Shown here: positions 1 to 64,000 of the stretch, piece after piece | How positions within the stretch are numbered: the stretch's first letter is position 1 | Layout of the letters: each line of letters opens with the position of its first letter | Assembly: GCA_017599285.1 (NCBI GenBank) | Contig: JAGFXX010000001.1 | Coordinates: 558,001-622,000 of the forward strand | Direction of reading: 5' to 3' | DNA: 64,000 bases | From: Cereibacter azotoformans | Lineage (GTDB): Bacteria; Pseudomonadota; Alphaproteobacteria; Rhodobacterales; Rhodobacteraceae | Translations under genes and position numbers: made by a program | Notes under the pieces: model-generated | Databases searched by the model: none | Told to the model about the DNA's origin: nothing | The model's input: the letters and a program-made list of their open reading frames with translations, nothing else

Positions 1-1
1 G

Positions 2-847
2 ATCCTGCTGGCGGCGATCGGGGCGCGGACCAGCCGCATCCGGCTGGGAACGGCGGTCACGGTGCTGGGCTCGGACGATCCGGTGCGGCTGTTCCAGCGG
101 TTCTCGACGCTCGACGCGATTTCGGGCGGGCGCGCCGAGGTGACGCTCGGGCGGGGGTCCTTCACCGAGAGCTTTCCGCTCTTCGGCTTCGACATGGCCG
201 ACTACCACGCGCTCTTCGAGGAAAAGCTCGATCTGTTCGCGCGCCTGATCCGTCAGGAGGAAGTCACCTGGTCCGGCACCACCCGCGCCCCGCTCGAGCG
301 GCAGCGGGTCTGGCCGCCGCTGGGCGAGCAGGGCCTGCGCAGCTGGATCGGGGTGGGCGGCAGCCCTGAATCCGTCGTGCGGGCGGTGCGCTACCGGATG
401 CCGATGATCCTGGCCATCATCGGCGGGTCGGCGCGGCGCTTCCTGCCCTTCGTCGATCTCTACCGCCGCGCCTCGGATCAGGCGGGCCTTGCGCCCATGC
501 CGCTGGGCGTCCATTCGCCGGGCCATGTCGCGCCGACGGACGAACAGGCGCGAGACGAGGCGTTTCCGGCCTACAAGGCGCTCCATGACCGGATCGGGTC
601 CGAGCGCGGCTGGCCGAGCCTCCGGCGCGAGGACTTCCTGCGCGAGGTCGAGCATGGCTCGATGTATGTGGGCGCGCCCGAGACGGTGGCGCGGCGGATC
701 GCCGACACCGTGGGCGCGCTGGATCTTGCGCGCTTCCAGTTGAAGTATTCGATGGGCCCGCTGGACCACGGCGCGCTGATGCGGTCGATCGAGCTTTACG
801 GGCGGCAGGTCCTGCCCATGGTCCGCGACATGCTGGCCCGCGGCTGA
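2..847 (+). CDS. LLM-class flavin-dependent oxidoreductase, 5'-truncated by window edge
   Basis: This is the C-terminal 281 residues of a luciferase-like, F420/FMN-dependent monooxygenase-type TIM-barrel protein. The reading frame is open to the first base, so the true start lies outside the window. The first visible residues (ILLAAIGARTSRIRLGTAVT) are the strand typical of this family, followed by a segment ending LDAISGGRAEVTLGRG that normally lines the flavin phosphate site. A later GSMYVGAPETVARRI stretch matches the C-terminal conserved helix. The substrate cannot be told from sequence. It ends about 125 bp before a Crp/Fnr regulator on the same strand and need not belong to the C1 locus downstream. 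Confidence 0.88.
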   Translation: MLLAAIGARTSRIRLGTAVTVLGSDDPVRLFQRFSTLDAISGGRAEVTLGRGSFTESFPLFGFDMADYHALFEEKLDLFARLIRQEEVTWSGTTRAPLERQRVWPPLGEQGLRSWIGVGGSPESVVRAVRYRMPMILAIIGGSARRFLPFVDLYRRASDQAGLAPMPLGVHSPGHVAPTDEQARDEAFPAYKALHDRIGSERGWPSLRREDFLREVEHGSMYVGAPETVARRIADTVGALDLARFQLKYSMGPLDHGALMRSIELYGRQVLPMVRDMLARG

Positions 848-971
848 ACGGCCCTTCGGCCCGGTGCCACGGGGCGGGCCCTGTTGGCGCAGCGTCGCTA
901 TCGCCGGTTGCAGCTTCGGACTCTGGCGTTAAAGATTGGTGCGTCCTGAATTTTGGTATCGGAGCGGTACG

Positions 972-1763
972 ATGGAGCGTCCTCTGGTGAGCAACGAGGT
1001 CACGCGGCTTGGGCCGGATGCCAAGTTTCACCACGCCGGCCTGCGCCGCGGCCTGACCCCCTCCACCCTGCGCAAGCTGGACGCGATCGCGCGCCTGCGT
1101 GTCTTTCCCCGGGATTCGGTGGTCGTGCCGCAGGGCGGCGCGCTCGAATATGTGGGCAACGTCGTCCGGGGCGTGCTGAGGATGGAGCGGCTGCTCGCGG
1201 ACGGGCGGTCGCAGATCGTGGGGCTTCTCGTGCCCTCCGACATGTTCGGGCGGGTCTTTTCCGACCGATCCGACTATTCCATCGAAGCGGCGACCGAGGT
1301 CACGCTCTGCTGTTTCGAGCGCCACGCCTTCGAGTCCCTCGTGCGGAGCTGCCCCGATCTCGAACATGCGGTGCTGCTGGCGGTGCTGGACGAACTCGAC
1401 GCCGCGCGAGAATGGATCACGCTGCGGGCCGGGGCCACCGTGGCCGCGCGTCTGGCCACCTACCTTCTGATGCTCTGCCGCCGCTGGCCGCACCAGACCA
1501 GCGAGCTGACCGGAGACCAGCAGCGAATCATCGTGAACGTTCCGATCGCCCGCAACGATCTTGCGCTCTATCTGGGCACGACGGTGGAATCGATCTCGCG
1601 CGCGGTGCAGGGCTTCTCGCGCGACGGGCTGATCTCGATTCGCACGCCGCTCCGGTTCGAGATCACGGATCTTCCCGCCCTCATCGCCCTGTCGGAAAAC
1701 GAGGAATTTGACGCAGCCGCGCTGCTGACCGATCTGCGCGCCGGCTGTGGTGGGTCATTCTGA
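972..1763 (+). CDS. Crp/Fnr-family regulator, FixK-like (no N-terminal cysteine cluster)
   Basis: A 263-residue Crp/Fnr protein with an N-terminal cyclic-nucleotide-type beta-roll (about residues 25-140), a dimer helix and a C-terminal winged helix. The recognition helix reads VESISRAVQGF, keeping the Glu-x-x-Ser-Arg pattern that in FNR/FixK proteins contacts TTGA half-sites. It lacks an N-terminal cysteine motif, so direct oxygen sensing by an Fe-S cluster is unlikely. I chose ATG 972 because GGAG lies 8 bases upstream; GTG 936 is in frame but has no clear ribosome site. A TTGAC-N4-GTCAA box lies just past its stop codon, so autoregulation or regulation of the next gene is plausible but inferred. 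Confidence 0.85.
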   Translation: MERPLVSNEVTRLGPDAKFHHAGLRRGLTPSTLRKLDAIARLRVFPRDSVVVPQGGALEYVGNVVRGVLRMERLLADGRSQIVGLLVPSDMFGRVFSDRSDYSIEAATEVTLCCFERHAFESLVRSCPDLEHAVLLAVLDELDAAREWITLRAGATVAARLATYLLMLCRRWPHQTSELTGDQQRIIVNVPIARNDLALYLGTTVESISRAVQGFSRDGLISIRTPLRFEITDLPALIALSENEEFDAAALLTDLRAGCGGSF

Positions 1764-1776
1764 CCAGGCGCGCGAA

Positions 1777-1790
1777 TTGACGCAGGTCAA
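1777..1790. promoter_or_regulatory. FNR/FixK-type operator, perfect palindrome TTGAC-N4-GTCAA
   Basis: TTGACGCAGGTCAA is a perfect dyad matching the TTGAY-N4-RTCAA consensus bound by FnrL and FixK-type proteins. It sits between two Crp/Fnr-family genes, 130 bp before the second one's ATG. This suggests that the second regulator is under FnrL or FixK-like control. Binding is inferred from sequence only. Confidence 0.75.
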
Positions 1791-1919
1791 AGAGTTCAAA
1801 CGCTGCATCTCCTATTCAGGTTGGCGTGCTCCGCTGCGGAAGCGCGCGTTTCACCAGTATCTGCGGTTGACGACATGAAATGCTCGCGCAAATGCGGGCC
1901 TTCGGGGGGGACTGATGAC

Positions 1920-2678
1920 ATGGCGTGCCGAACCAGCCTGCATTGCGAAGACTGCCACCAGCGCCGGAACGCGCTCTGTGCCGCGATCCGGCTGCGGGCC
2001 GCGTCGGTCTGGCCGCTCGTGCCCGACTTCGCCGTCCTGGCGCCGGGCGAGGCCCCGACCGACGTCAGCCTGAAGGGCGGCCGGTTCGGCATCCTCCATT
2101 CGGGCCTTCTGCTGCGGTGCGGGGCCGAGACCGGCATGGATGTCGTGTCGGTCGGTGAACCGCTGGGCGAGGCCTTCCGGGGCAACCGCGAGATGCGGGT
2201 GACGGCCGTCGTTCCGTCGCAGGTCTGCTGGTATGACGTGCATGAGGTGGAGGCCGCGGCGCTGCGCGATCCCCGTCTCCATGCCGCGCTGATGCAGGCT
2301 GCGTCCCATGCCGCCGACCTTCGCCGGATCTTCACCCGCCTCCGCTCGACCTTCGCTCCGGTCGAGCGGCTGGCCGGATTCCTGTCGATCTGCGCCCACC
2401 GGCTGGCCGAGCGGGACCGGATGGGCGCGCTGCGGCTGTCGCTGCAATGCCGGCACGAGGATATCGCGACGCTGCTCGCGCTGGGCGGGGCGCAGCTTGA
2501 CGAGGCGCGCGACGAACTGGTGCGGCGCGGGCTGCTGATCGTGCATGAGGGTGGGGGGCTCGAACTGCCCCGGCTGGCGCAGCTCGAGGATCTGGCGGGG
2601 ATCGACCTGCCCGTGCCCGCCATGGTGGACGGTCTGGCCCCGGTTCAACCGCATGTGGCTCATCTGCAGCGCGCCTGA
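1920..2678 (+). CDS. FNR-type regulator with four candidate [4Fe-4S] cysteines and an altered recognition helix
   Basis: A 252-residue Crp/Fnr-family protein. The N-terminus holds Cys9-x2-Cys12-x7-Cys20, the spacing seen in R. sphaeroides FnrL, and Cys103 lies in PSQVCWYDVH, where the fourth FNR cluster ligand (Cys122 of E. coli FNR) would align. All four ligands for an oxygen-labile cluster therefore seem present. The DNA-binding helix is degenerate: where FNR has E-x-x-S-R this protein has LDEAR, so TTGA recognition is probably lost or changed. ATG 1920 follows a G-rich ribosome site at 1904-1909; upstream in-frame ATG 1875 is an alternative. It may be an oxygen or NO sensor with non-canonical targets. 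Confidence 0.8.
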   Translation: MACRTSLHCEDCHQRRNALCAAIRLRAASVWPLVPDFAVLAPGEAPTDVSLKGGRFGILHSGLLLRCGAETGMDVVSVGEPLGEAFRGNREMRVTAVVPSQVCWYDVHEVEAAALRDPRLHAALMQAASHAADLRRIFTRLRSTFAPVERLAGFLSICAHRLAERDRMGALRLSLQCRHEDIATLLALGGAQLDEARDELVRRGLLIVHEGGGLELPRLAQLEDLAGIDLPVPAMVDGLAPVQPHVAHLQRA

Positions 2679-2723
2679 CGCGAACGAGGCCGGTGCCCCG
2701 CGGTGCCGGCCGCAGCGCATGTG

Positions 2724-3218
2724 TCAGCGGAAAATGCTCCGCTCAAGGATGTAGCGCATTCCGCGTTGCCAGCTTTCGTCCGTATTCCCCCGGATATCGA
2801 CCGCCTGCCCACGGATCTGCCGCCCCGTTTCGACATCCTTCACATAGAGGTTGAGTGCGAGGATCAGGTTCGAGATCTTCTGAACCTCTCCCACCACCGC
2901 ATAGTCGGCCCCGAGCGTTTCCGCCATGCGCAGGTCGCAGCCGTTGCACTTGGCCGGGTTGCGGATGCGATCCAGATCCTCCTCGACCGGCGCCAGATCG
3001 AGCAGCGTCATCCCATGCGCGCGCATCGCCTCGGCGGCCTGACGCTCCACCATCTCGAGCCGCGCCACCTCATCGGCGCGGACGCCGTTCATCTCGCCCT
3101 CGGTTGAAGTGTCGAGGAAGGTGATGCCGAAGAAGGCCGCGCTGCGTCCTTGCCAGAGTTCTTCGGCCGAGGCCGGGCCGGCCGCAAGCAGGAGAAGGGG
3201 GAGGAGAAGGCGTTTCAT
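2724..3218 (-). CDS. Secreted DUF2380/DUF3280-like protein
   Basis: A 164-residue protein with a clear signal peptide ([18 protein letters not shown]) followed by a mature domain resembling the DUF2380/DUF3280 families found near methanol-oxidation genes. The visible core is a [19 protein letters not shown] strand-helix and a C-terminal [12 protein letters not shown] helix; CNGCDLRMA holds two cysteines. The ATG at 3218 was chosen because it starts the signal peptide; longer in-frame starts lack one. It is divergent from gfa. Its function is unknown. By location it could be periplasmic and linked to alcohol oxidation, which is inference. Confidence 0.7.
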
Positions 3219-3442
3219 TCCCTTACCCTTGCCCGCCCGACCGGGTGCCGCAAGCCGGACAAAGGGCTGAGAGGAGGGGCGGGAACAACGGACGCCGTGG
3301 GCGAGAGGCGGGCAAGACCTCTTCGGCGAAGGGTCGGAGCGCCTGTTCATCCCCCCAATGGTTGACTCGCTGGACTCAGTCCGCCGCGCGACAATTGCCG
3401 CGCATGTCAGCGGGACTGCATGTCAGGGAGGATGCAACGGAC

Positions 3443-4024
3443 ATGACTCAGGGAGACGTCAAGATCCATCCGTCGGTGGACAACGGCATCGCGCCGGCGC
3501 GGGATGATTTCCCCGGCGGCACGTTACGGTGCAAATGCACCGACCGGCCGGTCGAGGTGCGCATCAACGCCCAGGCGGCGCACAACCACGTCTGCGGCTG
3601 CACGAAATGCTGGAAGCCCGAGGGGGCGATCTTCAGCATGGTGGCGGTCGTGCCGCGCGAGGCGGTCGAGGTGGTGGCCAACGGCGACAAGCTGAAGGTC
3701 GTCGACAGCAGCATGGCGATCCAGCGCCATGCCTGCACGGGCTGCGGCACGCACATGTTCGGCCGGATCGAGAACAAGGACCACCCGTTCTACGGGCTCG
3801 ACTTCATCCATACCGAACTCTCCTCGGAAGAGGGCTGGTCGCCTCCGGGCTTCGCGGCCTTCGTTTCCTCGGTGATCGAGAGCGGGGTGGCCCCGGATCG
3901 AATGGACGGCATCCGCGCCCGTCTGCGCGACCTCGGGCTCGAGCCCTATGATGCGCTCTCGCCGCCGCTGATGGATGCGATCGCCACGCATCTGGCCAAG
4001 CGTTCGGGCAAGCTCGCCGCCTGA
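3443..4024 (+). CDS. gfa: S-(hydroxymethyl)glutathione synthase (glutathione-dependent formaldehyde-activating enzyme)
   Basis: A 193-residue Gfa, which promotes condensation of formaldehyde with glutathione to give S-hydroxymethylglutathione, the substrate of AdhI encoded next. Both zinc sites of the family are present: Cys30-x-Cys32 with Cys98-x2-Cys101 for the structural zinc, and Cys51-x-Cys53-x2-Cys56 for the catalytic zinc, each one residue off the Paracoccus numbering. Length is normal. ATG 3443 is preceded by GGGAGGATG at 3426-3434. It lies 200 bp upstream of adhI on the same strand. Cytoplasmic. Confidence 0.95.
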
Positions 4025-4224
4025 GGCCGTCGGGGCGGGCCTCAGCCGGGATGAACCCGGTCCTCCCGCAGGCGGCCAGACCGTCTGCGGGTTGGCGTTC
4101 CCGGCGGATGCAAGGGCTGCTTCCTCATCCTTTTTGCCGAATGCCGCCGGCGGAATTTCCTCTTAAGGTCAGAGAAATATCAGGACCGCCGCCCCAGCGG
4201 CGGGTTCAGGAGAGGGAGAGTAAC

Positions 4225-5355
4225 ATGCGCACCCGTGCCGCCGTCGCCGTCGAGGCCGGCAAGCCGCTCGAGATCATGGAGGTCAATCTCGAAGGACCGA
4301 AGGCCGGCGAGGTCATGGTCGAGATCAAGGCCACCGGCATCTGCCACACAGACGAGTTCACCCTGTCCGGCGCCGACCCGGAAGGCATGTTCCCGGCGAT
4401 CCTCGGCCACGAGGGCGCGGGCGTGGTGGTCGAAGTGGGGCCCGGCGTGACGAGCGTGAAGCCGGGGGATCACGTCATCCCGCTCTACACGCCCGAGTGC
4501 CGGCAATGCCCGAGCTGCCTGAGCCAGAAGACCAACCTCTGCACCGCGATCCGCGGGACGCAGGGGCAGGGGCTGATGCCCGACGGCACGAGCCGCTTCT
4601 CGATGCTCGATGGCACGCCGATCCTGCATTACATGGGCTGCTCGACCTTCTCGAACTACACGGTCCTGCCCGAGATCGCGGTGGCCAAGGTCCGCGAGGA
4701 CGCGCCCTTCGACAAGATCTGCTACATCGGCTGCGGCGTCACCACCGGCATCGGCGCGGTGATCAACACGGCCAAGGTCGAGATCGGCGCCAAGGCGGTG
4801 GTCTTCGGGCTGGGCGGCATCGGGCTGAACGTGATCCAGGGGCTGAGGCTTGCCGGCGCCGACATGATCATCGGGGTCGATCTGAACAACGCCAAGAAGG
4901 AATGGGGCGAGCGGTTCGGCATGACCCATTTCGTGAACCCGTCCGAGATCGACGGGGACATCGTGGCCCATCTGGTGAATATGACCAAGACGCCCTTCGA
5001 CCAGATCGGCGGGGCCGACTACACGTTCGACTGCACGGGAAATGTGAAGGTGATGCGGCAGGCACTGGAAGCGTGCCATCGTGGCTGGGGCCAGTCGATC
5101 GTGATCGGCGTGGCGCCGGCGGGGGCCGAGATCCAGACGCGGCCGTTCCAGCTGGTGACGGGGCGGGTCTGGAAGGGCTCGGCCTTCGGCGGCGCGCGCG
5201 GGCGGACCGACGTGCCGAAGATCGTGGAATGGTACATGGAGGGCAAGATCCAGATCGATCCGATGATCACCCACATCCTGAGCCTCGAAGAGATCAACAA
5301 GGGCTTCGATCTCATGCATGCGGGCGAGTCGATCCGCTCGGTCGTGGTGTTCTGA
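4225..5355 (+). CDS. adhI: Glutathione-dependent formaldehyde dehydrogenase (class III alcohol dehydrogenase)
   Basis: A 376-residue zinc- and NAD-dependent dehydrogenase that oxidises S-hydroxymethylglutathione to S-formylglutathione. Catalytic zinc ligands are Cys40 (GICHTDEF) and His62-Glu63 (GHEGAG), with the third in YIGCGVTTG; structural zinc ligands are Cys92, Cys95, Cys98 and Cys106. The NAD motif is GLGGIG. Start ATG 4225 follows AGGAGAGGGAGAG. In R. sphaeroides adhI lies next to cycI and is induced by formaldehyde through two-component regulators; the arrangement here is the same. No S-formylglutathione hydrolase gene is visible nearby. Confidence 0.97.
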
Positions 5356-5409
5356 GCCGCGGTTCCTCCGCGACGCGTGACGATTTCCCAGTGTCGGTGC
5401 CAGTGACCC

Positions 5410-5429
5410 GGCCGGTCGTTCGACCGGCC
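5410..5429. terminator. GC-rich hairpin between adhI and cycI
   Basis: A 9-bp perfect stem GGCCGGTCG/CGACCGGCC closes a TT loop 55 bp past the adhI stop. There is no run of T after it, so it may be a processing or stabilising stem, or a weak terminator, rather than a full intrinsic terminator. Confidence 0.45.
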
Positions 5430-5481
5430 CGGGCGGCCTCATGCGCAGGTCGCCCCGAGCCATCCGCCAAGGGAGCAAAAC

Positions 5482-5913
5482 ATGAGACTGACCCCGTTAC
5501 TCGCAGGCGCGCTCGCGCTTGGAACGGCGCATGCCGCCGCAGCCCAGGGCGATCCGGCCGCCGGCGAGAAGGCCTTTCGCAAGTGCCTCGCCTGCCATCA
5601 GATCGGCGAAGGCGCCACGAGCAAGACCGGCCCGGTGCTGACCGGCGTCGTCGGACGTCCGGCCGCAACCGTCGAGGGCTTCGCCTACTCCAAGGCGATG
5701 GCCGAGGCGGCGGAGGGCGGACTCGTCTGGGACCATGCGGCGCTCGAGGACTTCCTGTCCAACCCGCGCAAGGCCATGCCGGGCACCAAGATGGCCTTCC
5801 CCGGCATCAGGAAGCCGGAAGAGCTGGCCGACATCATCGCCTATCTCGACACCTTCTCGGATGGTGCGGTGCAGGAGGCCGGCGAGGCGTCCGACGCGCC
5901 GGTCGAGGGATGA
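5482..5913 (+). CDS. cycI: Isocytochrome c2 (cytochrome c553i-like)
   Basis: A 143-residue class I c-type cytochrome. A signal peptide (residues 1-21, cleavage near AAAAQ) sends it to the periplasm. The haem site is Cys35-Leu-Ala-Cys38-His39, and the distal Met ligand is probably in KAMPGTKMAFPG. In R. sphaeroides the cycI product can replace cytochrome c2 in photosynthetic electron flow in certain suppressor strains, and it lies directly downstream of adhI, as here. Next to xoxF it could also accept electrons from methanol oxidation, which is inference. ATG 5482 follows AAGGGAGCAAAAC. Confidence 0.95.
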   Translation: MRLTPLLAGALALGTAHAAAAQGDPAAGEKAFRKCLACHQIGEGATSKTGPVLTGVVGRPAATVEGFAYSKAMAEAAEGGLVWDHAALEDFLSNPRKAMPGTKMAFPGIRKPEELADIIAYLDTFSDGAVQEAGEASDAPVEG

Positions 5914-6000
5914 AAAAGCCCGGTGCGTCAAGGATTTCGCAAGAGCCCGCCTGCGGCGCACCGGCCGATCATACTTTGGGCTTAAAACCGGCCGGCGTCG

Positions 6001-6030
6001 TTGACGCTACAAATCGACGCGCCGTAGCAT
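6001..6030 (+). promoter_or_regulatory. Candidate sigma70-type promoter for xoxF
   Basis: TTGACG (6001-6006) and TAGCAT (6025-6030) are separated by 18 bases, 95 bp before the xoxF start. The -35 is a good match and the -10 is weak. Sequence match only. Confidence 0.35.
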
Positions 6031-6124
6031 GAGGCTCGGGAAGAGGCCGGCGGTTCCGGGGAGGGAACCCAAGGCCGGTGGAACGACCAAGCCATTCTCA
6101 ATAAATCAACATCGGGAGGAGCCA

Positions 6125-7927
6125 ATGAAGATGCTTAAGAGGGGTCTCGCCGCGACCCTGCTGCTCTCGTCTGCGCCGGTCTATGCGAACGACTCGGTCA
6201 TGCAGGCGATTGGGGATTCGACCCAATGGGCGATCCAGACCGGCGACTACGCCAACACCCGCTACTCCGAGCTGGACCAGATCAACCGCGAGAACGTGGG
6301 CAAGCTTCAGGTCGCCTGGACCTTCTCGACGGGCGTGCTGCGCGGCCACGAGGGCTCGCCGCTCGTGATCGACGGGATCATGTATGTCCACACCCCGTTC
6401 CCGAACAATGTCTATGCGCTCGACCTGAACAACGAGGGCAGGATCCTGTGGCGCTACGAGCCGCAGCAGAACCCCGACGTCGTGGGCGTGATGTGCTGCG
6501 ACACGGTCAACCGCGGCGTGGCCTATGCCGATGGAATGATCTTCCTGCACCAGGCCGACACCACCATCGTCGCGCTGGACGCCAAGTCCGGCGAGGTGAA
6601 ATGGAGCGTCGTCAACGGTGATCCCACCAAGGGCGAGACCAACACGGCAACCGTCCTGCCGGTCAAGGACAAGATCCTCGTCGGCATCTCGGGCGGCGAG
6701 TTCGGTGTCCGCGGCCACCTGACCGCCTACGACATGCAGACCGGCGAGCAGGTCTGGCGCGCCTTCTCGACCGGCCCGGACGAGGAGATGCTCGTCGATC
6801 CCGAGCAGACCACGCATCTCGGAAAGCCGATCGGCCCGAACTCGTCGCTGGAAAGCTGGGAAGGCGATCAGTGGCAGATCGGCGGCGGCACCACCTGGGG
6901 CTGGTATTCCTATGACCCGGACCTGAACCTTGTCTATTACGGCACGGGCAACCCCTCGACCTGGAACCCGTCGCAACGGCCGGGCGACAACAAGTGGTCG
7001 ATGACCATCATGGCGCGCGATGTCGATACCGGCATGGCGAAGTGGTTCTACCAGAAGACCCCGCACGACGAGTGGGACTATGACGGGGTGAACGAGAACA
7101 TCCTCGTCGATCAGGAGATCGACGGGCAGATGCGCAAGCTGCTGGTCAACCTCGACCGCAACGGCTTTGGCTATACGCTCGACCGCGAGACGGGCGAGCT
7201 GCTGGTGGCCGAGAAGTATGATCCGGCGGTGAACTGGGCCACCGAAGTGGTGATGGACCCCGAGTCCGACCAGTATGGCCGTCCGCAGGTCGTGGCGGAA
7301 TATTCGACCGCGCAGAACGGCGAGGACACCAACACCACCGGCGTCTGCCCGGCGGCGCTGGGGTCCAAGGACCAGCAGCCGGCGGCCTTCTCGCCCAAGA
7401 CGGGCCTCTTCTACGTGCCGACCAACCACGTCTGCATGGATTACGAGCCCTACCGGGTCAGCTACACGGCCGGCCAGCCCTATGTGGGCGCGACGCTCTC
7501 GATGTATCCCGCGCCGGACAGCCATGGCGGCATGGGCAATTTCATTGCCTGGGACGCCACCAAGGGCGAGATCAAGTGGTCGCTGCCCGAGCAGTTCTCG
7601 GTCTGGTCGGGGGCGCTGGCCACCGCGGGCGACGTCGTGTTCTACGGCACGCTCGAAGGCCACCTCAAGGCGATCGACGCCGAGACGGGCGAGCTTCTCT
7701 ACCGCTTCAAGACCCCCTCGGGCGTCATCGGCAACGTGATGACCTACGAGCTGAACGGCAAGCAGTACATCGGCATCCTGTCGGGCGTCGGCGGCTGGGC
7801 CGGGATCGGTCTCGCGGCCGGCCTGACCAACCCGAACGAGGGTCTGGGCGCCGTGGGCGGCTATGCGGCGCTCTCGGACTACACCGAGCTTGGCGGCCAG
7901 CTGACCGTGTTCGCCGTGCCGGACTGA
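6125..7927 (+). CDS. xoxF: Lanthanide-dependent methanol dehydrogenase XoxF (PQQ quinoprotein)
   Basis: A 600-residue periplasmic eight-bladed quinoprotein that oxidises methanol to formaldehyde. A signal peptide covers about residues 1-21 ([11 protein letters not shown]). The vicinal cysteines Cys124-Cys125 ([10 protein letters not shown]) that stack on PQQ are present. The active-site stretch HDEWDYDG gives catalytic Asp318 and, two residues on, Asp320, the extra aspartate that marks lanthanide-binding XoxF; calcium-type MxaF has alanine there. Repeated tryptophan-docking motifs such as [11 protein letters not shown] are visible. ATG 6125 follows CGGGAGGAGCC. No small subunit gene (mxaI) is near, as expected for XoxF. 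The cytochrome xoxG follows. Confidence 0.97.
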
Positions 7928-8022
7928 GGATCTCGGCCATCAGCCGGAGCCGGTCCCGGCTCCGGTCCCCTGCGCCGCTGAAGGAGGTGCGGCGGAGGGG
8001 ATCATGGCCCTGCAAGAACCGG

Positions 8023-8060
8023 AGCCGCCCCCTTGCGGGCACCGCGGGGGCGGCTTTCTT
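8023..8060 (+). terminator. Strong hairpin with T-rich tail between xoxF and xoxG
   Basis: A perfect 10-bp stem AGCCGCCCCC/GGGGGCGGCT (8023-8032 with 8046-8055) is followed by TTCTT. It looks like an intrinsic terminator or attenuator inside the operon and would make xoxF more abundant than xoxG and the genes behind it. Confidence 0.65.
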
Positions 8061-8077
8061 CTGGGAGGAGATAACGA

Positions 8078-8608
8078 ATGAAGACCACTCTGTCCGTGGG
8101 CGCCATGGTGATGTGCGCGCTGATGGCGGGCGCCACGTCGCTGGCCTCGGCCGAGGCCGCAGCACAGGGCACGGATGTTGCGGTCGCGTCGTCGGACGGC
8201 ATCCGCTCGTTCAATGCCGAGGATGTGCCCACCTTCGACATCGCCGAGGACGGCACGGTGGACTGGCCCACCTTCTCGGGCTACCGCCGCTACCAGTCGG
8301 AGTGCCACGTCTGCCATGGCCCGGACGGCATGGGCTCGACCTATGCGCCTGCGCTGAAGGACAGCGTGATGCGCATGGATTACTACACGTTCCTCGAGAT
8401 CATCGCCAACGGCAAGCAGGATGTGGGCGCCGCGCAGACGCTGGTCATGCCGGCCTTCGGGACGAACCCGAACGTCATGTGCTACGTCGATGACATCTGG
8501 ACCTATCTGCGGGCCCGCGGCTCGGGGAACCTTGATCGCGGCCGCCCGGCCAAGCGCGCCGACAAGACCGAGGAATATGCCGAGGTGGAAGCGTCGTGCA
8601 TGGAATGA
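8078..8608 (+). CDS. xoxG: c-type cytochrome XoxG, electron acceptor of XoxF
   Basis: A 176-residue periplasmic monohaem cytochrome. Signal peptide cleavage is likely near LASAEA. The haem motif is Cys76-His-Val-Cys79-His80, preceded by TFSGYRRYQSECHVCHG, a context typical of cytochromes paired with methanol dehydrogenase; a Met ligand is available in LVMPAFG. The extra cysteines near the C-terminus (NVMCYVDD and the terminal SCME) also occur in this family. ATG 8078 follows GGGAGGAG. It overlaps the xoxJ start, so the two are co-translated. Confidence 0.92.
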   Translation: MKTTLSVGAMVMCALMAGATSLASAEAAAQGTDVAVASSDGIRSFNAEDVPTFDIAEDGTVDWPTFSGYRRYQSECHVCHGPDGMGSTYAPALKDSVMRMDYYTFLEIIANGKQDVGAAQTLVMPAFGTNPNVMCYVDDIWTYLRARGSGNLDRGRPAKRADKTEEYAEVEASCME

Positions 8609-9417
8609 TCCGCAGCGCCCTCGTGGCGACGGTCCTTGCGGCCGGACCGGCCCAGGCGCAGGTCGCCGACCTCGTCTCGGACGATGTGCTGCGCATCTGC
8701 GCCGATCCCGCCAATTCCCCCATGTCCCACCGCGACGGCAGCGGCTTCGAGAACCGCATCGCCGAGCATCTCGGCCAGGTCATGGGCAAGCCGGTGGAGT
8801 ACACCTGGTTCCCGATGGTGGTGGGGTTCGCGCGCAACACCCTCTTTGCGGGCAAGTGCGACCTTGTCATCGGCTATGCCCAGGGCGACGAGCTGGTGCT
8901 GAACACCAACCATTACTACACCTCGACCCATGTGCTCGTGGTGAAGGCCGACGGGCCGCTGGCCGGGGTGGAGAGCCTCTCGGACCCGGCGCTCAAGAGG
9001 CTGCGCCTGGGCGTGGTGGCCGGTTCGCCTCCGGCCTCGCACATCGCGCGGCATGGGCTGATGGCGAAGGCCAAGCCCTACGACCTGATGGTGGACCGCC
9101 GGGTCGAGGATCCGTCCGGCGACATGCTCTCCGACATCGAGGCGGGGGGCATAGATGCCGCCGTGATGTGGGGTCCGGTGGCCGGGCCCCTTGTGCGCGA
9201 GCGTGCCGGGCTCAAGGCCATCCCGCTCCTCAAGGAAGAGGGCGCGCCGCGGCTGTTCTACCGCATCACGATGGGCGTGCGGCAGGGCGAGGATGTCTGG
9301 AAGCGCGAGGTCAACTCGCTGCTCCGGCGCGAACAGGAGGCGCTCGACGCGATCCTGCGCGAGGCGGGCGTGCCTTTGGTGGATGATTACGGGAAGGCGT
9401 TGAAGGAGGGCGGGTGA
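8605..9417 (+). CDS. xoxJ: XoxJ/MxaJ-like periplasmic binding protein, quinoprotein-associated
   Basis: A 270-residue periplasmic protein with the type II solute-binding fold of the MxaJ/XoxJ family. These are needed for methanol dehydrogenase maturation or activity, but their exact role is unsettled. A signal peptide ends near GPAQAQV. The stretch VLRICADPANSPMSHRDGSG and the NHYYTSTHVLVV strand are typical. ATG 8605 overlaps the xoxG stop codon; an in-frame ATG at 8596 (MHGM) is an alternative. The next gene starts within this one's stop. Confidence 0.88.
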   Translation: MIRSALVATVLAAGPAQAQVADLVSDDVLRICADPANSPMSHRDGSGFENRIAEHLGQVMGKPVEYTWFPMVVGFARNTLFAGKCDLVIGYAQGDELVLNTNHYYTSTHVLVVKADGPLAGVESLSDPALKRLRLGVVAGSPPASHIARHGLMAKAKPYDLMVDRRVEDPSGDMLSDIEAGGIDAAVMWGPVAGPLVRERAGLKAIPLLKEEGAPRLFYRITMGVRQGEDVWKREVNSLLRREQEALDAILREAGVPLVDDYGKALKEGG

Positions 9418-9941
9418 AGAGGTTTGCGGCGGCCCTGTGTCTTCTGGCGCTTCCGGCGCTGGCCGGTGTGCCGGAGCCCGACGGCTTTCGCGGCGCGCCC
9501 TATCGGGCCGAGGTTCCTGCCACGGTGATGGGACAACCCGGCCTCTCGTCCGACGAGGCGCGCGCGTTGCATTCCGCTGGTGTGTCCTTCATCGACGTGC
9601 TTCCCCGCGAGGCGCGCCCCGAAGGTCTGCCCGACGACCGGATGTGGCGGGAAAAGCCGCATCTCAGCATTCCGGGCTCGGTCTGGCTGCCGAACACCGG
9701 ATACGAGGCGCTGCCGGAGGCCGATGCCGCCTATCTGCGCGACGGGCTGGAGCGCGTGACGGGAGGCGATGCCGGCGCCGCGGTGGTGATCTTCTGCAAG
9801 AAGGACTGCTGGATGTCCTGGAACGCGGCCAAGCGCGCGATCGGCTGGGGCTTTTCCGGCGTGAAATGGTTCCCCGGAGGGACGGACGCGTGGCAGGATC
9901 TGGGTGGGCATCTGGAGGAGGTGCCGCCTGCGCCGCGGTAA
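9414..9941 (+). CDS. Rhodanese-like PQQ-dependent catabolism-associated CXXCW-motif protein
   Basis: A 175-residue secreted protein with a rhodanese-like fold. A signal peptide (RFAAALCLLALPALAGVP) is clear. The active-site loop is FCKKDCWMSWNAAKRA, two cysteines followed by Trp, the hallmark of the CXXCW-motif family that occurs only near PQQ dehydrogenases. Here the spacing is Cys-x3-Cys-Trp. It could handle a sulfur or redox step in quinoprotein maturation, which is inference. The GTG start at 9414 overlaps the upstream stop by four bases. Confidence 0.85.
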   Translation: MKRFAAALCLLALPALAGVPEPDGFRGAPYRAEVPATVMGQPGLSSDEARALHSAGVSFIDVLPREARPEGLPDDRMWREKPHLSIPGSVWLPNTGYEALPEADAAYLRDGLERVTGGDAGAAVVIFCKKDCWMSWNAAKRAIGWGFSGVKWFPGGTDAWQDLGGHLEEVPPAPR

Positions 9942-9969
9942 GGTCACGATGGGGTTGGGAGGACTGAGA

Positions 9970-11151
9970 ATGCGATTTCTGCACGCCGCGCTTGTTGCGG
10001 CCCTGGTCATGCCCTGCGCCGCGCTGGCGCAGGTCGAGATACGGATGGCCGTGTTGCGCGTGGATGAGCCGGGCCGCCCTCCCGCCTCGCGCCTCGACCT
10101 GCCGCCCGAGGATCTCGGCTTTGCCGGAGCGCGCCTCGGCACGAGTGACAACGCCACCACCGGGCAGTTCATGGGCCAGAGCTTCGTGACCGACGAGGTC
10201 ACCGCCACGCACGAGACAGCCGCCGGCAAGATGCAGGAGATCGTGGCCTCGGGCGTCCGGCTCGTGGTGACGCTGGCCGATGAGGAGACCACGCTGGCCC
10301 TCGCAGACGCGGCGGGCGACGAGGTGCTGGTCTTCAACGCGCGCGCGCGGGGCGACGCGCTTCGGGGAGAGGACTGCCGGGCCAATCTTCTCCACACCGC
10401 GCCCAGCCGGGCGATGGTCACCGATGCTCTGGCGCAGTTCCTCATGTGGAAACGCTGGGACGACTGGTTCCTGATCGAGGGAAGCCACCCGGCCGACCGG
10501 GCGCTGGCCGATGCCTATCGGCGCGCGGCCACCAAGTTCGGCGCCCGCATCGTCGAGGAGCGCACTTTCGAGGATACGGGCGGCGCGCGGGCGACCGACA
10601 GCGGCCTCGTCCAGATCCAGGCCCGGATGCCCACCTTCACCCAGCGCGCGGCGCAGCATGATGTGGTGGTGGCCGCCGACGAGACCGGCATCTTTGCCGC
10701 CTACCTGCCTTACCACACCTGGGAGGCGCGGCCTGTCGCGGGCTCGGCGGGTCTGTCGCCGCTCTCGTGGCATCCCGCGATGGAAATGTGGGGCGGCATG
10801 CAGTTCCAGAGCCGCTTCGAAAAGCTCGCCCAGCGTCCCAGCCGCGAGGAGGATTATCAGGTCTGGCTGGCGATGCGCGCCGTGGGCGAGGCGGCCACCC
10901 GTACCCAGTCGGCCGAGATGGCGGTCCTGCGGGACTACATGCTGGGCGACGAGTTCCAGCTTGGCGGCTTCAAGGGCCAGCCGCTGACATGGCGCGACTG
11001 GGACGGCCAGCTGCGCCAGCCGATCCTGCTCGCATCGGGCGACATCGTGACCTCGGTCTCGCCCCAGTCCGAATATCTGCATCAGGTCTCCCAGCTCGAT
11101 ACGCTCGGCATCGATCGCCCGGAAACGGCCTGCCAGATCGAGCGCCAGTGA
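9970..11151 (+). CDS. ABC-type substrate-binding protein of PQQ-dependent alcohol oxidation systems
   Basis: A 393-residue periplasmic protein of the branched-chain amino-acid binding (type I) superfamily, in the subfamily restricted to PQQ-dependent alcohol dehydrogenase loci. A signal peptide (MRFLHAALVAALVMPCAALA) is clear. The sequence VEIRMAVLRVDEPGRPPAS and the late CRANLLHTAPSRAMVTDALAQ segment are typical. ATG 9970 was chosen because GGGAGGA lies seven bases upstream. An ABC ATPase and permease follow four genes later, but they look like an exporter pair, so this protein may act as a sensor or chaperone rather than feed an importer. Confidence 0.85.
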   Translation: MRFLHAALVAALVMPCAALAQVEIRMAVLRVDEPGRPPASRLDLPPEDLGFAGARLGTSDNATTGQFMGQSFVTDEVTATHETAAGKMQEIVASGVRLVVTLADEETTLALADAAGDEVLVFNARARGDALRGEDCRANLLHTAPSRAMVTDALAQFLMWKRWDDWFLIEGSHPADRALADAYRRAATKFGARIVEERTFEDTGGARATDSGLVQIQARMPTFTQRAAQHDVVVAADETGIFAAYLPYHTWEARPVAGSAGLSPLSWHPAMEMWGGMQFQSRFEKLAQRPSREEDYQVWLAMRAVGEAATRTQSAEMAVLRDYMLGDEFQLGGFKGQPLTWRDWDGQLRQPILLASGDIVTSVSPQSEYLHQVSQLDTLGIDRPETACQIERQ

Positions 11152-11175
11152 TTCATTGAGAGGGGAGGACAAGAG

Positions 11176-12138
11176 ATGATCATGAGAGCCACGGGCCTGC
11201 TGGCCTGCCTCTGCACCGGGAGCCCGGCGCTTGCGGGCAAGATCTTCGTCTCGAACGAGAAGGGCAACGACATCACCGTGCTCGACAGCGAGAGCTTCGA
11301 GGTGATCGCGACCTTTCCCGGCGGCCAGCGCCCGCGCGGCATCACGGCCTCGCCGGACGGCAAGTGGCTTTATGTCTGCGCCTCGGACGACAATCTCGTG
11401 CGGGTCTTCAGCACCGACACCTACGAAGAGCAGCCGACGCTGCCCTCGGGGCCCGACCCCGAACTGTTCGTGCTGCATCCGTCGGGCAACCCGCTCTACA
11501 TTGCCAACGAGGACGACAACATCGTGACCGTTGTCGATGTCGAGACGCGCACGGTTCTGGCCGAGGTGCCGGTGGGGGTGGAGCCCGAGGGCATGGGCGT
11601 CTCGCCCGACGGCCGGATCGTCGTCAACACTTCCGAGACGACGAACATGGCCCATTTCATCGACACCGAGACCTTCGAGATCGTCCAGAACGTGCTGGTG
11701 GACCAGCGCCCGCGCTTTGCGCAATTCACCGACGACGGCGCGACGCTGCTCGTCTCGTCCGAAATCGGGGGCACGGTCTCGGTCATCGACCCGGCCTCGG
11801 GACAGATCGAGAAGAAGATCACCTTCGAGGTGCCGGGCGTCCTGCCCGAGGCCCTGCAGCCGGTGGGGGTGCGGGTGACGGCGGACGGCTCCAAGGCCTA
11901 TGTCGCGCTCGGGCCCGCCAACCGGGTGGCCGTGGTGGACGGCGCCACCTGGGAGGTGACGGACTATCTGCTCGTGGGGCAGAGGGTCTGGCAACTGGCC
12001 TTCTCGCCGGATCAGAAATACCTTTTCACCACCAACGGGAACTCGAACGACATCTCCATCATCGATGTGGCCAGCGACGAGGTGATCCGCTCGGTGCAGG
12101 TGGGCGAGCAGCCCTGGGGCGTGGTGGCGGTGGAATGA
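11176..12138 (+). CDS. PQQ-dependent catabolism-associated beta-propeller protein
   Basis: A 320-residue periplasmic YVTN-type beta-propeller. After a signal peptide (ATGLLACLCTGSPALAG) come about seven repeats, each with a core like NEKGNDITVLDSESFEVIA or SPDGKWLYVCASDD. The family occurs only beside PQQ-dependent alcohol oxidation genes; its role is unknown, and binding or docking of a quinoprotein partner is a guess. ATG 11176 follows GAGGGGAGGACAAGAG. It lies in the operon between the binding protein and a small secreted protein, with 24-bp gaps on both sides. Confidence 0.88.
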   Translation: MIMRATGLLACLCTGSPALAGKIFVSNEKGNDITVLDSESFEVIATFPGGQRPRGITASPDGKWLYVCASDDNLVRVFSTDTYEEQPTLPSGPDPELFVLHPSGNPLYIANEDDNIVTVVDVETRTVLAEVPVGVEPEGMGVSPDGRIVVNTSETTNMAHFIDTETFEIVQNVLVDQRPRFAQFTDDGATLLVSSEIGGTVSVIDPASGQIEKKITFEVPGVLPEALQPVGVRVTADGSKAYVALGPANRVAVVDGATWEVTDYLLVGQRVWQLAFSPDQKYLFTTNGNSNDISIIDVASDEVIRSVQVGEQPWGVVAVE

Positions 12139-12162
12139 CGGACATTGTTCAGGGAGGAAGAC

Positions 12163-12606
12163 ATGTTTGAACGCATCCTGGCCGTGGCGCTCGCCGCCCT
12201 TGTCGCAGCGCCGGTGGCCGTGCCGGCGGCCGCCCACGAGTTCGGCTTTGCGGGCCTCATGTCGGCCTCGAACCGCGAGGATCTGGCCGATCTGACGCTG
12301 GCCTCGGGCAAGCCCGTGGCGGGCGAACCCTACGAGCTGAAGTCGGGCACCTTCTACCGGATCAAGATCGTGGCCGACGGCTCGGCCGAGCTTGCGCTTT
12401 CGGGGGGCGACTTCTTCCGCGCGATCTGGATCAACGAGATCGTCATCAACGGGATCGAGATCCGGCCGATGGGCGTACATTCCATCGAGTTCGACGAGGC
12501 GGGCGAGGCGCGGATCTCGTTCGTGGCGATCGTGCCGGGCAGCTTCACGCTCAGCATTCCCGGCTCGTCCGGCGAGACGCAGCGTGCCACCTTCAACATC
12601 CGCTGA
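12163..12606 (+). CDS. Secreted protein of the quinoprotein accessory operon, possibly cupredoxin-like fold
   Basis: A 147-residue protein with a signal peptide ending near PAAAHEFGF. The mature part is rich in beta strands (FYRIKIVADGS, IRPMGVHSIEFDEAGEARISF) and ends in a strand-turn-strand tail, which resembles a cupredoxin or immunoglobulin-like sandwich. I see no complete Cys-His-Met copper ligand set, so copper binding is doubtful. ATG 12163 follows AGGGAGGAAG. It sits between the beta-propeller and a PepSY-like gene and is presumably periplasmic. Confidence 0.7.
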   Translation: MFERILAVALAALVAAPVAVPAAAHEFGFAGLMSASNREDLADLTLASGKPVAGEPYELKSGTFYRIKIVADGSAELALSGGDFFRAIWINEIVINGIEIRPMGVHSIEFDEAGEARISFVAIVPGSFTLSIPGSSGETQRATFNIR

Positions 12607-12621
12607 CAGGGAGGAAAGAGG

Positions 12622-12864
12622 ATGAAGAAACTTGCCGCGCTGGCACTCGTGCTGGCCGCCACCACCGCCTCGGCTCAGGAGGCCGACGAGGCGACGGTCG
12701 AGCGCATCAACGCGCTTCTGGCCGAGATGCAGTGCGAGGTCGATCCCGTCAACATCGAGGCCGATGACGGCGGATGGGAACTGGATGACGTGTTCTGCGC
12801 CGACGGGCAGTATGACATCAAGCTCGACGCCAACTTCGAGGTGACGGAGAAGCGCAAGGAATGA
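12622..12864 (+). CDS. Small secreted PepSY-like protein
   Basis: An 80-residue protein with a signal peptide (MKKLAALALVLAATTASAQ) and one short PepSY-like domain: an N-terminal helix VERINALLAEM, a strand VNIEADDGGWELDDVFC and the closing YDIKLDANFEVTEKRKE. Two cysteines (in EMQCEVD and VFCADG) could form a disulfide. Such PepSY proteins are common in periplasmic gene clusters; no function is known here. Its stop overlaps the ATG of the ABC ATPase gene. Confidence 0.8.
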   Translation: MKKLAALALVLAATTASAQEADEATVERINALLAEMQCEVDPVNIEADDGGWELDDVFCADGQYDIKLDANFEVTEKRKE

Positions 12865-13589
12865 CGCCGGCCGGCCCGCCCGCGCTCGAGATCACCGGCC
12901 TCAGCCACAATTTCGGCGCGGTCCGGGCCCTGCGGGAGGTGAGCTTCACCGTCCCGCGGGGGGCCTTCGTGGCGCTTCTCGGCGTGAACGGGGCGGGCAA
13001 GACCACGCTCTTCTCGCTCGTGACTCGTCTTTACGATTCCACGAGCGGGACGATCCGCGTGGCGGGCTTCGACGCCCGCCGCCAGCCGGGCGAGGCTCTT
13101 GCCCGGCTGGGCGTCGTGTTCCAGAGCCGGGCGCTCGACGCCGACCTGACCCTGACCCAGAACCTGCGCTACCACGCGGCGCTGCACGGGATCGGCCGAC
13201 GCGAGGCCGCGCCGCGCATCGACGAGGTGCTGGCGCTGGTCAGCCTGTCGGACAAGGCGGGGGCGCGGGTGGCGACCCTGTCGGGCGGCCAGCAGCGCCG
13301 GGCCGAGATCGCCCGCGCGCTCCTGCACCGGCCGGAACTGCTGCTGCTGGACGAGGCGACGGCCGGGCTCGACCTGCGCTCTCGGGCCGAGGTTCAGACG
13401 GTGGTGCGCGACCTGATCGCGGCCGAGGGGGTCTCGGCGCTCTGGGCCACGCACATGATGGAGGAGATCGCGCCCGAGGACCGCGTGGTGGTGCTGCACC
13501 GGGGCGAGGTCCGGCTGACGGGGCGGGCCGCGGATCTGGGCGGAAGCCTGACGCAGGGCTTCCTTGCGCTGACCGGAGAGGGCGCATGA
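12861..13589 (+). CDS. ABC transporter ATP-binding protein, PQQ-dependent alcohol dehydrogenase-associated
   Basis: A 242-residue ABC ATPase. Walker A is GVNGAGKTT, the Q-loop is VVFQSRALD, the signature is LSGGQQRR, Walker B is LLLLDEATAG, and the switch His lies in WATHMMEE. It is of the drug/lipid exporter (ABC-2) class and pairs with the permease encoded next, with which it overlaps by four bases. It overlaps the PepSY-like gene upstream as well, so the three are translationally coupled. The exported substrate is unknown. Confidence 0.92.
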   Translation: MTPAGPPALEITGLSHNFGAVRALREVSFTVPRGAFVALLGVNGAGKTTLFSLVTRLYDSTSGTIRVAGFDARRQPGEALARLGVVFQSRALDADLTLTQNLRYHAALHGIGRREAAPRIDEVLALVSLSDKAGARVATLSGGQQRRAEIARALLHRPELLLLDEATAGLDLRSRAEVQTVVRDLIAAEGVSALWATHMMEEIAPEDRVVVLHRGEVRLTGRAADLGGSLTQGFLALTGEGA

Positions 13590-14446
13590 CCGCGCCGCAC
13601 CGCATGGCGCCCGTCGCGCCGCCGCGTCCGCGCCCCGGCCACGGCCGCTCGCTGCGCGGCCATCTCATCGCCTTTTCCGGCATCGCCGGGCGCGAGATCC
13701 TGCGCTTCACCCGCCAGCGCGAACGGTTCCTGTCGGCGCTGGTCCGGCCGCTGGTGTGGCTCTTCATCTTCGCGGCCGGCTTCCGGGCCGTGCTGGGCCT
13801 GTCGATCACGCCGCCCTACCAGACCTATGTGCTCTACGAGGTCTATGTCACGCCCGGCCTCTGCGCGATGATCCAGCTGTTCAACGGGATGCAAAGCTCG
13901 CTCTCGATGGTCTATGACCGCGAGACGGGGGCGATGCGGACGCTGCTGGTCAGCCCCTATCCGCGCTGGTTCCTGCTGGGCTCCAAGCTGGTGGCGGGGG
14001 TGCTGGTGTCGATCCTGCAGGTCTATGCCTTCCTGCTGATTGCCTGGATCTGGGGCATCCGGCCGCCGGCGCCGGGCTATCTCGCGGTGCTGCCGGCGCT
14101 GTTCCTGTCGGGGCTGATGCTGGGGGCGCTGGGGCTCTTCATCTCGTCGGCGATCCGGCAGCTTGAGAATTTCGCGGGCGTGATGAACTTCGTCATCTTT
14201 CCGATGTTCTTCGCCTCGACCGCGCTCTATCCGCTCTGGCGACTTCGCGATTCCAGTCCGCTTCTGGCCGACATCGCTCTGGCCAATCCCTTCACTCACG
14301 CGGTCGAACTGATCCGCTTCGCGCTCTACCGTCAGGTCGAGCCGCTGGCGCTTGGCGTCGTCGCGGGCTGCGCGTTGCTGTTCTTCGGTGCGGCCGTCTT
14401 CATGTATGACCCGTCCAAGGGCCTCTGGGCCCTGCGCAAGCGGTGA
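13586..14446 (+). CDS. ABC-2 type permease, quinoprotein-associated
   Basis: A 286-residue integral membrane protein with about six hydrophobic segments: ALVRPLVWLFIFAAGF near residue 55, YVTPGLCAMIQLFNGM, VAGVLVSILQVYAFLLIAWIW, the LPALFLSGLMLGALGLFI pair, MNFVIFPMFFAS, and a C-terminal one. The arrangement and the LYEVYVTPGL motif identify an ABC-2 exporter permease. It pairs with the ATPase encoded just upstream. The C-terminus FMYDPSKGLWALRKR is cytoplasmic by the positive-inside rule. Confidence 0.9.
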   Translation: MTAPHRMAPVAPPRPRPGHGRSLRGHLIAFSGIAGREILRFTRQRERFLSALVRPLVWLFIFAAGFRAVLGLSITPPYQTYVLYEVYVTPGLCAMIQLFNGMQSSLSMVYDRETGAMRTLLVSPYPRWFLLGSKLVAGVLVSILQVYAFLLIAWIWGIRPPAPGYLAVLPALFLSGLMLGALGLFISSAIRQLENFAGVMNFVIFPMFFASTALYPLWRLRDSSPLLADIALANPFTHAVELIRFALYRQVEPLALGVVAGCALLFFGAAVFMYDPSKGLWALRKR

Positions 14447-14456
14447 GGAGGCACCC

Positions 14457-15050
14457 ATGCTGAAATGGTTCCTTCCGGCGATCCTCCTCTGCGGCACGGC
14501 CGCGGCGGCGGATTTCTCGGACCCCGACTGGCCCTGCATCCAGCGCAAGCAACCGCACCTGTCGCTGGGCCAGGTCTGGAGCGGCCCCATTCCCGACGCG
14601 GCCACCGAGGATCTTGCCCGCGAACCCCACATCCGGGACCTGGCGGAAGAGCTTGAGCAGCGCCGCCTGTCCATCGAGGAGGCCGAGGGACGGATTGCGG
14701 AATTTGCGGCCAGCCATCCTCCCGAGGCGCTGGTGGCGCTGTATCTCGCCACCTTCGAGCGGATCGAGGCGGTCCGCAGCCGCGTCATGTCGGGCATCAC
14801 GCGCTACGCTCACAGCCAGGAGGCGCTTGACCGGCGGATCGACGCGCTGCGGGCCGAGATGAGCCGGCTTCTGGCGGCCGAGGACAAGGACTTCGACCGG
14901 ATCGACGCGATCGAGGAGCAGCTCGACTGGGACACCCGGATCTTCCGCGATCGTCAGCAGTCGCTCACCTATGTCTGCGAGACGCCGGTGATCCTCGAGC
15001 GCCGGGCCTTCGCGCTGGGTCGCGCCGTGGCACAGCATCTGCCGAAGTAG
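14457..15050 (+). CDS. Secreted coiled-coil protein of the methanol-oxidation operon
   Basis: A 197-residue protein with a signal peptide (MLKWFLPAILLCGTAAAADF). The mature part starts DPDWPCIQRKQPHLSLGQVW and is then almost entirely charged alpha helix (about residues 60-165), with heptad-like spacing in ELEQRRLSIEEAEGRIAEF and LDRRIDALRAEMSRLL. Only Cys26 and a late VCETPV cysteine could bridge. It is usual in XoxF loci of this group but has no assigned function. ATG 14457 follows GAGGAGG. It ends before a convergent gene at 15068. Confidence 0.75.
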   Translation: MLKWFLPAILLCGTAAAADFSDPDWPCIQRKQPHLSLGQVWSGPIPDAATEDLAREPHIRDLAEELEQRRLSIEEAEGRIAEFAASHPPEALVALYLATFERIEAVRSRVMSGITRYAHSQEALDRRIDALRAEMSRLLAAEDKDFDRIDAIEEQLDWDTRIFRDRQQSLTYVCETPVILERRAFALGRAVAQHLPK

Positions 15051-15067
15051 CGGCGGGCGGGGCGCGT

Positions 15068-16111
15068 CTATTCCCACTCCAGCTCGGCGTAGGCGGCCGA
15101 GACATTGCGGGGATGGCTCGTGTCATACGCCTGCCAGCGCGCGGCCTCCGCGGGATCGCGGTCACGGATCGCGACGCTCATTGGCTGGCCGGCGGCGATC
15201 GCGGCGCGGACCGTCGTGCGCAGCCGTTCGAGATAGGTGCGCGTTGCCTCGGCCCCGTCAGGCCAGGGAAGGGGGGCTGGGCCATGCCCGGCCACGATCC
15301 GGCGCACCTCGGGGCGCGGCTCGTCCAGCCAGGCAAGCCAGCCGTTCACAGAGCCGTCGAGCGTGGGCAGAAGCTCGTTGAAGACGAGATCGCCGGTAAA
15401 GAGCGTCCCCGACTGCGCGTGAAACACCGTGAGGTCGTTGTCGGTGTGCGCGGTGGCGACCGCCCGCAGATGCAGAGTGGCGCCCCCCAGTTCAAGCCGC
15501 TCGTCGGCTGTGCCGCGGTCGGGCAGGGCCATGAGGGTGCCCAGCAGCGCGCCGTTCCCGACCTGGGGCGGATAGCTCTCCATCCAGCTCGCGGCGCGCG
15601 CCTCGATGCCCGCGGCCAGCCTGGGCGCGCCAAGGATCTCGGCGCCGGCTTCGCGGAAGAGGTCCGCCCCGAAGGAATGATCGGGATGCATGTGGGTCAG
15701 GATCAGCGCCCGGATCGGCAGGTCGCTTCGGGCCCGGATCGCCGAAAAGAGCGACTCGGCCTGCGCCCGGCTTGCGCCCGCGTCGATGACGGCGATCCCC
15801 TGCGATCCGATCACGACACCGAGGTTCGCGATCTCGCCCCGGTTGGCGGTGTCCGGCAGTCCGTCCTGTCCCTCATGGACGAGGAGGCCCGGCGCGATCT
15901 CCTTCAGCGGGAGTTGCGGCAGATCCGCGGTCGGCGCGCAGCGGCTTGGGCCGGCCGTCAGCTCCGGGTGCCGCAGCAGCCAGCCTGCGGCGCGCTCGGC
16001 GGCGGTGGAGTGGCACTCCTCCTCGGTCAGCGGTGCGGGCGCGGGCAGCAGCCGCTCGGCGCAGGTGGCGGGCTCGGCCGCGAGGCAGGCGTGAAGCAGC
16101 AGGTGGAACAT
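15068..16111 (-). CDS. Quinoprotein relay system zinc metallo-hydrolase (SoxH-like, class 2)
   Basis: A 347-residue metallo-beta-lactamase-fold protein of the SoxH-related group found with PQQ enzymes. The zinc motif THMHPDHSFGAD is complete, followed by DNDLTVFH, GDLVFNEL and a final AGHGPAPL histidine. The N-terminus is weakly hydrophobic (MFHLLLHACLAAEPA) and may be a poor signal peptide. It is transcribed away from the SoxYZ-like carrier gene, which is its usual partner: the family is thought to process something bound to that carrier, but the substrate is not established. Confidence 0.87.
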   Translation of the reverse strand: MFHLLLHACLAAEPATCAERLLPAPAPLTEEECHSTAAERAAGWLLRHPELTAGPSRCAPTADLPQLPLKEIAPGLLVHEGQDGLPDTANRGEIANLGVVIGSQGIAVIDAGASRAQAESLFSAIRARSDLPIRALILTHMHPDHSFGADLFREAGAEILGAPRLAAGIEARAASWMESYPPQVGNGALLGTLMALPDRGTADERLELGGATLHLRAVATAHTDNDLTVFHAQSGTLFTGDLVFNELLPTLDGSVNGWLAWLDEPRPEVRRIVAGHGPAPLPWPDGAEATRTYLERLRTTVRAAIAAGQPMSVAIRDRDPAEAARWQAYDTSHPRNVSAAYAELEWE

Positions 16112-16216
16112 GTCCCTGCCTAGCCGCTTCCGCCCGGGCGCGCACTCAGCCGAAAGTCTGATAGGCGGGGCGGACGCCGCGTGGTTTCATATCTGCCGAC
16201 AGCACAGGAGATCGCC

Positions 16217-17023
16217 ATGCGCATCATCCGGCCGACCGTCATTTGTGCAGTTCTGCTGACCACACCGCTCTGGGCCGAGGAAAGGCCGAGCCCGATGCAG
16301 CCCGGCGAGGCCTGGGAGAGCTTGCAGTTCGACGTCTTCGGCACCGATTCCCTTGTCGAGACGCCCGGCGCGCTCTCGCTCGACGCGCCGTTCCGGGCGC
16401 ATGATCCGGCGCTTGTTCCGGTGCGGGTGACGCAACCCGCCGGCGGGGCGCGCATCGAGGAACTGACCCTGATGATCGACGAGAACCCCTCGCCGGTCGC
16501 CGCGACCTTCACGCTGGGCGAGGCGATGCATCCGCTCGACATGGAGGTGCGGGTGCGGGTCAATGCCTATTCCAACGTGCGGGCCGTGGCGCGGACGGAC
16601 GGGGGCGACTGGGCGATGGCGGGGCGCTTTGTCCGTGCGACCGGCGGCTGCGCCGCGCCCGCGGGCAAGGATGCCGAGGCCGCACTCGCCCATCTGGGGC
16701 AGACCCGCTTTCAGCCGCTGTCGGCCGAGACCGGCGGCGGCGACATGCGGCGCGAAGCCAAGCTGATGATCCGGCATCCGAACTACTCGGGCCTCCAGCG
16801 CGATCAGATCACCCTGCTGACCATTCCGGCCCGCTTCATCGACCTGCTCGAAGTGCGGCAGGGCGAGGAGCTTCTTTTCTCCATGACCGGGGGCATCTCG
16901 ATCTCGGAAGATCCCGTCTTCACCTTCCGCTACCGCGACAACGGCGCGGGCGAGATCGTCGTCCGGGCAGTCGATACGGAAGGCGTCGAGTTCGGCGGCA
17001 CCTTCCCGGTGCCTGCAGGCTGA
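16217..17023 (+). CDS. Quinoprotein dehydrogenase-associated fused SoxYZ-like carrier
   Basis: A 268-residue periplasmic fusion of SoxY-like (about 35-150) and SoxZ-like (about 165-268) domains. A signal peptide ends near TPLWAEE. The SoxY swinging-arm cysteine is conserved as Cys145 in ATGGCAAPAG, now internal because SoxZ is fused behind it. In sulfur oxidation SoxYZ carries intermediates on that cysteine; what the quinoprotein-linked version carries is unknown. ATG 16217 follows AGGAG; GTG 16181 is a less likely alternative. The gene is divergent from its SoxH-like partner, 105 bp apart. Confidence 0.88.
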   Translation: MRIIRPTVICAVLLTTPLWAEERPSPMQPGEAWESLQFDVFGTDSLVETPGALSLDAPFRAHDPALVPVRVTQPAGGARIEELTLMIDENPSPVAATFTLGEAMHPLDMEVRVRVNAYSNVRAVARTDGGDWAMAGRFVRATGGCAAPAGKDAEAALAHLGQTRFQPLSAETGGGDMRREAKLMIRHPNYSGLQRDQITLLTIPARFIDLLEVRQGEELLFSMTGGISISEDPVFTFRYRDNGAGEIVVRAVDTEGVEFGGTFPVPAG

Positions 17024-17183
17024 AAAGAGGCGTCTCATGCGGGAACCGGAAGGGCTTGCCGCGCGTTCCCGGACATGGGCAAGATTGCCCTGCCGGAACA
17101 AGAGCAAGAGGAGCGGCAGGCAACCGGCCGATGGGGGAGACCGCGCAGGGAGGGGGAAGCCCGCGCGGAAACGGGAGGAAACT

Positions 17184-17894
17184 ATGGGACATGTTCCTGG
17201 TGGGGGCATCGCATGCGCAGGAGCGCAGCGGGTGCCGGCACGCACGATTGGTGACATATTGATCGTCGATGACCATCCGCTGATGTGCGACGCGCTGGCG
17301 ATGACCCTCACCCATGCCTTCGGGCTGAAGCGGGTGCGCAGCGCGGCCAGCCTGTCGGCCGCCGAGACGCTGCTGCGCGAGGGTCCGCTGCCGGATGCCA
17401 TCGTGCTCGACCTGAACCTGCCCGACGTGCGGGGCATCGAAGGGGTGATGAGCCTTCGCAAGCTTGCGCGCGCCGTTCCGCTGACGGTGATCTCGGCCGA
17501 GGTCGATGCCGAGATGGTGACGGCGGTGATGGCGGCGGGGGCGACGGGCTATGTCTCCAAGAGCCTGCCGCGGCCGCAGATGATCGAGGCCTTCGGGCGG
17601 ATGTGGGCCGGCGAGCCGGTGACGCCCGAGGAATATGATGCCGACGGTGGCGGCGAGGACAGTGGCGAGCAGATGCGCGAACTGGCCCGCAGCTTTGCCA
17701 CCCTCACGCCGCAGCAGATGAACATCCTGCGGCTGATCTGTCAGGGGCGGCCGAACAAGCTGATCTCCTACGAACTCTCGATAGCCGAGGCGACCGTCAA
17801 GACCCACATCGCTGCCATCATGTCCAAGATCAACGTGAGGAACCGCACCCAGGCAGCCCTTCTGGCCAGCAAGGCGCGGCTCTTCGCGCGCTAG
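17184..17894 (+). CDS. LuxR/NarL-type response regulator of the methanol/formaldehyde locus
   Basis: A 236-residue two-component regulator: receiver domain at about residues 23-145 (acidic pocket Asp29-Asp30, phosphoacceptor Asp76 in IVLDLNLPD, Lys in YVSKSLP) and a C-terminal LuxR helix-turn-helix (LTPQQMNILRLICQGRPNKLI, ATVKTHIAAIM). ATG 17184 follows GGGAGGA; the longer frame from 17037 is low-complexity and unlikely. R. sphaeroides adhI is known to be controlled by two-component pairs (AfdRS activates, RfdRS represses), and this could be one of those regulators. I cannot say which. It is followed at 10 bp by a FIST sensor and a hybrid kinase. Confidence 0.88.
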   Translation: MGHVPGGGIACAGAQRVPARTIGDILIVDDHPLMCDALAMTLTHAFGLKRVRSAASLSAAETLLREGPLPDAIVLDLNLPDVRGIEGVMSLRKLARAVPLTVISAEVDAEMVTAVMAAGATGYVSKSLPRPQMIEAFGRMWAGEPVTPEEYDADGGGEDSGEQMRELARSFATLTPQQMNILRLICQGRPNKLISYELSIAEATVKTHIAAIMSKINVRNRTQAALLASKARLFAR

Positions 17895-17904
17895 GGGGCT
17901 GCGG

Positions 17905-19062
17905 TTGGACGAACGCTTTGCGACGGAAGGGGCACGCTCCGGCGACAGCGGGGCGCCGGTCGTGCTGTCCGAGCCGGCCTGCGCGCCGGATCTGGCCGAG
18001 CGGCTGTGCGCGGGGCTTGCGGGGGCGGCGCCGGCGGCGGTTCTGCTGTTCTCGTCACCCGGCGCAGATCTTCCGGCGCTGGCGGCGCGTCTGGGCGCGG
18101 CGCTGGGGGCCCGGATCATCGGCTGCTCCTCGGCAGGCGAGTTTGCCTGCGGCGGCTATGGCAACGGGCATGTGGTGGCGGTGGGGCTGCCCGGCGCGCG
18201 CTTTCACACCGACGCCGTCTGGCTGAGGAACCTCGCGGGGCTGGGCGTGTCGGACTGGATGGCCGAGCTGCGCGCGCTCTTTTCCCGGTTCGAGGGGCAG
18301 CCGCGGCGGCATCGGTTCGGCCTCCTGCTCATCGACGGGCTGAGCCGGCAGGAAGAGCTGGTGGCGGCCACGGTCGACGCGGTGGCCCACCGGCTGCCGG
18401 TGCTGGGCGGATCGGCGGGCGACGGGCTGCGGTTCGAGGAGACCTGCCTCGTCCTTGACGGCGACAGCCACCGGGACAGCGCGATCTTTGCGCTGTTCGA
18501 GACGGATTTCGCGCTGGAGCAGGTGATCTTCGACCATTTCACCCCCTCGGGCAGCCGGATGGTGGTGACGGCGGCGGTGCCCGAAGAACGGCTGATCCTC
18601 GAGATCAACGCCGAGCCCGCGGCCGAGGAGTACGCACGCCTGATCGGCCTTGCCCCCGAGGCGCTGAACCCGCGTGTCTTCGCCGAGAATCCGCTCCTCG
18701 TGCGGATGGGCGGGCAGTATCACGTCCGCGCCATCCGCGAGGTCACGCCCGAGGGCGGGCTTACGCTCATGTCCTCGATCGAGAGCGGCGTGCTGCTGGC
18801 CCTTGGCCGTGCCGACGACCTGACGCATGGGCTTCAGGCCCGGCTCGAGGCGCTGGGAGAGCGTCCGGCGCTGATCCTGGCCTTCGACTGCATCCTGCGC
18901 CGTCTGGCGCTCGAACAGGCCGGGCTGGAACCGGCTGTCGCCCGCCTCTTTGCCGATTGGCGCATCGCGGGCTTCAACACCTACGGCGAGCAGCACGGCG
19001 GCGTGCACGTCAACCAGACCTTCGTGGGTCTCGCGCTGATGGGGCCCGCCCATGCTGCGTGA
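17905..19062 (+). CDS. FIST-domain sensor protein (FIST_N plus FIST_C), NosP-like arrangement
   Basis: A 385-residue cytoplasmic protein with a FIST_N domain (about 35-225; GCSSAGEFACGGYGNG, LPVLGGSAGDG) and a FIST_C domain (about 226-375; HVRAIREVTPEGGLTLMSSI, FNTYGEQHGGVHVNQTFVGLALMG). FIST proteins sense small ligands, and the NosP subgroup binds haem and nitric oxide and controls a hybrid histidine kinase encoded beside it. Here the kinase gene follows and overlaps by 11 bases. Whether a haem ligand exists is not settled by the sequence; His in NGHVV and RFHTDAV are candidates. The start is TTG 17905 behind AGGGGGC. Confidence 0.85.
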   Translation: MDERFATEGARSGDSGAPVVLSEPACAPDLAERLCAGLAGAAPAAVLLFSSPGADLPALAARLGAALGARIIGCSSAGEFACGGYGNGHVVAVGLPGARFHTDAVWLRNLAGLGVSDWMAELRALFSRFEGQPRRHRFGLLLIDGLSRQEELVAATVDAVAHRLPVLGGSAGDGLRFEETCLVLDGDSHRDSAIFALFETDFALEQVIFDHFTPSGSRMVVTAAVPEERLILEINAEPAAEEYARLIGLAPEALNPRVFAENPLLVRMGGQYHVRAIREVTPEGGLTLMSSIESGVLLALGRADDLTHGLQARLEALGERPALILAFDCILRRLALEQAGLEPAVARLFADWRIAGFNTYGEQHGGVHVNQTFVGLALMGPAHAA

Positions 19063-20482
19063 CGGTGACGATCTCGAACGGCAGGTCGAAAAGCTCAAGC
19101 GGATCAACGCGGCGCTGATCGACCGGCTGGACCGGGCCGATGCCTCGCGGGGCTCGCACTGGATGCTGTTCCAGACCGCCGCCGTGCTCGAGCAGGAGCT
19201 GCTCGCCCGCAACCGCGATCTCGAACAGGCGCTGGCCCATCTGGAGGCGGTCAACCGCGAGCTGGCCCTCGCGCGGGAAACCGCGGACGAGGCCAACCGC
19301 TCGAAGACCCGTTTCCTGCGGGCCGCCAGCCACGATCTGCTGCAACCGCTGAGCGCGGCGAAGCTGTTCCTGTCGCATCTGTCCGAAACGGTGAGCGAGC
19401 CCTTGCAGGTCGATCTGGTGACGCGCATCGCCACGGCCTTCGACTCCACCGAAGAGCTGATCCGCGCGCTGCTCGAGATCTCGCGGCTCGATTCGGTCCG
19501 TCTCGACATTTCCAGCGAGCGCGTCTCGCTGGGCCGGCTCTTCCAGCGGCTGATGGTCGATTTCCAGAACGACGCCGAGGCGCGGGGCCTTGAGCTGCGC
19601 TTCGTGATCTCGTCGGCCACCGTGATGTCGAACCCCGTCTTCCTGCGGCGCATCGCGCAGAACCTGATCTCGAACGCGATCAAGTACACGCGGACCGGCC
19701 GGGTGCTGGTGGGCGCCCGGCGCGAGGGGGCGGATGTCTGGCTCGAGGTGCATGACACGGGCCCCGGCATCGCCCCCAAGGACCGCGAGCGGATCTTCAA
19801 CGAGTTCGAGCGGCTGGCCCCCGACGGAGAGGAGCCGGGCACGGGCCTCGGCCTCTCGATCGTGCGGCGCGCCTGCCTGCGGCTCGGCCACGAGATCGCG
19901 CTCGACAGCGCGCCGGGGCGGGGCTCGGTCTTTCGCATCCGTTTGCCGCGCGCGCTCGAGGCGCCGGGGGCGCTGGCGGCCGGGCCGGCTCCGGCTGCGA
20001 CCACCGGCGCCGTGCAGCGGCTGGCGGGGACGCCGCCCGATCCGTTGCTGATGGCCGATCCCATGGCGGGCCCTGCGCCGGCCTCGCTCGCGGGGCGGCG
20101 GGTGCTGGTGGTCGAGAATGACGCGGCGATGCGCGACGCCTACGCGCTCCTGCTGCGGCGTTGGGGGATGGTGGTGGCCGCGGCAGACGGCACGCAGGCG
20201 GCGCTGGCGCAGGTTGCGGGCTTCGTGCCGGAAGCCCTCGTCACCGACTACCGACTCGACCGGGACGACACCGGCCTCGGCACCATCGCCGCGCTGCGCC
20301 GCAGGCTCGGGACGCGGCTGCCCGCGCTGATCGTCACCGCCGAGCCCGACCCGCAACTTGAGGCGCAGGCCGACCGGCTGACCTCGGCGCTGCTGCGCAA
20401 GCCCGTCTCGGAGAGCGAGCTTCGCGAGACGCTCTCGGCGCTTCTCGACGCCCGCAGCCGGGGTGCGGCCGCGGCGGAATGA
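19052..20482 (+). CDS. Hybrid histidine kinase with C-terminal receiver, no membrane segment
   Basis: A 476-residue soluble kinase. The N-terminal 80 residues form a coiled coil, then comes the HisKA helix with His94 (ASHDLLQPLSAAK), the ATPase domain (QNLISNAIKYT, DTGPGIAPKD, GTGLGLSI) and, after a Pro/Ala linker, a receiver domain at about 347-465 (VLVVENDAAMRD, phosphoacceptor Asp in LVTDYRLDRDD). The usual second acidic residue is Asn (EN rather than DD). With no sensor domain of its own it must depend on a partner, most likely the overlapping FIST protein. The output is probably the LuxR-type regulator upstream. AfdS or RfdS of R. sphaeroides are candidate names. Confidence 0.9.
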   Translation: MLRDGDDLERQVEKLKRINAALIDRLDRADASRGSHWMLFQTAAVLEQELLARNRDLEQALAHLEAVNRELALARETADEANRSKTRFLRAASHDLLQPLSAAKLFLSHLSETVSEPLQVDLVTRIATAFDSTEELIRALLEISRLDSVRLDISSERVSLGRLFQRLMVDFQNDAEARGLELRFVISSATVMSNPVFLRRIAQNLISNAIKYTRTGRVLVGARREGADVWLEVHDTGPGIAPKDRERIFNEFERLAPDGEEPGTGLGLSIVRRACLRLGHEIALDSAPGRGSVFRIRLPRALEAPGALAAGPAPAATTGAVQRLAGTPPDPLLMADPMAGPAPASLAGRRVLVVENDAAMRDAYALLLRRWGMVVAAADGTQAALAQVAGFVPEALVTDYRLDRDDTGLGTIAALRRRLGTRLPALIVTAEPDPQLEAQADRLTSALLRKPVSESELRETLSALLDARSRGAAAAE

Positions 20483-20492
20483 AAGGATGAGA

Positions 20493-21098
20493 ATGAAACC
20501 TATACGAGCGATGCTTCTGCTGGGGGCCCTGATGGCGGGGTCGGCCGTCGAGGCGGGGCGGCTGGCCGAGGTGATCTTCCGCCCCGGCGCCTTCGCCGCG
20601 ACCGACGTCACACGCTACGCCCACATGCGGACAGGCCCCGAGGTGGAGGGTCTGCGGCTTGTCGCCAGCGGCGAACTCGTGGTGACACCCGAGGCGGGCG
20701 ACGGCGGCCCCCGTCTTGCGCTCATCCACCGCGTCGAGGGGCACGACCTGCCCGTCGCGGACTTCGCGGCCTCGGGCGGGGATCCGGTGCTGCTGTGGTT
20801 TCTCGAGAATACGGTGCGCAGCATGGCGACCATCACCAAGGGCAGCCCGTTCTACATCCGCAACCGGATGCGCGAGGCGCTCGGTGCGGCCGGGCTTGCC
20901 GAGGCCGAGGGGCCGGTCACGGCCGAGCTGCGCCCGTTCGAGACGGACGAGAGGCGCGAGGAGATGGGCGCCTTTGCCGATCTGGTCCTGCGTATCACCG
21001 TGGACCCTTCGGCGCTCGTGCCGCTTCGCGCCCTTGAGGTCGATACGACGGCCGCGGGCGGGAGCTACCGGGAAACCCTGACGCTGGAGGGGCCATGA
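20493..21098 (+). CDS. Secreted protein of unknown function downstream of the kinase
   Basis: A 201-residue protein with a signal peptide (AMLLLGALMAGSAVEAG). The mature part alternates strands and helices, with the markers VTRYAHMRTGPEVEG, LIHRVEGHDLPVADF and FLENTVRSMATITKGSPFYIRNRM. No cysteines are seen. I do not recognise a characterised family. The start could be ATG 20487 or 20493; GAAAGGA lies just upstream and gives better spacing for 20493. It is 10 bp past the kinase stop and overlaps the next gene, so it belongs to the same operon and may be an output of that pathway. Confidence 0.72.
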   Translation: MKPIRAMLLLGALMAGSAVEAGRLAEVIFRPGAFAATDVTRYAHMRTGPEVEGLRLVASGELVVTPEAGDGGPRLALIHRVEGHDLPVADFAASGGDPVLLWFLENTVRSMATITKGSPFYIRNRMREALGAAGLAEAEGPVTAELRPFETDERREEMGAFADLVLRITVDPSALVPLRALEVDTTAAGGSYRETLTLEGP

Positions 21099-21565
21099 CC
21101 CTGCGCTTTCTCCTGACCCTTGCCCTTCTGCCTCTGCCTGCGCTGGCCCAGACGGCCGGAGAGGCGCCCCCTCCGGCGGTGGCCGGGGGCAGCGCCGGGA
21201 TCTCCGAGCCAGACGCGGGTGCCGGGGGGCGCTTGTCGGGGCCGGATGCCGGTGCCGTGCGGGCCGCACCCGACCTCCATTTCGACGAGAGCCTGAATGA
21301 TTATCCGACGCTGGCGCGGGCCGACTATATCTTCGCCTGCCTTGCCGCGAACGGACAGGACCGCAACACGATGCGTCGCTGTGCCTGCTCGATCGATGTG
21401 ATCGCCTCGATCCTGCCCTACGAGGCCTACGAGAAGGCCGAAACCATCCTTGCGATGCGTCTGGGTGCGGGCGAGCGCGCGAACCTCTTCCGCATTCCCT
21501 CGACCCAGGCCGGTGTCGCCGATCTCCGCCGCGCGCAGGCCGAGGCCGAGATGACCTGCTTCTGA
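21095..21565 (+). CDS. Cysteine-containing secreted protein, last gene of the C1 operon
   Basis: A 156-residue protein with a signal peptide (FLLTLALLPLPALAQ), then a Pro/Ala/Gly-rich linker to about residue 65, then a compact domain with four cysteines: FACLAANGQ, RRCACSIDVIASIL and a terminal MTCF. The spacing suggests two disulfides or a metal site. I do not recognise a named family with certainty. It overlaps the preceding gene by four bases and is followed by a bidirectional hairpin. Confidence 0.72.
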   Translation: MTLRFLLTLALLPLPALAQTAGEAPPPAVAGGSAGISEPDAGAGGRLSGPDAGAVRAAPDLHFDESLNDYPTLARADYIFACLAANGQDRNTMRRCACSIDVIASILPYEAYEKAETILAMRLGAGERANLFRIPSTQAGVADLRRAQAEAEMTCF

Positions 21566-21567
21566 CG

Positions 21568-21600
21568 CCACGGCCGGGCCCGCGCTAGCGCCGGCCGTGG
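21568..21600. terminator. Bidirectional hairpin between convergent genes
   Basis: A 10-bp perfect stem CCACGGCCGG/CCGGCCGTGG (21568-21577 with 21591-21600) encloses 13 bases. It lies at the end of the plus-strand C1 operon and overlaps the last codons of the minus-strand ABC ATPase gene, so it could end transcripts from both sides. There is no T tract. Confidence 0.5.
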
Positions 21601-22373
21601 AAGTCCGAGCCCGGGTCGTTCAACACCATGTCGCGCAGCCGGTCCCAGAGGTGGCGGCGCAGCTCGGCGTAAAGGGGCAGGGCGCGGATGTCGCCCTCCC
21701 ACCGGGGCCGCGGGAAGGGCACCTCCAGTTCCTCGACCACGCGGCCCGGACGCGGCGACATGAGCAGGATCCGGTCGGCCATGATCAGCGCCTCATCGAC
21801 CGAGTGGGTCACGAAAAGCACCGTCGCCGGCCGCCGCTCCATCAGCCGCATCAGCTCGATCTGCATCAGTTCGCGCGACTGCGCGTCGAGGCTGGCGAAG
21901 GGCTCGTCCATCAAGAGGATCCCCGGCTCGGCCGCCAGCGCGCGGGCGAGCGCCAGTCGCTGCCGCATCCCGCCCGAGAGCTGCGCAGGCCAGCTTTTCG
22001 CGAAGCGTGAAAGGCCGACCAGATCGAGATAGGCATCGGCGCGCGCCCGCGCTTCGGCGCGGGGCAGATGGGGCAGCGCGAAGGCCACGTTCTCGCGCGC
22101 GCTCTTCCACGGGATCAGGCGGAAGGACTGGAAGACCATCGCCGCATCCGCGCCCGGCCGCGGAGGGCGGTCATCCACGCTCACGCGCCCCTCGTCGGGC
22201 GGGAGCAGGCCCGCGACCAGCCGCAAGAGGGTGGTCTTGCCGCAACCCGACGGGCCGAGCACCACCACCACCTCGTTGCGCCTCAGCGAGAGCGAGACCC
22301 GCTCGAGCGCCGGCATCCGGTCGGTGCCCTGCCCGAAGGCGAGCGAGACCTGCTCGAGCCGGACGTGCGTCAC
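21585..22373 (-). CDS. NitT/TauT-type ABC importer ATP-binding protein
   Basis: A 262-residue ABC ATPase. Walker A is GPSGCGKTT, the Q-loop is MVFQSFRLIPWKSARENV, the signature is LSGGMRQR, Walker B is ILLMDEPFASLD, and the switch is VTHSVDEA. The Q-loop context and the SPRPGRVVEE tail place it in the nitrate/sulfonate/taurine class. The start is GTG 22373, overlapping the stop of the binding-protein gene (GTGA), so translation is coupled. The substrate is unknown. Confidence 0.88.
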   Translation of the reverse strand: MTHVRLEQVSLAFGQGTDRMPALERVSLSLRRNEVVVVLGPSGCGKTTLLRLVAGLLPPDEGRVSVDDRPPRPGADAAMVFQSFRLIPWKSARENVAFALPHLPRAEARARADAYLDLVGLSRFAKSWPAQLSGGMRQRLALARALAAEPGILLMDEPFASLDAQSRELMQIELMRLMERRPATVLFVTHSVDEALIMADRILLMSPRPGRVVEELEVPFPRPRWEGDIRALPLYAELRRHLWDRLRDMVLNDPGSDFHGRR

Positions 22374-23356
22374 CCCTCGGCCGGGCCGAGCTTCCGCAGC
22401 ACCGTCTCGAGCGGCCCGAAGTCGGTCCATTCCTCGAGCCGCACCGGGCGGAGACCCTGGAAGTCCTCCGTGCCGTACATCCATTCCGTCGTCACCTTCA
22501 GTTCCTCACGCGTGAGGCCGCCGTCCACGCTCCAGCTGTTGCGGTAGGCCTCGGCCAGCACCATCAGATCCTCGCGCGCCACGTCCGGCCGCGCCACCAC
22601 CATCCGCTCCACCCATAGGTCCGGGTCCTGAAAGTCGCGCGACGCGAGGACCAGCGCCTCGATCACCGCCTCGACCTCGGCCCGGCGGCTCCCGAGCACC
22701 TGGGTCGTGACCACATTGACCTTGGTCGTCACCGGGGCGGCGGCGAAATAGTCGTCCATGCCCACGAGGATGCTGACGCTGTCACGGTCGGGCATCGCGG
22801 ACCAGGTGCCGATGGACATGGTGGTGGCATCGACCTGACCGGCCAGCAGCGCCTGCGCGCGGACGGCGGGCTGGCCCAGCGGCACCAGATCCATCCGGTC
22901 CATGTCGACTCCCTTGGCCGCCAGCACCTTGGCGCTCAGAGAATGGTCGAGCGAGCCGAGGCGGCCGATGCCGAAGCTGCGCCCCTCGAGCTGCGCAGGA
23001 TCGGTGATGTCGGGCCGTGCCGCGATCAGGAACGGCAGCGACTTGTTGGGCGACATCACGGCGCGCAGGTCGCTCGTGCCCCGCGCCACCATCTGCAGCA
23101 GCGCATCGGTCGAGACATTGGCCATCTCGCCTTCGCCCGCCTGAAGGGCCGCCATCGCCATCGGCGTCTGCTGGACGCGCACCAGCTCGACCTCGACCCC
23201 CGCCCGCTCGAAATAGCCGTTGGCCAGGGCCAGATCCACGACCGAGTTCGGCACCAGCGGCGTCTCGAGGTCGCTGATGATGAGGCGGAAGGGCTCGGCC
23301 GACGCGGGCAGGGCGAGGACGAGCAGCAGGGCGAAGGGGGCGAGAAGTCGGTTCAT
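22370..23356 (-). CDS. NitT/TauT-type ABC importer substrate-binding protein
   Basis: A 328-residue periplasmic binding protein with a signal peptide (LLAPFALLLVLALPASAEP) and the NMT1/SsuA-like type II fold: FRLIISDLETPLVPNSVVDLALANGYFERAGVEVE, then LEGRSFGIGRLGSLDHSLSAK. The ligand cannot be read from sequence; relatives bind sulfonates, pyrimidine precursors or nitrate. ATG 23356 follows GGAGG; an ATG at 23371 is an alternative. It is the middle gene of a permease-binding protein-ATPase operon facing the C1 island. Confidence 0.87.
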   Translation of the reverse strand: MNRLLAPFALLLVLALPASAEPFRLIISDLETPLVPNSVVDLALANGYFERAGVEVELVRVQQTPMAMAALQAGEGEMANVSTDALLQMVARGTSDLRAVMSPNKSLPFLIAARPDITDPAQLEGRSFGIGRLGSLDHSLSAKVLAAKGVDMDRMDLVPLGQPAVRAQALLAGQVDATTMSIGTWSAMPDRDSVSILVGMDDYFAAAPVTTKVNVVTTQVLGSRRAEVEAVIEALVLASRDFQDPDLWVERMVVARPDVAREDLMVLAEAYRNSWSVDGGLTREELKVTTEWMYGTEDFQGLRPVRLEEWTDFGPLETVLRKLGPAEG

Positions 23357-23374
23357 GGATCCTCCGGTCACGGG

Positions 23375-24175
23375 TTACGGCCTGCCCGGAAGGCGCCAGC
23401 GCGACAGGCGGCCCTCCAGCAGGCGAAGGCTCTCGGTCACGATCACGCCGATCGCGGCGAGGGCCAGCACGATCACGAAATATTCCGCCATGCGGAAGGT
23501 GTTGCCATAGAGGGCGAGCAGACCCCCGAGACCGGACACGGCGGTGTAGAGTTCGGCCACCACGGTGTTGATCAGGCCGATGGTGGCGCCAAGGCGCAGC
23601 CCCACCACAAGGAAGGGCAGCGCGCCGGGCAGGACCACATGGATCTGGATGCGCGTCGCCGAGGCGCCGGTCGAGCGGGCCATCTCGATCAGCTCTTCAT
23701 CGCGGGCCTGCACGCCCGCATAGGTGTTGAGGATGATGGGCATGACCGCGCCGAGAAAGACGATCATGGCCTTCGCCTCGATCCCGAGGCCGAGCAGCAC
23801 GATGATGAGGGGGATGAAGGCCACCCGTGGCGTCGCGGCGAGGGCAAAGACGAAGACATCGACCGTGCGCCCGAAGAGACGCACCATGCCCATCAGCGCC
23901 CCCAGCGGGATGCCCACAAGGATCGCCGCGCCGAGGCCCGTGCCATAGGTGATGAGGCTCTGTCCAAGCGCGCCCTGCAGCCGGCCCTCCGAGAGGAGGC
24001 GCCTGGCCGCCTCGACCGTGGCCGCGGGCGACGGGATCATCCCCCTCGGTACGGTGGCCGCGGCCAGGGCCCACAGAAGGATCAGGCAGAGCAGGAACGC
24101 AAGGCGCATCAGGGTGACCGTCCCGGCACCCGCCGGGCGCCGGCCGGGGCCGTTCTGCGGTCTCGGTCCTGTCAT
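23375..24175 (-). CDS. NitT/TauT-type ABC importer permease
   Basis: A 266-residue inner-membrane permease of the binding-protein-dependent class with about six hydrophobic segments. The conserved cytoplasmic EAA loop reads EMARSTGASATRIQIHVVLPGALPF. The first segment is LMRLAFLLCLILLWALAAA near residue 25. ATG 24175 follows GGGAGGGG; ATG 24109 would begin directly at the first hydrophobic segment and is an alternative. It is the first gene of the three-gene importer operon, ending 18 bp before the binding-protein start. Confidence 0.88.
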   Translation of the reverse strand: MTGPRPQNGPGRRPAGAGTVTLMRLAFLLCLILLWALAAATVPRGMIPSPAATVEAARRLLSEGRLQGALGQSLITYGTGLGAAILVGIPLGALMGMVRLFGRTVDVFVFALAATPRVAFIPLIIVLLGLGIEAKAMIVFLGAVMPIILNTYAGVQARDEELIEMARSTGASATRIQIHVVLPGALPFLVVGLRLGATIGLINTVVAELYTAVSGLGGLLALYGNTFRMAEYFVIVLALAAIGVIVTESLRLLEGRLSRWRLPGRP

Positions 24176-24260
24176 CCGACCCCTCCCTGGCCGTCCGTCC
24201 GGCGAGAGTTGCAGGATCGGCCGGGGCCAGCAATCCCACTTTAGGGGGAGGCGGCCGCCC

Positions 24261-24953
24261 TCAGCCCAGAGCGTAGCCCGCGCCGCGGACGGTGCGGACG
24301 GGATCCTCGCCGCCGTGCACGCAGAGCGCCTTGCGCAGGCGGCCCACATGGACATCGACGGTGCGGCTGTCCACATAGATGTCCCGGCCCCAGACCCGGT
24401 CGAGAAGCTGTTCGCGGCTCCAGACCCGGCCCGGCTTTTCCATGAAGGTCGAGAGCAGCCGGAACTCGGTCGGGCCGAGCTTGAGGATCTGGCCGGCGCG
24501 GTGAACCTTGTGGGTCTCGGGATCGAGGCGGATGTCCTCGAACTCGAGCGTGAGCCCCACACTCGAAGGCCGCGCGCGGCGAAGCTGGCTGCGCACGCGG
24601 GCCATCAGCTCGACCACCGAATAGGGCTTGACCACATAGTCGTCGGCCCCGGTCTCGAGGCCGCGCACCCGGTCCACCTCTTCCGAGCGGGCCGAGAGCA
24701 TGATGATCGGCACCGAGCGCGTCGAGGGGCGCGACTTCAACTGGCGGCAGACCTCGATGCCCGAGACCGACGGGAGCATCCAGTCGAGCACGATCACATC
24801 CGGCCCCGTCTCCTCGACAAGCATCAGCGCCTCGTCGCCGGTGCCCGCCTGCACCACGCGAAAGCCTTCGGATTCGAGGTTGTAGGACAGAACCTCGCGC
24901 TGGGCGGGCTCGTCCTCGACGAGCAGGACGACGGGCTGGTCGGCGGGCGACAT
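24261..24953 (-). CDS. phoB: Phosphate regulon response regulator PhoB
   Basis: A 230-residue OmpR/PhoB-family regulator. The receiver has the acidic pair in VLLVEDEPAQRE, the phosphoacceptor in VIVLDWMLPSVSG and Lys in DYVVKPYS; the C-terminal winged helix reads EFRLLSTFMEKPGRVWSREQLLDRVWG and TVDVHVGRLRKAL. It activates genes with PHO boxes under phosphate limitation. It is the last gene of the pst-phoU-phoB operon; its ATG overlaps the phoU stop. The sensor kinase phoR is not in this operon. Confidence 0.95.
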   Translation of the reverse strand: MSPADQPVVLLVEDEPAQREVLSYNLESEGFRVVQAGTGDEALMLVEETGPDVIVLDWMLPSVSGIEVCRQLKSRPSTRSVPIIMLSARSEEVDRVRGLETGADDYVVKPYSVVELMARVRSQLRRARPSSVGLTLEFEDIRLDPETHKVHRAGQILKLGPTEFRLLSTFMEKPGRVWSREQLLDRVWGRDIYVDSRTVDVHVGRLRKALCVHGGEDPVRTVRGAGYALG

Positions 24954-25681
24954 CAGCCGGCCTCCCCGACGGCGAGGCCGGTGCTGCTGGCGGTCATGTC
25001 GGCCTTGGGGCGGGGCTCCTCGGGCAGGCGTCCGGTCACCAGATAGATCACCTGCTCGGCGATCGAGGTGGCGTGGTCGCCCATGCGTTCGATGTTCTTG
25101 GCGATGAAATGCAGGTGCATGCAGGCGGTGATGTTGCGCGGATCCTCCATCATGTGGGTCAGGAACTCGCGGAACAGCGCATTGTACATCTGGTCCACCT
25201 CGCGGTCGCGCTGGCGCACGTCGGCCGCAAGCTGGGCATCGCGGTGGATGTAGCTGTCGAGCGCATCCTTGAGGAGAAGCTCGACCGTCTTGGCCATGCG
25301 CCGGATCGAGCCCGCGGAATCCCCCACCTGCGCAAGCTGGCCCAGAACGACCGCACGCTTGGCGAGGTTCTTGGCATAGTCGCCGCAGCGTTCGAGGGCG
25401 GCCGCGATCTTGATCACCGTCAGCACGGTGCGTAGGTCTGTCGCGGTCGGCGAGCGCAGCGCGATGAGCCGCGCGGCCTCCGCCTGGATGCGTTCCTCGA
25501 GCGCGTCGATGGCGGCGTCGTTGCGCCGGACCTGCTCGGCCAGTTCCTCGTCGCGGGTCTCGAGCGCCTGGGCCGCGTCGAGGATCGCCGCCTCGACCAT
25601 GCCGCCCATCTTCATGATGAGGGCCTGCACGGCTTCGAGATCGCGGTCGAAGGCCTGGAAGATATGGGGTTCGGTCATCAT
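24953..25681 (-). CDS. phoU: Phosphate signalling complex protein PhoU
   Basis: A 242-residue all-helical PhoU made of two repeated three-helix domains, each with a metal-binding E/DxxxD-type helix (RCGDYAKNLAKRAVVL at about residue 95 and ERMGDHATSIAEQVIYL at about 205). PhoU links the Pst transporter to the PhoR sensor and damps the response when phosphate is plentiful. ATG 25681 is followed at once by a second ATG (25678); both follow GAGGAGGAGG. Between pstB and phoB, as usual. Confidence 0.95.
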   Translation of the reverse strand: MMTEPHIFQAFDRDLEAVQALIMKMGGMVEAAILDAAQALETRDEELAEQVRRNDAAIDALEERIQAEAARLIALRSPTATDLRTVLTVIKIAAALERCGDYAKNLAKRAVVLGQLAQVGDSAGSIRRMAKTVELLLKDALDSYIHRDAQLAADVRQRDREVDQMYNALFREFLTHMMEDPRNITACMHLHFIAKNIERMGDHATSIAEQVIYLVTGRLPEEPRPKADMTASSTGLAVGEAG

Positions 25682-25694
25682 GCGGTCCTCCTCC

Positions 25695-26492
25695 TCAGCC
25701 GATCCGGCCCGAGATGTAGCTTTCCGTGCGGGGGTCGTGCGGGTTGGTGAAGATCTGGCCCGTCTCGCCATATTCCACAAGGCGGCCCAGGTGGAAGAAG
25801 GCCGTGCGCTGGCTCACGCGCGCCGCCTGCTGCATCGAGTGGGTGACGATCACCACCGAGAACTGCGTGCGCAGCTCGTCGATCAGCTCTTCGATCTGGG
25901 CCGTGGCGATCGGGTCGAGCGCGGAACAGGGCTCGTCCATCAGGAGCACCTCGGGCGAGGTGGCGATGGCGCGGGCGATGCAGAGCCGCTGCTGCTGGCC
26001 GCCCGAGAGGCCCGTACCGGGTGCCGCAAGCCGGTCCTTCACCTCTTCCCAGAGGGCCGCGCGGCGCAGGGCGGTCTCGACGATCTCGTCGATCTCGGCC
26101 TTGGAGCGGGCGAGGCCGTGGATGCGCGGGCCATAGGCCACATTGTCGTAGATCGACTTGGGGAAGGGGTTCGGCTTCTGGAACACCATGCCCACCTTGG
26201 CGCGCAACTGGACCGGGTCCACCCGCGGGTCGTAGATGTCGTGGCCGTCGAGCGTGATCCTGCCCTCGATCCGGCAGCCCGGGATCGTGTCGTTCATGCG
26301 GTTCAGGCAGCGCAGGAAGGTGGATTTGCCGCAGCCCGAGGGCCCGATGAAGGCGGTCACGGTCTTGCCGAGGATCTCCACGTCCACATCCTTCAGCGCG
26401 TGGTTCAGCCCGTAGAAGACCTGCACCCGGCTGGCGGCGATCTTGACCTCGGCGGCGCTCACGACGCGCTCGGCATAGCGGATATCGTCCAT
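25695..26492 (-). CDS. pstB: Phosphate ABC transporter ATP-binding protein PstB
   Basis: A 265-residue ABC ATPase. Walker A is GPSGCGKST, the Q-loop context [22 protein letters not shown] is diagnostic for PstB, the signature is LSGGQQQR, Walker B is [12 protein letters not shown], and the switch is VTHSMQQA. It powers uptake through PstC-PstA of phosphate delivered by PstS. It is 11 bp downstream of pstA and 13 bp before phoU. Confidence 0.97.
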
Positions 26493-26503
26493 GTGTCAGC
26501 TCC

Positions 26504-27853
26504 TTACCAGCGGCGCTCGAAGCGGCGGCGAAGAATGATGGCGACCGTGTTCATGGCCACGAGGAACACGAGCAGCACGATGATCGCGCCCGAGGCCCGT
26601 TCGACGAAGGCGGGGTCGGCGCGCTGGGTGAAGTTGAAGACCTGCACCGGCAGGGCCGAGGCGGGGTCGAAGAAGCCCTCCGGCGGGGCTGCGGGAAACT
26701 CGCGCACGAAGGCGACCATACCGATCAGCAGCAGCGGCGCCGTCTCGCCCAGGGCCTGAGCCAGCCCGATGATGGTGCCCGTGAGGATCCCCGGCATGGC
26801 GAGCGGCAGGACATGGTGAAAGATAGCCTGCATCTTCGAGGCGCCCACACCCAGCGCCGCATCGCGGATCGAGGGCGGCACGGCCTTGAGGCTGGCGCGC
26901 GTGGCGATGATGATGGTGGGCAGCGTCATCAGCGTCAGCACGAGGCCGCCCACGATCGGCGCGGACTGGGGCAGGCCCATGAAGTTGATGAAGATCGCAA
27001 GCCCGAGGATGCCGAAGACGATCGAGGGCACCGCCGCAAGGTTCGAGATGTTGACCTCGATCAGGTCGGTCCAGCGGTTCTTGGGCGCGAACTCTTCCAG
27101 GTAGATCGAGGCGGCAACGCCGATCGGCAGGGCCAGCACCAGCACGATGAACATCATGTAGGCCGAGCCCAGGATGGCGACGCCGAGGCCCGCCGCCTCG
27201 GGGCGCAGCTCCGAGGCGTCGGGGCCGAACAGGAACTGCGGGTTGAAGGCGATGGTGATCAGGCCCGCCTCGCGCAGCCTTTGCGCAAGGACCAGCTGCT
27301 CGGGGGTGATGTTGCTGTCGAGCGCGGCGCTTTCCATCGTCACGCGGCCCTTGAAGAAGCCGTCCACCCGCCCGTTCGCCAGCGCCCGGACCTCGACGGT
27401 CTGGCCAACCAGCTCGGGATCGGCCAGCACGCGGTTGCGCAGGCCGGCGGCGGCTTCCTTGGACAGGAGGCCCGCGATGTCCTTGTCGCTGATCCCCTCG
27501 GACTGGAGGCCGGCCGCGGCCACGGCCGCCACCATCGAGGCCTCGAGCTGCCGGCCGTAGCCGATGGTCGTGACCTTCTTCATCTCCTCGATGTCGCGGT
27601 TGCCGCGCGGATCCACGATGGCCGCGTCGAGCGTCACGGGGATCGCGATGAAGGTCTGCCGGAAGGCGCCGGCGCCGTTGCCGATCACCGAGGTCAGCAG
27701 CAGGACCAGCGCGAGGATCGACAGGATCACGGCGCCGAGGCCGTAGGCGCGGAACCGGCGTTCGGCCGCGTTGCGGCGGCGGGTCCGGGCGTCGGGCGCA
27801 AAGAGCGAGCCCGGCTCGGGAGGGGCGGCTTCGGGTGCGGTGGCGTCGGTCAT
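26504..27853 (-). CDS. pstA: Phosphate ABC transporter permease PstA (long alphaproteobacterial form)
   Basis: A 449-residue permease, longer than the roughly 300-residue E. coli PstA because of an N-terminal extension: a cytoplasmic tail, one membrane segment near residue 38-58 (YGLGAVILSILALVLLLTSV), then about 150 periplasmic residues before the core. The core has six segments and the EAA loop DAALGVGASKMQAIFHHVLPLAMPG. This long form is normal in alphaproteobacteria. The start overlaps the pstC stop by four bases. Confidence 0.95.
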   Translation of the reverse strand: MTDATAPEAAPPEPGSLFAPDARTRRRNAAERRFRAYGLGAVILSILALVLLLTSVIGNGAGAFRQTFIAIPVTLDAAIVDPRGNRDIEEMKKVTTIGYGRQLEASMVAAVAAAGLQSEGISDKDIAGLLSKEAAAGLRNRVLADPELVGQTVEVRALANGRVDGFFKGRVTMESAALDSNITPEQLVLAQRLREAGLITIAFNPQFLFGPDASELRPEAAGLGVAILGSAYMMFIVLVLALPIGVAASIYLEEFAPKNRWTDLIEVNISNLAAVPSIVFGILGLAIFINFMGLPQSAPIVGGLVLTLMTLPTIIIATRASLKAVPPSIRDAALGVGASKMQAIFHHVLPLAMPGILTGTIIGLAQALGETAPLLLIGMVAFVREFPAAPPEGFFDPASALPVQVFNFTQRADPAFVERASGAIIVLLVFLVAMNTVAIILRRRFERRW

Positions 27854-29292
27854 TCGTACTGCTCCCGGTATTTGCGCACGATGAAGAGGGCGATCACGTT
27901 GAGAACGAGGGTGATCGCGAAGAGCGTGAGGCCGAGCGCGAAGGCCACCAGCGTCTCGGGCGAGGCGAACTCGGTGTCGCCGGTGAGCTGGCTCACGATC
28001 TTCACCGTGACGGTGGTCATGGCCTCGAACGGGTTCAGCGAGAGCTTGGCCGCGGCGCCCGCGCCGAGCACGACGATCATGGTCTCGCCGATGGCACGGC
28101 TCGCGCCCAGCAGGATCGCGCCCACGATGCCGGGCAGGGCCGCGGGCAGGATCACCTGCTTGACCGTCTCGGAATGGGTGGCGCCGAGCCCGTACGAGCC
28201 GTCGCGCAGCGATTGCGGCACGGCGTTGATGATGTCATCGGACAGCGACGAGATGAAGGGGATCAGCATGATCCCCATGACGAGACCCGCGGTCATGACC
28301 GAGGACGAGCTGGCCCCGAGCCCGAGCGGCTGGGCGAACCAGTCGCGCAGCGCCGGGCCCACGGTGACGAGGGCGAAGAGGCCGTAGACGATGGTCGGGA
28401 TCCCCGCGAGGATCTCGATCGCGGGCTTGGCCCAGCTGCGGGCGCGCGCACCGGCATACTCCGCAAGATAGATCGCGGTGAGAAGGCCGATCGGCACGGC
28501 CACCAGCAGCGCGATGAACGAGATGTACATGGTGCCCCAGAGCAGCGGCCAGATCCCGAGGTCCGACCCGCCGCGGAATTGCGGGTTCCAGGTCAGGCTG
28601 AGGAAGAAGTCCTGCGCCGGATAGAGGCGGAAGAAGTTCATCGTCTCGAACAGCAGCGACATCACGATCCCGACCGTCGTCGCCACCGCCACGAGCGAGG
28701 CGGCGATCAGGATCACCATGACGAACCGTTCCGTGGTGTTGCGGGCGCGGAAGTCGGGGCGGATGCGCGCGAGTGCGAGACCGAGGCCCGCGGCGCTGGT
28801 CGCAAGGACCGACACGACCATCCAGAAGCCGAGCCTGTCCTGCAGATCGCGGTGGGCGCGGGCCGCGGCCAGCGTCTCGGGGCCCATGCTGGTCACGGCC
28901 ACACCCACGGCCCGCAGGCGCGGGGCGAGACCCTCGGGGCTGAGGCCCGCCACGTCGCGCGGCGAAAGGCCGTCGGTGACGGCCAGCCGCTGAAGCCCCG
29001 TCGAGATGCGACGCACGTCCGCCATCACGAGGCTGCTGGTGCTGGCGTCGCCCGCCGGCAGCAGCGACGCGACGCGCTGCTCGATGACCATGGGCTGTGC
29101 CATGAGCCAGACCGCCAGCAGCGCGAGAGCGGGCACCGCGGTCAGCAGCGCCGCGAACTGGCCGTAGTGGCCGGGCAGGGAATGCAGCCGACGGGGATCG
29201 CCGCCCGCCGAGGAAATGGCGCGACGCCGCCCGGCGAGAAAGCCTGCGGCGGCGAGGATCAGGACGGCCAGAACGAGGATGCCGAGGCTCAT
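27850..29292 (-). CDS. pstC: Phosphate ABC transporter permease PstC (long form)
   Basis: A 480-residue permease. The N-terminal half has two extra membrane segments (LGILVLAVLILAAAGFLAG and FAALLTAVPALALLAVWLMA) and a periplasmic insertion before a further segment near residue 155. The core carries FLSLTWNPQF, ILAGIPTIVYGLFALVTVGP and the EAA loop DGSYGLGATHSETVKQVILP, which identify PstC. It is separated from pstS by a 57-bp gap holding a strong hairpin. Confidence 0.95.
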   Translation of the reverse strand: MSLGILVLAVLILAAAGFLAGRRRAISSAGGDPRRLHSLPGHYGQFAALLTAVPALALLAVWLMAQPMVIEQRVASLLPAGDASTSSLVMADVRRISTGLQRLAVTDGLSPRDVAGLSPEGLAPRLRAVGVAVTSMGPETLAAARAHRDLQDRLGFWMVVSVLATSAAGLGLALARIRPDFRARNTTERFVMVILIAASLVAVATTVGIVMSLLFETMNFFRLYPAQDFFLSLTWNPQFRGGSDLGIWPLLWGTMYISFIALLVAVPIGLLTAIYLAEYAGARARSWAKPAIEILAGIPTIVYGLFALVTVGPALRDWFAQPLGLGASSSSVMTAGLVMGIMLIPFISSLSDDIINAVPQSLRDGSYGLGATHSETVKQVILPAALPGIVGAILLGASRAIGETMIVVLGAGAAAKLSLNPFEAMTTVTVKIVSQLTGDTEFASPETLVAFALGLTLFAITLVLNVIALFIVRKYREQYE

Positions 29293-29314
29293 GGGAGGTC
29301 CGGGACTGGGAAGA

Positions 29315-29341
29315 GGCGGCGCGGGGACGTCCCGCGCCGCC
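29315..29341 (-). terminator. Hairpin in the pstS-pstC gap
   Basis: An 11-bp perfect stem (29315-29325 with 29331-29341) closes a five-base loop. It sits between the binding-protein gene and the first permease gene, where such stems commonly protect the pstS message or stop most transcription so that PstS exceeds the membrane parts. No T tract follows on the minus strand. Confidence 0.6.
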
Positions 29342-29349
29342 GGAGGGGA

Positions 29350-30393
29350 TCAGTTGCTGAGCGGGCCCATCGGAACCCGGTTGGCGATCATGTCCTGCGT
29401 CGCCGCCAGCTCGGGGTCGGACACGAGGCCGTAGGCGGCCAGCGGCCCGTCGGGACCGGCCATCTCGTCCGAGACGAAGAACTCGACATATTCCTGCAGG
29501 CCCGGGATCACGTCGAGGTGCGCCATCTTCACATAGAAGAACAGCGGCCGGGACACCGGATAATCGCCCGAGGCGATGGTCTCGACCGAGGGAACCACAT
29601 CCGACATGGTCGCGACCTTCAGCTTGTCGGTGTTGTTCTGGTAGAACGAGAGGCCGAACACGCCGATGGCGTTCTTGTTGGCGTCGATGCGCGAGAGGGT
29701 CTCGGTATAGTCGCCATCGATGTCCACCGACGCGCCGTCGGTGCGCAGCGCCATGCACATGTCGTGGGCCTTGTCCTCGTCACCGCCGTTGGCGGCGGCG
29801 AAGGCCTCCATCGCGCCCGATTCCTCGCAGCCCGCCACGATCACCTTCTCGTCGAACACTTCGCGGGTGCCGTGCTTGGTGCCGGGGATGAAGGCGAGGA
29901 TCGGCTGGTCGGGCAGCGCCGGGTTCACCTGGTTCCAGCGGCCGTTCGGGTTCGCGACCACCTGGCCGTCCACGACGATCTGCGCGGCCAGCGCGTTGAA
30001 CCAGTCGGCCGGCGTGAAGGCGAAGTCCGGCCCGCCGATGTCGGAGGCGAACACGATGCCGTCATAGCCGATGCGCACTTCCATGATCTCGTTCACGCCG
30101 TTCTGGGCGCAGAGGTCGATGTCGGACTGCTTGATGCGCGAGGAGGAGTTGGCGATGTCGATCGTGTTCTCGCCGACCCCTTCGCAGAGTTTCTTGCGGC
30201 CCGCGCCCGACCCGCCCGATTCGACGACCGGCGTCGGGAAGTCGAAATTCTCGCCGAAGGCTTCGGCCACGATGGTGGCGTAGGGCAGCACGGTCGAGGA
30301 ACCCGCGGTCTGGATGTTGTCGCGCGCGGCGGCGACGCCGGCCGAAGCGGCCACCACGGCCAGCGAGGACACCGTGAGCTTGAGAAGGGACAT
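29350..30393 (-). CDS. pstS: Phosphate-binding periplasmic protein PstS
   Basis: A 347-residue periplasmic protein with a signal peptide (KLTVSSLAVVAASAGVAAA). Phosphate-loop residues are recognisable in TAGSSTVLPYA and in ESGGSGAGRKKLCEG. The sequence belongs to the long PstS group common in alphaproteobacteria. It is the first gene of the operon, with a PHO box 86 bp upstream of its ATG and a GGAGAG ribosome site. Confidence 0.96.
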   Translation of the reverse strand: MSLLKLTVSSLAVVAASAGVAAARDNIQTAGSSTVLPYATIVAEAFGENFDFPTPVVESGGSGAGRKKLCEGVGENTIDIANSSSRIKQSDIDLCAQNGVNEIMEVRIGYDGIVFASDIGGPDFAFTPADWFNALAAQIVVDGQVVANPNGRWNQVNPALPDQPILAFIPGTKHGTREVFDEKVIVAGCEESGAMEAFAAANGGDEDKAHDMCMALRTDGASVDIDGDYTETLSRIDANKNAIGVFGLSFYQNNTDKLKVATMSDVVPSVETIASGDYPVSRPLFFYVKMAHLDVIPGLQEYVEFFVSDEMAGPDGPLAAYGLVSDPELAATQDMIANRVPMGPLSN

Positions 30394-30478
30394 GGAACTC
30401 TCCTGTCGGTTGGACGGCCGCAGCGGGCGACCTCTGCGCCGTCCTAGCCCCGTTGCGAGTCGGGTTTATTGCAGTTCG

Positions 30479-30496
30479 GTGACGGTTTTGTAACAG
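30479..30496 (-). promoter_or_regulatory. PHO box upstream of pstS
   Basis: On the minus strand the sequence is CTGTTAC-AAAA-CCGTCAC, two direct 7-base half-sites in an 11-base period, close to the CTGTCAT-A/T-rich-CTGTCAC consensus for PhoB. The downstream edge is 86 bp before the pstS start. It predicts phosphate-starvation control by the PhoB encoded at the end of the same operon. Confidence 0.8.
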
Positions 30497-30571
30497 CGCC
30501 CGGATCAGCGGCCACGCGTCGTCCGGCTGCCATCATGATCCCTGACGCCCACCGCCGTCGGCGCCCGCCCG

Positions 30572-31261
30572 TCAGCGCGAGAAGAGATCCGGCAGGGCGG
30601 GCTCGATCGGCTCGATCAGTTCGGGGCCTTCGTTGCGGACGGAACTCACGCGGCGCCCGACCTCATGCCAGCGCAGCGCGGTCATCGGGATCCGCGGCAG
30701 ATCCTCCACCGGGCAGCCGCCCAGCCAGTCGCCGGCCGCCTCGAGGTCCATCATGACCGGCATCCGGTCATGGACCCGGGCCAGCCCCTCGCGCACCGGC
30801 TCGGTGAGGATGGCGCAGGTCGGCCCCTCGTAATCGGCCAGCCGCACCCGGCTCTCGAGCCCGGCCATCAGCAGCGCCGGGGCATTGCCGGCGGGCGACA
30901 TGTAATGCGGATGCTTCACGCCCCCGCGCAGCTGCCATTCGTAATAGCCCGAGGCGATCACGAGGCAGCGCCCGCCGCGATAGGCGGCGCGAAAGCTCGG
31001 CGCGGTGGCGGCGCTTTCGACACGGGCATTGATGGTGCTGGCCTTCCAGTCCCGGAGGGCGCCGCGGTGAAAGGGCGGGATGAGGCCCCATCGTGCAAGA
31101 TCGCCCTGAAGCCCCGATTCCGTCCGCCGCACGATGGGGATCAGCGCGGTGGGCGGGACGTTGTAGCGCGTCTCGATCTCGGCCCGCGCGGGCGCCAGCC
31201 CCTGCATCCAGCCGGCCAGCTGAGCCCAGGTCAGCTCCTTGTGGGCCATGCGTCCGCACAT
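30572..31261 (-). CDS. SRAP-family protein (HMCES/YedK-like abasic-site sensor)
   Basis: A 229-residue SOS response-associated peptidase. Cys2, exposed after Met removal (MCGRMAH), forms the thiazolidine crosslink to abasic sites in single-stranded DNA. The Asn in NARVES, the Glu in SGYYEWQ and the His in VHDRMPVMM complete the conserved active site. Length is normal. No obvious LexA box is seen. It stands alone between the pst promoter and the ArsR gene, on the same strand. Confidence 0.95.
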   Translation of the reverse strand: MCGRMAHKELTWAQLAGWMQGLAPARAEIETRYNVPPTALIPIVRRTESGLQGDLARWGLIPPFHRGALRDWKASTINARVESAATAPSFRAAYRGGRCLVIASGYYEWQLRGGVKHPHYMSPAGNAPALLMAGLESRVRLADYEGPTCAILTEPVREGLARVHDRMPVMMDLEAAGDWLGGCPVEDLPRIPMTALRWHEVGRRVSSVRNEGPELIEPIEPALPDLFSR

Positions 31262-31271
31262 GGCCCGATCC

Positions 31272-31625
31272 TCAGGGCCGGCAGAACATGTCGTAGAGCA
31301 TGGCGACCGCGCGGCTCACCTTGGGATCGGCGATCGAATACCAGATCGTCTTTCCCTCGCGCCGCGCCGAAACCAGTCCGTCCTGCCGCAGCCGCGCAAG
31401 TTGCTGGCTGACCGCCGCCTGCCGCGTGGACAGCAGCGTCTCAAGCTCGGTCACGGATCGCTCGCCGTTCGAGAGATGGCACAGGATCATCAGCCGCCCC
31501 TCGTGCGAGAGGGCCTTCAGGAACCCGGCGGCCGCCTGAGCCTGAGCCACCATCCGCTCGGGCGGAACGGGCGTCGCCTCCGGGGCGGTGCGATGCGTGT
31601 CGGGCAGGTCGAGAGACATGGTCAT
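31272..31625 (-). CDS. ArsR-family repressor of the SqrR/BigR persulfide-sensor type
   Basis: A 117-residue winged-helix repressor. The helix-turn-helix is SVTELETLLSTRQAAVSQQLARLRQDGLV. Two cysteines, Cys49 (LMILCHL) and Cys115 (DMFCRP), are 66 residues apart, the same spacing as Cys41 and Cys107 of R. capsulatus SqrR, which form a polysulfide bridge in response to sulfide. No arsenic-type CVC box is present. ATG 31625 follows GAGGAG. No sulfide-oxidation gene is adjacent, so its targets lie elsewhere. Confidence 0.85.
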   Translation of the reverse strand: MTMSLDLPDTHRTAPEATPVPPERMVAQAQAAAGFLKALSHEGRLMILCHLSNGERSVTELETLLSTRQAAVSQQLARLRQDGLVSARREGKTIWYSIADPKVSRAVAMLYDMFCRP

Positions 31626-31691
31626 GGAACTCCTCATCCGGAGCACATCTAGCACGGAGGCCGGTGCGTGGCGAGATGTCGCAAGGCCGGT

Positions 31692-32192
31692 TTACCGACT
31701 CGCAAGGAAGGTTCCGAACCGCCCCTGCGAAAAGAGCAGCGGCTCGCCCGGCCGCATCGCGGCGCGGATCACCTCGCCCACGACGATGGCATGGTCGCCG
31801 CCGTCATGCACCGCCGCCTGCCGACACTCGAACCGGGCAAGCGGTGCCGGCAGCAGCGGAACCCCTTCGGGGCTCGAACGGTAGGCGAGGCCGTCGAACC
31901 CGGCGCCGCCCCGTGTGAAGCGGCGGGCGAGGTCGTCCTCGCCCGCATCGAGCACATGGATCGCAAAGTGGGGCGCGCGGGCGAAGAAGTCGAACCGGCT
32001 CGAGGCGCGCGCCGGGGACCAGAGCACCAGCGGCGGATCGAGCGAGACCGAGGAGAAGCTGTTGGCCGTCATGCCCATCGGCCCGTCCTCGGCAAGCACG
32101 GTCACCACGGTGACGCCGGTCGCAAAGCGGCCGAGCGCGTCGCGGAAGGCGCGCGCATCGGCGGCGGGGACAAAGGCGGCGTCCTCGGTCAT
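31692..32192 (-). CDS. Flavin reductase domain protein
   Basis: A 166-residue FMN-binding split-barrel protein of the flavin reductase-like family. Typical blocks are FATGVTVVTV, MGMTANSFSSVSLDPPLVLW, and a C-terminal HAIVVGEVIRA strand. Such proteins supply reduced flavin to a monooxygenase or act on a small substrate. No monooxygenase partner is encoded beside it, though a luciferase-like oxidoreductase lies at the far left of the window. Confidence 0.88.
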   Translation of the reverse strand: MTEDAAFVPAADARAFRDALGRFATGVTVVTVLAEDGPMGMTANSFSSVSLDPPLVLWSPARASSRFDFFARAPHFAIHVLDAGEDDLARRFTRGGAGFDGLAYRSSPEGVPLLPAPLARFECRQAAVHDGGDHAIVVGEVIRAAMRPGEPLLFSQGRFGTFLASR

Positions 32193-32381
32193 CCGGCGTC
32201 TCCTCTCTGCCGGCCGGTCCGGCGCCGGAGCCCGGATGCCCCCGCGCCCCGGCGGGGCGGGCCTGACGTCTCACGATCCGCGCCGATGTGCAATGCGTCG
32301 CAAGCGCAGACCCCTGCGGCGTGCCGGGCCGTCACGACGGCGCATGGGCTCAGCAGCCCAGAACCGCGCGTCCAGCAGACC

Positions 32382-33458
32382 TCAGCCGGCGCGGAAATGC
32401 TTGGCGAGTTTCAGGCCCTGGCCCTGATAGTTCGAGGCGATGCCCGCGCCGTAGAGCATGTCGGGCCGCTCCTCCATCCGTTCATAGACCAGACGGCCCA
32501 CGACCTGCCCATGTTCCAGCACGAAGGGCGCCTCGTGGCAGCGCACCTCGAGCACCCCGCGCGAGCCGGTGCCGCCCGCCTGCGCATGGCCGAAGCCGGG
32601 GTCGAAGAAGCCCGCGTAATGCACGCGAAACTCGCCCACCATCGCGAGGTAGGGCGCCATCTCGGCGGCATGATCGGGGGGAATCGTCACCGCCTCGCGG
32701 CTGACGAGGATGTAGAAGGCCCCGGGATCCAGGATGATGCGGCCGTCGCGGGCGCGGATCTCCTCCCAGTAGTCCGATACGGGGTAATGGCCGATGCGGT
32801 CGAGGTCGATGAGGCCGGTGTGGGGCTTGGCGCGGTAGCCCACGAGGTCGCCCTCACCGGGCCGCAGATCGACCGAAAAGCCGAGCCCGCCCGAAATGAC
32901 GGGGGCGCCGTCCACCAGCGGCTCGCGCGCATGGAGTTGGGCCAGTTCTGCATCCGACAGCGTGGCCTCGCCCGTGCGGAAGCGGATCTGGTTCAGGCGC
33001 ATTCCGGGGCGCACGAGGACCGAGAAGCTGCGGGGGCAGACCTCGGCGTAGAGCGGACCCGCATAGCCGTCGCGGATGCGGTCGAACTCGGTGCCGCCGT
33101 CTGCGATGGTCCGGGTCAGAAGGTCGAGCCGGCCCGTCGAACTCTTGGCATTGGCCACGGCCGAGATGCCGGCGGGCAGGGCGAGACGCTCCATCAGCCG
33201 CACGACATAGACACAGCCCTTCTCGAGCACGGCGCCGGCGGTCAGGTCCATCCGGTGCATCTCGAACTCGTCGAGCCGCTCGGCGACCGTGCGCCCGGCC
33301 CCGGCGAGAAACGAGGCGCGCACGCGGTAGGCGACGGTTCCGAGGCGCAGGTCAAGGCTGGCCGGCTGGATCTGGGCGGGAATCGGTGCGGGATCCGCGG
33401 AAATGGCGCCCGAGGCGATCAGGGACCGGATCCGTTGCGATGCGAGAACTCCGGTCAT
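32382..33458 (-). CDS. 2'-deoxycytidine 5'-triphosphate deaminase, duplicated-domain form
   Basis: A 358-residue protein made of two Dcd/dUTPase-type beta-barrel halves. Blocks include IQPASLDLRLG, NAKSSTGRLDLLTRTIADG with the family's Ser-Ser-x-Gly-Arg pattern, YAGPLYAEVCPRSFSVLVRPGMRLNQIRF, and a second set VGEFRVHYAGFFDPGFG and EVRCHEAPFVLEHGQVVGRL. Ordinary dCTP deaminase is about 190 residues, so this is a tandem form common in alphaproteobacteria. It makes dUTP (or acts on dCTP) for dTTP synthesis. It lies just downstream of the tRNA-Pro terminator. Confidence 0.9.
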   Translation of the reverse strand: MTGVLASQRIRSLIASGAISADPAPIPAQIQPASLDLRLGTVAYRVRASFLAGAGRTVAERLDEFEMHRMDLTAGAVLEKGCVYVVRLMERLALPAGISAVANAKSSTGRLDLLTRTIADGGTEFDRIRDGYAGPLYAEVCPRSFSVLVRPGMRLNQIRFRTGEATLSDAELAQLHAREPLVDGAPVISGGLGFSVDLRPGEGDLVGYRAKPHTGLIDLDRIGHYPVSDYWEEIRARDGRIILDPGAFYILVSREAVTIPPDHAAEMAPYLAMVGEFRVHYAGFFDPGFGHAQAGGTGSRGVLEVRCHEAPFVLEHGQVVGRLVYERMEERPDMLYGAGIASNYQGQGLKLAKHFRAG

Positions 33459-33482
33459 CTCTCTCTCCAGCTCCCTTGATGC

Positions 33483-33517
33483 AAAAAGGCCCGCCTCATG
33501 CGAGGCGGGCCTTTTTT
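33483..33517 (-). terminator. Bidirectional Rho-independent terminator after tRNA-Pro
   Basis: A perfect 10-bp GC stem GGCCCGCCTC/GAGGCGGGCC (33488-33497 with 33502-33511) with a four-base loop is flanked by AAAAA and TTTTTT. It works in both orientations. On the minus strand it follows the tRNA by a few bases and separates it from the dCTP deaminase gene. Confidence 0.93.
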
Positions 33518-33518
33518 A

Positions 33519-33596
33519 TGGTCGGGCCGGCGAGATTCGAACTCGCGACCTTCCGCCCCCCAGACGGACGCGCTAACCAGGCTGCGCCACGGCCCG
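33519..33596 (-). tRNA. tRNA-Pro (anticodon GGG)
   Basis: The minus strand folds as a full cloverleaf. The acceptor stem is CGGGCCG/CGGCCCG, then T8, the D-arm GCGC/GCGC, the anticodon stem TCCGT/GCGGA with loop CTGGGGG (anticodon GGG), and the T-arm GCGAG/CTCGC with loop TTCGAAT. A73 and an encoded CCA end close it. It reads CCC and CCU proline codons. An intrinsic terminator follows directly. Confidence 0.96.
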
Positions 33597-33677
33597 ACAG
33601 GCGGGATACATAACGAGATTTGCCGCGGGAGCAAGCGGGAAACGCATCCTTCGGATCGCACCCCTCGCCCGGGTGGA

Positions 33678-34535
33678 TCAGGATACCTGCAGCCGTTCGC
33701 GCAAGGCCAGCAGGCGTTCGCGCAGCGCCAGAACCTCCTCGCGCCGGTGCGTCAGGCTGCCGCGCGCAAGGGCGCGCAGAGCTGTCGGCCGCCAGAGAAT
33801 CTCCGCATCCGAATCATCCTCATGCGACTCCGGTTCCCCGCTCGTCGCATCCGGTGCGGGGCCGGCCGGAGAGGGCGGCGATTCCGTGCGTGGGGCAGGG
33901 GGCTCGGCACCGCGTGGAACGAGGGGCTCGGGCGCTGACCAGACGGTGCCGGGCAGGGGCGCGGCGTCCTCGTCCACGGAACGGGCCATAGTCTCGCGCG
34001 GGGCGGCGGCTTTCGCGCTCGCCCGCGACGCCTCCACCGTGGGCTCGTTCGCGCGCTCGGACCCGCGCGAGGGCTCCACCCGCGTTGAGGGCGGGCGACG
34101 AAGCGCCTCGGCGCGGAGCGCGTCGCCCCGCGGCACATCGCGGGCGAAGGGCACGACTTCGCCCCTCTGCTCGGCAGTCTCCTCGCAGGCAAAGCCGGCC
34201 TCGTCCTCGTGCGGGGGCATGGATCCGTCGCCCTGCGATCCCAGCGGGACAAGGCCCTCCTGACCGCTCAGGCTGGCCACATGGCGCACGCCCTGCTCGC
34301 GCAGGATCTTCTGCACCCCGCGGATGGTCATGCCTTCGTCGTGCAGAAGCCGGCGGATGCCGGCCAGCAGCGCCACGTCGGAGGGACGGTAGTAGCGCCG
34401 CCCGCCCGCCCGCTTGACCGGGCGGATCTGGGGGAAGCGGCTCTCCCAGAAGCGCAGCACATGCGCGGGCGTCTCCAGAATCTCGGCAACCTCGCTGATC
34501 GTGCGGAAGGCTTCGGCCGACTTTTCCATCCGCAT
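33678..34535 (-). CDS. MerR-family regulator with long disordered insert
   Basis: A 285-residue protein with an N-terminal MerR winged helix (about 10-80: [40 protein letters not shown]). The middle (about 100-245) is low complexity, rich in Pro, Ala, Glu and Arg, and the C-terminus is a basic helix ([19 protein letters not shown]). MerR genes behind ihfA are conserved in this group; no ligand or target is known. It is 6 bp downstream of ihfA on the same strand, ending the plsX-fabH-ihfA-merR run. Confidence 0.87.
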
Positions 34536-34541
34536 GTCCGA

Positions 34542-34844
34542 TCAGTTCTTGCCGCCGGCGGCGACACGCTCCTTCATCAGATGCGAGGGGCGGAAGGTCA
34601 GGACGCGGCGGGGCGAGATCGGCACCTCGTCGCCCGTCTTGGGATTCCGTCCGATCCGCGCCGACTTGTCACGCACCGTGAAGGTGCCGAAGGACGAGAT
34701 CTTCACCGTCTCGCCCGAGGCCAGCGCGTCCGACACATGCTGGAGCACGGACTCCACCAATTGCGCGGATTCATTGCGCGACAGGCCCACCTCGCGGAAC
34801 ACCGCTTCGCTCAGGTCCATGCGCGTCAAGGTCTTGTCGCTCAT
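34542..34844 (-). CDS. ihfA: Integration host factor subunit alpha
   Basis: A 100-residue DNA-bending HU/IHF protein: [43 protein letters not shown] (the beta arm with the intercalating Pro) and [14 protein letters not shown]. Length and sequence match IhfA rather than HU or IhfB. ATG 34844 is chosen over the 34856 in-frame start because the family begins MSDKTLTR. It forms a heterodimer with IhfB, encoded elsewhere. Confidence 0.95.
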
Positions 34845-34933
34845 CCCATTCCCCACCCAGATTTGAACACAGGATGGTGTATGAGGGATTCCGAGTCAAT
34901 ATCAACGGCTTGCAACGGGCCCTTGATACGCGC

Positions 34934-35905
34934 TTACCAGCGCAGCACGACAGAGCCCCAGGCGAGGCCACCGCCGATCGCCTCGGTGACGAGCAGATCG
35001 CCTTCCTTGATCTGCCCGCGGGCCTTGCCGACCGAGAGCGCGAGGGGAATCGAGGCGGCGGAGGTGTTGCCATGATCCTGCACCGTGAGGATCACGCGGT
35101 CCATCGGCACCTGCATCCGCTGGGCCGTGGCCGAGATGATGCGCAGGTTCGCCTGATGCGGCACGATCCAGTCCACATCGGCCGAGGTCAGACCCGCCTT
35201 GTCGAGAGCGGTGTGAGCGGTTTCTGCCAGCTTTTCAACGGCGTGGCGGAAGACTTCGCGTCCCTGCATCCGCAGGTGGCCGGTGCTGCCCGTCGAGGCG
35301 CCGCCATCGACATAGAGCAGGTCCTTGAAGCGGCCGTCGGAATGCAGGTCGGTCGCGAGGATGCCGCGGTCGGCCGAGGTTCCGGCACCCTCCGCACCCT
35401 CGAGCACCAGCGCGCCGGCCCCGTCGCCGAAGAGGACGCAGGTCGCGCGGTCGCTCCAGTCCATCAGGCGGCTGAAGGTCTCGGCCCCGATCACCAGCAC
35501 GCGGTTGGCCTGGCCCGAGCGGATCAGCGCATCGGCGTTGGCCAGCGCATAGACGAAGCCCGCACAGACCGCCTGCACGTCGAAGGCAAAGCCGCGCGAC
35601 ATGCCCAGAGCCGCCTGAACCATCGTGGCGGCCGAGGGGAAGGTGAGATCGGCCGTCGAGGTCGCCACGATCAGCGTGTCGATGTCGTCCGGCTGCAGGC
35701 CCGCATCCGCAAGCGCCGCGCGCGCGGCGCGGGCGGCCAGATCCGAGGTCGTCTGGCCCTCGGCGGCGAAATGGCGCCGCTCGATGCCCGACCGGGTGCG
35801 GATCCATTCGTCGGTCGTCTCGACGAGGGCCTCGAGTTCAGAGTTCGGGACGATGCGGTCGGGCAGATAGTGCCCGACGCCCCTCACCACGGCGCGTATT
35901 GTCAT
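34934..35905 (-). CDS. fabH: Beta-ketoacyl-ACP synthase III
   Basis: A 323-residue thiolase-fold condensing enzyme that starts fatty-acid synthesis by joining acetyl-CoA to malonyl-ACP. The catalytic triad is visible: Cys114 (QAVCAGFVYA), His in IVPHQANLR and Asn in DHGNTSAAS. Length is normal. It lies 16 bp after plsX on the same strand, the standard order for phospholipid and fatty-acid initiation genes. Cytoplasmic. Confidence 0.97.
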   Translation of the reverse strand: MTIRAVVRGVGHYLPDRIVPNSELEALVETTDEWIRTRSGIERRHFAAEGQTTSDLAARAARAALADAGLQPDDIDTLIVATSTADLTFPSAATMVQAALGMSRGFAFDVQAVCAGFVYALANADALIRSGQANRVLVIGAETFSRLMDWSDRATCVLFGDGAGALVLEGAEGAGTSADRGILATDLHSDGRFKDLLYVDGGASTGSTGHLRMQGREVFRHAVEKLAETAHTALDKAGLTSADVDWIVPHQANLRIISATAQRMQVPMDRVILTVQDHGNTSAASIPLALSVGKARGQIKEGDLLVTEAIGGGLAWGSVVLRW

Positions 35906-35921
35906 TCAGCTCTACCGTTTC

Positions 35922-37028
35922 TCAGATCTGCCGGGGCGCGGCCACCTCGTCCTGCGGGGCATCCTGCCCCGCGCGCCCGGCGGATGCAAGCCGCGCCGCC
36001 AGACGCTCGTGGAAGCCCGAACGGGCGAGCCGCACCGCCAGCCCGATCGCCGCGGCGACCCCTGTCGCATCGGCCGAACCATGGGACTTCACGACGGTTC
36101 CATTGAGCCCGAGGAAGACGCCCCCGTTCACGCGGCGTGGATCGATGCGTTTCTGAAGGCGCTTGAGCGAGCCGAGCGCCAGCACCGCGGCCATCTTGGA
36201 CAGGACGTTCGCGCCGAAGGCGTCGCGCAGGAAGTCCGAGATCAGCTTGGCGGTGCCTTCGCCGGTCTTGAGCGCCACGTTGCCGGTGAACCCGTCGGTC
36301 ACGATCACGTCGCAGCGCCGGCCGGGGATGTCGCCACCCTCAAGGAAACCCACATATTCGTAGGCTCCGGCCTCGGCATTGGCCGAGATGAGGTCTTGCG
36401 CGCTCTTCAGTTCGGCGCGGCCCTTGTGTTCCTCGGTGCCCACGTTCAGCAGCCCCACCCGCGGACGTTCGAGGCTGAGACCGTTGCGGGCGTAGGAGGC
36501 GCCCATCAGGGCGAACTGCGCCAGATCCTCGGCATCGGCCTTGATGTCGGCGCCCACGTCCAGCATCACGTTGAAGCCGCCGGGGTTGCGCGAGGGCCAG
36601 AGGCAGGCGATGGCCGGACGGTTGACGCCGGGCAGCTTGCGCAGCCGGATCATCGAGACGGCCATGAGCGCGCCCGTGTTGCCGCAGGAGACGGCCACGG
36701 TGGCCTCGCCGGCGCGGACGCTCTCGATGCAGGACCACATCGAGGTGCCCTCGCCATGGCGCATGACCTGGCTGGGCTTGTCGCTCATCGTGACCACGCG
36801 CGGGGCGTGGCGGATCTCGCAGCGGCCCCGGAGGTCCTTGCGCTTGGCGATCATCGGCCCGATCTGGGCTTCGTCACCGTGGACGATGAAGTAGGCGCCC
36901 GGGTTGGCTGAGGCGGATCCGGCAATACCGGCCACCACCGCCGCCGGACCCCGGTCCCCGCCCATCGCATCGACGGATATCACTATTCGCCCTGCGCCCG
37001 TCGCCTGGGGTGCGGTATCGCTGGCCAT
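35922..37028 (-). CDS. plsX: Phosphate acyltransferase PlsX
   Basis: A 368-residue enzyme that makes acyl-phosphate from acyl-ACP for the first step of phospholipid synthesis. Diagnostic blocks are ISVDAMGGDRGP near the N-terminus, AVSCGNTGALMA, RPAIACLWPS and CDVIVTDGFTGNVALKTGEG. Length is somewhat above average because of a C-terminal tail. It lies between rpmF and fabH. Confidence 0.97.
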   Translation of the reverse strand: MASDTAPQATGAGRIVISVDAMGGDRGPAAVVAGIAGSASANPGAYFIVHGDEAQIGPMIAKRKDLRGRCEIRHAPRVVTMSDKPSQVMRHGEGTSMWSCIESVRAGEATVAVSCGNTGALMAVSMIRLRKLPGVNRPAIACLWPSRNPGGFNVMLDVGADIKADAEDLAQFALMGASYARNGLSLERPRVGLLNVGTEEHKGRAELKSAQDLISANAEAGAYEYVGFLEGGDIPGRRCDVIVTDGFTGNVALKTGEGTAKLISDFLRDAFGANVLSKMAAVLALGSLKRLQKRIDPRRVNGGVFLGLNGTVVKSHGSADATGVAAAIGLAVRLARSGFHERLAARLASAGRAGQDAPQDEVAAPRQI

Positions 37029-37051
37029 GCGTGGGGGCGGTCAGGCGCGGC

Positions 37052-37258
37052 TTACGCCGCGTCCTCGTCCAGATCGGTTTCGGCCGTGACCGCGACCACT
37101 TCGCGCGAGTCATAGTGTCCGCAGGCGCCGCAGACATGGTGCGGGCGCTTCAGCTCGCCGCAGTTCGGGCATTCGGCCGGGTTCGCGGCCACGAGCGCAT
37201 CGTGCGAACGACGCATGTTGCGCCGGGAACGGGTGACTCGGTTCTGAGGGACAGCCAT
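37052..37258 (-). CDS. rpmF: 50S ribosomal protein L32
   Basis: A 68-residue ribosomal protein. The N-terminus [20 protein letters not shown] is classic, and the zinc-ribbon cysteines are complete in [19 protein letters not shown] short acidic tail ([11 protein letters not shown]) is typical of alphaproteobacteria. It is the first gene of the rpmF-plsX-fabH run and may share its promoter. Confidence 0.98.
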
Positions 37259-37443
37259 GTCTCAACCTCGTGTTACGGAGGGGCCAGGCCCCTGATTATC
37301 CTGATGGAATCGCGCGCTATCCGCTGGGGCCGGCGCTTCTGATCCGCGTGTCGAACGAGGCGCGGAACATAGTGGTATTCTGGCGGTGCGCAAGCCCCTT
37401 TGTGCGTCGGGGTGAGCCGGGGGAAGAGGCCGGCCGGAGCCGG

Positions 37444-38037
37444 TCAGCCGTCGCCCTCGGTCCCGCCCGCAGGTTCGTCACCGTCCATCTTGCGGCGCAG
37501 GTCCGCAAGCCCCGCGAAGGGCCGCAGGTCGGCGTCCGAAAGCGGCGCCACCCCCGGCGGGGCAAAGCCCGCCTCGGTCAGTTCCGCGCCCGGCGCACGG
37601 GGATAGAGCGGCAACGCCAGCGCCAGCGCCTCGACGGCCACCGCGCCTGCGTCGATCACGTCGGGCAGGGGCTCGCTGTCGTCCTCGGACACCTCCACCT
37701 CGTCGCCCTCGGGCATGACATAGTCGGCGAGGTAGCGCCGGTTGACGGTCTCCTCGATCCGCGTCGTGACGGGCGCGAGGGTGACCGAGCAGGGCTGCAC
37801 GACCGTCGCCGCGAGCCGCCCCTCGAGGTCGAAGTCGCGCCGGCCGCGGGGACGGATCTCGCCCTCGAAGCTCAGGCCGCGAACGGCGCTGATGCCGAGA
37901 AGCGCCGCCACGAGGCCCTGGATCTCGGCATCGGGCTGGATCCTGAAGCGGGTGGGGCGGTTCGCCGAGAGGGCCGCGACGCGGAAGGGGCAGGTGAGGG
38001 GAAGGTCGGCGGTCGAGGGTTGGACAGGTTCCGGCAT
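37444..38037 (-). CDS. DUF177 (YceD-like) protein
   Basis: A 197-residue protein of the DUF177 family, which in many bacteria is encoded just before rpmF and is linked to 23S rRNA or ribosome assembly. Seen here: EIQGLVAALLGISAVRGLSFEGEIRP, QPCSVTLAPVTTRIEETVNRRYL and a C-terminal acidic LPLYPRAPG block, all as expected. ATG 38037 starts the conserved part; the frame is open further upstream but is not conserved-looking. It lies 185 bp upstream of rpmF on the same strand and diverges from bamE. Confidence 0.85.
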   Translation of the reverse strand: MPEPVQPSTADLPLTCPFRVAALSANRPTRFRIQPDAEIQGLVAALLGISAVRGLSFEGEIRPRGRRDFDLEGRLAATVVQPCSVTLAPVTTRIEETVNRRYLADYVMPEGDEVEVSEDDSEPLPDVIDAGAVAVEALALALPLYPRAPGAELTEAGFAPPGVAPLSDADLRPFAGLADLRRKMDGDEPAGGTEGDG

Positions 38038-38257
38038 GGCGCGGTTTCTTTCCGAATTTCGGGCGGTTGCGTGACGGGCCTGTTGCAGGTGCAGCCGCCG
38101 TTGGGGGCGCGCGCGGCGGGGCTGTCCGGTGGGGCGCCGGTCCTCGTTCCTTCCTTGAACAGAGGCCGGACCTTCTGTAAGCCGGTGGCTGAGCCGCAGA
38201 CGGTCCATCGTCGGGTTTCGGGATACGGGGCTTCGCCCCCCAAGGCAAGGGGTCGTC

Positions 38258-38740
38258 ATGGCGCGGGAAGGCAGGATCGGAGCGAGGCTGGACCGGCGGG
38301 GCCTGCGCAGGATGGCGCTGGCACTGTCGTTGGGCCTGGCGGTGGGCGCCTGCCAGCCGATCTACCGCAACCACGGCTATGTGCCGACCGAGATCGACCT
38401 GCGGCAGATCGAGGTCGGCCGCGACACCCGCGACACGGTGGCCGAGATCGTGGGCCGGCCTTCGGCCTCGACGCTGCTGAACGACAGCGGCTGGTACTAT
38501 GTCCAGAGCCGCTACCGCCACTATGGGGCCCGCGAACCGCAGGAGGTGGATCGCGAGGTGGTGGCGATCACCTTCAGCGAGGCCGGCACGGTGCGCAACA
38601 TCGAGCGCTTCGGCCTCGAGAAGGGCCAGATCGTGCCGCTGTCGCGCCGCGTGACCGAGTCGACCATCCAGGGCACGGGCTTCCTGCGGCAGCTGTTCGG
38701 CAACATCGGCGCGCTGCGGACCGAGGATCTGATCGAATAG
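38258..38740 (+). CDS. bamE: Outer membrane assembly lipoprotein BamE
   Basis: A 160-residue lipoprotein of the SmpA/OmlA family, a part of the BAM complex that inserts beta-barrel proteins into the outer membrane. The lipobox is LAVGAC with Cys32. The family core follows: YVPTEIDLRQIEVGRDTRDTVAEIVGRPSA and WYYVQSRYRHYG. The start is ATG 38258; an internal ATG at residue 19 would give a shorter signal peptide and cannot be excluded. Confidence 0.93.
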   Translation: MAREGRIGARLDRRGLRRMALALSLGLAVGACQPIYRNHGYVPTEIDLRQIEVGRDTRDTVAEIVGRPSASTLLNDSGWYYVQSRYRHYGAREPQEVDREVVAITFSEAGTVRNIERFGLEKGQIVPLSRRVTESTIQGTGFLRQLFGNIGALRTEDLIE

Positions 38741-38811
38741 CCAGGGGTGGCCGAGGCGGTCCGGTCGGGGGAGCAGGGCCTGTCCAGACCAGCGCCTTGG
38801 AGGGCATCGAC

Positions 38812-38862
38812 CGGGGGCTTCGCGCCCCCGGACCCCCGCGGGATATTTGGACCAGAGTGAAT
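38812..38862. repeat. GC-rich intergenic palindrome of the Rhodobacter type
   Basis: Between bamE and msrB a stem GGGGGC-TTCG-CGCCCCC is followed by GGACCCCCGCGGGATATTTGG and ACCAGAGTGAA. From memory, elements of this form occur in many intergenic gaps of Rhodobacter genomes, often after a stop codon, so this is probably one copy of a dispersed repeat that may serve as a terminator. Only one full copy is in this window; a shorter relative (GGGGCTTCGCCCC) precedes bamE near 38227. Confidence 0.55.
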
Positions 38863-38877
38863 GGGGAGGGCGTGCCG

Positions 38878-39282
38878 CTACTCCCGCGGCTCGAAGGTCA
38901 TTGCGACGCCGTTCATGCAGTAGCGCAGCCCGGTGGGCTGGGGGCCGTCCGGGAAGACATGGCCGAGATGGGACTCGCAGCGGGCGCAATGGACCTCCGT
39001 CCGGCGCATGAACAGGCTGCGGTCCTCGCGCGTGCCGACGGCGTCGGGCGCGATCGGGGTCCAGAAGCTTGGCCAGCCGGTGCCGCTTTCGTATTTCTGC
39101 GCCTGGTCGAAGAGGGGTGCGCCGCAGCCCACGCAATGGAAGGTGCCAGGCTGCTTCGGGAAATCGTCGTGCGAGCCGGCGCGCTCTGTGCCGTGCTTGC
39201 GCGTCACCTTGTAGGCGAGATCGGAGAGTTGCGCCCTCCACTCCGTATCGCTCTTCACCACCTTGTCCGGGCTGTCGGTCAT
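38878..39282 (-). CDS. msrB: Peptide-methionine (R)-S-oxide reductase MsrB
   Basis: A 134-residue enzyme that repairs the R form of methionine sulfoxide. The catalytic cysteine lies in LRYCMNGVAM. The structural zinc ligands are CVGC and CARC. The substrate pocket residues YESGTGWPSFW and HLGHVFPDGP are intact. The sequence has no export signal, so it is cytoplasmic. Confidence 0.96.
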   Translation of the reverse strand: MTDSPDKVVKSDTEWRAQLSDLAYKVTRKHGTERAGSHDDFPKQPGTFHCVGCGAPLFDQAQKYESGTGWPSFWTPIAPDAVGTREDRSLFMRRTEVHCARCESHLGHVFPDGPQPTGLRYCMNGVAMTFEPRE

Positions 39283-39389
39283 GGGTCTCTCCCGTTGGGT
39301 CCGCGGCCGCTTGACCGCTTGCGCCCCGTCGTGGCGCGGCTCATATCTAAGATGCCGTTCCGCTCCGGCAAGTCACGAGGAGGTTGTCG

Positions 39390-40142
39390 ATGCTCTCGCT
39401 CAGCAGGGGCCGCTATGCGGCCCGGGCGGCCGCGGGCCCCGAGGATCTCCGCCGTGCGCAAGAGTTGCGCTGGCTGGCTTTTCGTGCGGGACAGGGCGCG
39501 CACGGGGGCTCGGGCCTCGATGCCGACGGGTTCGACGCTGTCTGCACCCACATGCTGGTCGAGGAGGTGGCGACGGGCGAGCTGGTCTGCTGCTTCCGCT
39601 TCCTGCCGCTTCGCGATGGCCGCGAAATCGGGCGCAGCTATTCGGCGCAGTTCTACGAGCTGGGCGCGCTGGAGAGCTTTACCGGGCCGATGGTCGAGAT
39701 GGGGCGCTTCTGCATTCATCCCGACCGGCGCGACCCGGACATCCTGCGCGTGGCCTGGGGGGCGATGACGCGGCATGTGGATGAGGCCGGTGTCGAGATG
39801 CTCTTCGGCTGCTCGTCCTTTCACGGGGTCGAGACCGACGCCTATCTCGATGTCTTCGCCATGCTGAAGGAGCGCCACCTGGCTCCGCCGCGCTGGCTGC
39901 CGCGGGTGAAGGCGCCCACCGTCTTCCGCTTTGCCCAGAAGCTCGCCCGGCGCGAGCCGGACGCCCGGCGCGCGCTGATGCTGATGCCGCCGCTTCTGCG
40001 GACCTACCTGATGATGGGGGGCTGGGTGTCGGATCATGCCGTGGTCGATCACGACCTGAACACGCTCCATGTTTTTACCGGGCTGGAGATCCGGGCGATC
40101 CCCGCCGCCCGCGCCCGTGCGCTCCGCGCCGTGGCGGGGTAG
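39390..40142 (+). CDS. olsB: Ornithine-lipid N-acyltransferase (OlsB-like)
   Basis: A 250-residue GNAT-type acyltransferase of the OlsB/hemolysin-like group, which moves a 3-hydroxyacyl chain from ACP to ornithine in the first step of ornithine-lipid synthesis. Recognisable blocks are AAAGPEDLRRAQELRWLAFR, ARRLASGELVCCFR-like strand GELVCCFRFLPLRDG, MVEMGRFCIHPDRRDPDILR and GCSSFHGVETDAY. ATG 39390 follows ACGAGGAGG. The partner olsA is not adjacent. Cytoplasmic, membrane-associated. Confidence 0.85.
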   Translation: MLSLSRGRYAARAAAGPEDLRRAQELRWLAFRAGQGAHGGSGLDADGFDAVCTHMLVEEVATGELVCCFRFLPLRDGREIGRSYSAQFYELGALESFTGPMVEMGRFCIHPDRRDPDILRVAWGAMTRHVDEAGVEMLFGCSSFHGVETDAYLDVFAMLKERHLAPPRWLPRVKAPTVFRFAQKLARREPDARRALMLMPPLLRTYLMMGGWVSDHAVVDHDLNTLHVFTGLEIRAIPAARARALRAVAG

Positions 40143-40148
40143 GCGGGG

Positions 40149-41285
40149 TCAGCGGCCGCGCCAGATCCAGCCGCCGCCGAGGATGCGGCTGTCGCCCGGC
40201 GCATGGAAGACGCAGGCCTGGCCCGGCGACACGCCATCTTCGGGCGCGATCAGTTCGACCTCGGCTTCCGTATCCGAGATCGGCCGGATCACCGCCTCGC
40301 GCGGGGCCCGGGTCGAGCGGACCTTGGCCATCACCTGCCATTCGGCCTGCAACGTGAGCGGCGCGTCGCCCAGCCAGTTGATCTCGCGCACCGGCACGAT
40401 GCGGGTCGAGAGGGCTTCCCTCGGCCCCACGATCACCTGCCGCCGCTCGGGGTCGAGCCGCACGACAAAGAGCGGATCGCCAAGGCCGCCGATGCCGAGA
40501 CCGCGCCTCTGGCCGATCGTGTAGTGGATCACCCCGCGATGCGCGCCCAGCACGTTGCCCGCGAGGTCCACGATCTCGCCCGGATCGGCCGCGCCGGGGC
40601 GCAGCTTCTCGATCACGGCGGCGTAGTTGCCGTTCGGCACGAAGCAGATGTCCTGGCTGTCGGGCTTGTCGGCCACGGGCAGCCCGTGCCGGGCCGCCAG
40701 CGCCCGCGTCTCGGCTTTCGAGGCGAGATGGCCCAGCGGGAAGCGCAGATAGTCGAGCTGCTCGCGCGTCGTGGAAAAGAGGAAATAGCTCTGGTCGCGC
40801 GCCGCATCGGCTGCGCAATGCAGCTCGGGCCCGGCCGCACCCATCTTGCGCTGGATGTAGTGGCCCGTCGCCATGCAGTCGGCGTCGAGATCCTTCGCAG
40901 TCTGGAGCAGATCCTTGAACTTCACCCGTTCGTTGCAGCGGATGCAGGGAACCGGCGTCGCCCCCGCCAGATAGGCGTCCGCGAACTCGTCGATCACCGC
41001 CTCGCGGAAGGTGTTCTCGTAGTCGAGCACATAATGCGGAAAGCCCATCGTTTCGGCCACGCGCCGCGCATCGTGGATGTCGCGGCCCGCACAGCAGGCC
41101 CCCTTCTTCGCCAGCGCCGCCCCGTGGTCGTAAAGCTGGAGCGTCACGCCCACCACATCGTAGCCCTCGGCGGCCAGTTCGGCCGCGACGACCGAGCTGT
41201 CCACGCCCCCCGACATGGCCACGACCACGCGCGTGGCGGAGGGCGGTTTGGCAAAGCCGAGCGAATTGAGCGGATGGTCGAGCAT
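40149..41285 (-). CDS. mnmA: tRNA-specific 2-thiouridylase MnmA
   Basis: A 378-residue ATP-dependent thiolase that makes 2-thiouridine at wobble position 34 of Lys, Glu and Gln tRNAs. The PP-loop is [10 protein letters not shown]. The two catalytic cysteines lie in [12 protein letters not shown] and DSQDICFVP. The ATGHY and DQSYFLF blocks are typical. Length is normal. It is convergent with olsB, six bases apart. Confidence 0.97.
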
Positions 41286-41406
41286 GGCGGTGCGCCTTCG
41301 GAAGGTGAAGCGCGCAATATAGGAAAATGCGGCGCACTCTCAACCCCGCGTTTCACCGATGCTTAAGCCTGCTCGGTCAGCCTCCGGTCCGATGGAGGGA
41401 TGAGCG

Positions 41407-41685
41407 ATGTATCTGAAGCGAGTAGATGGTCTCCGGCAGGTCACCCTGCCGGACGGAACCGTGTTCAGCCGGGCCGACCTTCCCCCTCCCGACACGCGGC
41501 GCTGGGTGGCCAGCCGCAAGGCCGCGGTCGTGAAGGCCGTGATCCACGGCCTCATCTCCGAGCAGGAGGCGCTCGAACGTTACGCCCTGTCGGAGGAGGA
41601 GTTCGCCCTCTGGCGCGCGGCCGTGACGTCGCACGGAGAGAAGGCGCTGAAGGTGACGATGATCCAGAAATTTCGACAACTGTAG
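41407..41685 (+). CDS. sciP: CtrA inhibitor SciP
   Basis: A 92-residue DUF1153 protein. SciP in Caulobacter binds CtrA and blocks CtrA-driven transcription. The whole chain is conserved: LPDGTVFSRADLPPPDTRRWV, SRKAAVVKAVIHGLISEQEAL and the helix-turn-helix ERYALSEEEFALWRAAVTSHG ending MIQKFRQ. It lies 95 bp upstream of ctrA on the same strand, so repressor and target are encoded together. Confidence 0.95.
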   Translation: MYLKRVDGLRQVTLPDGTVFSRADLPPPDTRRWVASRKAAVVKAVIHGLISEQEALERYALSEEEFALWRAAVTSHGEKALKVTMIQKFRQL

Positions 41686-41723
41686 ATTGTTTCTGGCTCC
41701 GCTTATGCAAGAGTAACCCATGA

Positions 41724-41731
41724 TTAACCAT
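41724..41731 (+). promoter_or_regulatory. CtrA half-site TTAACCAT upstream of ctrA
   Basis: TTAACCAT lies 50 bp before the ctrA start, and a second TTAA follows at 41747-41750. This matches the CtrA half-site motif, and autoregulation of ctrA is known in relatives. The full TTAA-N7-TTAA palindrome is not present, so binding is uncertain. Confidence 0.5.
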
Positions 41732-41780
41732 TGGGCTCCATTGTAGTTAATACCGATGGTGGCGATGCGGAGCATTTGTG

Positions 41781-42494
41781 ATGAGAATACTGCTGGTTGA
41801 AGATGATCCGACCACGTCCAGGAGCATCGAACTGATGCTGACCCATGCGAATCTGAACGTGTATTGCACCGATCTGGGTGAAGACGGGATCGATCTGGCA
41901 AAGCTCTACGATTACGATCTCATTCTGCTGGATCTCAACCTGCCCGACATGAGCGGTCACGAGGTTCTGCGCCAGCTCCGTCTCGCGCGGGTGGATACGC
42001 CGATCCTGATACTGTCCGGCGCGGATGATACCGAGAACAAGATCAAGGGCTTCGGCTTTGGCGCGGACGACTACATGACCAAGCCGTTCCACCGGGAGGA
42101 ACTGGTGGCCCGCATCCACGCCATCATCCGCCGCTCGAAGGGTCATGCGCAATCGATCATCCGAACCGGCAAGATCCTGGTCAATCTCGATGCAAAGACG
42201 GTCGAGGTCGAGGGAAAGCCCGTCCACCTGACCGGCAAGGAATATCAGATGCTGGAGCTTCTCTCGCTCCGCAAGGGGACGACCCTGACCAAGGAGATGT
42301 TTCTCAATCATCTCTACGGCGGCATGGACGAGCCGGAGTTGAAGATCATCGACGTGTTCATCTGCAAGTTGCGCAAGAAGCTGGCCGAAGCCACGGGAGG
42401 CGAGAGTTACATCGAGACCGTCTGGGGCCGCGGCTATGTCCTGCGCGATCCGGTGACCACGGAGACCGATCGGCGATTTGCCATCGGCGCCTGA
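41781..42494 (+). CDS. ctrA: Cell-cycle response regulator CtrA
   Basis: A 237-residue OmpR-family master regulator. The receiver has Glu7-Asp8-Asp9, phosphoacceptor Asp51 ([13 protein letters not shown]) and Lys in DYMTKPFH; the C-terminal winged helix reads [32 protein letters not shown] and [14 protein letters not shown]. In Rhodobacter, CtrA is not essential and controls motility and gene-transfer-agent genes. The ATG at 41781 directly follows an in-frame GTG. G+C is a little lower than that of its neighbours, as is usual for this conserved gene. Confidence 0.97.
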
Positions 42495-42662
42495 AGGCGT
42501 CGTTCATATACCGGCCGGGGCGAAGGGCGGAGTGCCTGCTTCCGGGGGAGCCCGGCTTTTCAGGCGTTCAGATGGCGGGATCATGCCGGGACACGTCCGT
42601 GTCATTTGACTTGTGGGCCCAGCAACCGCAGTTTGCCTCTTCTGGACACTGAAGGACGGGCG

Positions 42663-43187
42663 ATGAACTGGCTGCTCAACATCGTGACTGTAACGGGACT
42701 GGCGGGGCTCTTTGCGGCTCTGGTGCCTGCGCATGAGCTGGATGAGCTGATGCTGGCGCTGATCGCGGCGCTTCCGGTGATGGCCGCGGTCCTGGTGCTG
42801 CGGGCCGGAACCCCCATGCCGAGCGCGGGGTGGGAGCGGATCGATCCGGTGCGGCGCCACCGCTTCACGCGGCGGCTGGTCGAGCGGACGCTGGCCTATC
42901 GGCGCGCCGTCTTCATCCTCTCGGGCACGTTTCTGGCCCTGGCGGCGATGTTCGCCGTGGGCAAGGGGGGCGTTCTCGACGGTCGGCTGACGGACTGGCA
43001 GGAGCAGCTTGTGGCCGCCGTGGTCGGCGGTCTGCTCGGCCTCTGCGGCAGTTGCCTGCCGGAAGTCCTGCGGCGGGAATGCGCCGTGGCCGACATCCAG
43101 AAACGTCTTGTGGACGAGTTGCCGGTCTTCCGTTCGAACCGCCCCGGCGCGCAGATCGTCCGTCTGGTGACGCCGCGCGGGGCCTGA
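42663..43187 (+). CDS. Membrane protein of unknown function
   Basis: A 174-residue protein with about four hydrophobic segments: NWLLNIVTVTGLAGLFAAL, LMLALIAALPVMAAVLVL, VFILSGTFLALAAMFAVG and LVAAVVGGLLGLCGSCL. The C-terminus is charged and cytoplasmic. ATG 42663 follows AAGGACGGG. I do not recognise a family. A long minus-strand frame overlaps it but has shadow-like composition. Confidence 0.6.
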   Translation: MNWLLNIVTVTGLAGLFAALVPAHELDELMLALIAALPVMAAVLVLRAGTPMPSAGWERIDPVRRHRFTRRLVERTLAYRRAVFILSGTFLALAAMFAVGKGGVLDGRLTDWQEQLVAAVVGGLLGLCGSCLPEVLRRECAVADIQKRLVDELPVFRSNRPGAQIVRLVTPRGA

Positions 43188-43317
43188 GGCCTGATCGGGC
43201 AGGGGCGACCTGCGTCCCACCCGGAACCTGCATGATCCGCATCTCTTTTCCCGCGCTCGGGTTGCTCTGGCGGCCCTTGATGAGCATATCGGGAAAAGGG
43301 AACTTGTGCAGGATCCT

Positions 43318-44763
43318 ATGACCTTCCGCTTCGACAACAGCTATGCCCGCGAGCTTGAGGGCTTCTATGTGGACTGGCAGGCGGCGCCGGTGCCGGCGCC
43401 CAGGCTCTTGCGTCTGAACCGGGATCTGGCCGGGGACCTCGGGCTGGATGCGGACCGGCTCGAGGCCGAGGGGGCCGCGATCTTCTCGGGCAAGAGGCTG
43501 CCCGAGGGGGCGCATCCGCTGGCGCAGGCCTACGCCGGTCATCAGTTCGGCGGTTTCTCTCCGCAGCTGGGCGACGGGCGGGCGCTGCTCATCGGCGAGG
43601 TGACGGATCGCTCGGGCCGTCGTCGCGACCTGCAGCTCAAGGGCTCGGGGCGGACGCCCTTTTCCCGAGGTGCGGATGGAAAGGCCACGCTCGGGCCGGT
43701 GCTGCGGGAATATCTCGTGGGCGAGGCGATGCACGGCCTCGGGATCCCGACGACGCGGGCGCTGGCCGCGGTGGCGACCGGCGAGCCGGTCCTGCGGCAG
43801 GCGGGTGAGTTGCCGGGGGCGATCCTGACGCGCGTGGCCGCGAGCCACATCCGGGTGGGCACCTTTCAGTTCTTCGCCGCGCGGAGCGACATGGAGCGGG
43901 TGCGGCGGCTGGCCGACTATGCCATCGCGCGTCACTATCCGGCGCTCGCCGAGGCGCCAGAGCCCTACCTCGCCTTCTACGAGGCCGTGGCGGACGCGCA
44001 GGCCGATCTCGTGGCGCGCTGGATGCTGGTCGGGTTCATCCATGGCGTGATGAACACGGACAACATGGCGATCTCGGGCGAGACGATCGACTACGGGCCC
44101 TGCGCCTTCATGGAGGGGTTCGAGCCGGGCACGGTCTTCTCCTCGATCGACCTGCAGGGGCGCTATGCCTATGGCAACCAGCCCTTCATCCTGGCCTGGA
44201 ACCTGGCGCGGCTGGGCGAGGCGCTGCTGCCGCTGTTCGATGCCGATGCGGGCCGGGCGGCCGAGAAGGCCAACGCCGTGCTGGGCACGGTCGGGGCCCG
44301 CTATCAGGCTCGCTGGCTGGAGGGGATGCGCGCCAAGCTGGGCCTTGCCGGGGCCGAAGAGGGCGACCTTTCGTTGGCCGAAGATCTGCTGGCCGCCATG
44401 CAGCGCGCGCGCGCCGACTGGACGCTGACCTTCCGCCGTCTCGCCGATGCGGTGACGGAGGACGAGGCGCTGCGGCCCGTTTTTCAGGAGGCGGATACGC
44501 TCCAGAACTGGCTCTCCCGCTGGCGCCGGCGGCTTGCGCCCGAGGCGGCCCGGCGCATCAGGGCCGTGAACCCGATCTATATCGCGCGGAACCACCGGGT
44601 CGAGGAAGCGCTGGCCGCGGCCCATGCGGGGGATCTCGGGCCCTTCGACCGGCTGATCGGGGCGCTCTCGGATCCGTTCACGGAACGGGCGGGTCTCGAG
44701 GATCTGGCGCAGCCCGCTCCCGCGGGGTTCAATGAGGGCTACCGCACCTTCTGCGGGACGTGA
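43318..44763 (+). CDS. selO: Protein adenylyltransferase SelO
   Basis: A 481-residue pseudokinase-fold enzyme (SelO/YdiU) that AMPylates proteins on Ser, Thr or Tyr, linked to redox stress. Conserved blocks are [38 protein letters not shown] (nucleotide loop), [36 protein letters not shown] (catalytic loop) and the C-terminal [15 protein letters not shown]. It ends TFCGT, so the bacterial Cys replaces selenocysteine. ATG 43318 is preferred; GTG 43306 is possible. Confidence 0.95.
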
Positions 44764-44809
44764 GCGCGCCGGTGGCGTAAGCTCGGGGCCTGCGGAGAGG
44801 GAGAGGGCG

Positions 44810-46000
44810 ATGACAGGACGGGAGAAATTCCTCGCGGGCGTGCGCACCGCTCTTGCCGAGATCGACGCCGAGGGGCTCACGAAGCGCGAGCGGGCGATCC
44901 TGTCGCCGCAGGGGGCGCATGTGACGGTCGCGGGGCGCGAGTTGCTGAACCTCTGCGCCAACAACTACCTCGGGCTGGCCAACCATCCCGCCCTGATCGA
45001 CGCGGCCCGGCGGGGGATGGACGAGCACGGCTTCGGCATGGCCTCGGTGCGCTTCATCTGCGGCACGCAGGACATCCACCGCGAACTTGAGGGGCGGATC
45101 GCCCGCTATCTCGGTATGGAGGATGCGATCCTCTTTGCGGCCTGCTTCGATGCGAACGGCGGTCTGTTCGAGCCGCTGCTGGGGCCCGAGGATGCGGTGG
45201 TCTCGGACGCACTCAACCATGCGAGCATCATCGACGGCATCCGCCTCTGCAAGGCGCGCCGCTATCGCTATGCCAATTCCGACATGGAGGATCTGCGCGC
45301 GCAGCTTGCGCAGGCGCGGGCGGACGGTGCGCGCACCATCCTGATCGCCACGGACGGCGTCTTCTCGATGGACGGCTACCTTGCGCGGCTGCCCGAGATC
45401 GTGGCGCTGGCCGATGCGTTCGGCGCGCTGGTCATGGTGGACGACTGCCACGCGACGGGCTTCATGGGGCCGAAGGGGCAGGGGACGCCCGCCCATCATG
45501 GGGTGAGGGTGGACATTCTCACCGGGACGCTCGGCAAGGCGCTCGGCGGGGCGCTGGGGGGCTATGTGGCGGGCCCGCAGCCCGTGATCGACCTTCTGCG
45601 GCAACGGGCGCGGCCCTATCTCTTCTCCAACGCCCTGCCGCCGGCGATCGTGACGGCGGGCCTTGCCGCGCTCGATCTGGTCGAGGCGGCCGACGATCTG
45701 CGCGCGCGGCTCTTCGAGAATACGGCCTTCTGGCGGGCGGGGCTGGCCGAGGCGGGCTTCCGCCTTCTGCCCGGCGACCATCCGATCGTGCCCGTGATGC
45801 TCAGCGAGGCGCGGCTCGCGCAGGAGATGGCCGCCGCGCTCTACGAGCGGGGGGTCTATGTGTCGGGCTTCTTCTTCCCGGTGGTGCCGCGCGGGCAGGC
45901 GCGGATCCGCACCCAGATGAATGCGGCCCTGACGCGCGAGGATCTGGAGTTCGCCCTGGGCGCGTTCCGCGAGGCAGGCAAGGCGGTGGGAGCGATCTGA
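44810..46000 (+). CDS. kbl: Glycine C-acetyltransferase (2-amino-3-ketobutyrate CoA ligase)
   Basis: A 396-residue PLP enzyme of the alpha-oxoamine synthase family that converts 2-amino-3-oxobutanoate plus CoA into glycine and acetyl-CoA. Typical blocks are [44 protein letters not shown], and the PLP lysine in [17 protein letters not shown] 44810 follows GAGAGGG. Its stop overlaps the tdh start (TGATG), making the threonine degradation operon kbl-tdh. Confidence 0.97.
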
Positions 46001-47025
46001 TGCGCGCGCTGGTCAAGGCGAAGGCAGAGCCCGGTCTCTGGATGGAGGAGCGTCCGGTGCCCGGGATCGGCCCCGACGAGGTGCTGATCCGGGTGAAGAA
46101 GACCGGGATCTGCGGCACCGATGTGCATATCTGGAACTGGGACGAATGGGCGGCCCGGACGGTGCCGGTGCCGCTGGTGACCGGGCACGAGTTCGCCGGC
46201 GAGATCGTCGAGGTGGGCCGCGATGTCGAGGATCTGACGGTCGGCCAGAGATGCTCGGGCGAGGGGCACCTCATCGGGCATCATTCGCGGCAGGTGCGCG
46301 CGGGGCGCTTCCACCTCGATCCCGAGACACGGGGCATCGGGGTCAATGTTGCCGGCGCCTTTGCCGATTACCTCCGGCTGCCGGCCTTCAACGTGGTGCC
46401 GCTGCCCGACTCGATCGACGACGAGGTGGGGGCGATCCTCGACCCGCTCGGCAATGCGGTTCACACGGCGCTCAGTTTCGATCTGGTGGGCGAGGATGTG
46501 CTGATCACCGGGGCAGGCCCGATCGGCATCATGGCGGCGGCCGTCGCCCGGCATGTCGGCGCGCGGCATGTGGTCATCACCGACGTCAATCCCGACAGGC
46601 TGCGGCTCGCAAGCGAGGTTGCCGATGTCGTGCCGGTCAATGTCGCCTCCGAGGATCTGCGCGAGGTCATGGGGCGGCTCAGGATCGTGCAGGGCTTCGA
46701 CGTCGGCATGGAGATGTCGGGCGCGCCTGCGGGCTTTGACCAGATGGTCGAAGCGATGGTGATGGGCGGCCGGATCGCGATGCTGGGCATACCGCCCGGC
46801 CGCAGCCCCGTGGACTGGAGCCGCATCGTCTTCAAGGCCCTGACGATCAAGGGCGTCTATGGCCGCGAGATCTTCGAGACCTGGTACAAGATGATCGCGA
46901 TGCTCGAGAACGGCCTCGACATCCGCCGGGTGATTACCCACCGCTTCCCCGTGACGGACTTTGCCGAGGGCTTTGCCGTCATGCGCGGCGGAACCTCGGG
47001 CAAGGTGGTCCTGGACTGGGGCTGA
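46000..47025 (+). CDS. tdh: L-threonine 3-dehydrogenase
   Basis: A 341-residue zinc-dependent, NAD-linked medium-chain dehydrogenase that oxidises threonine to 2-amino-3-oxobutanoate for Kbl. The catalytic zinc Cys is in [18 protein letters not shown], followed by [10 protein letters not shown]. The structural-zinc loop is altered: [21 protein letters not shown] has one Cys rather than four, which is as in the E. coli-type enzyme only in part. The NAD motif is GAGPIG. Translation is coupled to kbl. Confidence 0.95.
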
Positions 47026-47045
47026 CCTGTCCCCGGCGAACGGAT

Positions 47046-47068
47046 GCGGCGGCCCTCGGGGCCGCCGC
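47046..47068 (+). terminator. Hairpin after tdh
   Basis: A perfect 10-bp stem GCGGCGGCCC/GGGCCGCCGC closes a three-base loop 20 bp after the tdh stop, followed by TTCGG. It is a likely transcription stop for kbl-tdh, also before the convergent small gene. Confidence 0.6.
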
Positions 47069-47107
47069 TTCGGCACTCCGCCGCACTTCCGGGGTGACGC
47101 CCCTCGA

Positions 47108-47194
47108 TCAGAAGATCAGCGCGAGAATTCCGATGATCACGAGCAGGCCGACGATGAAGATGAAGCCGACGGTGCCGCCGATGAACTTGAGCAT
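47108..47194 (-). CDS. 28-residue single-span membrane peptide
   Basis: The minus strand encodes MLKFIGGTVGFIFIVGLLVI followed by IGILALIF and TGA. Nearly the whole chain is one hydrophobic helix with Lys3 near the N-terminus. AAAGGAG lies seven bases before the ATG, an excellent ribosome site, and a GGAAC-N16-GGTT promoter-like pair sits 27 bp upstream (47221-47245). The peptide looks like the small single-span proteins (MLKxIGG start) seen in other Rhodobacteraceae. Its role is unknown; a membrane or envelope stress function is a guess from its promoter and neighbours. Confidence 0.68.
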   Translation of the reverse strand: MLKFIGGTVGFIFIVGLLVIIGILALIF

Positions 47195-47218
47195 GGGATT
47201 CTCCTTTCCGTTGTCAGG

Positions 47219-48541
47219 TCAACCGGCAACACAAGGCTCTGTTCCCGGGCGGCGCCGGATCGAGGCCAGCACCATGCCGCTGCGGGGCTGGGCGGGAAGG
47301 CGGTTCAGCCGCACGCCAAGATCCTGTGGGGGAATCTCGTAGTCCATCTCGAGGCAGAGCAGGCGGATCGCCTCCTTCAGCAGTTCGACCGTGATCATCT
47401 CGCCGGGGCACCGATGGGTGACGGCAACCTCGCCACCGCCCTGCGGGACGAAGCAATCGTCCTGCCCGGACCAACTCAGCATCCGCTCTGCCCGGAAGCG
47501 GGCGGGATCGGGGAAGTTGCGCGCATCGTGCAGCGTGCCGTAGAGATCCAGAAGCAGCCACTGGTCGGCGGGCAGGTCGTAGCCCTCCCACTGCAGGGGG
47601 CGGGTCGTGACGGCGGCGGTGAAGGGGAAGAAGGGCGAGATCCGACGCACCTCCTCGGCGAAGTCGGCCGCCAGTTCCAGCGTCCCCGAGCGGAAGAGGT
47701 CGCGCCAGTTGGTCTCGCGGTGCAGCGCCAGCGCGGTGAAGGTGATGTAGCGCCCGACCGCCACGATGGGGCGCAGGACATTGAGCAGTTCGACCGCCGC
47801 CACCGTGTCATCGAGCAGCGCGCCGTCGGCTTCCCGGTGGAAGGCGATGGCATGAAGCGCCGTCGCGCTCCCCGGCACCACCTCCCCGGCCCGCACCTGC
47901 TCGATCAGCTTGCGCAGGCGCCGTTCCGTGCCCGACCGCCGCATCTGGGCCAGCCAGTTGCGCGGGCCGATGCTGCCGGCCTTGTCGATCATGTCGAAGA
48001 TCTCTTCGGCCAGCCGCGCCTCGGGCTGGTTCTCGACGCCGGCCCAGCGACAGGCGGCGCGGGTCAGCACGCGCGCGGCCTCCTGCTGCAGGACGATGCT
48101 GTCGGCTTCTTCCCACTCGTCCAGCGCGGCGCGCCAGGCAGCGCGAAACTCTGCGACCAGCGCCTCCACGCGCGCGGGATCCATGCAGATGCCGAGGAAC
48201 AGGGCCTTGCGGTGACGGTGCGCCGGCCCTTCGAGCTGCTGCACCGAGCCCTTGTCCTGCAACAGATGCAGCACGCTCGAGGGCATCGCGCCCACGCGCG
48301 TCAGGCCCTCGGCGCCATAAAGCAGCCGGGCCGCGGTGCCGCCGCGCAGGCAGATCACCTCGCGCAGGCGGATGCGGGTCGAGACGATGTCGCTGTCGAG
48401 CTGGTCGCAGAGGTTCGACACGAACCTGTAGCCTTCCGACAGCAGCCCCATCGACGCATCGAGCCGGGGATCGCGCGGGATCTCGCGGCCGCAGGTTGTA
48501 TCGGAAGGGCCCGCTTCATGGCGGGCGTCGCTGTTCGACAT
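47219..48541 (-). CDS. Cytochrome P450, CYP152 (fatty-acid peroxygenase) type
   Basis: A 440-residue P450. The haem-thiolate motif is FVPQGGGEVAVTHRCPGE with Cys378, and the I-helix reads VLRPIVAVGRYITFTALAL, where the Arg-Pro pair replaces the usual acid-alcohol pair. Both features mark CYP152 enzymes, which use hydrogen peroxide to hydroxylate or decarboxylate fatty acids without a reductase. ATG 48541 follows GAGGGGAC; the 14 codons upstream in the same frame are probably not translated. A perfect GGAAC-N16-CGTT pair lies 28 bp upstream. A catalase gene is two genes away, so peroxide metabolism links them. Confidence 0.92.
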   Translation of the reverse strand: MSNSDARHEAGPSDTTCGREIPRDPRLDASMGLLSEGYRFVSNLCDQLDSDIVSTRIRLREVICLRGGTAARLLYGAEGLTRVGAMPSSVLHLLQDKGSVQQLEGPAHRHRKALFLGICMDPARVEALVAEFRAAWRAALDEWEEADSIVLQQEAARVLTRAACRWAGVENQPEARLAEEIFDMIDKAGSIGPRNWLAQMRRSGTERRLRKLIEQVRAGEVVPGSATALHAIAFHREADGALLDDTVAAVELLNVLRPIVAVGRYITFTALALHRETNWRDLFRSGTLELAADFAEEVRRISPFFPFTAAVTTRPLQWEGYDLPADQWLLLDLYGTLHDARNFPDPARFRAERMLSWSGQDDCFVPQGGGEVAVTHRCPGEMITVELLKEAIRLLCLEMDYEIPPQDLGVRLNRLPAQPRSGMVLASIRRRPGTEPCVAG

Positions 48542-48569
48542 GTTGGTCCCCTCGTTCGACAAGGCGGTC

Positions 48570-48594
48570 AACGTGGGCCACAACCGGAGGTTCC
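48570..48594 (-). promoter_or_regulatory. EcfG-type promoter upstream of the P450 gene
   Basis: On the minus strand GGAAC (48594-48590) and CGTT (48573-48570) are exactly 16 bases apart, with the -10 element 28 bp before the P450 ATG. This is a perfect match to the alphaproteobacterial general-stress sigma consensus. Confidence 0.72.
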
Positions 48595-48652
48595 TGCCGA
48601 GTGGGGTTTTCGCACGGTCATCCGGCCCCGGCCTCGGATGGGGATGGTCGCA

Positions 48653-48677
48653 AAGGGCGCCCGGCAGGGGCGCCCTT
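48653..48677 (-). terminator. Hairpin between the small membrane gene and the P450 gene
   Basis: A 9-bp stem AAGGGCGCC/GGCGCCCTT with a seven-base loop, ending TTTG on the minus strand, lies eight bases past the stop of the upstream gene. It suggests that the P450 gene is transcribed mainly from its own promoter. Confidence 0.6.
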
Positions 48678-48685
48678 CGGCCGGC

Positions 48686-48940
48686 CTAGTAGTTCGAGGG
48701 TGGATCGCTGGCCGGGAAGGACTCATCCAGTTGCTCGTCCACCTCGTCCCAGTCGTCCGGCGGGTCACGCATCGCGTCCGGGCCTGCGGGCCTGACATCC
48801 GGGTAGCCCGACGGCTGACGGCTGTTCATCAGATGCCGCACCGCCAGAGCACCGAACGCGCCGAGAATCACGGCGGAGGCGAGCATGAGCGTCGAATGCC
48901 GCCCCTCTCCCGCGCGCGTATCGTTCCTCGCATAAGCCAT
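48686..48940 (-). CDS. Small membrane protein with ESFPASDPPS motif
   Basis: An 84-residue protein with one membrane segment (STLMLASAVILGAFGALAVRHL) and a C-terminal acidic tail ending VDEQLDESFPASDPPSNY. The ESFPASDPP tail is shared by many small bacterial stress proteins of unknown function. ATG 48940 follows AGGAAGAGG. A perfect GGAAC-N16-CGTT pair lies 43 bp upstream, inside the end of the catalase gene. Confidence 0.82.
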   Translation of the reverse strand: MAYARNDTRAGEGRHSTLMLASAVILGAFGALAVRHLMNSRQPSGYPDVRPAGPDAMRDPPDDWDEVDEQLDESFPASDPPSNY

Positions 48941-48972
48941 GGTCGATCCTCTTCCTTTGCGCCCCGTGGGGC

Positions 48973-51105
48973 CTAGAGCGAAAACGTCCGCACGAGGGGA
49001 GGGTTCCCGCCCAGCGTCTGCTCGCGCGGCCAGTGGCGCAGGCTTCGGCAGGCGGCGACGAAGCTGTCGATGTCGGACGTGCCCGCGAGGGCCCGCCAAC
49101 CCTCGTCCATCTTGTCCCGCAGGGCGCAGGCGTCGATCAGCGCCTCGGCTCCGTGGTGGGCGATGAACTTGCAATGGGCATGGGCATCCGTGAGGAAGTC
49201 CTGCGCGGCCGGATTGGCGGCGATTGCCACCGCCTCGGCGCCCGGCAGCACCGCCACCGCATCAAAGAGCACCGAAGGCCCGCCGCCGAGCTTCTCGTCG
49301 GCCGGGTGCAGCGCGCCCGCGCTGTCCGTCACCCCACCGATGCGGGGGGCCACCAGCTTGACCATGGCGCCCTCGGCCGCAAGGATCGAGCGCAGTTCCG
49401 AGAGCAGGCCGGCCTCGACACCGTCTCCGACAAGGACGCCGACGGTCCGGCCGGCAAAGGAGGGCGGCGGGTTCTTCAGGATGCTCAGCGCGTCCGACGG
49501 AGGCAGGTCGGTGCGCGTGGGCCGGGCCGCCGGGGCCGGATCGGGCATCGCAGCCAGGCCCAGCCCCTTCGCGACCGCCTCGGCCAGCCCCTCGTCGATG
49601 TTGAGCAGATGGGCCACGATCCGCGCGCGGATCTCGATCTCCTGGCATTTCGACAGTTCGAACACCAGCGCATCGCGAATGTGGCCCTGCTCGACCGGCG
49701 TCTGGCTCAGGAAGAACTGCCGCGCCTGGCTGTAGTGGTCGGCAAAGCTCTCGGGCCGGAGGCGGCGCTTCTCGCCTTCCTCGCGCACGGCGTAGCTCAC
49801 ATAGCCCTCGAGCGGATGGGCGCGCGGCCCCTTGCCCCAGCCGTTGGGCTCGTAATTCACCCGGCCCTTGGGGTTGGCGGTCTGCATGTGGCCGTCCTGC
49901 TGGAAATTGTTCACGGGACAGCCGCGCGGCGCGTTGATCGGCAGTTTGGTGAAGTTCGGGCTGCCCAGCCGCTTGAGCTGCGTGTCGAGGTAGCTGAAGT
50001 TCCGGCCCTGCAGCAGCGGATCGTTGGTGAAGTCGATGCCGGGGATCACGTTCTGGGTGCAGAAGGCGACCTGCTCGGTCTCGGCGAAAAAGTTGTCCAC
50101 CACGCGGTCGAGCGTCAGCGTCCCCACGATGGTCAGCGGCACCAGATCCTCGGGGATGATCTTGGTCGGGTCGAGCACGTCGAAGTCGAAACGGTCGGCG
50201 AAGGCTTCGTCGAAGATCTGCAGGCCGAGATCCCATTCGGGGAAGTCGCCGGCCGTGATCGCCTCCCACAGGTCGCGCCGGTGCCGGTCGGGGTCGGCGC
50301 CGTTGACCTTCAGCGCCTCGTCCCACAGCACCGACTGAAGGCCGAGCCGGGGCTTCCAGTGGAACTTGACGAAGCTCGACTTGCCCTCGGCATTGACGAA
50401 GCGGAAGGTATGGACGCCGAACCCTTCCATGAAGCGGAAGCTCTTGGGGATCGCGCGGTCCGACATCTGCCACATCACCATGTGCATCGACTCGGGCGTC
50501 AGCGAGATGAAGTCCCAGAAATTGTCATGCGCCGATTGCGCTTGCGGGAAGCCGCGGTCGGGTTCGGGCTTCACGGCATGGACGAGGTCGGGGAACTTGA
50601 TCGCGTCCTGGATGAAGAAGACGGGAATGTTGTTGCCCACGAGGTCCCAGTTGCCTTCGTCGGTGTAGAACTTGGTGGCGAAGCCGCGCACGTCGCGCGC
50701 CAGATCCATCGAGCCTTTCGACCCCGCCACCGTCGAGAAGCGGACGAAGGTCTCGGTGACCTTGCCTTCCTTCTGGAAGGGCGCGGCGCGGGTGATCTCG
50801 GGGATGGCCTTCGTGCATTCGAAGAGCCCGTGGGCGCCAAAGCCGCGCGCATGGACCACCCGCTCGGGGATCCGCTCATGGTCGAAATGGAATATCTTTT
50901 CGCGTAGGACGAAATCCTCGAGCGCGGTGGGCCCGTTCCGCCCGACCCTGAGCGAGTTCTGGTTGTCGGCGATCGTGACGCCCTGGGCGGTGGTCAGCCG
51001 GTCGTCGCGGTCTCCGGCGTGCTGATGGAACTCACCTCCGGCCCCGTAGTCGGACACGAGGTTCTCGAAACTTCCAGGACGCGAAGCGGGCTTGTCATCG
51101 GCCAT
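48973..51105 (-). CDS. katE: Large-subunit monofunctional haem catalase
   Basis: A 710-residue clade-2 catalase (HPII type), larger than the 480-residue small-subunit form because of a C-terminal flavodoxin/DJ-1-like domain (about 555-705: [29 protein letters not shown]). The catalytic His85 is in [14 protein letters not shown], the Asn in [13 protein letters not shown], and the haem Tyr is in [15 protein letters not shown]. It removes hydrogen peroxide in the cytoplasm. ATG 51105 follows AAGGAGAG. No EcfG-type pair is seen directly upstream. The gene lies 169 bp downstream of a secreted-protein gene on the same strand. Confidence 0.95.
48983..49007 (-). promoter_or_regulatory. EcfG-type promoter inside the 3' end of the catalase gene
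   Basis: On the minus strand GGAAC (49007-49003) and CGTT (48986-48983) are 16 bases apart, a perfect consensus match, 43 bp before the small membrane protein ATG. It would let that gene be expressed apart from the catalase. Confidence 0.72.
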
Positions 51106-51274
51106 CTGGCTCTCCTTGACGACGGGATGGATGAGGGCCGGCAGCAGGGGCCGGGCATGGTTCGGCCGGATCATCGCGCGACGATCCGGCCGGGTCGGAT
51201 GCGCTGACGCACAGCGAGGCTGTCCGACAGCGGTGACGTGGCTCGCGCCGGGCGTGTCCGGCCGCGGGCCGCTC

Positions 51275-51784
51275 TTACTGGGACTGGAACGAGGTGACGA
51301 AGGAACAGGCCTGGTTCCAGACGGGCGCATTGCCCGGCGCGGGCGGGGCTTCGGACGAATTGGTCGTGTCGGTCGGCACCGGGGCAGGTGTATCGGTCCC
51401 GCCGATCTGCGACCCCGAGTCCGCCTGTTCCGTGTCAGGCCGGAGCGCACCGCCCAGGCCGCCCGATGAGGCGCCGCCCATCGAGCCCGCATCCATCAGG
51501 AAGGCCTGACAGTCGCGCTTGGCGCGCTCCTTCGCTTCGGGATCGAGGGCCGCCCAGCGTTCCTCCATCTCGTCGGTGGGGCGCAGGGACGTCATCGCTT
51601 CATCAATGAAGAAGACCTCCCGGACGTCGTCCGACCAGGTCTGCTCGCTGATGTCGCGCATGCTGCCAGTGCCGGTCTCGGTCGCGACGGGCCGGGTGGG
51701 GTCCATGCCGTCGGCGCCGCTCTGCGCCAGAACCGGCGTGCTAACGATACCGAAAAGGGCTGCAGCCAAAGCAACTTTCATCAT
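51275..51784 (-). CDS. Secreted protein of unknown function, stress island
   Basis: A 169-residue protein with a signal peptide ([21 protein letters not shown]). The conserved-looking part is [20 protein letters not shown] and [23 protein letters not shown], followed by a Gly/Ser/Thr/Pro-rich linker and a C-terminal [14 protein letters not shown]; the two cysteines could pair. I do not know the family. The start is uncertain among ATG 51781, 51784, 51790 and 51799; GGAGAG favours 51784. A GGAAC-N16-GGTT pair lies at 51847-51871. Confidence 0.72.
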
Positions 51785-51846
51785 CGACATTCTCTCCATT
51801 CGTAATCTTCATGGGGATGCCGCACGGGGTGCGGTCTTGCGGAGAG

Positions 51847-51871
51847 AACCTGTTCGGCCGAGGAATGTTCC
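51847..51871 (-). promoter_or_regulatory. EcfG-like promoter for the secreted-protein gene
   Basis: On the minus strand GGAAC (51871-51867) is followed after 16 bases by GGTT (51850-51847), one mismatch from the CGTT consensus. The -10 is about 62 bp before the proposed start. Confidence 0.5.
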
Positions 51872-51918
51872 GGCAAAGGCTCCACTGCGGCGTGGTCGGG
51901 TGAGGACGGAAGACGGGC

Positions 51919-52473
51919 ATGGAACGGGCTGCGGCGTTCTTCGGCAGGGATGCCACCTCGGTCGCCGTGGATCTGGTCGGCGCGCATCTGACGGTGCGGG
52001 GTGCGGGCGGCCGGATCGTCGAGACCGAAGCCTATGCGCCCGACGATCCCGCCTCGCACAGCTTTCGCGGCCCCACGGCGCGCAACGGGTCGATGTTCGG
52101 CTCGCCGGGCTGCGCCTATGTCTATCTGTCCTACGGCATCCACCTGTGCCTCAATGTCGTGTGTGCGCCGGGCCATGCCGTGCTGATCCGCGCCTTGGAG
52201 CCGACCGAGGGGCTGGCCGAAATGGCGCGGCGCCGGGGAACCGAGGAGGTCCAACGTCTCTGTTCGGGGCCGGGACGGATCGGGCAGGCGCTGGGACTCT
52301 CGCTGGCGGACGACGGGGCGCGGTTCGGCACGGCCGGCTTTCTTCTCCGCCCGGGCGCGCCCCTCGAGGCCGGGGCGATCCTGGTGGGGCCCCGCATCGG
52401 AATCAGCCGCGCAGCCGAGCGGCCGTGGCGGTTCGGCCTGCGGGGGTCGCCCTGCCTGAGCCGGAGGTTCTGA
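51919..52473 (+). CDS. DNA-3-methyladenine glycosylase (AAG/MPG type)
   Basis: A 184-residue base-excision enzyme of the alkyladenine glycosylase family, which removes alkylated and deaminated purines. The catalytic block is [50 protein letters not shown], with the general-base Glu in ETEAY. The C-terminal [13 protein letters not shown] and [16 protein letters not shown] blocks are typical. Cytoplasmic. It diverges from the secreted-protein gene, within the stress island. Confidence 0.95.
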
Positions 52474-52545
52474 GCCGGAACATTCTGCCCCGACGCATCT
52501 TGGTGGCAGAAGGGCACGGAATGCCCGAAGGAGAGGAGCAAGCGA

Positions 52546-52707
52546 ATGAGTGACGAGATGCGCCTCGGTCCCAACGATCCGCCGACGCCGGATCCGATGC
52601 CCGAGCCGAACCCCTATCCCGATCCGATGCCGGACCCGGATCCGATCCCGCCGGGCGACCCGGACCTGCCCGATCCGGGCGAGCAGACACCGCCGATCTA
52701 CTCCTGA
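52546..52707 (+). CDS. Proline/aspartate-repeat microprotein (53 residues)
   Basis: A short frame starting MSDEMRLGPNDPPTPDP continues as a run of Pro-Asp, Pro-Met-Pro and Pro-Tyr-Pro units and ends PPIYS. About 40 percent of residues are proline and nearly all the rest of the centre is Asp. It has no hydrophobic segment. GAGAGGAGC precedes ATG 52546. Low-complexity proline-rich microproteins of this kind are known in Rhodobacter but unexplained. A GGAAC at 52477 has no matching -10. A strong terminator follows at 52761. Confidence 0.6.
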   Translation: MSDEMRLGPNDPPTPDPMPEPNPYPDPMPDPDPIPPGDPDLPDPGEQTPPIYS

Positions 52708-52760
52708 GTCGAAGAGGATGCGGCGGCGGTCCGAAGGTCGCCGTGCCCATGACACAGGAA

Positions 52761-52786
52761 AAGGGCGGACCGGCCGGTCCGCCCTT
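52761..52786. terminator. Perfect 26-base palindrome, bidirectional terminator
   Basis: AAGGGCGGACCGG and its exact complement form a 13-bp stem without loop bases, flanked by AA on the left and CGTTCGTTTT on the right. It separates the proline-rich microprotein gene from the convergent DUF3618 gene. Confidence 0.8.
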
Positions 52787-52803
52787 CGTTCGTTTTGGGG
52801 AGT

Positions 52804-53883
52804 TCAGACGCTCTTGCCGGCAGCCTTGGTCGAGCCAGAGGATTGACCGGAGCCCTGTCCGGTCGCGGAGCTGGTGGCCTCCTCGCCCTCTTTCCCGTGC
52901 AGCACCGGATCGACCTGCGCCTTGGCTTCCGAGGCCGCGGCTTCGGCCACACGGCCGAGCTTCGAGGCCAGCGTCTCGCCTTTTTCGGGCATCAACCCTT
53001 CCTCGCGGGCGGCGTCGAGGGTGGCGTCGTAGGTCTCGCGCGCCGCGCTCATCGCACGGTCGCGCAGTTCCCACGAGGTCGCCTTGGCCTCATCCCAGAG
53101 ATCGTCGCTGGTGCGGCCCATCCAGCGGTCCTCGGTCCGCGTCCGCGGCATGGCCGCACCGATCACCGCGCCAAGCGCCACCGCCGCGGCCCCCACCAGA
53201 AGCGGCTGCTGCTCCATCCCGTGCGCCACGCTCTCGCGCATGTGCTGGGCGCTCGACGAGGCGCGGCCCTGCCAGTGCTCGGCGCGATGGCGCAGATCCT
53301 CCGAGCGATGGCCGAGGTCGTCACGCCAGTGTCCGGCGCGGTCGTAGGCATCCTCGCGGGCGCGGCCGGCGCGGTCGCGGGCATCGCCGAAGGCTCCGCC
53401 CACCTTCTCGGCCGCGGCGTGGGCGCCGTGGCTGACCCGTTCGGTTGCGGCATGGGCGGCCCGGCTGACGCTGTCGGCCGCGTCGCTGACCGCGTGCTTC
53501 ACGCGCGAGGCCATGCCTTCACCGGACGAGCGGTATTCGGCGCCTCCGCCGTAGGGCTCGTACGAGCGGCCGCCCGAGGCATAGCCCCCGGGGTAGTCGG
53601 AATAGCCGTCCGGCCCGTAGGAGGAACGGGAGCGGCTCCGGTCGGACGAGCCGCCGAAGGCGAGCCAGGCGAGGCCGAGACCGATCAGCCCGAGGGCCAC
53701 GGGATTGTCCCGCACCTGCCGCCCGGCCGAGTTCATCACCCCGCGCACGTCCTCGACGCCCACGAAATTCGCGAGGTCATCGACCACCTGATTGACCGTC
53801 ATCCGTTCCTTCAGCGCATCGAGCGTGCTCTCCACCCGGGCGCGGTTCTCTTCCACTTCGCGTTCGATCTTGTCAGAATTCAT
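52804..53883 (-). CDS. DUF3618-domain membrane-associated protein
   Basis: A 360-residue protein. The N-terminal DUF3618 block is IEREVEENRARVESTLDALKERM, followed by one hydrophobic segment (NPVALGLIGLGLAWLAFGG), a Ser/Tyr/Gly-rich stretch, a long region of charged amphipathic helix with alanine/arginine repeats, a second hydrophobic segment (PLLVGAAAVALGAVIGAAM) and another helical tail. The family is common with holin-like genes in alphaproteobacteria and is linked to membrane stress; its biochemical role is unknown. Its ATG overlaps the upstream stop. Confidence 0.85.
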   Translation of the reverse strand: MNSDKIEREVEENRARVESTLDALKERMTVNQVVDDLANFVGVEDVRGVMNSAGRQVRDNPVALGLIGLGLAWLAFGGSSDRSRSRSSYGPDGYSDYPGGYASGGRSYEPYGGGAEYRSSGEGMASRVKHAVSDAADSVSRAAHAATERVSHGAHAAAEKVGGAFGDARDRAGRAREDAYDRAGHWRDDLGHRSEDLRHRAEHWQGRASSSAQHMRESVAHGMEQQPLLVGAAAVALGAVIGAAMPRTRTEDRWMGRTSDDLWDEAKATSWELRDRAMSAARETYDATLDAAREEGLMPEKGETLASKLGRVAEAAASEAKAQVDPVLHGKEGEEATSSATGQGSGQSSGSTKAAGKSV

Positions 53884-54284
53884 CAGATTTGCTCCCGTGC
53901 AAGCCGCACGTCGCGGCTGGTCTGTTCGATGGTGCGCTCGGGCACCAGGCTGGCGGCGCTTAGGTCCTTGCGGCCGCGCGCGATGAGGATCCCGCCGATC
54001 GCGGCGAGCGCCACGCCCACGATCAGGGCGGCCCAAGCCGGGCCGACCCAATGGGCCAGCAGGACCACGAGGGCCTGCACCAGCACCAGAAGCGCCACGA
54101 GCAGCAGGATGGCGCCCGCGGCGATCAGTTCGGCGCCGATGGCGAAGCTGCGCCCCGCCTCGGCAATCTCGGCCCGCGCCAGCCGGCTTTCGCTGCGCAC
54201 GAGGCCGGTGAGGTCGCGCACCAGATCCGACAGGAGGTCCGCTATCGACCGTTCGGTGCCAAGGGGGCGCTTAGGCGCTTCCAT
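53883..54284 (-). CDS. Holin-like superfamily membrane protein
   Basis: A 133-residue protein with two hydrophobic segments (ELIAAGAILLLVALLVLVQALVVLLAHWV and AALIVGVALAAIGGILIA) and flanking amphipathic helices (SIADLLSDLVRDLTGLVRSESRLARAEI). This is the phage-holin-like family (putative actinobacterial holin X type) found in stress clusters, not a phage gene. The start overlaps the preceding gene by 14 bases. No other phage gene is near. Confidence 0.86.
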   Translation of the reverse strand: MEAPKRPLGTERSIADLLSDLVRDLTGLVRSESRLARAEIAEAGRSFAIGAELIAAGAILLLVALLVLVQALVVLLAHWVGPAWAALIVGVALAAIGGILIARGRKDLSAASLVPERTIEQTSRDVRLAREQI

Positions 54285-55251
54285 CTCGTCCCTCCTTGTC
54301 CGTTACCCCATCCTTTGCCCCTGAACCCAGCGGCTTCGCCGTCTCGCCGACGATCGGGCTGCCGGCGGGAGCGGACGGCGAGCCCTCGTGGTGGTGCGCG
54401 TCGCCCTTGTTCGTGCGGTCCGAGCCCGCCGGCCCGCTGCCCGAGGCCGCAGCGCCGCTGCCGAAGCTCGCCATGCCGGGGGTGCCGCCCTGGCCTGAGG
54501 CGGCCGAGCCGGACGACCCTGCGCCCGAGGCTCCGGCCGAACCCGTGCCGCCCAACCCCGCGCCCGCAACACCCGCGCCACCGACGCGCGTGCCGCCGAC
54601 GCCGGATCCCGTCGGGTCCGAGCGGCTTCCCATCGGATCGGTCCCCATCGGATCGCTCGGTCCGCGCGAGGGCGAGGTGCCACCGGCCGCGGAACCACCC
54701 CAGCGATCCTCGTCGCGCAGGCCCATCCGGTCCTCGTTGTCCCGGTTCCCGCGGCGGTGGCGGTCGGACGAGGAGGAGACCAGGAAGCGGCCCAGCGCGA
54801 GCCCGGCAAAGAGCGCGCCGCCCACGAAGAGCGCGGGGTTCTCGCGCCCGAAACGGGCCACGGACCGCGCCATGTCATCGGCCGAGCGGTGGCGCATGCG
54901 GTCCGCCATGTCGTCGAGCGTGTTGATCGCCTGATGGATCATGTGCGGCGGCGTCGGCGTGTCCTCACGGCGCTCGGCCTCGTCGGCCGCCTTGCGCATG
55001 GACTCGGCCAGCCCGTGGATCCCGGCGCACAGGTCCTCCTTGCGGCGGTCCACCTCGTCCATGACGAGGCGGGACACGCTGCTGCGCGCCTCGCGCGCCC
55101 CGCTGCGTGCGCGGCCGGCGGCCTCATGCAGATGGTCCCGCGCATCGTCCATCTCGCGGCGGGCGGTCTCGCGCACGTTGTCGGTGAGGCCCGGACGGCC
55201 GGACGGAGCCGAGGCTGTCCCCGGGCCGGTCATGTTCTTGTCGGTCTGCAT
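54271..55251 (-). CDS. Membrane-associated protein, first gene of the envelope stress cluster
   Basis: A 326-residue protein: a charged, alanine-rich amphipathic N-terminal half (REMDDARDHLHEAAGRARSG, RKEDLCAGIHGLAESMRKAADEA), a single hydrophobic segment (FGRENPALFVGGALFAGLALGRFLVSS), then a long Gly/Ser/Pro/Thr-rich tail. It resembles DUF883/nutrient-deprivation-type coiled proteins but I cannot place it with certainty. ATG 55251 follows GAGGAG. An EcfG-like GGAAC-N17-TGTT pair lies at 55320-55345, driving the three-gene cluster. Confidence 0.75.
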   Translation of the reverse strand: MQTDKNMTGPGTASAPSGRPGLTDNVRETARREMDDARDHLHEAAGRARSGAREARSSVSRLVMDEVDRRKEDLCAGIHGLAESMRKAADEAERREDTPTPPHMIHQAINTLDDMADRMRHRSADDMARSVARFGRENPALFVGGALFAGLALGRFLVSSSSDRHRRGNRDNEDRMGLRDEDRWGGSAAGGTSPSRGPSDPMGTDPMGSRSDPTGSGVGGTRVGGAGVAGAGLGGTGSAGASGAGSSGSAASGQGGTPGMASFGSGAAASGSGPAGSDRTNKGDAHHHEGSPSAPAGSPIVGETAKPLGSGAKDGVTDKEGRDGSA

Positions 55252-55319
55252 CCTGATCTCCTCGCGATGTCTGTGGCCGGCGATGCGACAGGCATCCGCC
55301 TTGCCCCGTGTCGCCCAGA

Positions 55320-55345
55320 AACAGGGATCGGAAGCCATTTGTTCC
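55320..55345 (-). promoter_or_regulatory. EcfG-like promoter for the envelope cluster
   Basis: On the minus strand GGAAC (55345-55341) is followed after 17 bases by TGTT (55323-55320), about 68 bp before the 55251 start. The -35 is perfect and the -10 has one mismatch. Confidence 0.45.
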
Positions 55346-55380
55346 GAGCGCCGCGCGCCGCCCCGGTGCGGGCCACCGCG

Positions 55381-55406
55381 GGAACCAACCCGAAGCGGGG
55401 CCGGTT
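55381..55406 (+). promoter_or_regulatory. EcfG-like promoter for the FMN-binding stress protein
   Basis: GGAAC (55381-55385) is followed after 17 bases by GGTT (55403-55406), 35 bp before ATG 55442. It diverges from the minus-strand candidate at 55320-55345, so both sides of this gap carry the motif. Confidence 0.5.
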
Positions 55407-55441
55407 GCACCCGCCGTGCCACAGCAGATCAGGAGGGCCGA

Positions 55442-55939
55442 ATGGCCGACACGAAACTAGCCCAGACCGACCCCAAAGCCGCCTTCTGGAAAGAGGTCGG
55501 CAAGCTGCGCGCCGGCATGCTCGGCATCGAGGGCTCGGGTCAGCACATGCAGCCGATGTCGCATCATTGCGATGAGACGGGCGGCCGGATCTGGTTCCTC
55601 ACCAAGCGCAGCACCGACCTGTTCAAGGCGGTCGGTCCCACCAGCAAGGCGCATTTCTGCATCATCTCGCCGGATCAGGATTTCCACGCCTGCGCCTCGG
55701 GGCCCGTCGCGGACGAGATGGACCGCGCAAAGCTCGACGAGATGTGGAATCCCGTGGTGGGCGCCTGGTTCGAGGGCAAGGACGACCCCGACCTCGTGAT
55801 GCTGTCGGTGCGGCTGCAAAGCGCGGCGATCTGGGCCTCGACCGGCTCGGCGGCCCGCTTCGCCTATGAGATCGCCAAGGCCAACGTGACGGACCATGAC
55901 CCGGATGTGGGTGTGCACAATGTGGCGACGTTCGACTGA
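55442..55939 (+). CDS. Pyridoxamine 5'-phosphate oxidase-like general stress protein
   Basis: A 165-residue FMN-binding split-barrel protein of the general-stress-protein-26-like group. Typical blocks are MLGIEGSGQHMQPMSHHCDE, GRIWFLTKRSTDLF, AHFCIISPDQDFHACASGPV, and the C-terminal MLSVRLQSAAIWASTG. Such proteins bind FMN or FAD and are induced by oxidative or salt stress; the substrate is unknown. ATG 55442 follows AGGAGGGCCG. An EcfG-like pair lies upstream. Confidence 0.9.
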   Translation: MADTKLAQTDPKAAFWKEVGKLRAGMLGIEGSGQHMQPMSHHCDETGGRIWFLTKRSTDLFKAVGPTSKAHFCIISPDQDFHACASGPVADEMDRAKLDEMWNPVVGAWFEGKDDPDLVMLSVRLQSAAIWASTGSAARFAYEIAKANVTDHDPDVGVHNVATFD

Positions 55940-56048
55940 AGGGCGGATGCCCGCCCCTGCAAGGCCGGCTCTTTCGAGGGCTCCGGCCCGGCTGGGTGGG
56001 CATCACGGCCAAGATCATTGTCACGTTGAGCGTTTTGCGCGAACCTGC

Positions 56049-56073
56049 GGAACCGGGTCTCGCCAAGGGCGTT
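56049..56073 (+). promoter_or_regulatory. EcfG-type promoter upstream of the SAQST-repeat membrane protein gene
   Basis: GGAAC (56049-56053) and CGTT (56070-56073) are 16 bases apart, a perfect consensus match, 23 bp before ATG 56097. Confidence 0.72.
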
Positions 56074-56096
56074 AGGCGCCGGAAAGGAGGACATCT

Positions 56097-56438
56097 ATGT
56101 CATACATGTTGGGAATCCTCGTGTTCCTCGGAATGCTGGCGGTCTGCTGGTTCGGCTTCATGGCCGCAGAACGCCGGTCGGGAAGCACGCAACTCGGGAT
56201 GGCACCGAAGCGCGCGTCCGAGCCGCATCAGACTTCGTCCGCGTCGCCTGCGGGCCATTCCTCGTCGGCCCAGTCTACGTCGGCTCAGTCCACGTCGGCC
56301 CAGTCCACGTCGGCCCCGTCTTCTCCGGCGCATTCGCCGGGGCCGGCCGCACCGTCGGAACCGGCTGCCGATCAGGCCGCCGGTCGCTCCAAGCCCGCGG
56401 AGGCGCGCACGGGTGACAGGCCCTCGCAGGCCAGCTGA
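56097..56438 (+). CDS. Single-span membrane protein with SAQST repeats
   Basis: A 113-residue protein with an N-terminal hydrophobic helix (YMLGILVFLGMLAVCWFGFMAA) and a hydrophilic, unstructured tail rich in Ser, Ala, Pro and Thr. The tail includes three SAQST pentapeptides and a degenerate fourth, encoded by a 15-base tandem repeat (56265-56324). AAAGGAGG is an ideal ribosome site before ATG 56097. I do not recognise a family. The repeats and tail suggest a periplasmic or cytoplasmic stalk; orientation is unclear. Confidence 0.75.
   Translation: MSYMLGILVFLGMLAVCWFGFMAAERRSGSTQLGMAPKRASEPHQTSSASPAGHSSSAQSTSAQSTSAQSTSAPSSPAHSPGPAAPSEPAADQAAGRSKPAEARTGDRPSQAS
56265..56324 (+). repeat. 15-base tandem repeat encoding SAQST
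   Basis: Three near-identical 15-base units (56265-56279, 56280-56294, 56295-56309; consensus TCGGCCCAGTCCACG) and a diverged fourth (56310-56324). The units differ at one or two positions. The array could vary in copy number by slippage without a frameshift. Confidence 0.9.
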
Positions 56439-56465
56439 GGGCGCAGGCCGAAAGAGACGATGTTC

Positions 56466-56530
56466 GTCCGGGCGGTTGCCCCTCGCCCGGACATGCGGAG
56501 CGCAGCCTTCCCCCGGAGGCTACGCTCCGC
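56466..56530. terminator. Two consecutive hairpins after the SAQST gene
   Basis: The first stem is GTCCGGGCG/CGCCCGGAC (56466-56474 with 56484-56492); the second is GCGGAGCG/CGCTCCGC (56495-56502 with 56523-56530). Together they look like a transcription stop or a structured 3' end. No long T tract follows. Confidence 0.5.
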
Positions 56531-56631
56531 CCATTTCCGGGTATGGCTCTCATCCCCCATTCGGCCAGCCGGTTGGCGCGAAGGGATCGACCTGCTAGGC
56601 TTCCTCTCGTAGGCGGTGAGGGGGAGATCAG

Positions 56632-57060
56632 ATGGTGCCAGAGGGCGACGGAATGCAGCCGGTGCATGAAGCCCCTTCTCCGAAGGGCGGGCGCACCGAA
56701 AATCTGGTGATGGTCACGGCGCTCGGCGTGATCGAGCGGGGCCTTCTGATCCTCGTGGCGGTCATGACGCTGGCCGCAACCGCGGTCGAGATCTGGTCGA
56801 TCATCGAACGGTGGAGCGTGAACCTCGGCGACATCCTGCTGATGTTCCTCTATACCGAGGTCATCGCCATGGTCGCGGTCTTCTACACCGGCAAGGGGCT
56901 GCCCTTCGTCTATCCGATCTTCATCGCCATCACCGCCCTTGCCCGCCTGATCGTGTTGCAGGGCAAGGACATGGATCCGCAGAACATCGTGCTCGAGGCG
57001 TCGGCCATCCTGCTTCTGTCCGTCGCCGCCGTGGTCCTGCTGAGGTTCGCGCGGCGCTGA
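56632..57060 (+). CDS. PsiE-like (phosphate-starvation-inducible family) membrane protein
   Basis: A 142-residue protein with four hydrophobic segments: VIERGLLILVAVMTLAATAVEI, LGDILLMFLYTEVIAMVAVFY, VYPIFIAITALARLIVL and LEASAILLLSVAAVVLLRF. The LMFLYTEVIAMVAVFY and KDMDPQN-LEASAILLLSVA pattern identifies the PsiE family. No PHO box or GGAAC pair is seen upstream, so the name alone does not show phosphate control. Its function is unknown. Confidence 0.85.
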   Translation: MVPEGDGMQPVHEAPSPKGGRTENLVMVTALGVIERGLLILVAVMTLAATAVEIWSIIERWSVNLGDILLMFLYTEVIAMVAVFYTGKGLPFVYPIFIAITALARLIVLQGKDMDPQNIVLEASAILLLSVAAVVLLRFARR

Positions 57061-57065
57061 ACGGC

Positions 57066-58154
57066 TCAGGCTGTGGCCCGCTCGGGGAACATGGCCGCCA
57101 TGGATCGCGCATCGGCGGCGCAGATCCCGCGCTCGGTGATGAGGCCCGTGACCAGCGTGGCCGGTGTCACGTCGAATGCCGGATTGCGCGCGCCGGTGCC
57201 GTCGGGCGAGATCTGGACCGAGAGCACCGTTCCGTCGGGGGCCTTGCCCTGCACATGGGTCACCTCGAGGCCGGAGCGTTCCTCGATCGGGATTTCCTTC
57301 ACGCCGTCGCGCACCGTCCAGTCGATCGTGGGAGAGGGCAGGGCCACATAGAAGGGCACCCCGTTCGCCTTCGCCGCCAGCGCCTTCAGATAGGTGCCGA
57401 TCTTGTTGCAGACATCACCCTGCGCGGTGGTCCGGTCGGTGCCCACGATCACCATGTCCACCTCGCCATGCTGCATCAGATGGCCGCCGGCATTGTCGGT
57501 GATCAGGTCGTGGCTCACCCCGTGCGAGTTCATCTCCCAGGCGGTGAGCAGCGCGCCCTGGTTGCGCGGCCGGGTCTCGTCCACAAAGACATGCACGTCG
57601 ATCCCGGCCTCGATCGCGTGGTAGATCGGCGAGGTCGCGGTGCCCCAGTCCACCGTGGCGAGCCATCCGGCGTTGCAATGGGTCAGGATGTTGACGCGCC
57701 CCGCCTTGCGCTCGGCGATCTCGCGGATGAGCGCGAGGCCGTGGGTGCCGATGCGGCGGTTGATCTCCACATCCTCGTCGCAGATCTCGGCCGCCCGGCG
57801 CGCGGCGGCGGCCGCCCGTTCCGAGGGGGGCAGCGGGGCCAGAAGCCGCTTCATCTCGTCGAGCGCCCAGCGCAGGTTGATGGCGGTGGGCCGCGTCTCG
57901 TGCAGCATCTCCCATGTCTCGCAGAGCGCCCGGTCCGAGGCATCCTCGGCCATCTGCACGGCCATGCCCCAGGCGGCGGTGGCGCCGATCAGCGGGGCGC
58001 CCCGCACCCACATGTCGCGGATCGCGGTGGCGAACTCGGCCCGCGAGCGCAGCGGAACGATGCGGAGTTCATGCGGCAGCCACCGCTGGTCGATGATGCG
58101 GACTTCGCCCGCTTCGGTCCAGATCGAGCGGAAAGGGGTGCCGTTGATCTTCAC
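57066..58154 (-). CDS. mtnA: Methylthioribose-1-phosphate isomerase
   Basis: A 362-residue eIF-2B-fold isomerase that turns 5-methylthioribose-1-phosphate into the ribulose form in methionine salvage. The catalytic Cys is in [12 protein letters not shown] and the Asp in [20 protein letters not shown]. The [13 protein letters not shown] and [12 protein letters not shown] blocks are typical. No other mtn gene is adjacent; in this group MtnA can also act in a salvage shunt from methylthioadenosine. It is convergent with the PsiE-like gene. Confidence 0.96.
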
Positions 58155-58247
58155 GCATGGTCTCCGGGTCAGGATGGAACGCGGCCAGAAGGCCCCGCCG
58201 GGGCGCGAAGGTCAAGGGACCGACCGGCCTCCGCGACGATCCGCGCC

Positions 58248-58685
58248 TCAGTTGACCTTGCGCTGCGGCATGAAGGGCAGGGGGGCGACGGGCACGCCGT
58301 CCTCGATCAGGCGCCGCGCCTCCTCGACCTTCGCCTCGCCATAGATCGCGCGCTCAGGCGCCTCGCCATTGTGGATCCGGCGCGCCTCGTTCACGAATCC
58401 CATGCCGACATATTCCGAGTTTTCCTGCACCTGCCGCCGCAGCGTCAGGAGCGCCTCCTCGATCTTCGATGAGGGCGTGGCGAGGGGGCGGGCGGTATCG
58501 GCGACCGGCTTGGCCGCGCGCGACGGCTGGACGGCGGGTGCCATCAGCACCTTCTCGACCTGGGCCGAACCGCAGACGGGGCAGGAGACCTTGCGGGCCT
58601 TCAACAGCCCGTCAAAGGCTTCGGACGACTGGAACCAGCTTTCGAACCCGTGGTCATCAGCGCATTTGAGGGAATAGCGGATCAT
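58248..58685 (-). CDS. DUF1178 protein
   Basis: A 145-residue protein of unknown function with an N-terminal zinc-ribbon-like part: CADDHGFESWFQSSEAFDGLL, then VSCPVCGSAQVEKVLMAPAV, so Cys8 and the CPVC pair may bind a metal. The C-terminal half is helical (KIEEALLTLRRQVQENSEYVG, EARRIHNGEAPERAIYGEA). It sits between mtnA and a Nudix gene on the same strand. Confidence 0.92.
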   Translation of the reverse strand: MIRYSLKCADDHGFESWFQSSEAFDGLLKARKVSCPVCGSAQVEKVLMAPAVQPSRAAKPVADTARPLATPSSKIEEALLTLRRQVQENSEYVGMGFVNEARRIHNGEAPERAIYGEAKVEEARRLIEDGVPVAPLPFMPQRKVN

Positions 58686-58755
58686 CTCGGCACCGGATCG
58701 GAGCCGCCCCTGTGCGGCCCCTCATCCTGTCAGGTAAGGCTCTGCGTGACGAGGT

Positions 58756-59253
58756 TCAACGCCCTTGCAGCGGCAATTCGTCCGACGGGGCATCGGCGAC
58801 CGGATCGAACCTGCCGAGGATCTCGCGCAGCTCGGGTTCGGCCACCTTGAGGGCCGCCTTGTCGGGGTTGAACCACTTGCGCTTGCGCTGCCCCCGCTCG
58901 GGGAAGGTGTCGAGCATCTCATCGACCTCAAGCGGGAAAACCACGACCTCGCAGGCGATGCTTCCGGCATTCTTGGCCAGCTTGCGGTAGGTAAAGCGTC
59001 CCAGCGCGCGCGCACCGACCGCGCCGCGGATGCCGGCTTCTTCCCAGGCTTCCTGCGCGGCCGAGGCCGGATCGTCGAGGCCCGCGATGCGTCCGCCCTT
59101 GGGAATCACCCAGCGCCCGGTGTCGCGGCTGGTGATGAGCAGGACCTCCACCTCCCCGCCGTTGCGGCGCCAGCAGACCGCGCCGCACTGCATGCGCACC
59201 TCGCCGGCCTCCTCCGCATTGCCGGTGATCATCCTGAACCGCCCGTCGCCCAT
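58756..59253 (-). CDS. Nudix hydrolase (diphosphoinositol-phosphatase-like group)
   Basis: A 165-residue Nudix enzyme. The catalytic box is atypical at the start but intact at the metal-binding end: WVIPKGGRIAGLDDPASAA then QEAWEEAGI, with Gln replacing the usual Arg. The CGAVCWRR N-terminal strand and the FPERGQRKRKWF block resemble alphaproteobacterial members of the diphosphoinositol polyphosphate or diadenosine polyphosphate hydrolase type. The substrate is unknown. ATG 59253 follows AGGAGGTGGCG; GTG 59259 is in frame. Confidence 0.9.
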   Translation of the reverse strand: MGDGRFRMITGNAEEAGEVRMQCGAVCWRRNGGEVEVLLITSRDTGRWVIPKGGRIAGLDDPASAAQEAWEEAGIRGAVGARALGRFTYRKLAKNAGSIACEVVVFPLEVDEMLDTFPERGQRKRKWFNPDKAALKVAEPELREILGRFDPVADAPSDELPLQGR

Positions 59254-59420
59254 CGCCACCTCCTGCCGGGCATCGTGGCCCGGTTCTCATCTTGGTTCCG
59301 TCCCGCCCAGCCCTCTGGCTTCGTCGCACCACCGCAACGCAGCATAACCGAAAAAAGTTCTCAGATTGTTGCAGGCAGTCGAAAAGATCCGCAAGGGAAG
59401 GAAGGCCGTCCGCGGTCCGT

Positions 59421-59448
59421 TTGACCGCCCGAGAAGTTCTCCTATGCT
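59421..59448 (+). promoter_or_regulatory. Candidate sigma70-type promoter for the peroxidase-HDAC-thpR operon
   Basis: TTGACC (59421-59426) and TATGCT (59443-59448) are 16 bases apart, 75 bp before the peroxidase start. Match by sequence only. Confidence 0.45.
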
Positions 59449-59522
59449 ATGGATGCAAGCGGCGTTCCATCGGCCGCTCCGCGCGCCTCCGGAAGAGGTG
59501 CCTCGTGCCGGGACACCCTGCC

Positions 59523-60053
59523 ATGTTCCTTCGTGTGCTGTTCATCGCCGCCTTCTGCCATCTTGCCCCGCCGGCTATTGCCGCAAGCGCACCCGTGATC
59601 GTCTTCGACTCGATCGACGGCGGAGAGATCCGGCTCGATCATCTGCGGGCCAGGGGGCCGGTTCTCGTGGTGAACACGGCGTCGCTCTGCGGGTTCACGC
59701 CGCAGTATGACGACCTGCAGGATCTTTCGGATCGCTACGCCGCTCAGGGGCTGACCGTGCTGGCCGTGCCTTCCGATGATTTCCGGCAGGAACTGGATGA
59801 CGCGCGCGCCGTCCGCGACTTCTGCGCCACGAACTTCGACCTGACGATACCGATGACCACCATCACCCATGTGACGGGATCGGAGGCCCATCCGTTCTAC
59901 CGCTGGCTGGCCGAGGAGCATCAGGTGGTTCCGGGCTGGAACTTCCACAAGGTGCTGATTGACCGCGAGGGTGAGCTGGTGGCCAGCTGGGCCTCGCCGG
60001 TGCGGCCGACCGATCGGGCGATCGTCGGGCGGATCGAGGCACTTCTTCCGTGA
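59523..60053 (+). CDS. Glutathione-peroxidase-family protein, exported
   Basis: A 176-residue thioredoxin-fold protein with a signal peptide (FLRVLFIAAFCHLAPPAIAA), so it is periplasmic. The peroxidatic cysteine is Cys56 in NTASLCGFTPQYDDLQDL, and the Trp-Asn pair is kept in WNFHKVLID. The Gln of the classical tetrad (FPCNQF) is replaced: the protein has VPSDDF. This may weaken peroxide reduction or mark a different reductant. ATG 59523 lacks a clear ribosome site; GTG 59505 is an alternative. It precedes an HDAC-family gene by 13 bp. Confidence 0.85.
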   Translation: MFLRVLFIAAFCHLAPPAIAASAPVIVFDSIDGGEIRLDHLRARGPVLVVNTASLCGFTPQYDDLQDLSDRYAAQGLTVLAVPSDDFRQELDDARAVRDFCATNFDLTIPMTTITHVTGSEAHPFYRWLAEEHQVVPGWNFHKVLIDREGELVASWASPVRPTDRAIVGRIEALLP

Positions 60054-60066
60054 CGAGCAGCCGGCC

Positions 60067-61239
60067 GTGATCCGCGCAGCGGGACAGGCGGAGGCGGCCC
60101 CGCCCGAGGTGCGCGGCCCGGCCGCGACCCCTTCGCGTCTCGATCAGCCCATCTTCATCGGATCCGAGATCTACCGCGGCTCGAGCTACGGGCTGCGCCA
60201 TCCGCTGCGCGTTCCGCGCGTCTCGACGGTGATGGACCTTGCGCGCGCGATGGGCTGGCTCTCGTCGGCCAACTACCGCGGCGCGCCGCGCGCCAAGCCG
60301 GCCGCGCTGCACATCTGGCACGATCCCGACTATGTCGCGGCGCTTCAGGCCGCCGAGGCGGGGCTTGCGGCCCCCGGCACGCTGGCCGCGTTCGGGCTCG
60401 GCACGCTGTCGAATCCGGTCTTTCCCGAGATGTTCCGCAGGCCCGCGACGGGGGCAGGGGGCGTCATGCTGGCGGCCGAGCTTCTGCGGACGGGCGGCTG
60501 CGTGCATGTCCCCGACGGAGGCACGCACCATGGCCTGCCGGATCGGGCGAACGGCTTCTGCTATCTCAACGATCCGGTGCTGGGGATGCTGGTCCTGCGG
60601 CGCGCCGGCCTGCGGCGCATCGCCTATGTCGATATCGACGCCCATCATCCCGACGGGGTGGAACATGCCTTTGCGGGCGATCCCGAGGCGCTGCTGATCT
60701 CGGTTCACGAGGAGGGGCGCTGGCCCTTCACCGGCACGCTTGATGCGGACGGGGGCGGGAACTGCTTCAACCTGCCGGTGCCGCGCGGTTTCAACGATAC
60801 CGAGATGCGCGCCGCCCTGGAGGGGCTGATCCTGCCCCGGCTTGCGGCCTTCCGCCCCGAGGCGCTCGTGCTGCAATGCGGAGCCGACGCGCTGGACGAG
60901 GATCCGCTGTCGCGGCTGTCGCTGTCGAACAATGCGCATTTCGAGGTGGTGACGGCCCTGCGCCCCGTGGCGCCGCGGTTCCTTGTTCTTGGCGGCGGGG
61001 GCTACAACCCCTGGTCGGTGGGCCGTTGCTGGGCGGGCGTCTGGGCCGTCCTTTCCGGCCACGAGATCCCGGACCGCCTGCCCGCGTCCGCCCGCTCCGT
61101 GCTGGAAGCACTCGACTGGGGCGGCGGCGGGCGCCCGCCGCCCGCGGCCGCGATGATCGAGACGTTGCGCGACCCGCCCCGCGAAGGTCCGGTGCGGCCC
61201 GAGGTCCGGGAGCGGCTCGCCCGTCTGGCGCGCCGATGA
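60067..61239 (+). CDS. Histone deacetylase family protein (AcuC/APAH-like)
   Basis: A 390-residue arginase-fold deacetylase. Zinc ligands are visible in YVDIDAHHPDGVEH (Asp and His) and LQCGADALDEDPLS (Asp); the active-site His pair is in DGGTHHGLPDRANGFCYLNDPV. Bacterial members remove acetyl groups from proteins, acetyl-CoA synthetase, or polyamines; the target cannot be told. The start is GTG 60067 with a weak ribosome site. The stop overlaps the thpR ATG, forming an operon with the peroxidase and thpR. Confidence 0.93.
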   Translation: MIRAAGQAEAAPPEVRGPAATPSRLDQPIFIGSEIYRGSSYGLRHPLRVPRVSTVMDLARAMGWLSSANYRGAPRAKPAALHIWHDPDYVAALQAAEAGLAAPGTLAAFGLGTLSNPVFPEMFRRPATGAGGVMLAAELLRTGGCVHVPDGGTHHGLPDRANGFCYLNDPVLGMLVLRRAGLRRIAYVDIDAHHPDGVEHAFAGDPEALLISVHEEGRWPFTGTLDADGGGNCFNLPVPRGFNDTEMRAALEGLILPRLAAFRPEALVLQCGADALDEDPLSRLSLSNNAHFEVVTALRPVAPRFLVLGGGGYNPWSVGRCWAGVWAVLSGHEIPDRLPASARSVLEALDWGGGGRPPPAAAMIETLRDPPREGPVRPEVRERLARLARR

Positions 61240-61787
61240 TCCGCGCCTTTGTCGCCATCCCGCTGCCCGAGGCGATCCGTTCGGCCCTCGTCCTGCAACA
61301 GTTCCTTCTGCCGCTGCCGCGCAAGATCGAGCCCGAGAACCTCCACCTGACGCTTCTGTTTCTGGGCGAGGTGCCGGGGCCGGTGCTGGAGGCCGCGCAC
61401 GAGGGGCTTGCCGGGATCGTCATGCCGCCCTTCCGGCTGGAGATCGCGGGGCTCGGGCTCTTCGGCGGTGACCGGCCCCGCGCCGCATGGGCGGGTGTCA
61501 CAGCTTCGGCGCCGCTGGAGCGTCTTCAGGCCAAGGTCGAGCGTGCCGCGAGAGTGGCCGGGATCGCGCCCGAGCGCCGCCGGTTCAGGCCCCACGTCAC
61601 GCTCGGCCGCTTTTCGCCGCCCCCGCCCGAGGAGCGGATGCGGCTCGAGCGCGCCGTGGCCGGGGGGGCTGCCTCGCAGGCGGGCGCCTTCGATGTGACG
61701 CGCTTCGTCCTCTACCGGTCATTCCTCGGCCCCAAGGGCGCGCGCTACGAGGAGCTGGCGGAGTATCCGCTAAACGGAGGTCAGTAG
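61236..61787 (+). CDS. thpR: RNA 2',3'-cyclic phosphodiesterase
   Basis: A 183-residue 2H-family phosphoesterase (LigT/ThpR). The two His-x-Thr motifs are ENLHLTLLFLGEV and FRPHVTLGRFS, as the family requires. The N-terminus MIRAFVAIPLPEAIR is typical. It opens 2',3'-cyclic phosphates on RNA ends. The ATG at 61236 overlaps the HDAC stop by four bases. It ends seven bases inside the convergent NnrU-like gene. Confidence 0.95.
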   Translation: MIRAFVAIPLPEAIRSALVLQQFLLPLPRKIEPENLHLTLLFLGEVPGPVLEAAHEGLAGIVMPPFRLEIAGLGLFGGDRPRAAWAGVTASAPLERLQAKVERAARVAGIAPERRRFRPHVTLGRFSPPPPEERMRLERAVAGGAASQAGAFDVTRFVLYRSFLGPKGARYEELAEYPLNGGQ

Positions 61788-62338
61788 TAGCTGCCCATGA
61801 AGGGATTGTGGTCGAGGTAGATGTGGGTCGAGGTGATCGCGCCGTAAAGGGCCAGCCCGATCCCCACCAGCACGGCGTCGCGCCGCAGCGGTCCCGGCGG
61901 TGGGCGCACCCACTCTCCCTCCTGCGCATTGATCAGCAGGATCGAGCCCGCCGCCCAGAGCCACATGCTGCCGAACAGCAGGATCGCGGCAAGGTCTCCG
62001 TTCACGAGCAGATGCGCGGTGGCCCAGATCATGGTGGCCAGGAACTGCGGGTGCCGGATGCGCGTCCAGATCACCCCCTTCAGCACCCCCGCGCCCAGCA
62101 GCACGATGGCAACCAGCATGAGCAGGTTGTTCAGATAGCCGATCTCGGGCAGCGGTATATAGACGGGGATGTAGTCCGCCGTCCGGTAGCCGTAGATCAT
62201 CAGCCCGAGCCCGACCGTGATGATGATCGTGATGAGGCCCTTTCCGGGGTCGCCCATCCGGGCGCGGAGATCGGGGAAGATCCGCTTGAACAGGTGGCCC
62301 CCGACCCAGAGGAAGATACCGATCGACAGGAGGAACAT
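61781..62338 (-). CDS. NnrU-family membrane protein
   Basis: A 185-residue protein with about six hydrophobic segments, starting FLLSIGIFLWVGGHLFKRIF. The block VIWTRIRHPQFLATMIWATAHLLVNGDLAAILLFG is the NnrU/isoprenylcysteine-methyltransferase-like signature. NnrU was first found near nitric-oxide metabolism genes, but no such gene is here. The start is uncertain: ATG 62338 begins the first hydrophobic segment, while ATG 62371 and an upstream start to 62428 are also in frame; none has a good ribosome site. Confidence 0.85.
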   Translation of the reverse strand: MFLLSIGIFLWVGGHLFKRIFPDLRARMGDPGKGLITIIITVGLGLMIYGYRTADYIPVYIPLPEIGYLNNLLMLVAIVLLGAGVLKGVIWTRIRHPQFLATMIWATAHLLVNGDLAAILLFGSMWLWAAGSILLINAQEGEWVRPPPGPLRRDAVLVGIGLALYGAITSTHIYLDHNPFMGSYY

Positions 62339-62462
62339 GACGCGACTATCCGGCAGACTGACAAGATGCATGACGGATGCATGAAAGCGGCCGAAAGTTC
62401 CCGGTTCGGCCGGCTGTCGTCGGGTCAAGTTTTCTGGCGGTCGGACGGAGTCGCGCCCGGTG

Positions 62463-62693
62463 TCAGCCCCCGGTGCGCCCCGCGTGTCCGCCGCGGCGGC
62501 GGGTCAGGCGCGGCGCCCGCTCGGGCAGTTCGGCCATGACGGCGCGTCGCGCCTCGGGCGTCATGCGTGACCAGCCGGCGATCTCCTCGATCGTGCGGGC
62601 GCAGCCCACGCAGATCCTTTCCTCGGGATGGATCGTGCAGAGCTTGACGCAAGGGCTCTCGATCTCGTCACGTCTCCAGATCTCGTCCTTCAT
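62463..62693 (-). CDS. DUF1289 protein
   Basis: A 76-residue cysteine-containing protein: IESPCVKLCTIHPEERICVGCARTIEEIAGW, the conserved CVxxC...CxGCxRT pattern that may bind zinc or an Fe-S cluster. The C-terminus is basic (RAPRLTRRRGGHAGRTGG). Its function is unknown. ATG 62693 overlaps the ruvX stop. DUF1289 genes are often found next to repair or metabolic enzymes in proteobacteria. Confidence 0.88.
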   Translation of the reverse strand: MKDEIWRRDEIESPCVKLCTIHPEERICVGCARTIEEIAGWSRMTPEARRAVMAELPERAPRLTRRRGGHAGRTGG

Positions 62694-63172
62694 GCGTTTC
62701 TCTTTCGGCCAAGCCAGTCCAGCCGGTCCAGCACCCCCTGCAGGATATAGCCGGCCGCCACATGGTCGATCACCTCGGCGCGACGCTTCCGTGACGTATC
62801 CGCCTCGATCAGCGCCCGTTCGGCGGCGACGGTCGAGAGCCGCTCGTCCCAGTAGCCGATGGGCAGCGGCAGCACCTGCGAGAGATTGCGGGCGAAGGCG
62901 CGGGTGGATTGCGCCCGCGGCCCCTCGCTGCCGTCCATGTTGCGCGGCAGGCCGAGCACGATCCCCACCAGCCCCCGTTCCGCCGTGATGGCCCGCAGCC
63001 TGGCCGCATCTTCGGTGAACTTGGTCCGCCGGATGGTCAGGAGCGGAGTGGCGATCCGGCGCAGCCCGTCGGTCACCGCAACCCCTATGGTCTTGGTCCC
63101 GAGATCGAGCCCGATCAGCGCGCCGCTGCGGGGCAGGGCCGCAAGAAATTCCTCGATGCTCTCGTGGATCAC
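62690..63172 (-). CDS. ruvX: Holliday junction resolvase-like / pre-16S rRNA nuclease RuvX
   Basis: A 160-residue RNase H-fold protein (YqgF). The metal-binding Asp is in IGLDLGTKTIGVAV, then GIVLGLPRNMDGSEG, GYWDERLST and the C-terminal IDHVAAGYILQGVLD Asp. It matures the 5' end of 16S rRNA and may cleave Holliday junctions. The start is GTG 63172, overlapping the ccmI stop by four bases. Confidence 0.95.
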   Translation of the reverse strand: MIHESIEEFLAALPRSGALIGLDLGTKTIGVAVTDGLRRIATPLLTIRRTKFTEDAARLRAITAERGLVGIVLGLPRNMDGSEGPRAQSTRAFARNLSQVLPLPIGYWDERLSTVAAERALIEADTSRKRRAEVIDHVAAGYILQGVLDRLDWLGRKRNA

Positions 63173-64000
63173 TCGGCCACCCCCGCCTGCACGCCGGCGG
63201 CGCGGATGGCGGCCAGATCCGGCTCGCGCCCCTCGAACCGGCCCATCGCCTCGCCATAGATCGCGCGCGCACGGTCGGTCTCGCCCAGCACGCCGAGGGC
63301 CGAGATCAGACGCGCCCATTCCGAGGCGGTGCCGCCTTCGGTCGCGAGCCGCTGGTTCAGCCCCTCGACCATGCCGCGCACCATCTCCTGCCGCTGCTCG
63401 GGCGTCATCTCGCCGGCGGCCTGCATCTCTTCCTGCGTCGGGCGGGGGGCGCCGGGTTCCTCGGCCGGGGCCGGGGGCAGCTGGTATTTCGCACCGGCCA
63501 GCCAGGCCAGCTCTTCGATTTGCGCCCGGAGGGGCGCCACCCAGGGATCGCCGGGGCGCGAGCCCTCGAGCAGCGCGCGCCAGAGGCGGAAGGCCATGTC
63601 CGGCCGGCCCGTCTGCGCCAGCAGAAGGCCCGAATAGTAGCGGGCCGTCCCGTTGGAAGGGTCGATCCTCAGGGCCTCGGTCAGCTGTGCTTCGGCCTCG
63701 GGCGAGACGGCGCCGCCGGCGGCCAGGATCATCAGCTCGGCGAGGGCGGCATGGTCCTCGGCCGTGGCCTTGGGCTGCGACAGGGCGATCACCTGCTCCT
63801 GCGCGCGGGCCGCCGCCGCATAGTTGCCGAGCGCCGCCTCGTTGCGCGCCAGCAGCTCCTGCCCGCGGATGTCGTTCGGGTTGCGGGTGACGGCCTCGCG
63901 CAGCTTCTCCATCAGTTCGACAAACTGCGGATCGGGCTCGGGGCGCGTGGACGCGTGCGAGGCGGCCATCCGCGCCTCGGCCTCGGCCTGGCTCGGGCGC
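63169..64000 (-). CDS. ccmI: c-type cytochrome biogenesis protein CcmI, C-terminal part, truncated by window edge
   Basis: The C-terminal 276 residues of CcmI (CycH), an inner-membrane protein with periplasmic TPR repeats that holds apocytochrome c for haem attachment. The frame is open to the last base of the window, so the membrane-anchored N-terminus lies outside. Visible TPR-like blocks are NPNDIRGQELLARNEAALGNYAAAARAQEQV, LTEALRIDPSNGTARYYSGLLLAQTGRPDMAF and WARLISALGVLGETDRARAIYGEAM. Its presence fits the several c-type cytochromes at the other end of the window. Confidence 0.9.
   Translation of the reverse strand, partial: RPSQAEAEARMAASHASTRPEPDPQFVELMEKLREAVTRNPNDIRGQELLARNEAALGNYAAAARAQEQVIALSQPKATAEDHAALAELMILAAGGAVSPEAEAQLTEALRIDPSNGTARYYSGLLLAQTGRPDMAFRLWRALLEGSRPGDPWVAPLRAQIEELAWLAGAKYQLPPAPAEEPGAPRPTQEEMQAAGEMTPEQRQEMVRGMVEGLNQRLATEGGTASEWARLISALGVLGETDRARAIYGEAMGRFEGREPDLAAIRAAGVQAGVAE

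Follow-up and report, generated by a model that had tools for sequence, protein, structure and literature searches.

Genes of the island and their promoter sites

The locus occupies nine kilobases of a 64-kb window, i.e., of the whole stretch of Cereibacter DNA that was analysed, and brings together genes for oxidative stress and for the cell envelope. Its minus strand carries a gene for a 28-residue single-helix membrane peptide (47108..47194), a P450 gene (47219..48541; PF00067, 31.2 bits, cut-off 22.8) and a gene for an 84-residue membrane protein that ends in ESFPASDPPSNY and has no Pfam family (48686..48940; the ESFPASDPP protein). The peptide belongs to the YohP family (PF25659, 39.1 bits against a gathering cut-off of 27, with the match spanning residues 1-28 of 28), while the P450 is CYP152-like and, judged by its sequence, a probable H2O2-dependent fatty-acid peroxygenase. 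Next on the same strand are a katE-like long catalase of the HPII type (48973..51105; PF00199, PF06628 and PF18011), which scores 896 bits against NF008422, under the cut-off of 1102, and a secreted protein with a curated start, to which profile searches assigned no family (51275..51790). As katE lies 169 nt downstream of the secreted-protein gene, the two may form one operon, with the secreted protein first.

A methylpurine-DNA glycosylase is encoded on the plus strand (51919..52473; PF02245, 195.5 bits). The envelope cluster, on the minus strand, consists of a low-complexity protein with no family above cut-off (gene 1, 54271..55251), a Phage_holin_3_6 family membrane protein (gene 2, 53883..54284; PF07332, 99 bits) and a DUF3618 protein (gene 3, 52804..53883; PF12277, 29.6 bits, cut-off 24.9). 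On the plus strand again, there are a pyridoxamine-phosphate-oxidase-like, FMN-binding protein (55442..55939; PF16242, 125 bits), which we take to be of the general stress protein 26 (GSP26) type, and a SAQST-repeat protein with an N-terminal hydrophobic stretch and no family (56097..56438). The products are largely of stress type, as the earlier note on this DNA had supposed. Terminator-like sites number 10 in the island, against a shuffled mean of 4.1, and a search of the island for sigma-70 promoters found none.

Seven sites of the form GGAAC-N16/17-NGTT had been claimed here, and a pattern search of the window recovered each of them at exactly the coordinates given. On the minus strand, these EcfG-type promoters precede the yohP-like gene (47221..47245, N16-GGTT, within the 3' end of the P450 gene), the P450 (48570..48594, N16-CGTT), the ESFPASDPP gene (48983..49007, N16-CGTT, within the 3' end of katE), the secreted protein, and perhaps katE too (51847..51871, N16-GGTT), and the envelope cluster (55320..55345, N17-TGTT). 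On the plus strand, they precede the GSP26-like gene (55381..55406, N17-GGTT) and the SAQST-repeat gene (56049..56073, N16-CGTT). All seven end 23-68 nt 5' of a curated same-strand start codon (26, 28, 42, 56, 68, 35 and 23 nt in the order just given), and the slots, counted by position and strand, that lie 20-70 nt upstream of such a start make up just 3.4% of the island. In this placement check, katE itself had no site directly upstream. The secreted-protein promoter is overlapped by a divergent EcfG-like site before the DNA glycosylase gene (51845..51869, plus strand; AGAAC-N16-TGTT, one mismatch), which the earlier note had missed. Its GGAAC is exact in the two sister species, G051 and C. 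johrii, where the site is exact on both strands.

The frequency of the motif was compared with several controls. The window holds 10 matches, 3 of them outside the island; 100 dinucleotide shuffles average 1.54 matches, with 5 at most. When the letters of the pattern were permuted in 90 ways, counting the original order, the original gave 7 matches in the island and the two runners-up gave 3 each; shifted by one base, these two are the true pattern. At the other spacings from 8 to 31, the island contains 0-2 matches each. The sites thus stand well above both permuted and wrong-spacing expectations.

The motif and the PhyR-NepR-EcfG circuit in the genome

The regulon was at first regarded as local, and a scan beyond the window corrects this, as the motif recurs upstream of genes throughout the genome. 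A sample of 720 kb from outside the window contains 46 matches, of which 32 are intergenic and 21 stand upstream of a predicted gene. The correct spacings yield 23 and 9 intergenic matches, against 0-5 at each of 18 others; the 21 upstream matches stand against 3.3 on average for 90 permutations (true one included), the next best having 12. A purely local regulon is ruled out by this sample. About 50 genes, those for catalases, SOD and DNA repair among them, have a well-placed motif in front, and part of these candidate sites must be due to chance. Some of the candidate targets elsewhere fit published types of EcfG target, namely topoisomerase IB, PRC-barrel, OsmC and GSP26 (available text of PMC6599016), and several are not stress-type genes.

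The earlier note had also pointed to a view that many Rhodobacterales lack the PhyR-NepR-EcfG circuit. Lack of it does not hold for this genome (83.66% complete), in which all three are encoded together along with a HisKA_2 kinase. In PhyR, which joins a sigma-like and a receiver domain, PF22029, PF22233 and PF00072 are all above cut-off, and NF006623 scores 364.6 bits (cut-off 240). NepR has 68 residues (PF18557, 56.2 bits, cut-off 25.7), and its stop codon overlaps the start of the sigma gene. The adjoining EcfG matches NF009198 with 338.5 bits (cut-off 270) and PDB 5uxx with an E of 1.7e-49, both figures coming from a sequence begun 17 codons late in a protein of 194 residues at full length. 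The HWE/HisKA_2 sensor kinase at the locus (PF07568, 80.6 bits, cut-off 22.3) reaches 244 bits against the PhyK equivalog NF051872, under its cut-off of 750. A common palindromic divergent promoter serves phyR and nepR-ecfG, with the EcfG-type motif standing twice between them; both features are kept in 5/5 genus genomes. Since the circuit is present and the switch sequence is spread over the genome, the island seems to belong to a wider stress regulon of a kind already known.

A second EcfG-like sigma factor is encoded at C1:1212552-1213055. It is 47% identical to the first over 156 residues, and its gene has a motif 41 nt upstream. This factor might be the main reader of the island, which would then be the late arm of a two-step cascade, much as hierarchical EcfG1/EcfG2 control has been published for Sphingopyxis granuli (available text of PMC7083833). 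We consider such an arrangement doubtful, yet worth keeping in mind: both factors are expected to read GGAAC/GTT, and sequence does not separate their targets.

Conservation across relatives and the sigma factor likely to read the sites

Six of the seven sites are kept in G051 and likewise six in C. johrii, and C. changlensis keeps 3/3 on the stretch examined. The promoters of the ESFPASDPP gene and the secreted protein are kept in both sister species, as is that of the yohP-like gene, with its spacer changed; those of the envelope cluster and the SAQST-repeat protein are kept in C. changlensis as well. The P450 site is missing from G051 through an indel, and C. johrii has no exact site there. 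Further afield, in 66/79 relatives an exact motif lies no more than about 300 nt ahead of the GSP26-like gene, with 51 of these sites within 117 nt and the other 15 at 231-254 nt from the gene, whereas 10 wrong spacings summed give 9 matches. The remaining 13 of the 79 loci are without the motif.

Across 100 family genomes, NepR was found in 46, with 45 of these over the Pfam cut-off. The notion that many Rhodobacterales lack the circuit therefore holds for roughly half of these genomes. Across the family, the excess of motifs at the right spacings goes with NepR: the median ratio of right to wrong spacings is 1.32 in the 46 genomes with NepR and 1.01 in the 54 without (Mann-Whitney P=4e-8, a statistic that ignores shared ancestry). 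This suggests a way of telling from sequence alone which species have retained a functional general stress response. For comparisons between genomes, the spacing control alone can be used, because a backward-pattern control is above the true count in many of them, NepR-positive ones included (169 against 54 in G006).

This last behaviour could be taken to mean that the sites are chance matches arising from base composition or codon use, as could the occurrence of the motif within genes (39 of 140 matches examined) and the genomes without NepR, which have no spacing-specific excess. The island sites are nevertheless spacing-specific, placed upstream and conserved while their spacers change. Given the spacing and permutation controls, a chance origin was rejected, its probability being negligible.

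Sites that are real could still be read by another sigma factor. The genome encodes eight sigma-70-region-2 proteins, and in R. sphaeroides the chief part in stress regulation is ascribed to RpoE, RpoHI and RpoHII (available text of PMC5830050); the candidates would be RpoHI/RpoHII, RpoE/ChrR or a further ECF factor at C1:179907. An RpoH-type factor, which the earlier note had allowed for, was set aside on the -35 element, as all seven sites carry GGAAC and R. sphaeroides RpoH promoters have TTG there (available text of PMC3441632). The consensus, moreover, equals the EcfG motif published for the alphaproteobacterial general stress response (PMC6599016 and PMC12148442, as far as available), and both the link with NepR across the family and the paired motifs at the phyR locus speak against any of these factors, which makes such a reader very unlikely. 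The motif, the circuit genes and the conservation indicate that the one ECF-type sigma factor suspected at the outset is very probably EcfG. Taken together, we are highly confident in reading the island as a dense cluster of EcfG target promoters in a Cereibacter species with the full partner switch.

Proposed response and comparison with known systems

By analogy with other species, stress would be sensed by HisKA_2-type kinases, leading to phosphorylation of PhyR, which would then take NepR off EcfG. RNA polymerase with EcfG would read GGAAC-N16/17-NGTT before seven or eight transcription units in the island and some tens elsewhere. Among the products, the long catalase and the CYP152-like peroxygenase would dispose of hydrogen peroxide, the DUF3618/holin-like cluster, the ESFPASDPP protein and the YohP-type micropeptide would shield or reshape the envelope, and the methylpurine glycosylase would act in DNA repair.

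The CYP152 fatty-acid peroxygenases include P450 BS-beta, SP-alpha and OleT. The best PDB sequence match of the island P450 is CYP152A1 (1izo, residues 19-431), to which its R-P and HRCPGE stretches align; these presumably correspond to the Arg-Pro that replaces the acid-alcohol pair and to the Cys ligand loop. However, at 422 bits, it falls below the 600-bit equivalog cut-off of NF053744 (CypC), so that it is not filed as CypC; a CypC-like activity may be present and the peroxygenase role is predicted. Relatives occur in 12 of 100 family genomes at E <= 0.001 (8 of them below 1e-50) and in 6/385 class genomes at E <= 1e-40. Fifteen P450 loci, with those of this genome and G051 included, were checked for a site. 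It precedes the gene in this genome, in C. changlensis, some 7 nt ahead of the estimated start, and in G306, from another family, where yohP lies between the site and CYP152; the site of G047 overlaps the estimated gene start. The other 11 loci have no site before the gene, a fragment without upstream DNA (L263) among them, and CYP152 as a general EcfG target is not supported. No relevant paper joining CYP152 or peroxygenase with general stress and a sigma factor was found in open-licence PMC text.

E. coli YohP (27 residues) resembles the island peptide in length, in its single hydrophobic helix and in PF25659 membership. It is up in stationary phase and also by SDS/EDTA or H2O2 (available text of PMC12719787). 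The Cereibacter gene differs in sitting behind an EcfG-type site, and its function is putative. An exact site lies 22-36 nt upstream of the YohP-like gene in 6/8 genomes; the one-mismatch site before the gene in C. changlensis is weak evidence (2 matches in the locus against 1.39 expected). YohP had no match among 72,556 plasmid records, and no paper linking it to EcfG was found in open-licence PMC text. We tentatively propose, as a possibility rather than an expectation, that the Rhodobacteraceae general stress regulon includes a YohP-type micropeptide, sometimes with CYP152. EcfG might then serve membrane defence in part through insertion of a 28-residue helix with the effects reported for E. 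coli YohP, a lower membrane potential and slower metabolism, while the peroxygenase would spend peroxide on fatty acids.

In Sphingomonas melonis Fr1, the EcfG regulon likewise has GGAAC-N-GTT sites with GSP26, PRC-barrel and topoisomerase IB genes, and its EcfG-dependent genes include catalases and an OsmC-type protein; the terms 'Cytochrome P450' and 'CsbD' are, however, absent from the main text (PMC6599016, as far as available).

The closest known circuit is RSP_1274/RSP_1273/RSP_1272 of R. sphaeroides, with the same gene set in divergent order (PMC5830050, the sole match for RSP_1272 in open-licence PMC text). Loss of phyR did not raise sensitivity to oxidative, heat or salt stress, but only to membrane and dark UV stress, and catA catalase mRNA rose more, not less, in the mutant, though catA may not be the island katE. 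Both observations count against the EcfG reading of the island. In the available part of that paper, a specialised membrane-stress role is given to the circuit and no EcfG regulon is mapped, whereas about 50 genes lie behind well-placed motifs here. The island questions the published view of a solely specialised PhyR-EcfG role, and its envelope genes and YohP-type peptide are candidates for explaining why the phyR mutant is sensitive to SDS/EDTA and ethanol. Stress control of this kind has been little mapped in Rhodobacter-type bacteria, and the result supplies a list of promoters open to test.

The sites in the island

The seven GGAAC-N16/17-NGTT sites that the earlier note had claimed for the island (about 47.2-56.1 kb of the window) are all present, each located to the base. 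With curated starts, the distance from the site end to the same-strand start codon is 23-68 nt in 7/7 cases. In two cases the site sits within the 3' end of an upstream gene: the P450 gene for the 28-residue peptide, a YohP family member, and katE for the ESFPASDPP protein. The true pattern has 7 matches in the island against a mean of 0.41 over 90 letter permutations (true one counted in), and spacings from 8 to 31 give 0-2 matches each, the two claimed spacings excepted. The island carries a real, well-placed set of predicted EcfG-type promoters. A PsiE-family membrane protein without an EcfG-type site adjoins it (window 56632-57060).

Distribution over the genome

The regulon had been described as local, which was not borne out, as the motif recurs genome-wide, outside the window mostly in intergenic DNA and in part upstream of genes. 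The proposed whole-genome scan was run on the 3.15 Mb assembly (two contigs, completeness 83.66) and found the pattern 163 times and its reverse 64 times. From the genome beyond the window, 36 stretches of 20 kb each were sampled and their genes predicted by a codon-usage script. They contain 46 matches; 32 are intergenic, and in 21 a predicted gene follows at -45 to 150 nt, compared with means of 5.4 and 3.3 over 90 permutations in the same stretches (true pattern counted in). The runner-up permutation, with 12 upstream, equals the true pattern shifted by one base. When the spacing before GTT was varied from 10 to 29 in this sample, N17 gave 23 and N18 gave 9 intergenic matches, and the other 18 spacings 0-5 each. 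The suggested check on chance frequency placed the motif above permuted and wrong-spacing controls, both in the island and outside the window.

Whole-genome placement was counted for 140 distinct matches out of the 163. A predicted gene follows at -45 to 200 nt in 81 (a few genes counted twice), 39 lie only inside genes, and 20 are in intergenic DNA with no called gene; the SAQST site does not count among the 81, as no gene was called at that place by the script. At 10-100 nt before a gene stand 58 matches, 53 of them intergenic (3 of these in the island); to judge by the permutations, chance accounts for some of the 53. The densest 9 kb holds 6 of 59 positions at this distance (the 58 plus the SAQST site, put in by hand), which was equalled in 1/2000 random placements; the secreted-protein site was excluded, since the script placed the start of that gene too far downstream. 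A compact motif-bearing cluster of five genes, for DUF378, Mn catalase, a DUF892 protein, a response regulator and a 30-aa peptide, occupies 1362-5392 of stretch L228 (contig C1:1789407-1793491).

The regulator

The search for PhyR, NepR and EcfG homologues, also proposed earlier, was carried out, and all three are encoded. Eight sigma factors were found (PF04542 search). The single NepR match lies immediately upstream of an EcfG-type ECF sigma, the nepR stop codon overlapping the sigma start; phyR is divergent to this pair, and a HisKA_2 kinase gene, co-oriented with the sigma gene, lies downstream of it. Between phyR and nepR, a palindrome with perfect 11-nt arms (stretch L037, 1996-2027; C1:2507316-2507347), GGAACCGAACG-N10-CGTTCGGTTCC, forms overlapping complete sites, one per strand. 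Its arms are invariant in 5/5 genus genomes, and its centre varies, with four distinct sequences; two-way autoregulation would be expected to look like this. A second EcfG-like sigma (stretch L100, 8552-9121; C1:1212552-1213121), 47% identical to the first, has the motif 41 nt upstream and no adjoining NepR match. It is near ligD and several more motif-bearing genes.

NepR was found in 46/100 family genomes. The GGAAC-N16/17-CGTT count per genome, divided by that of GGAAC-N19/20-CGTT, has a median of 1.32 with NepR and 1.01 without it (P=4e-8, shared ancestry uncorrected); with the own genus left out, P=1.3e-7, likewise uncorrected for ancestry. The reversed pattern exceeds the true count in many family genomes, with and without NepR alike; this surplus was taken as a composition effect, and the spacing control was therefore relied on. 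Of the 'one ECF-type or RpoH-type sigma' envisaged earlier, the ECF (EcfG) part was supported and the RpoH part was not; the ratio tracks NepR, which links the motif with NepR/EcfG in preference to RpoH and RpoE.

Conservation and candidate targets

Six of the seven island sites are kept, with changed spacers and the P450 site missing, in both G051 (a sister species of the same genus) and C. johrii, which are possibly close kin, so that the two tests are not fully independent. The stretch examined in C. changlensis retains 3/3 sites. In G051 and C. johrii, each strand of the secreted-protein/glycosylase intergenic region carries an exact site; in the own genome, the + strand site has one mismatch. 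For the GSP26-like gene, the best 80 of 100 loci were surveyed; one with less than 150 nt of DNA upstream was dropped, which left 79. An exact site lies within ~300 nt upstream in 66/79 (51 within 117 nt, 15 at 231-254 nt), against 9 matches in total over ten wrong spacings. Among the 13 site-less loci are the five (L198, L203-L206) that, going by their titles, come from outside the Alphaproteobacteria.

The yohP-like gene has an exact site 22-36 nt upstream in 6/8 distinct genomes with the peptide. The C. changlensis site, at 30 nt, has one mismatch and is weak by itself; that in genome G047 is exact, at 210 nt. In G306, an alphaproteobacterium from a different family, the site is followed by the yohP-like gene (32 nt) and then by CYP152 in tandem (L262 1307-2730; one internal TGA in the P450 match). 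The peptide was found in 5/198 family genomes and is therefore an uncommon candidate member of the regulon. Parts of PMC12719787 report that E. coli YohP lowers membrane potential and is induced in stationary phase, by SDS/EDTA and by H2O2, and parts of PMC5830050 that an R. sphaeroides phyR mutant is SDS/EDTA-sensitive; we infer a link between the two.

The same parts of PMC5830050 describe the phyR locus and give PhyR a specialised membrane-stress role, and map no EcfG regulon. A general stress response with PhyR and EcfG in two copies each is described for Rubellimicrobium thermophilum (PMC12148442), and in R. capsulatus the disruption of phyR or of ecfG-like genes is reported to leave gene transfer agent production unchanged (PMC3999984). 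Among the matches listed in open-licence literature, no EcfG regulon map for any Rhodobacterales member was found. The present one looks like an ordinary general stress regulon, apparently unmapped so far; its regulator, genome-wide extent and conservation are supported by sequence, transcription from the sites and the gene functions being predicted.

The island genes encode a long catalase, CYP152-like P450, methylpurine-DNA glycosylase, DUF3618, Phage_holin_3_6 and GSP26-like proteins. Downstream of the glycosylase is a 53-aa acidic protein with many PDP/MPDP repeats (window 52546-52707), for which no Pfam family matched. Elsewhere, 46 genes directly behind a match were scanned (54 distinct proteins including neighbours and other sigma factors). 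They include LigD, Mn catalase, three DUF892 proteins, CsbD, OsmC, Cu/Zn SOD, topoisomerase IB, PRC-barrel, two BON proteins, entericidin, DUF3309 and DUF378. UbiA prenyltransferase, glucose/sorbosone dehydrogenase, an epimerase, molybdopterin oxidoreductase and NAD synthase are not evidently stress-type, and several of the 46 matched no family. As described in parts of PMC6599016, the EcfG response of S. melonis includes catalases, OsmC, PRC-barrel, topoisomerase IB and GSP26, and the candidate targets here overlap with it in all of these.
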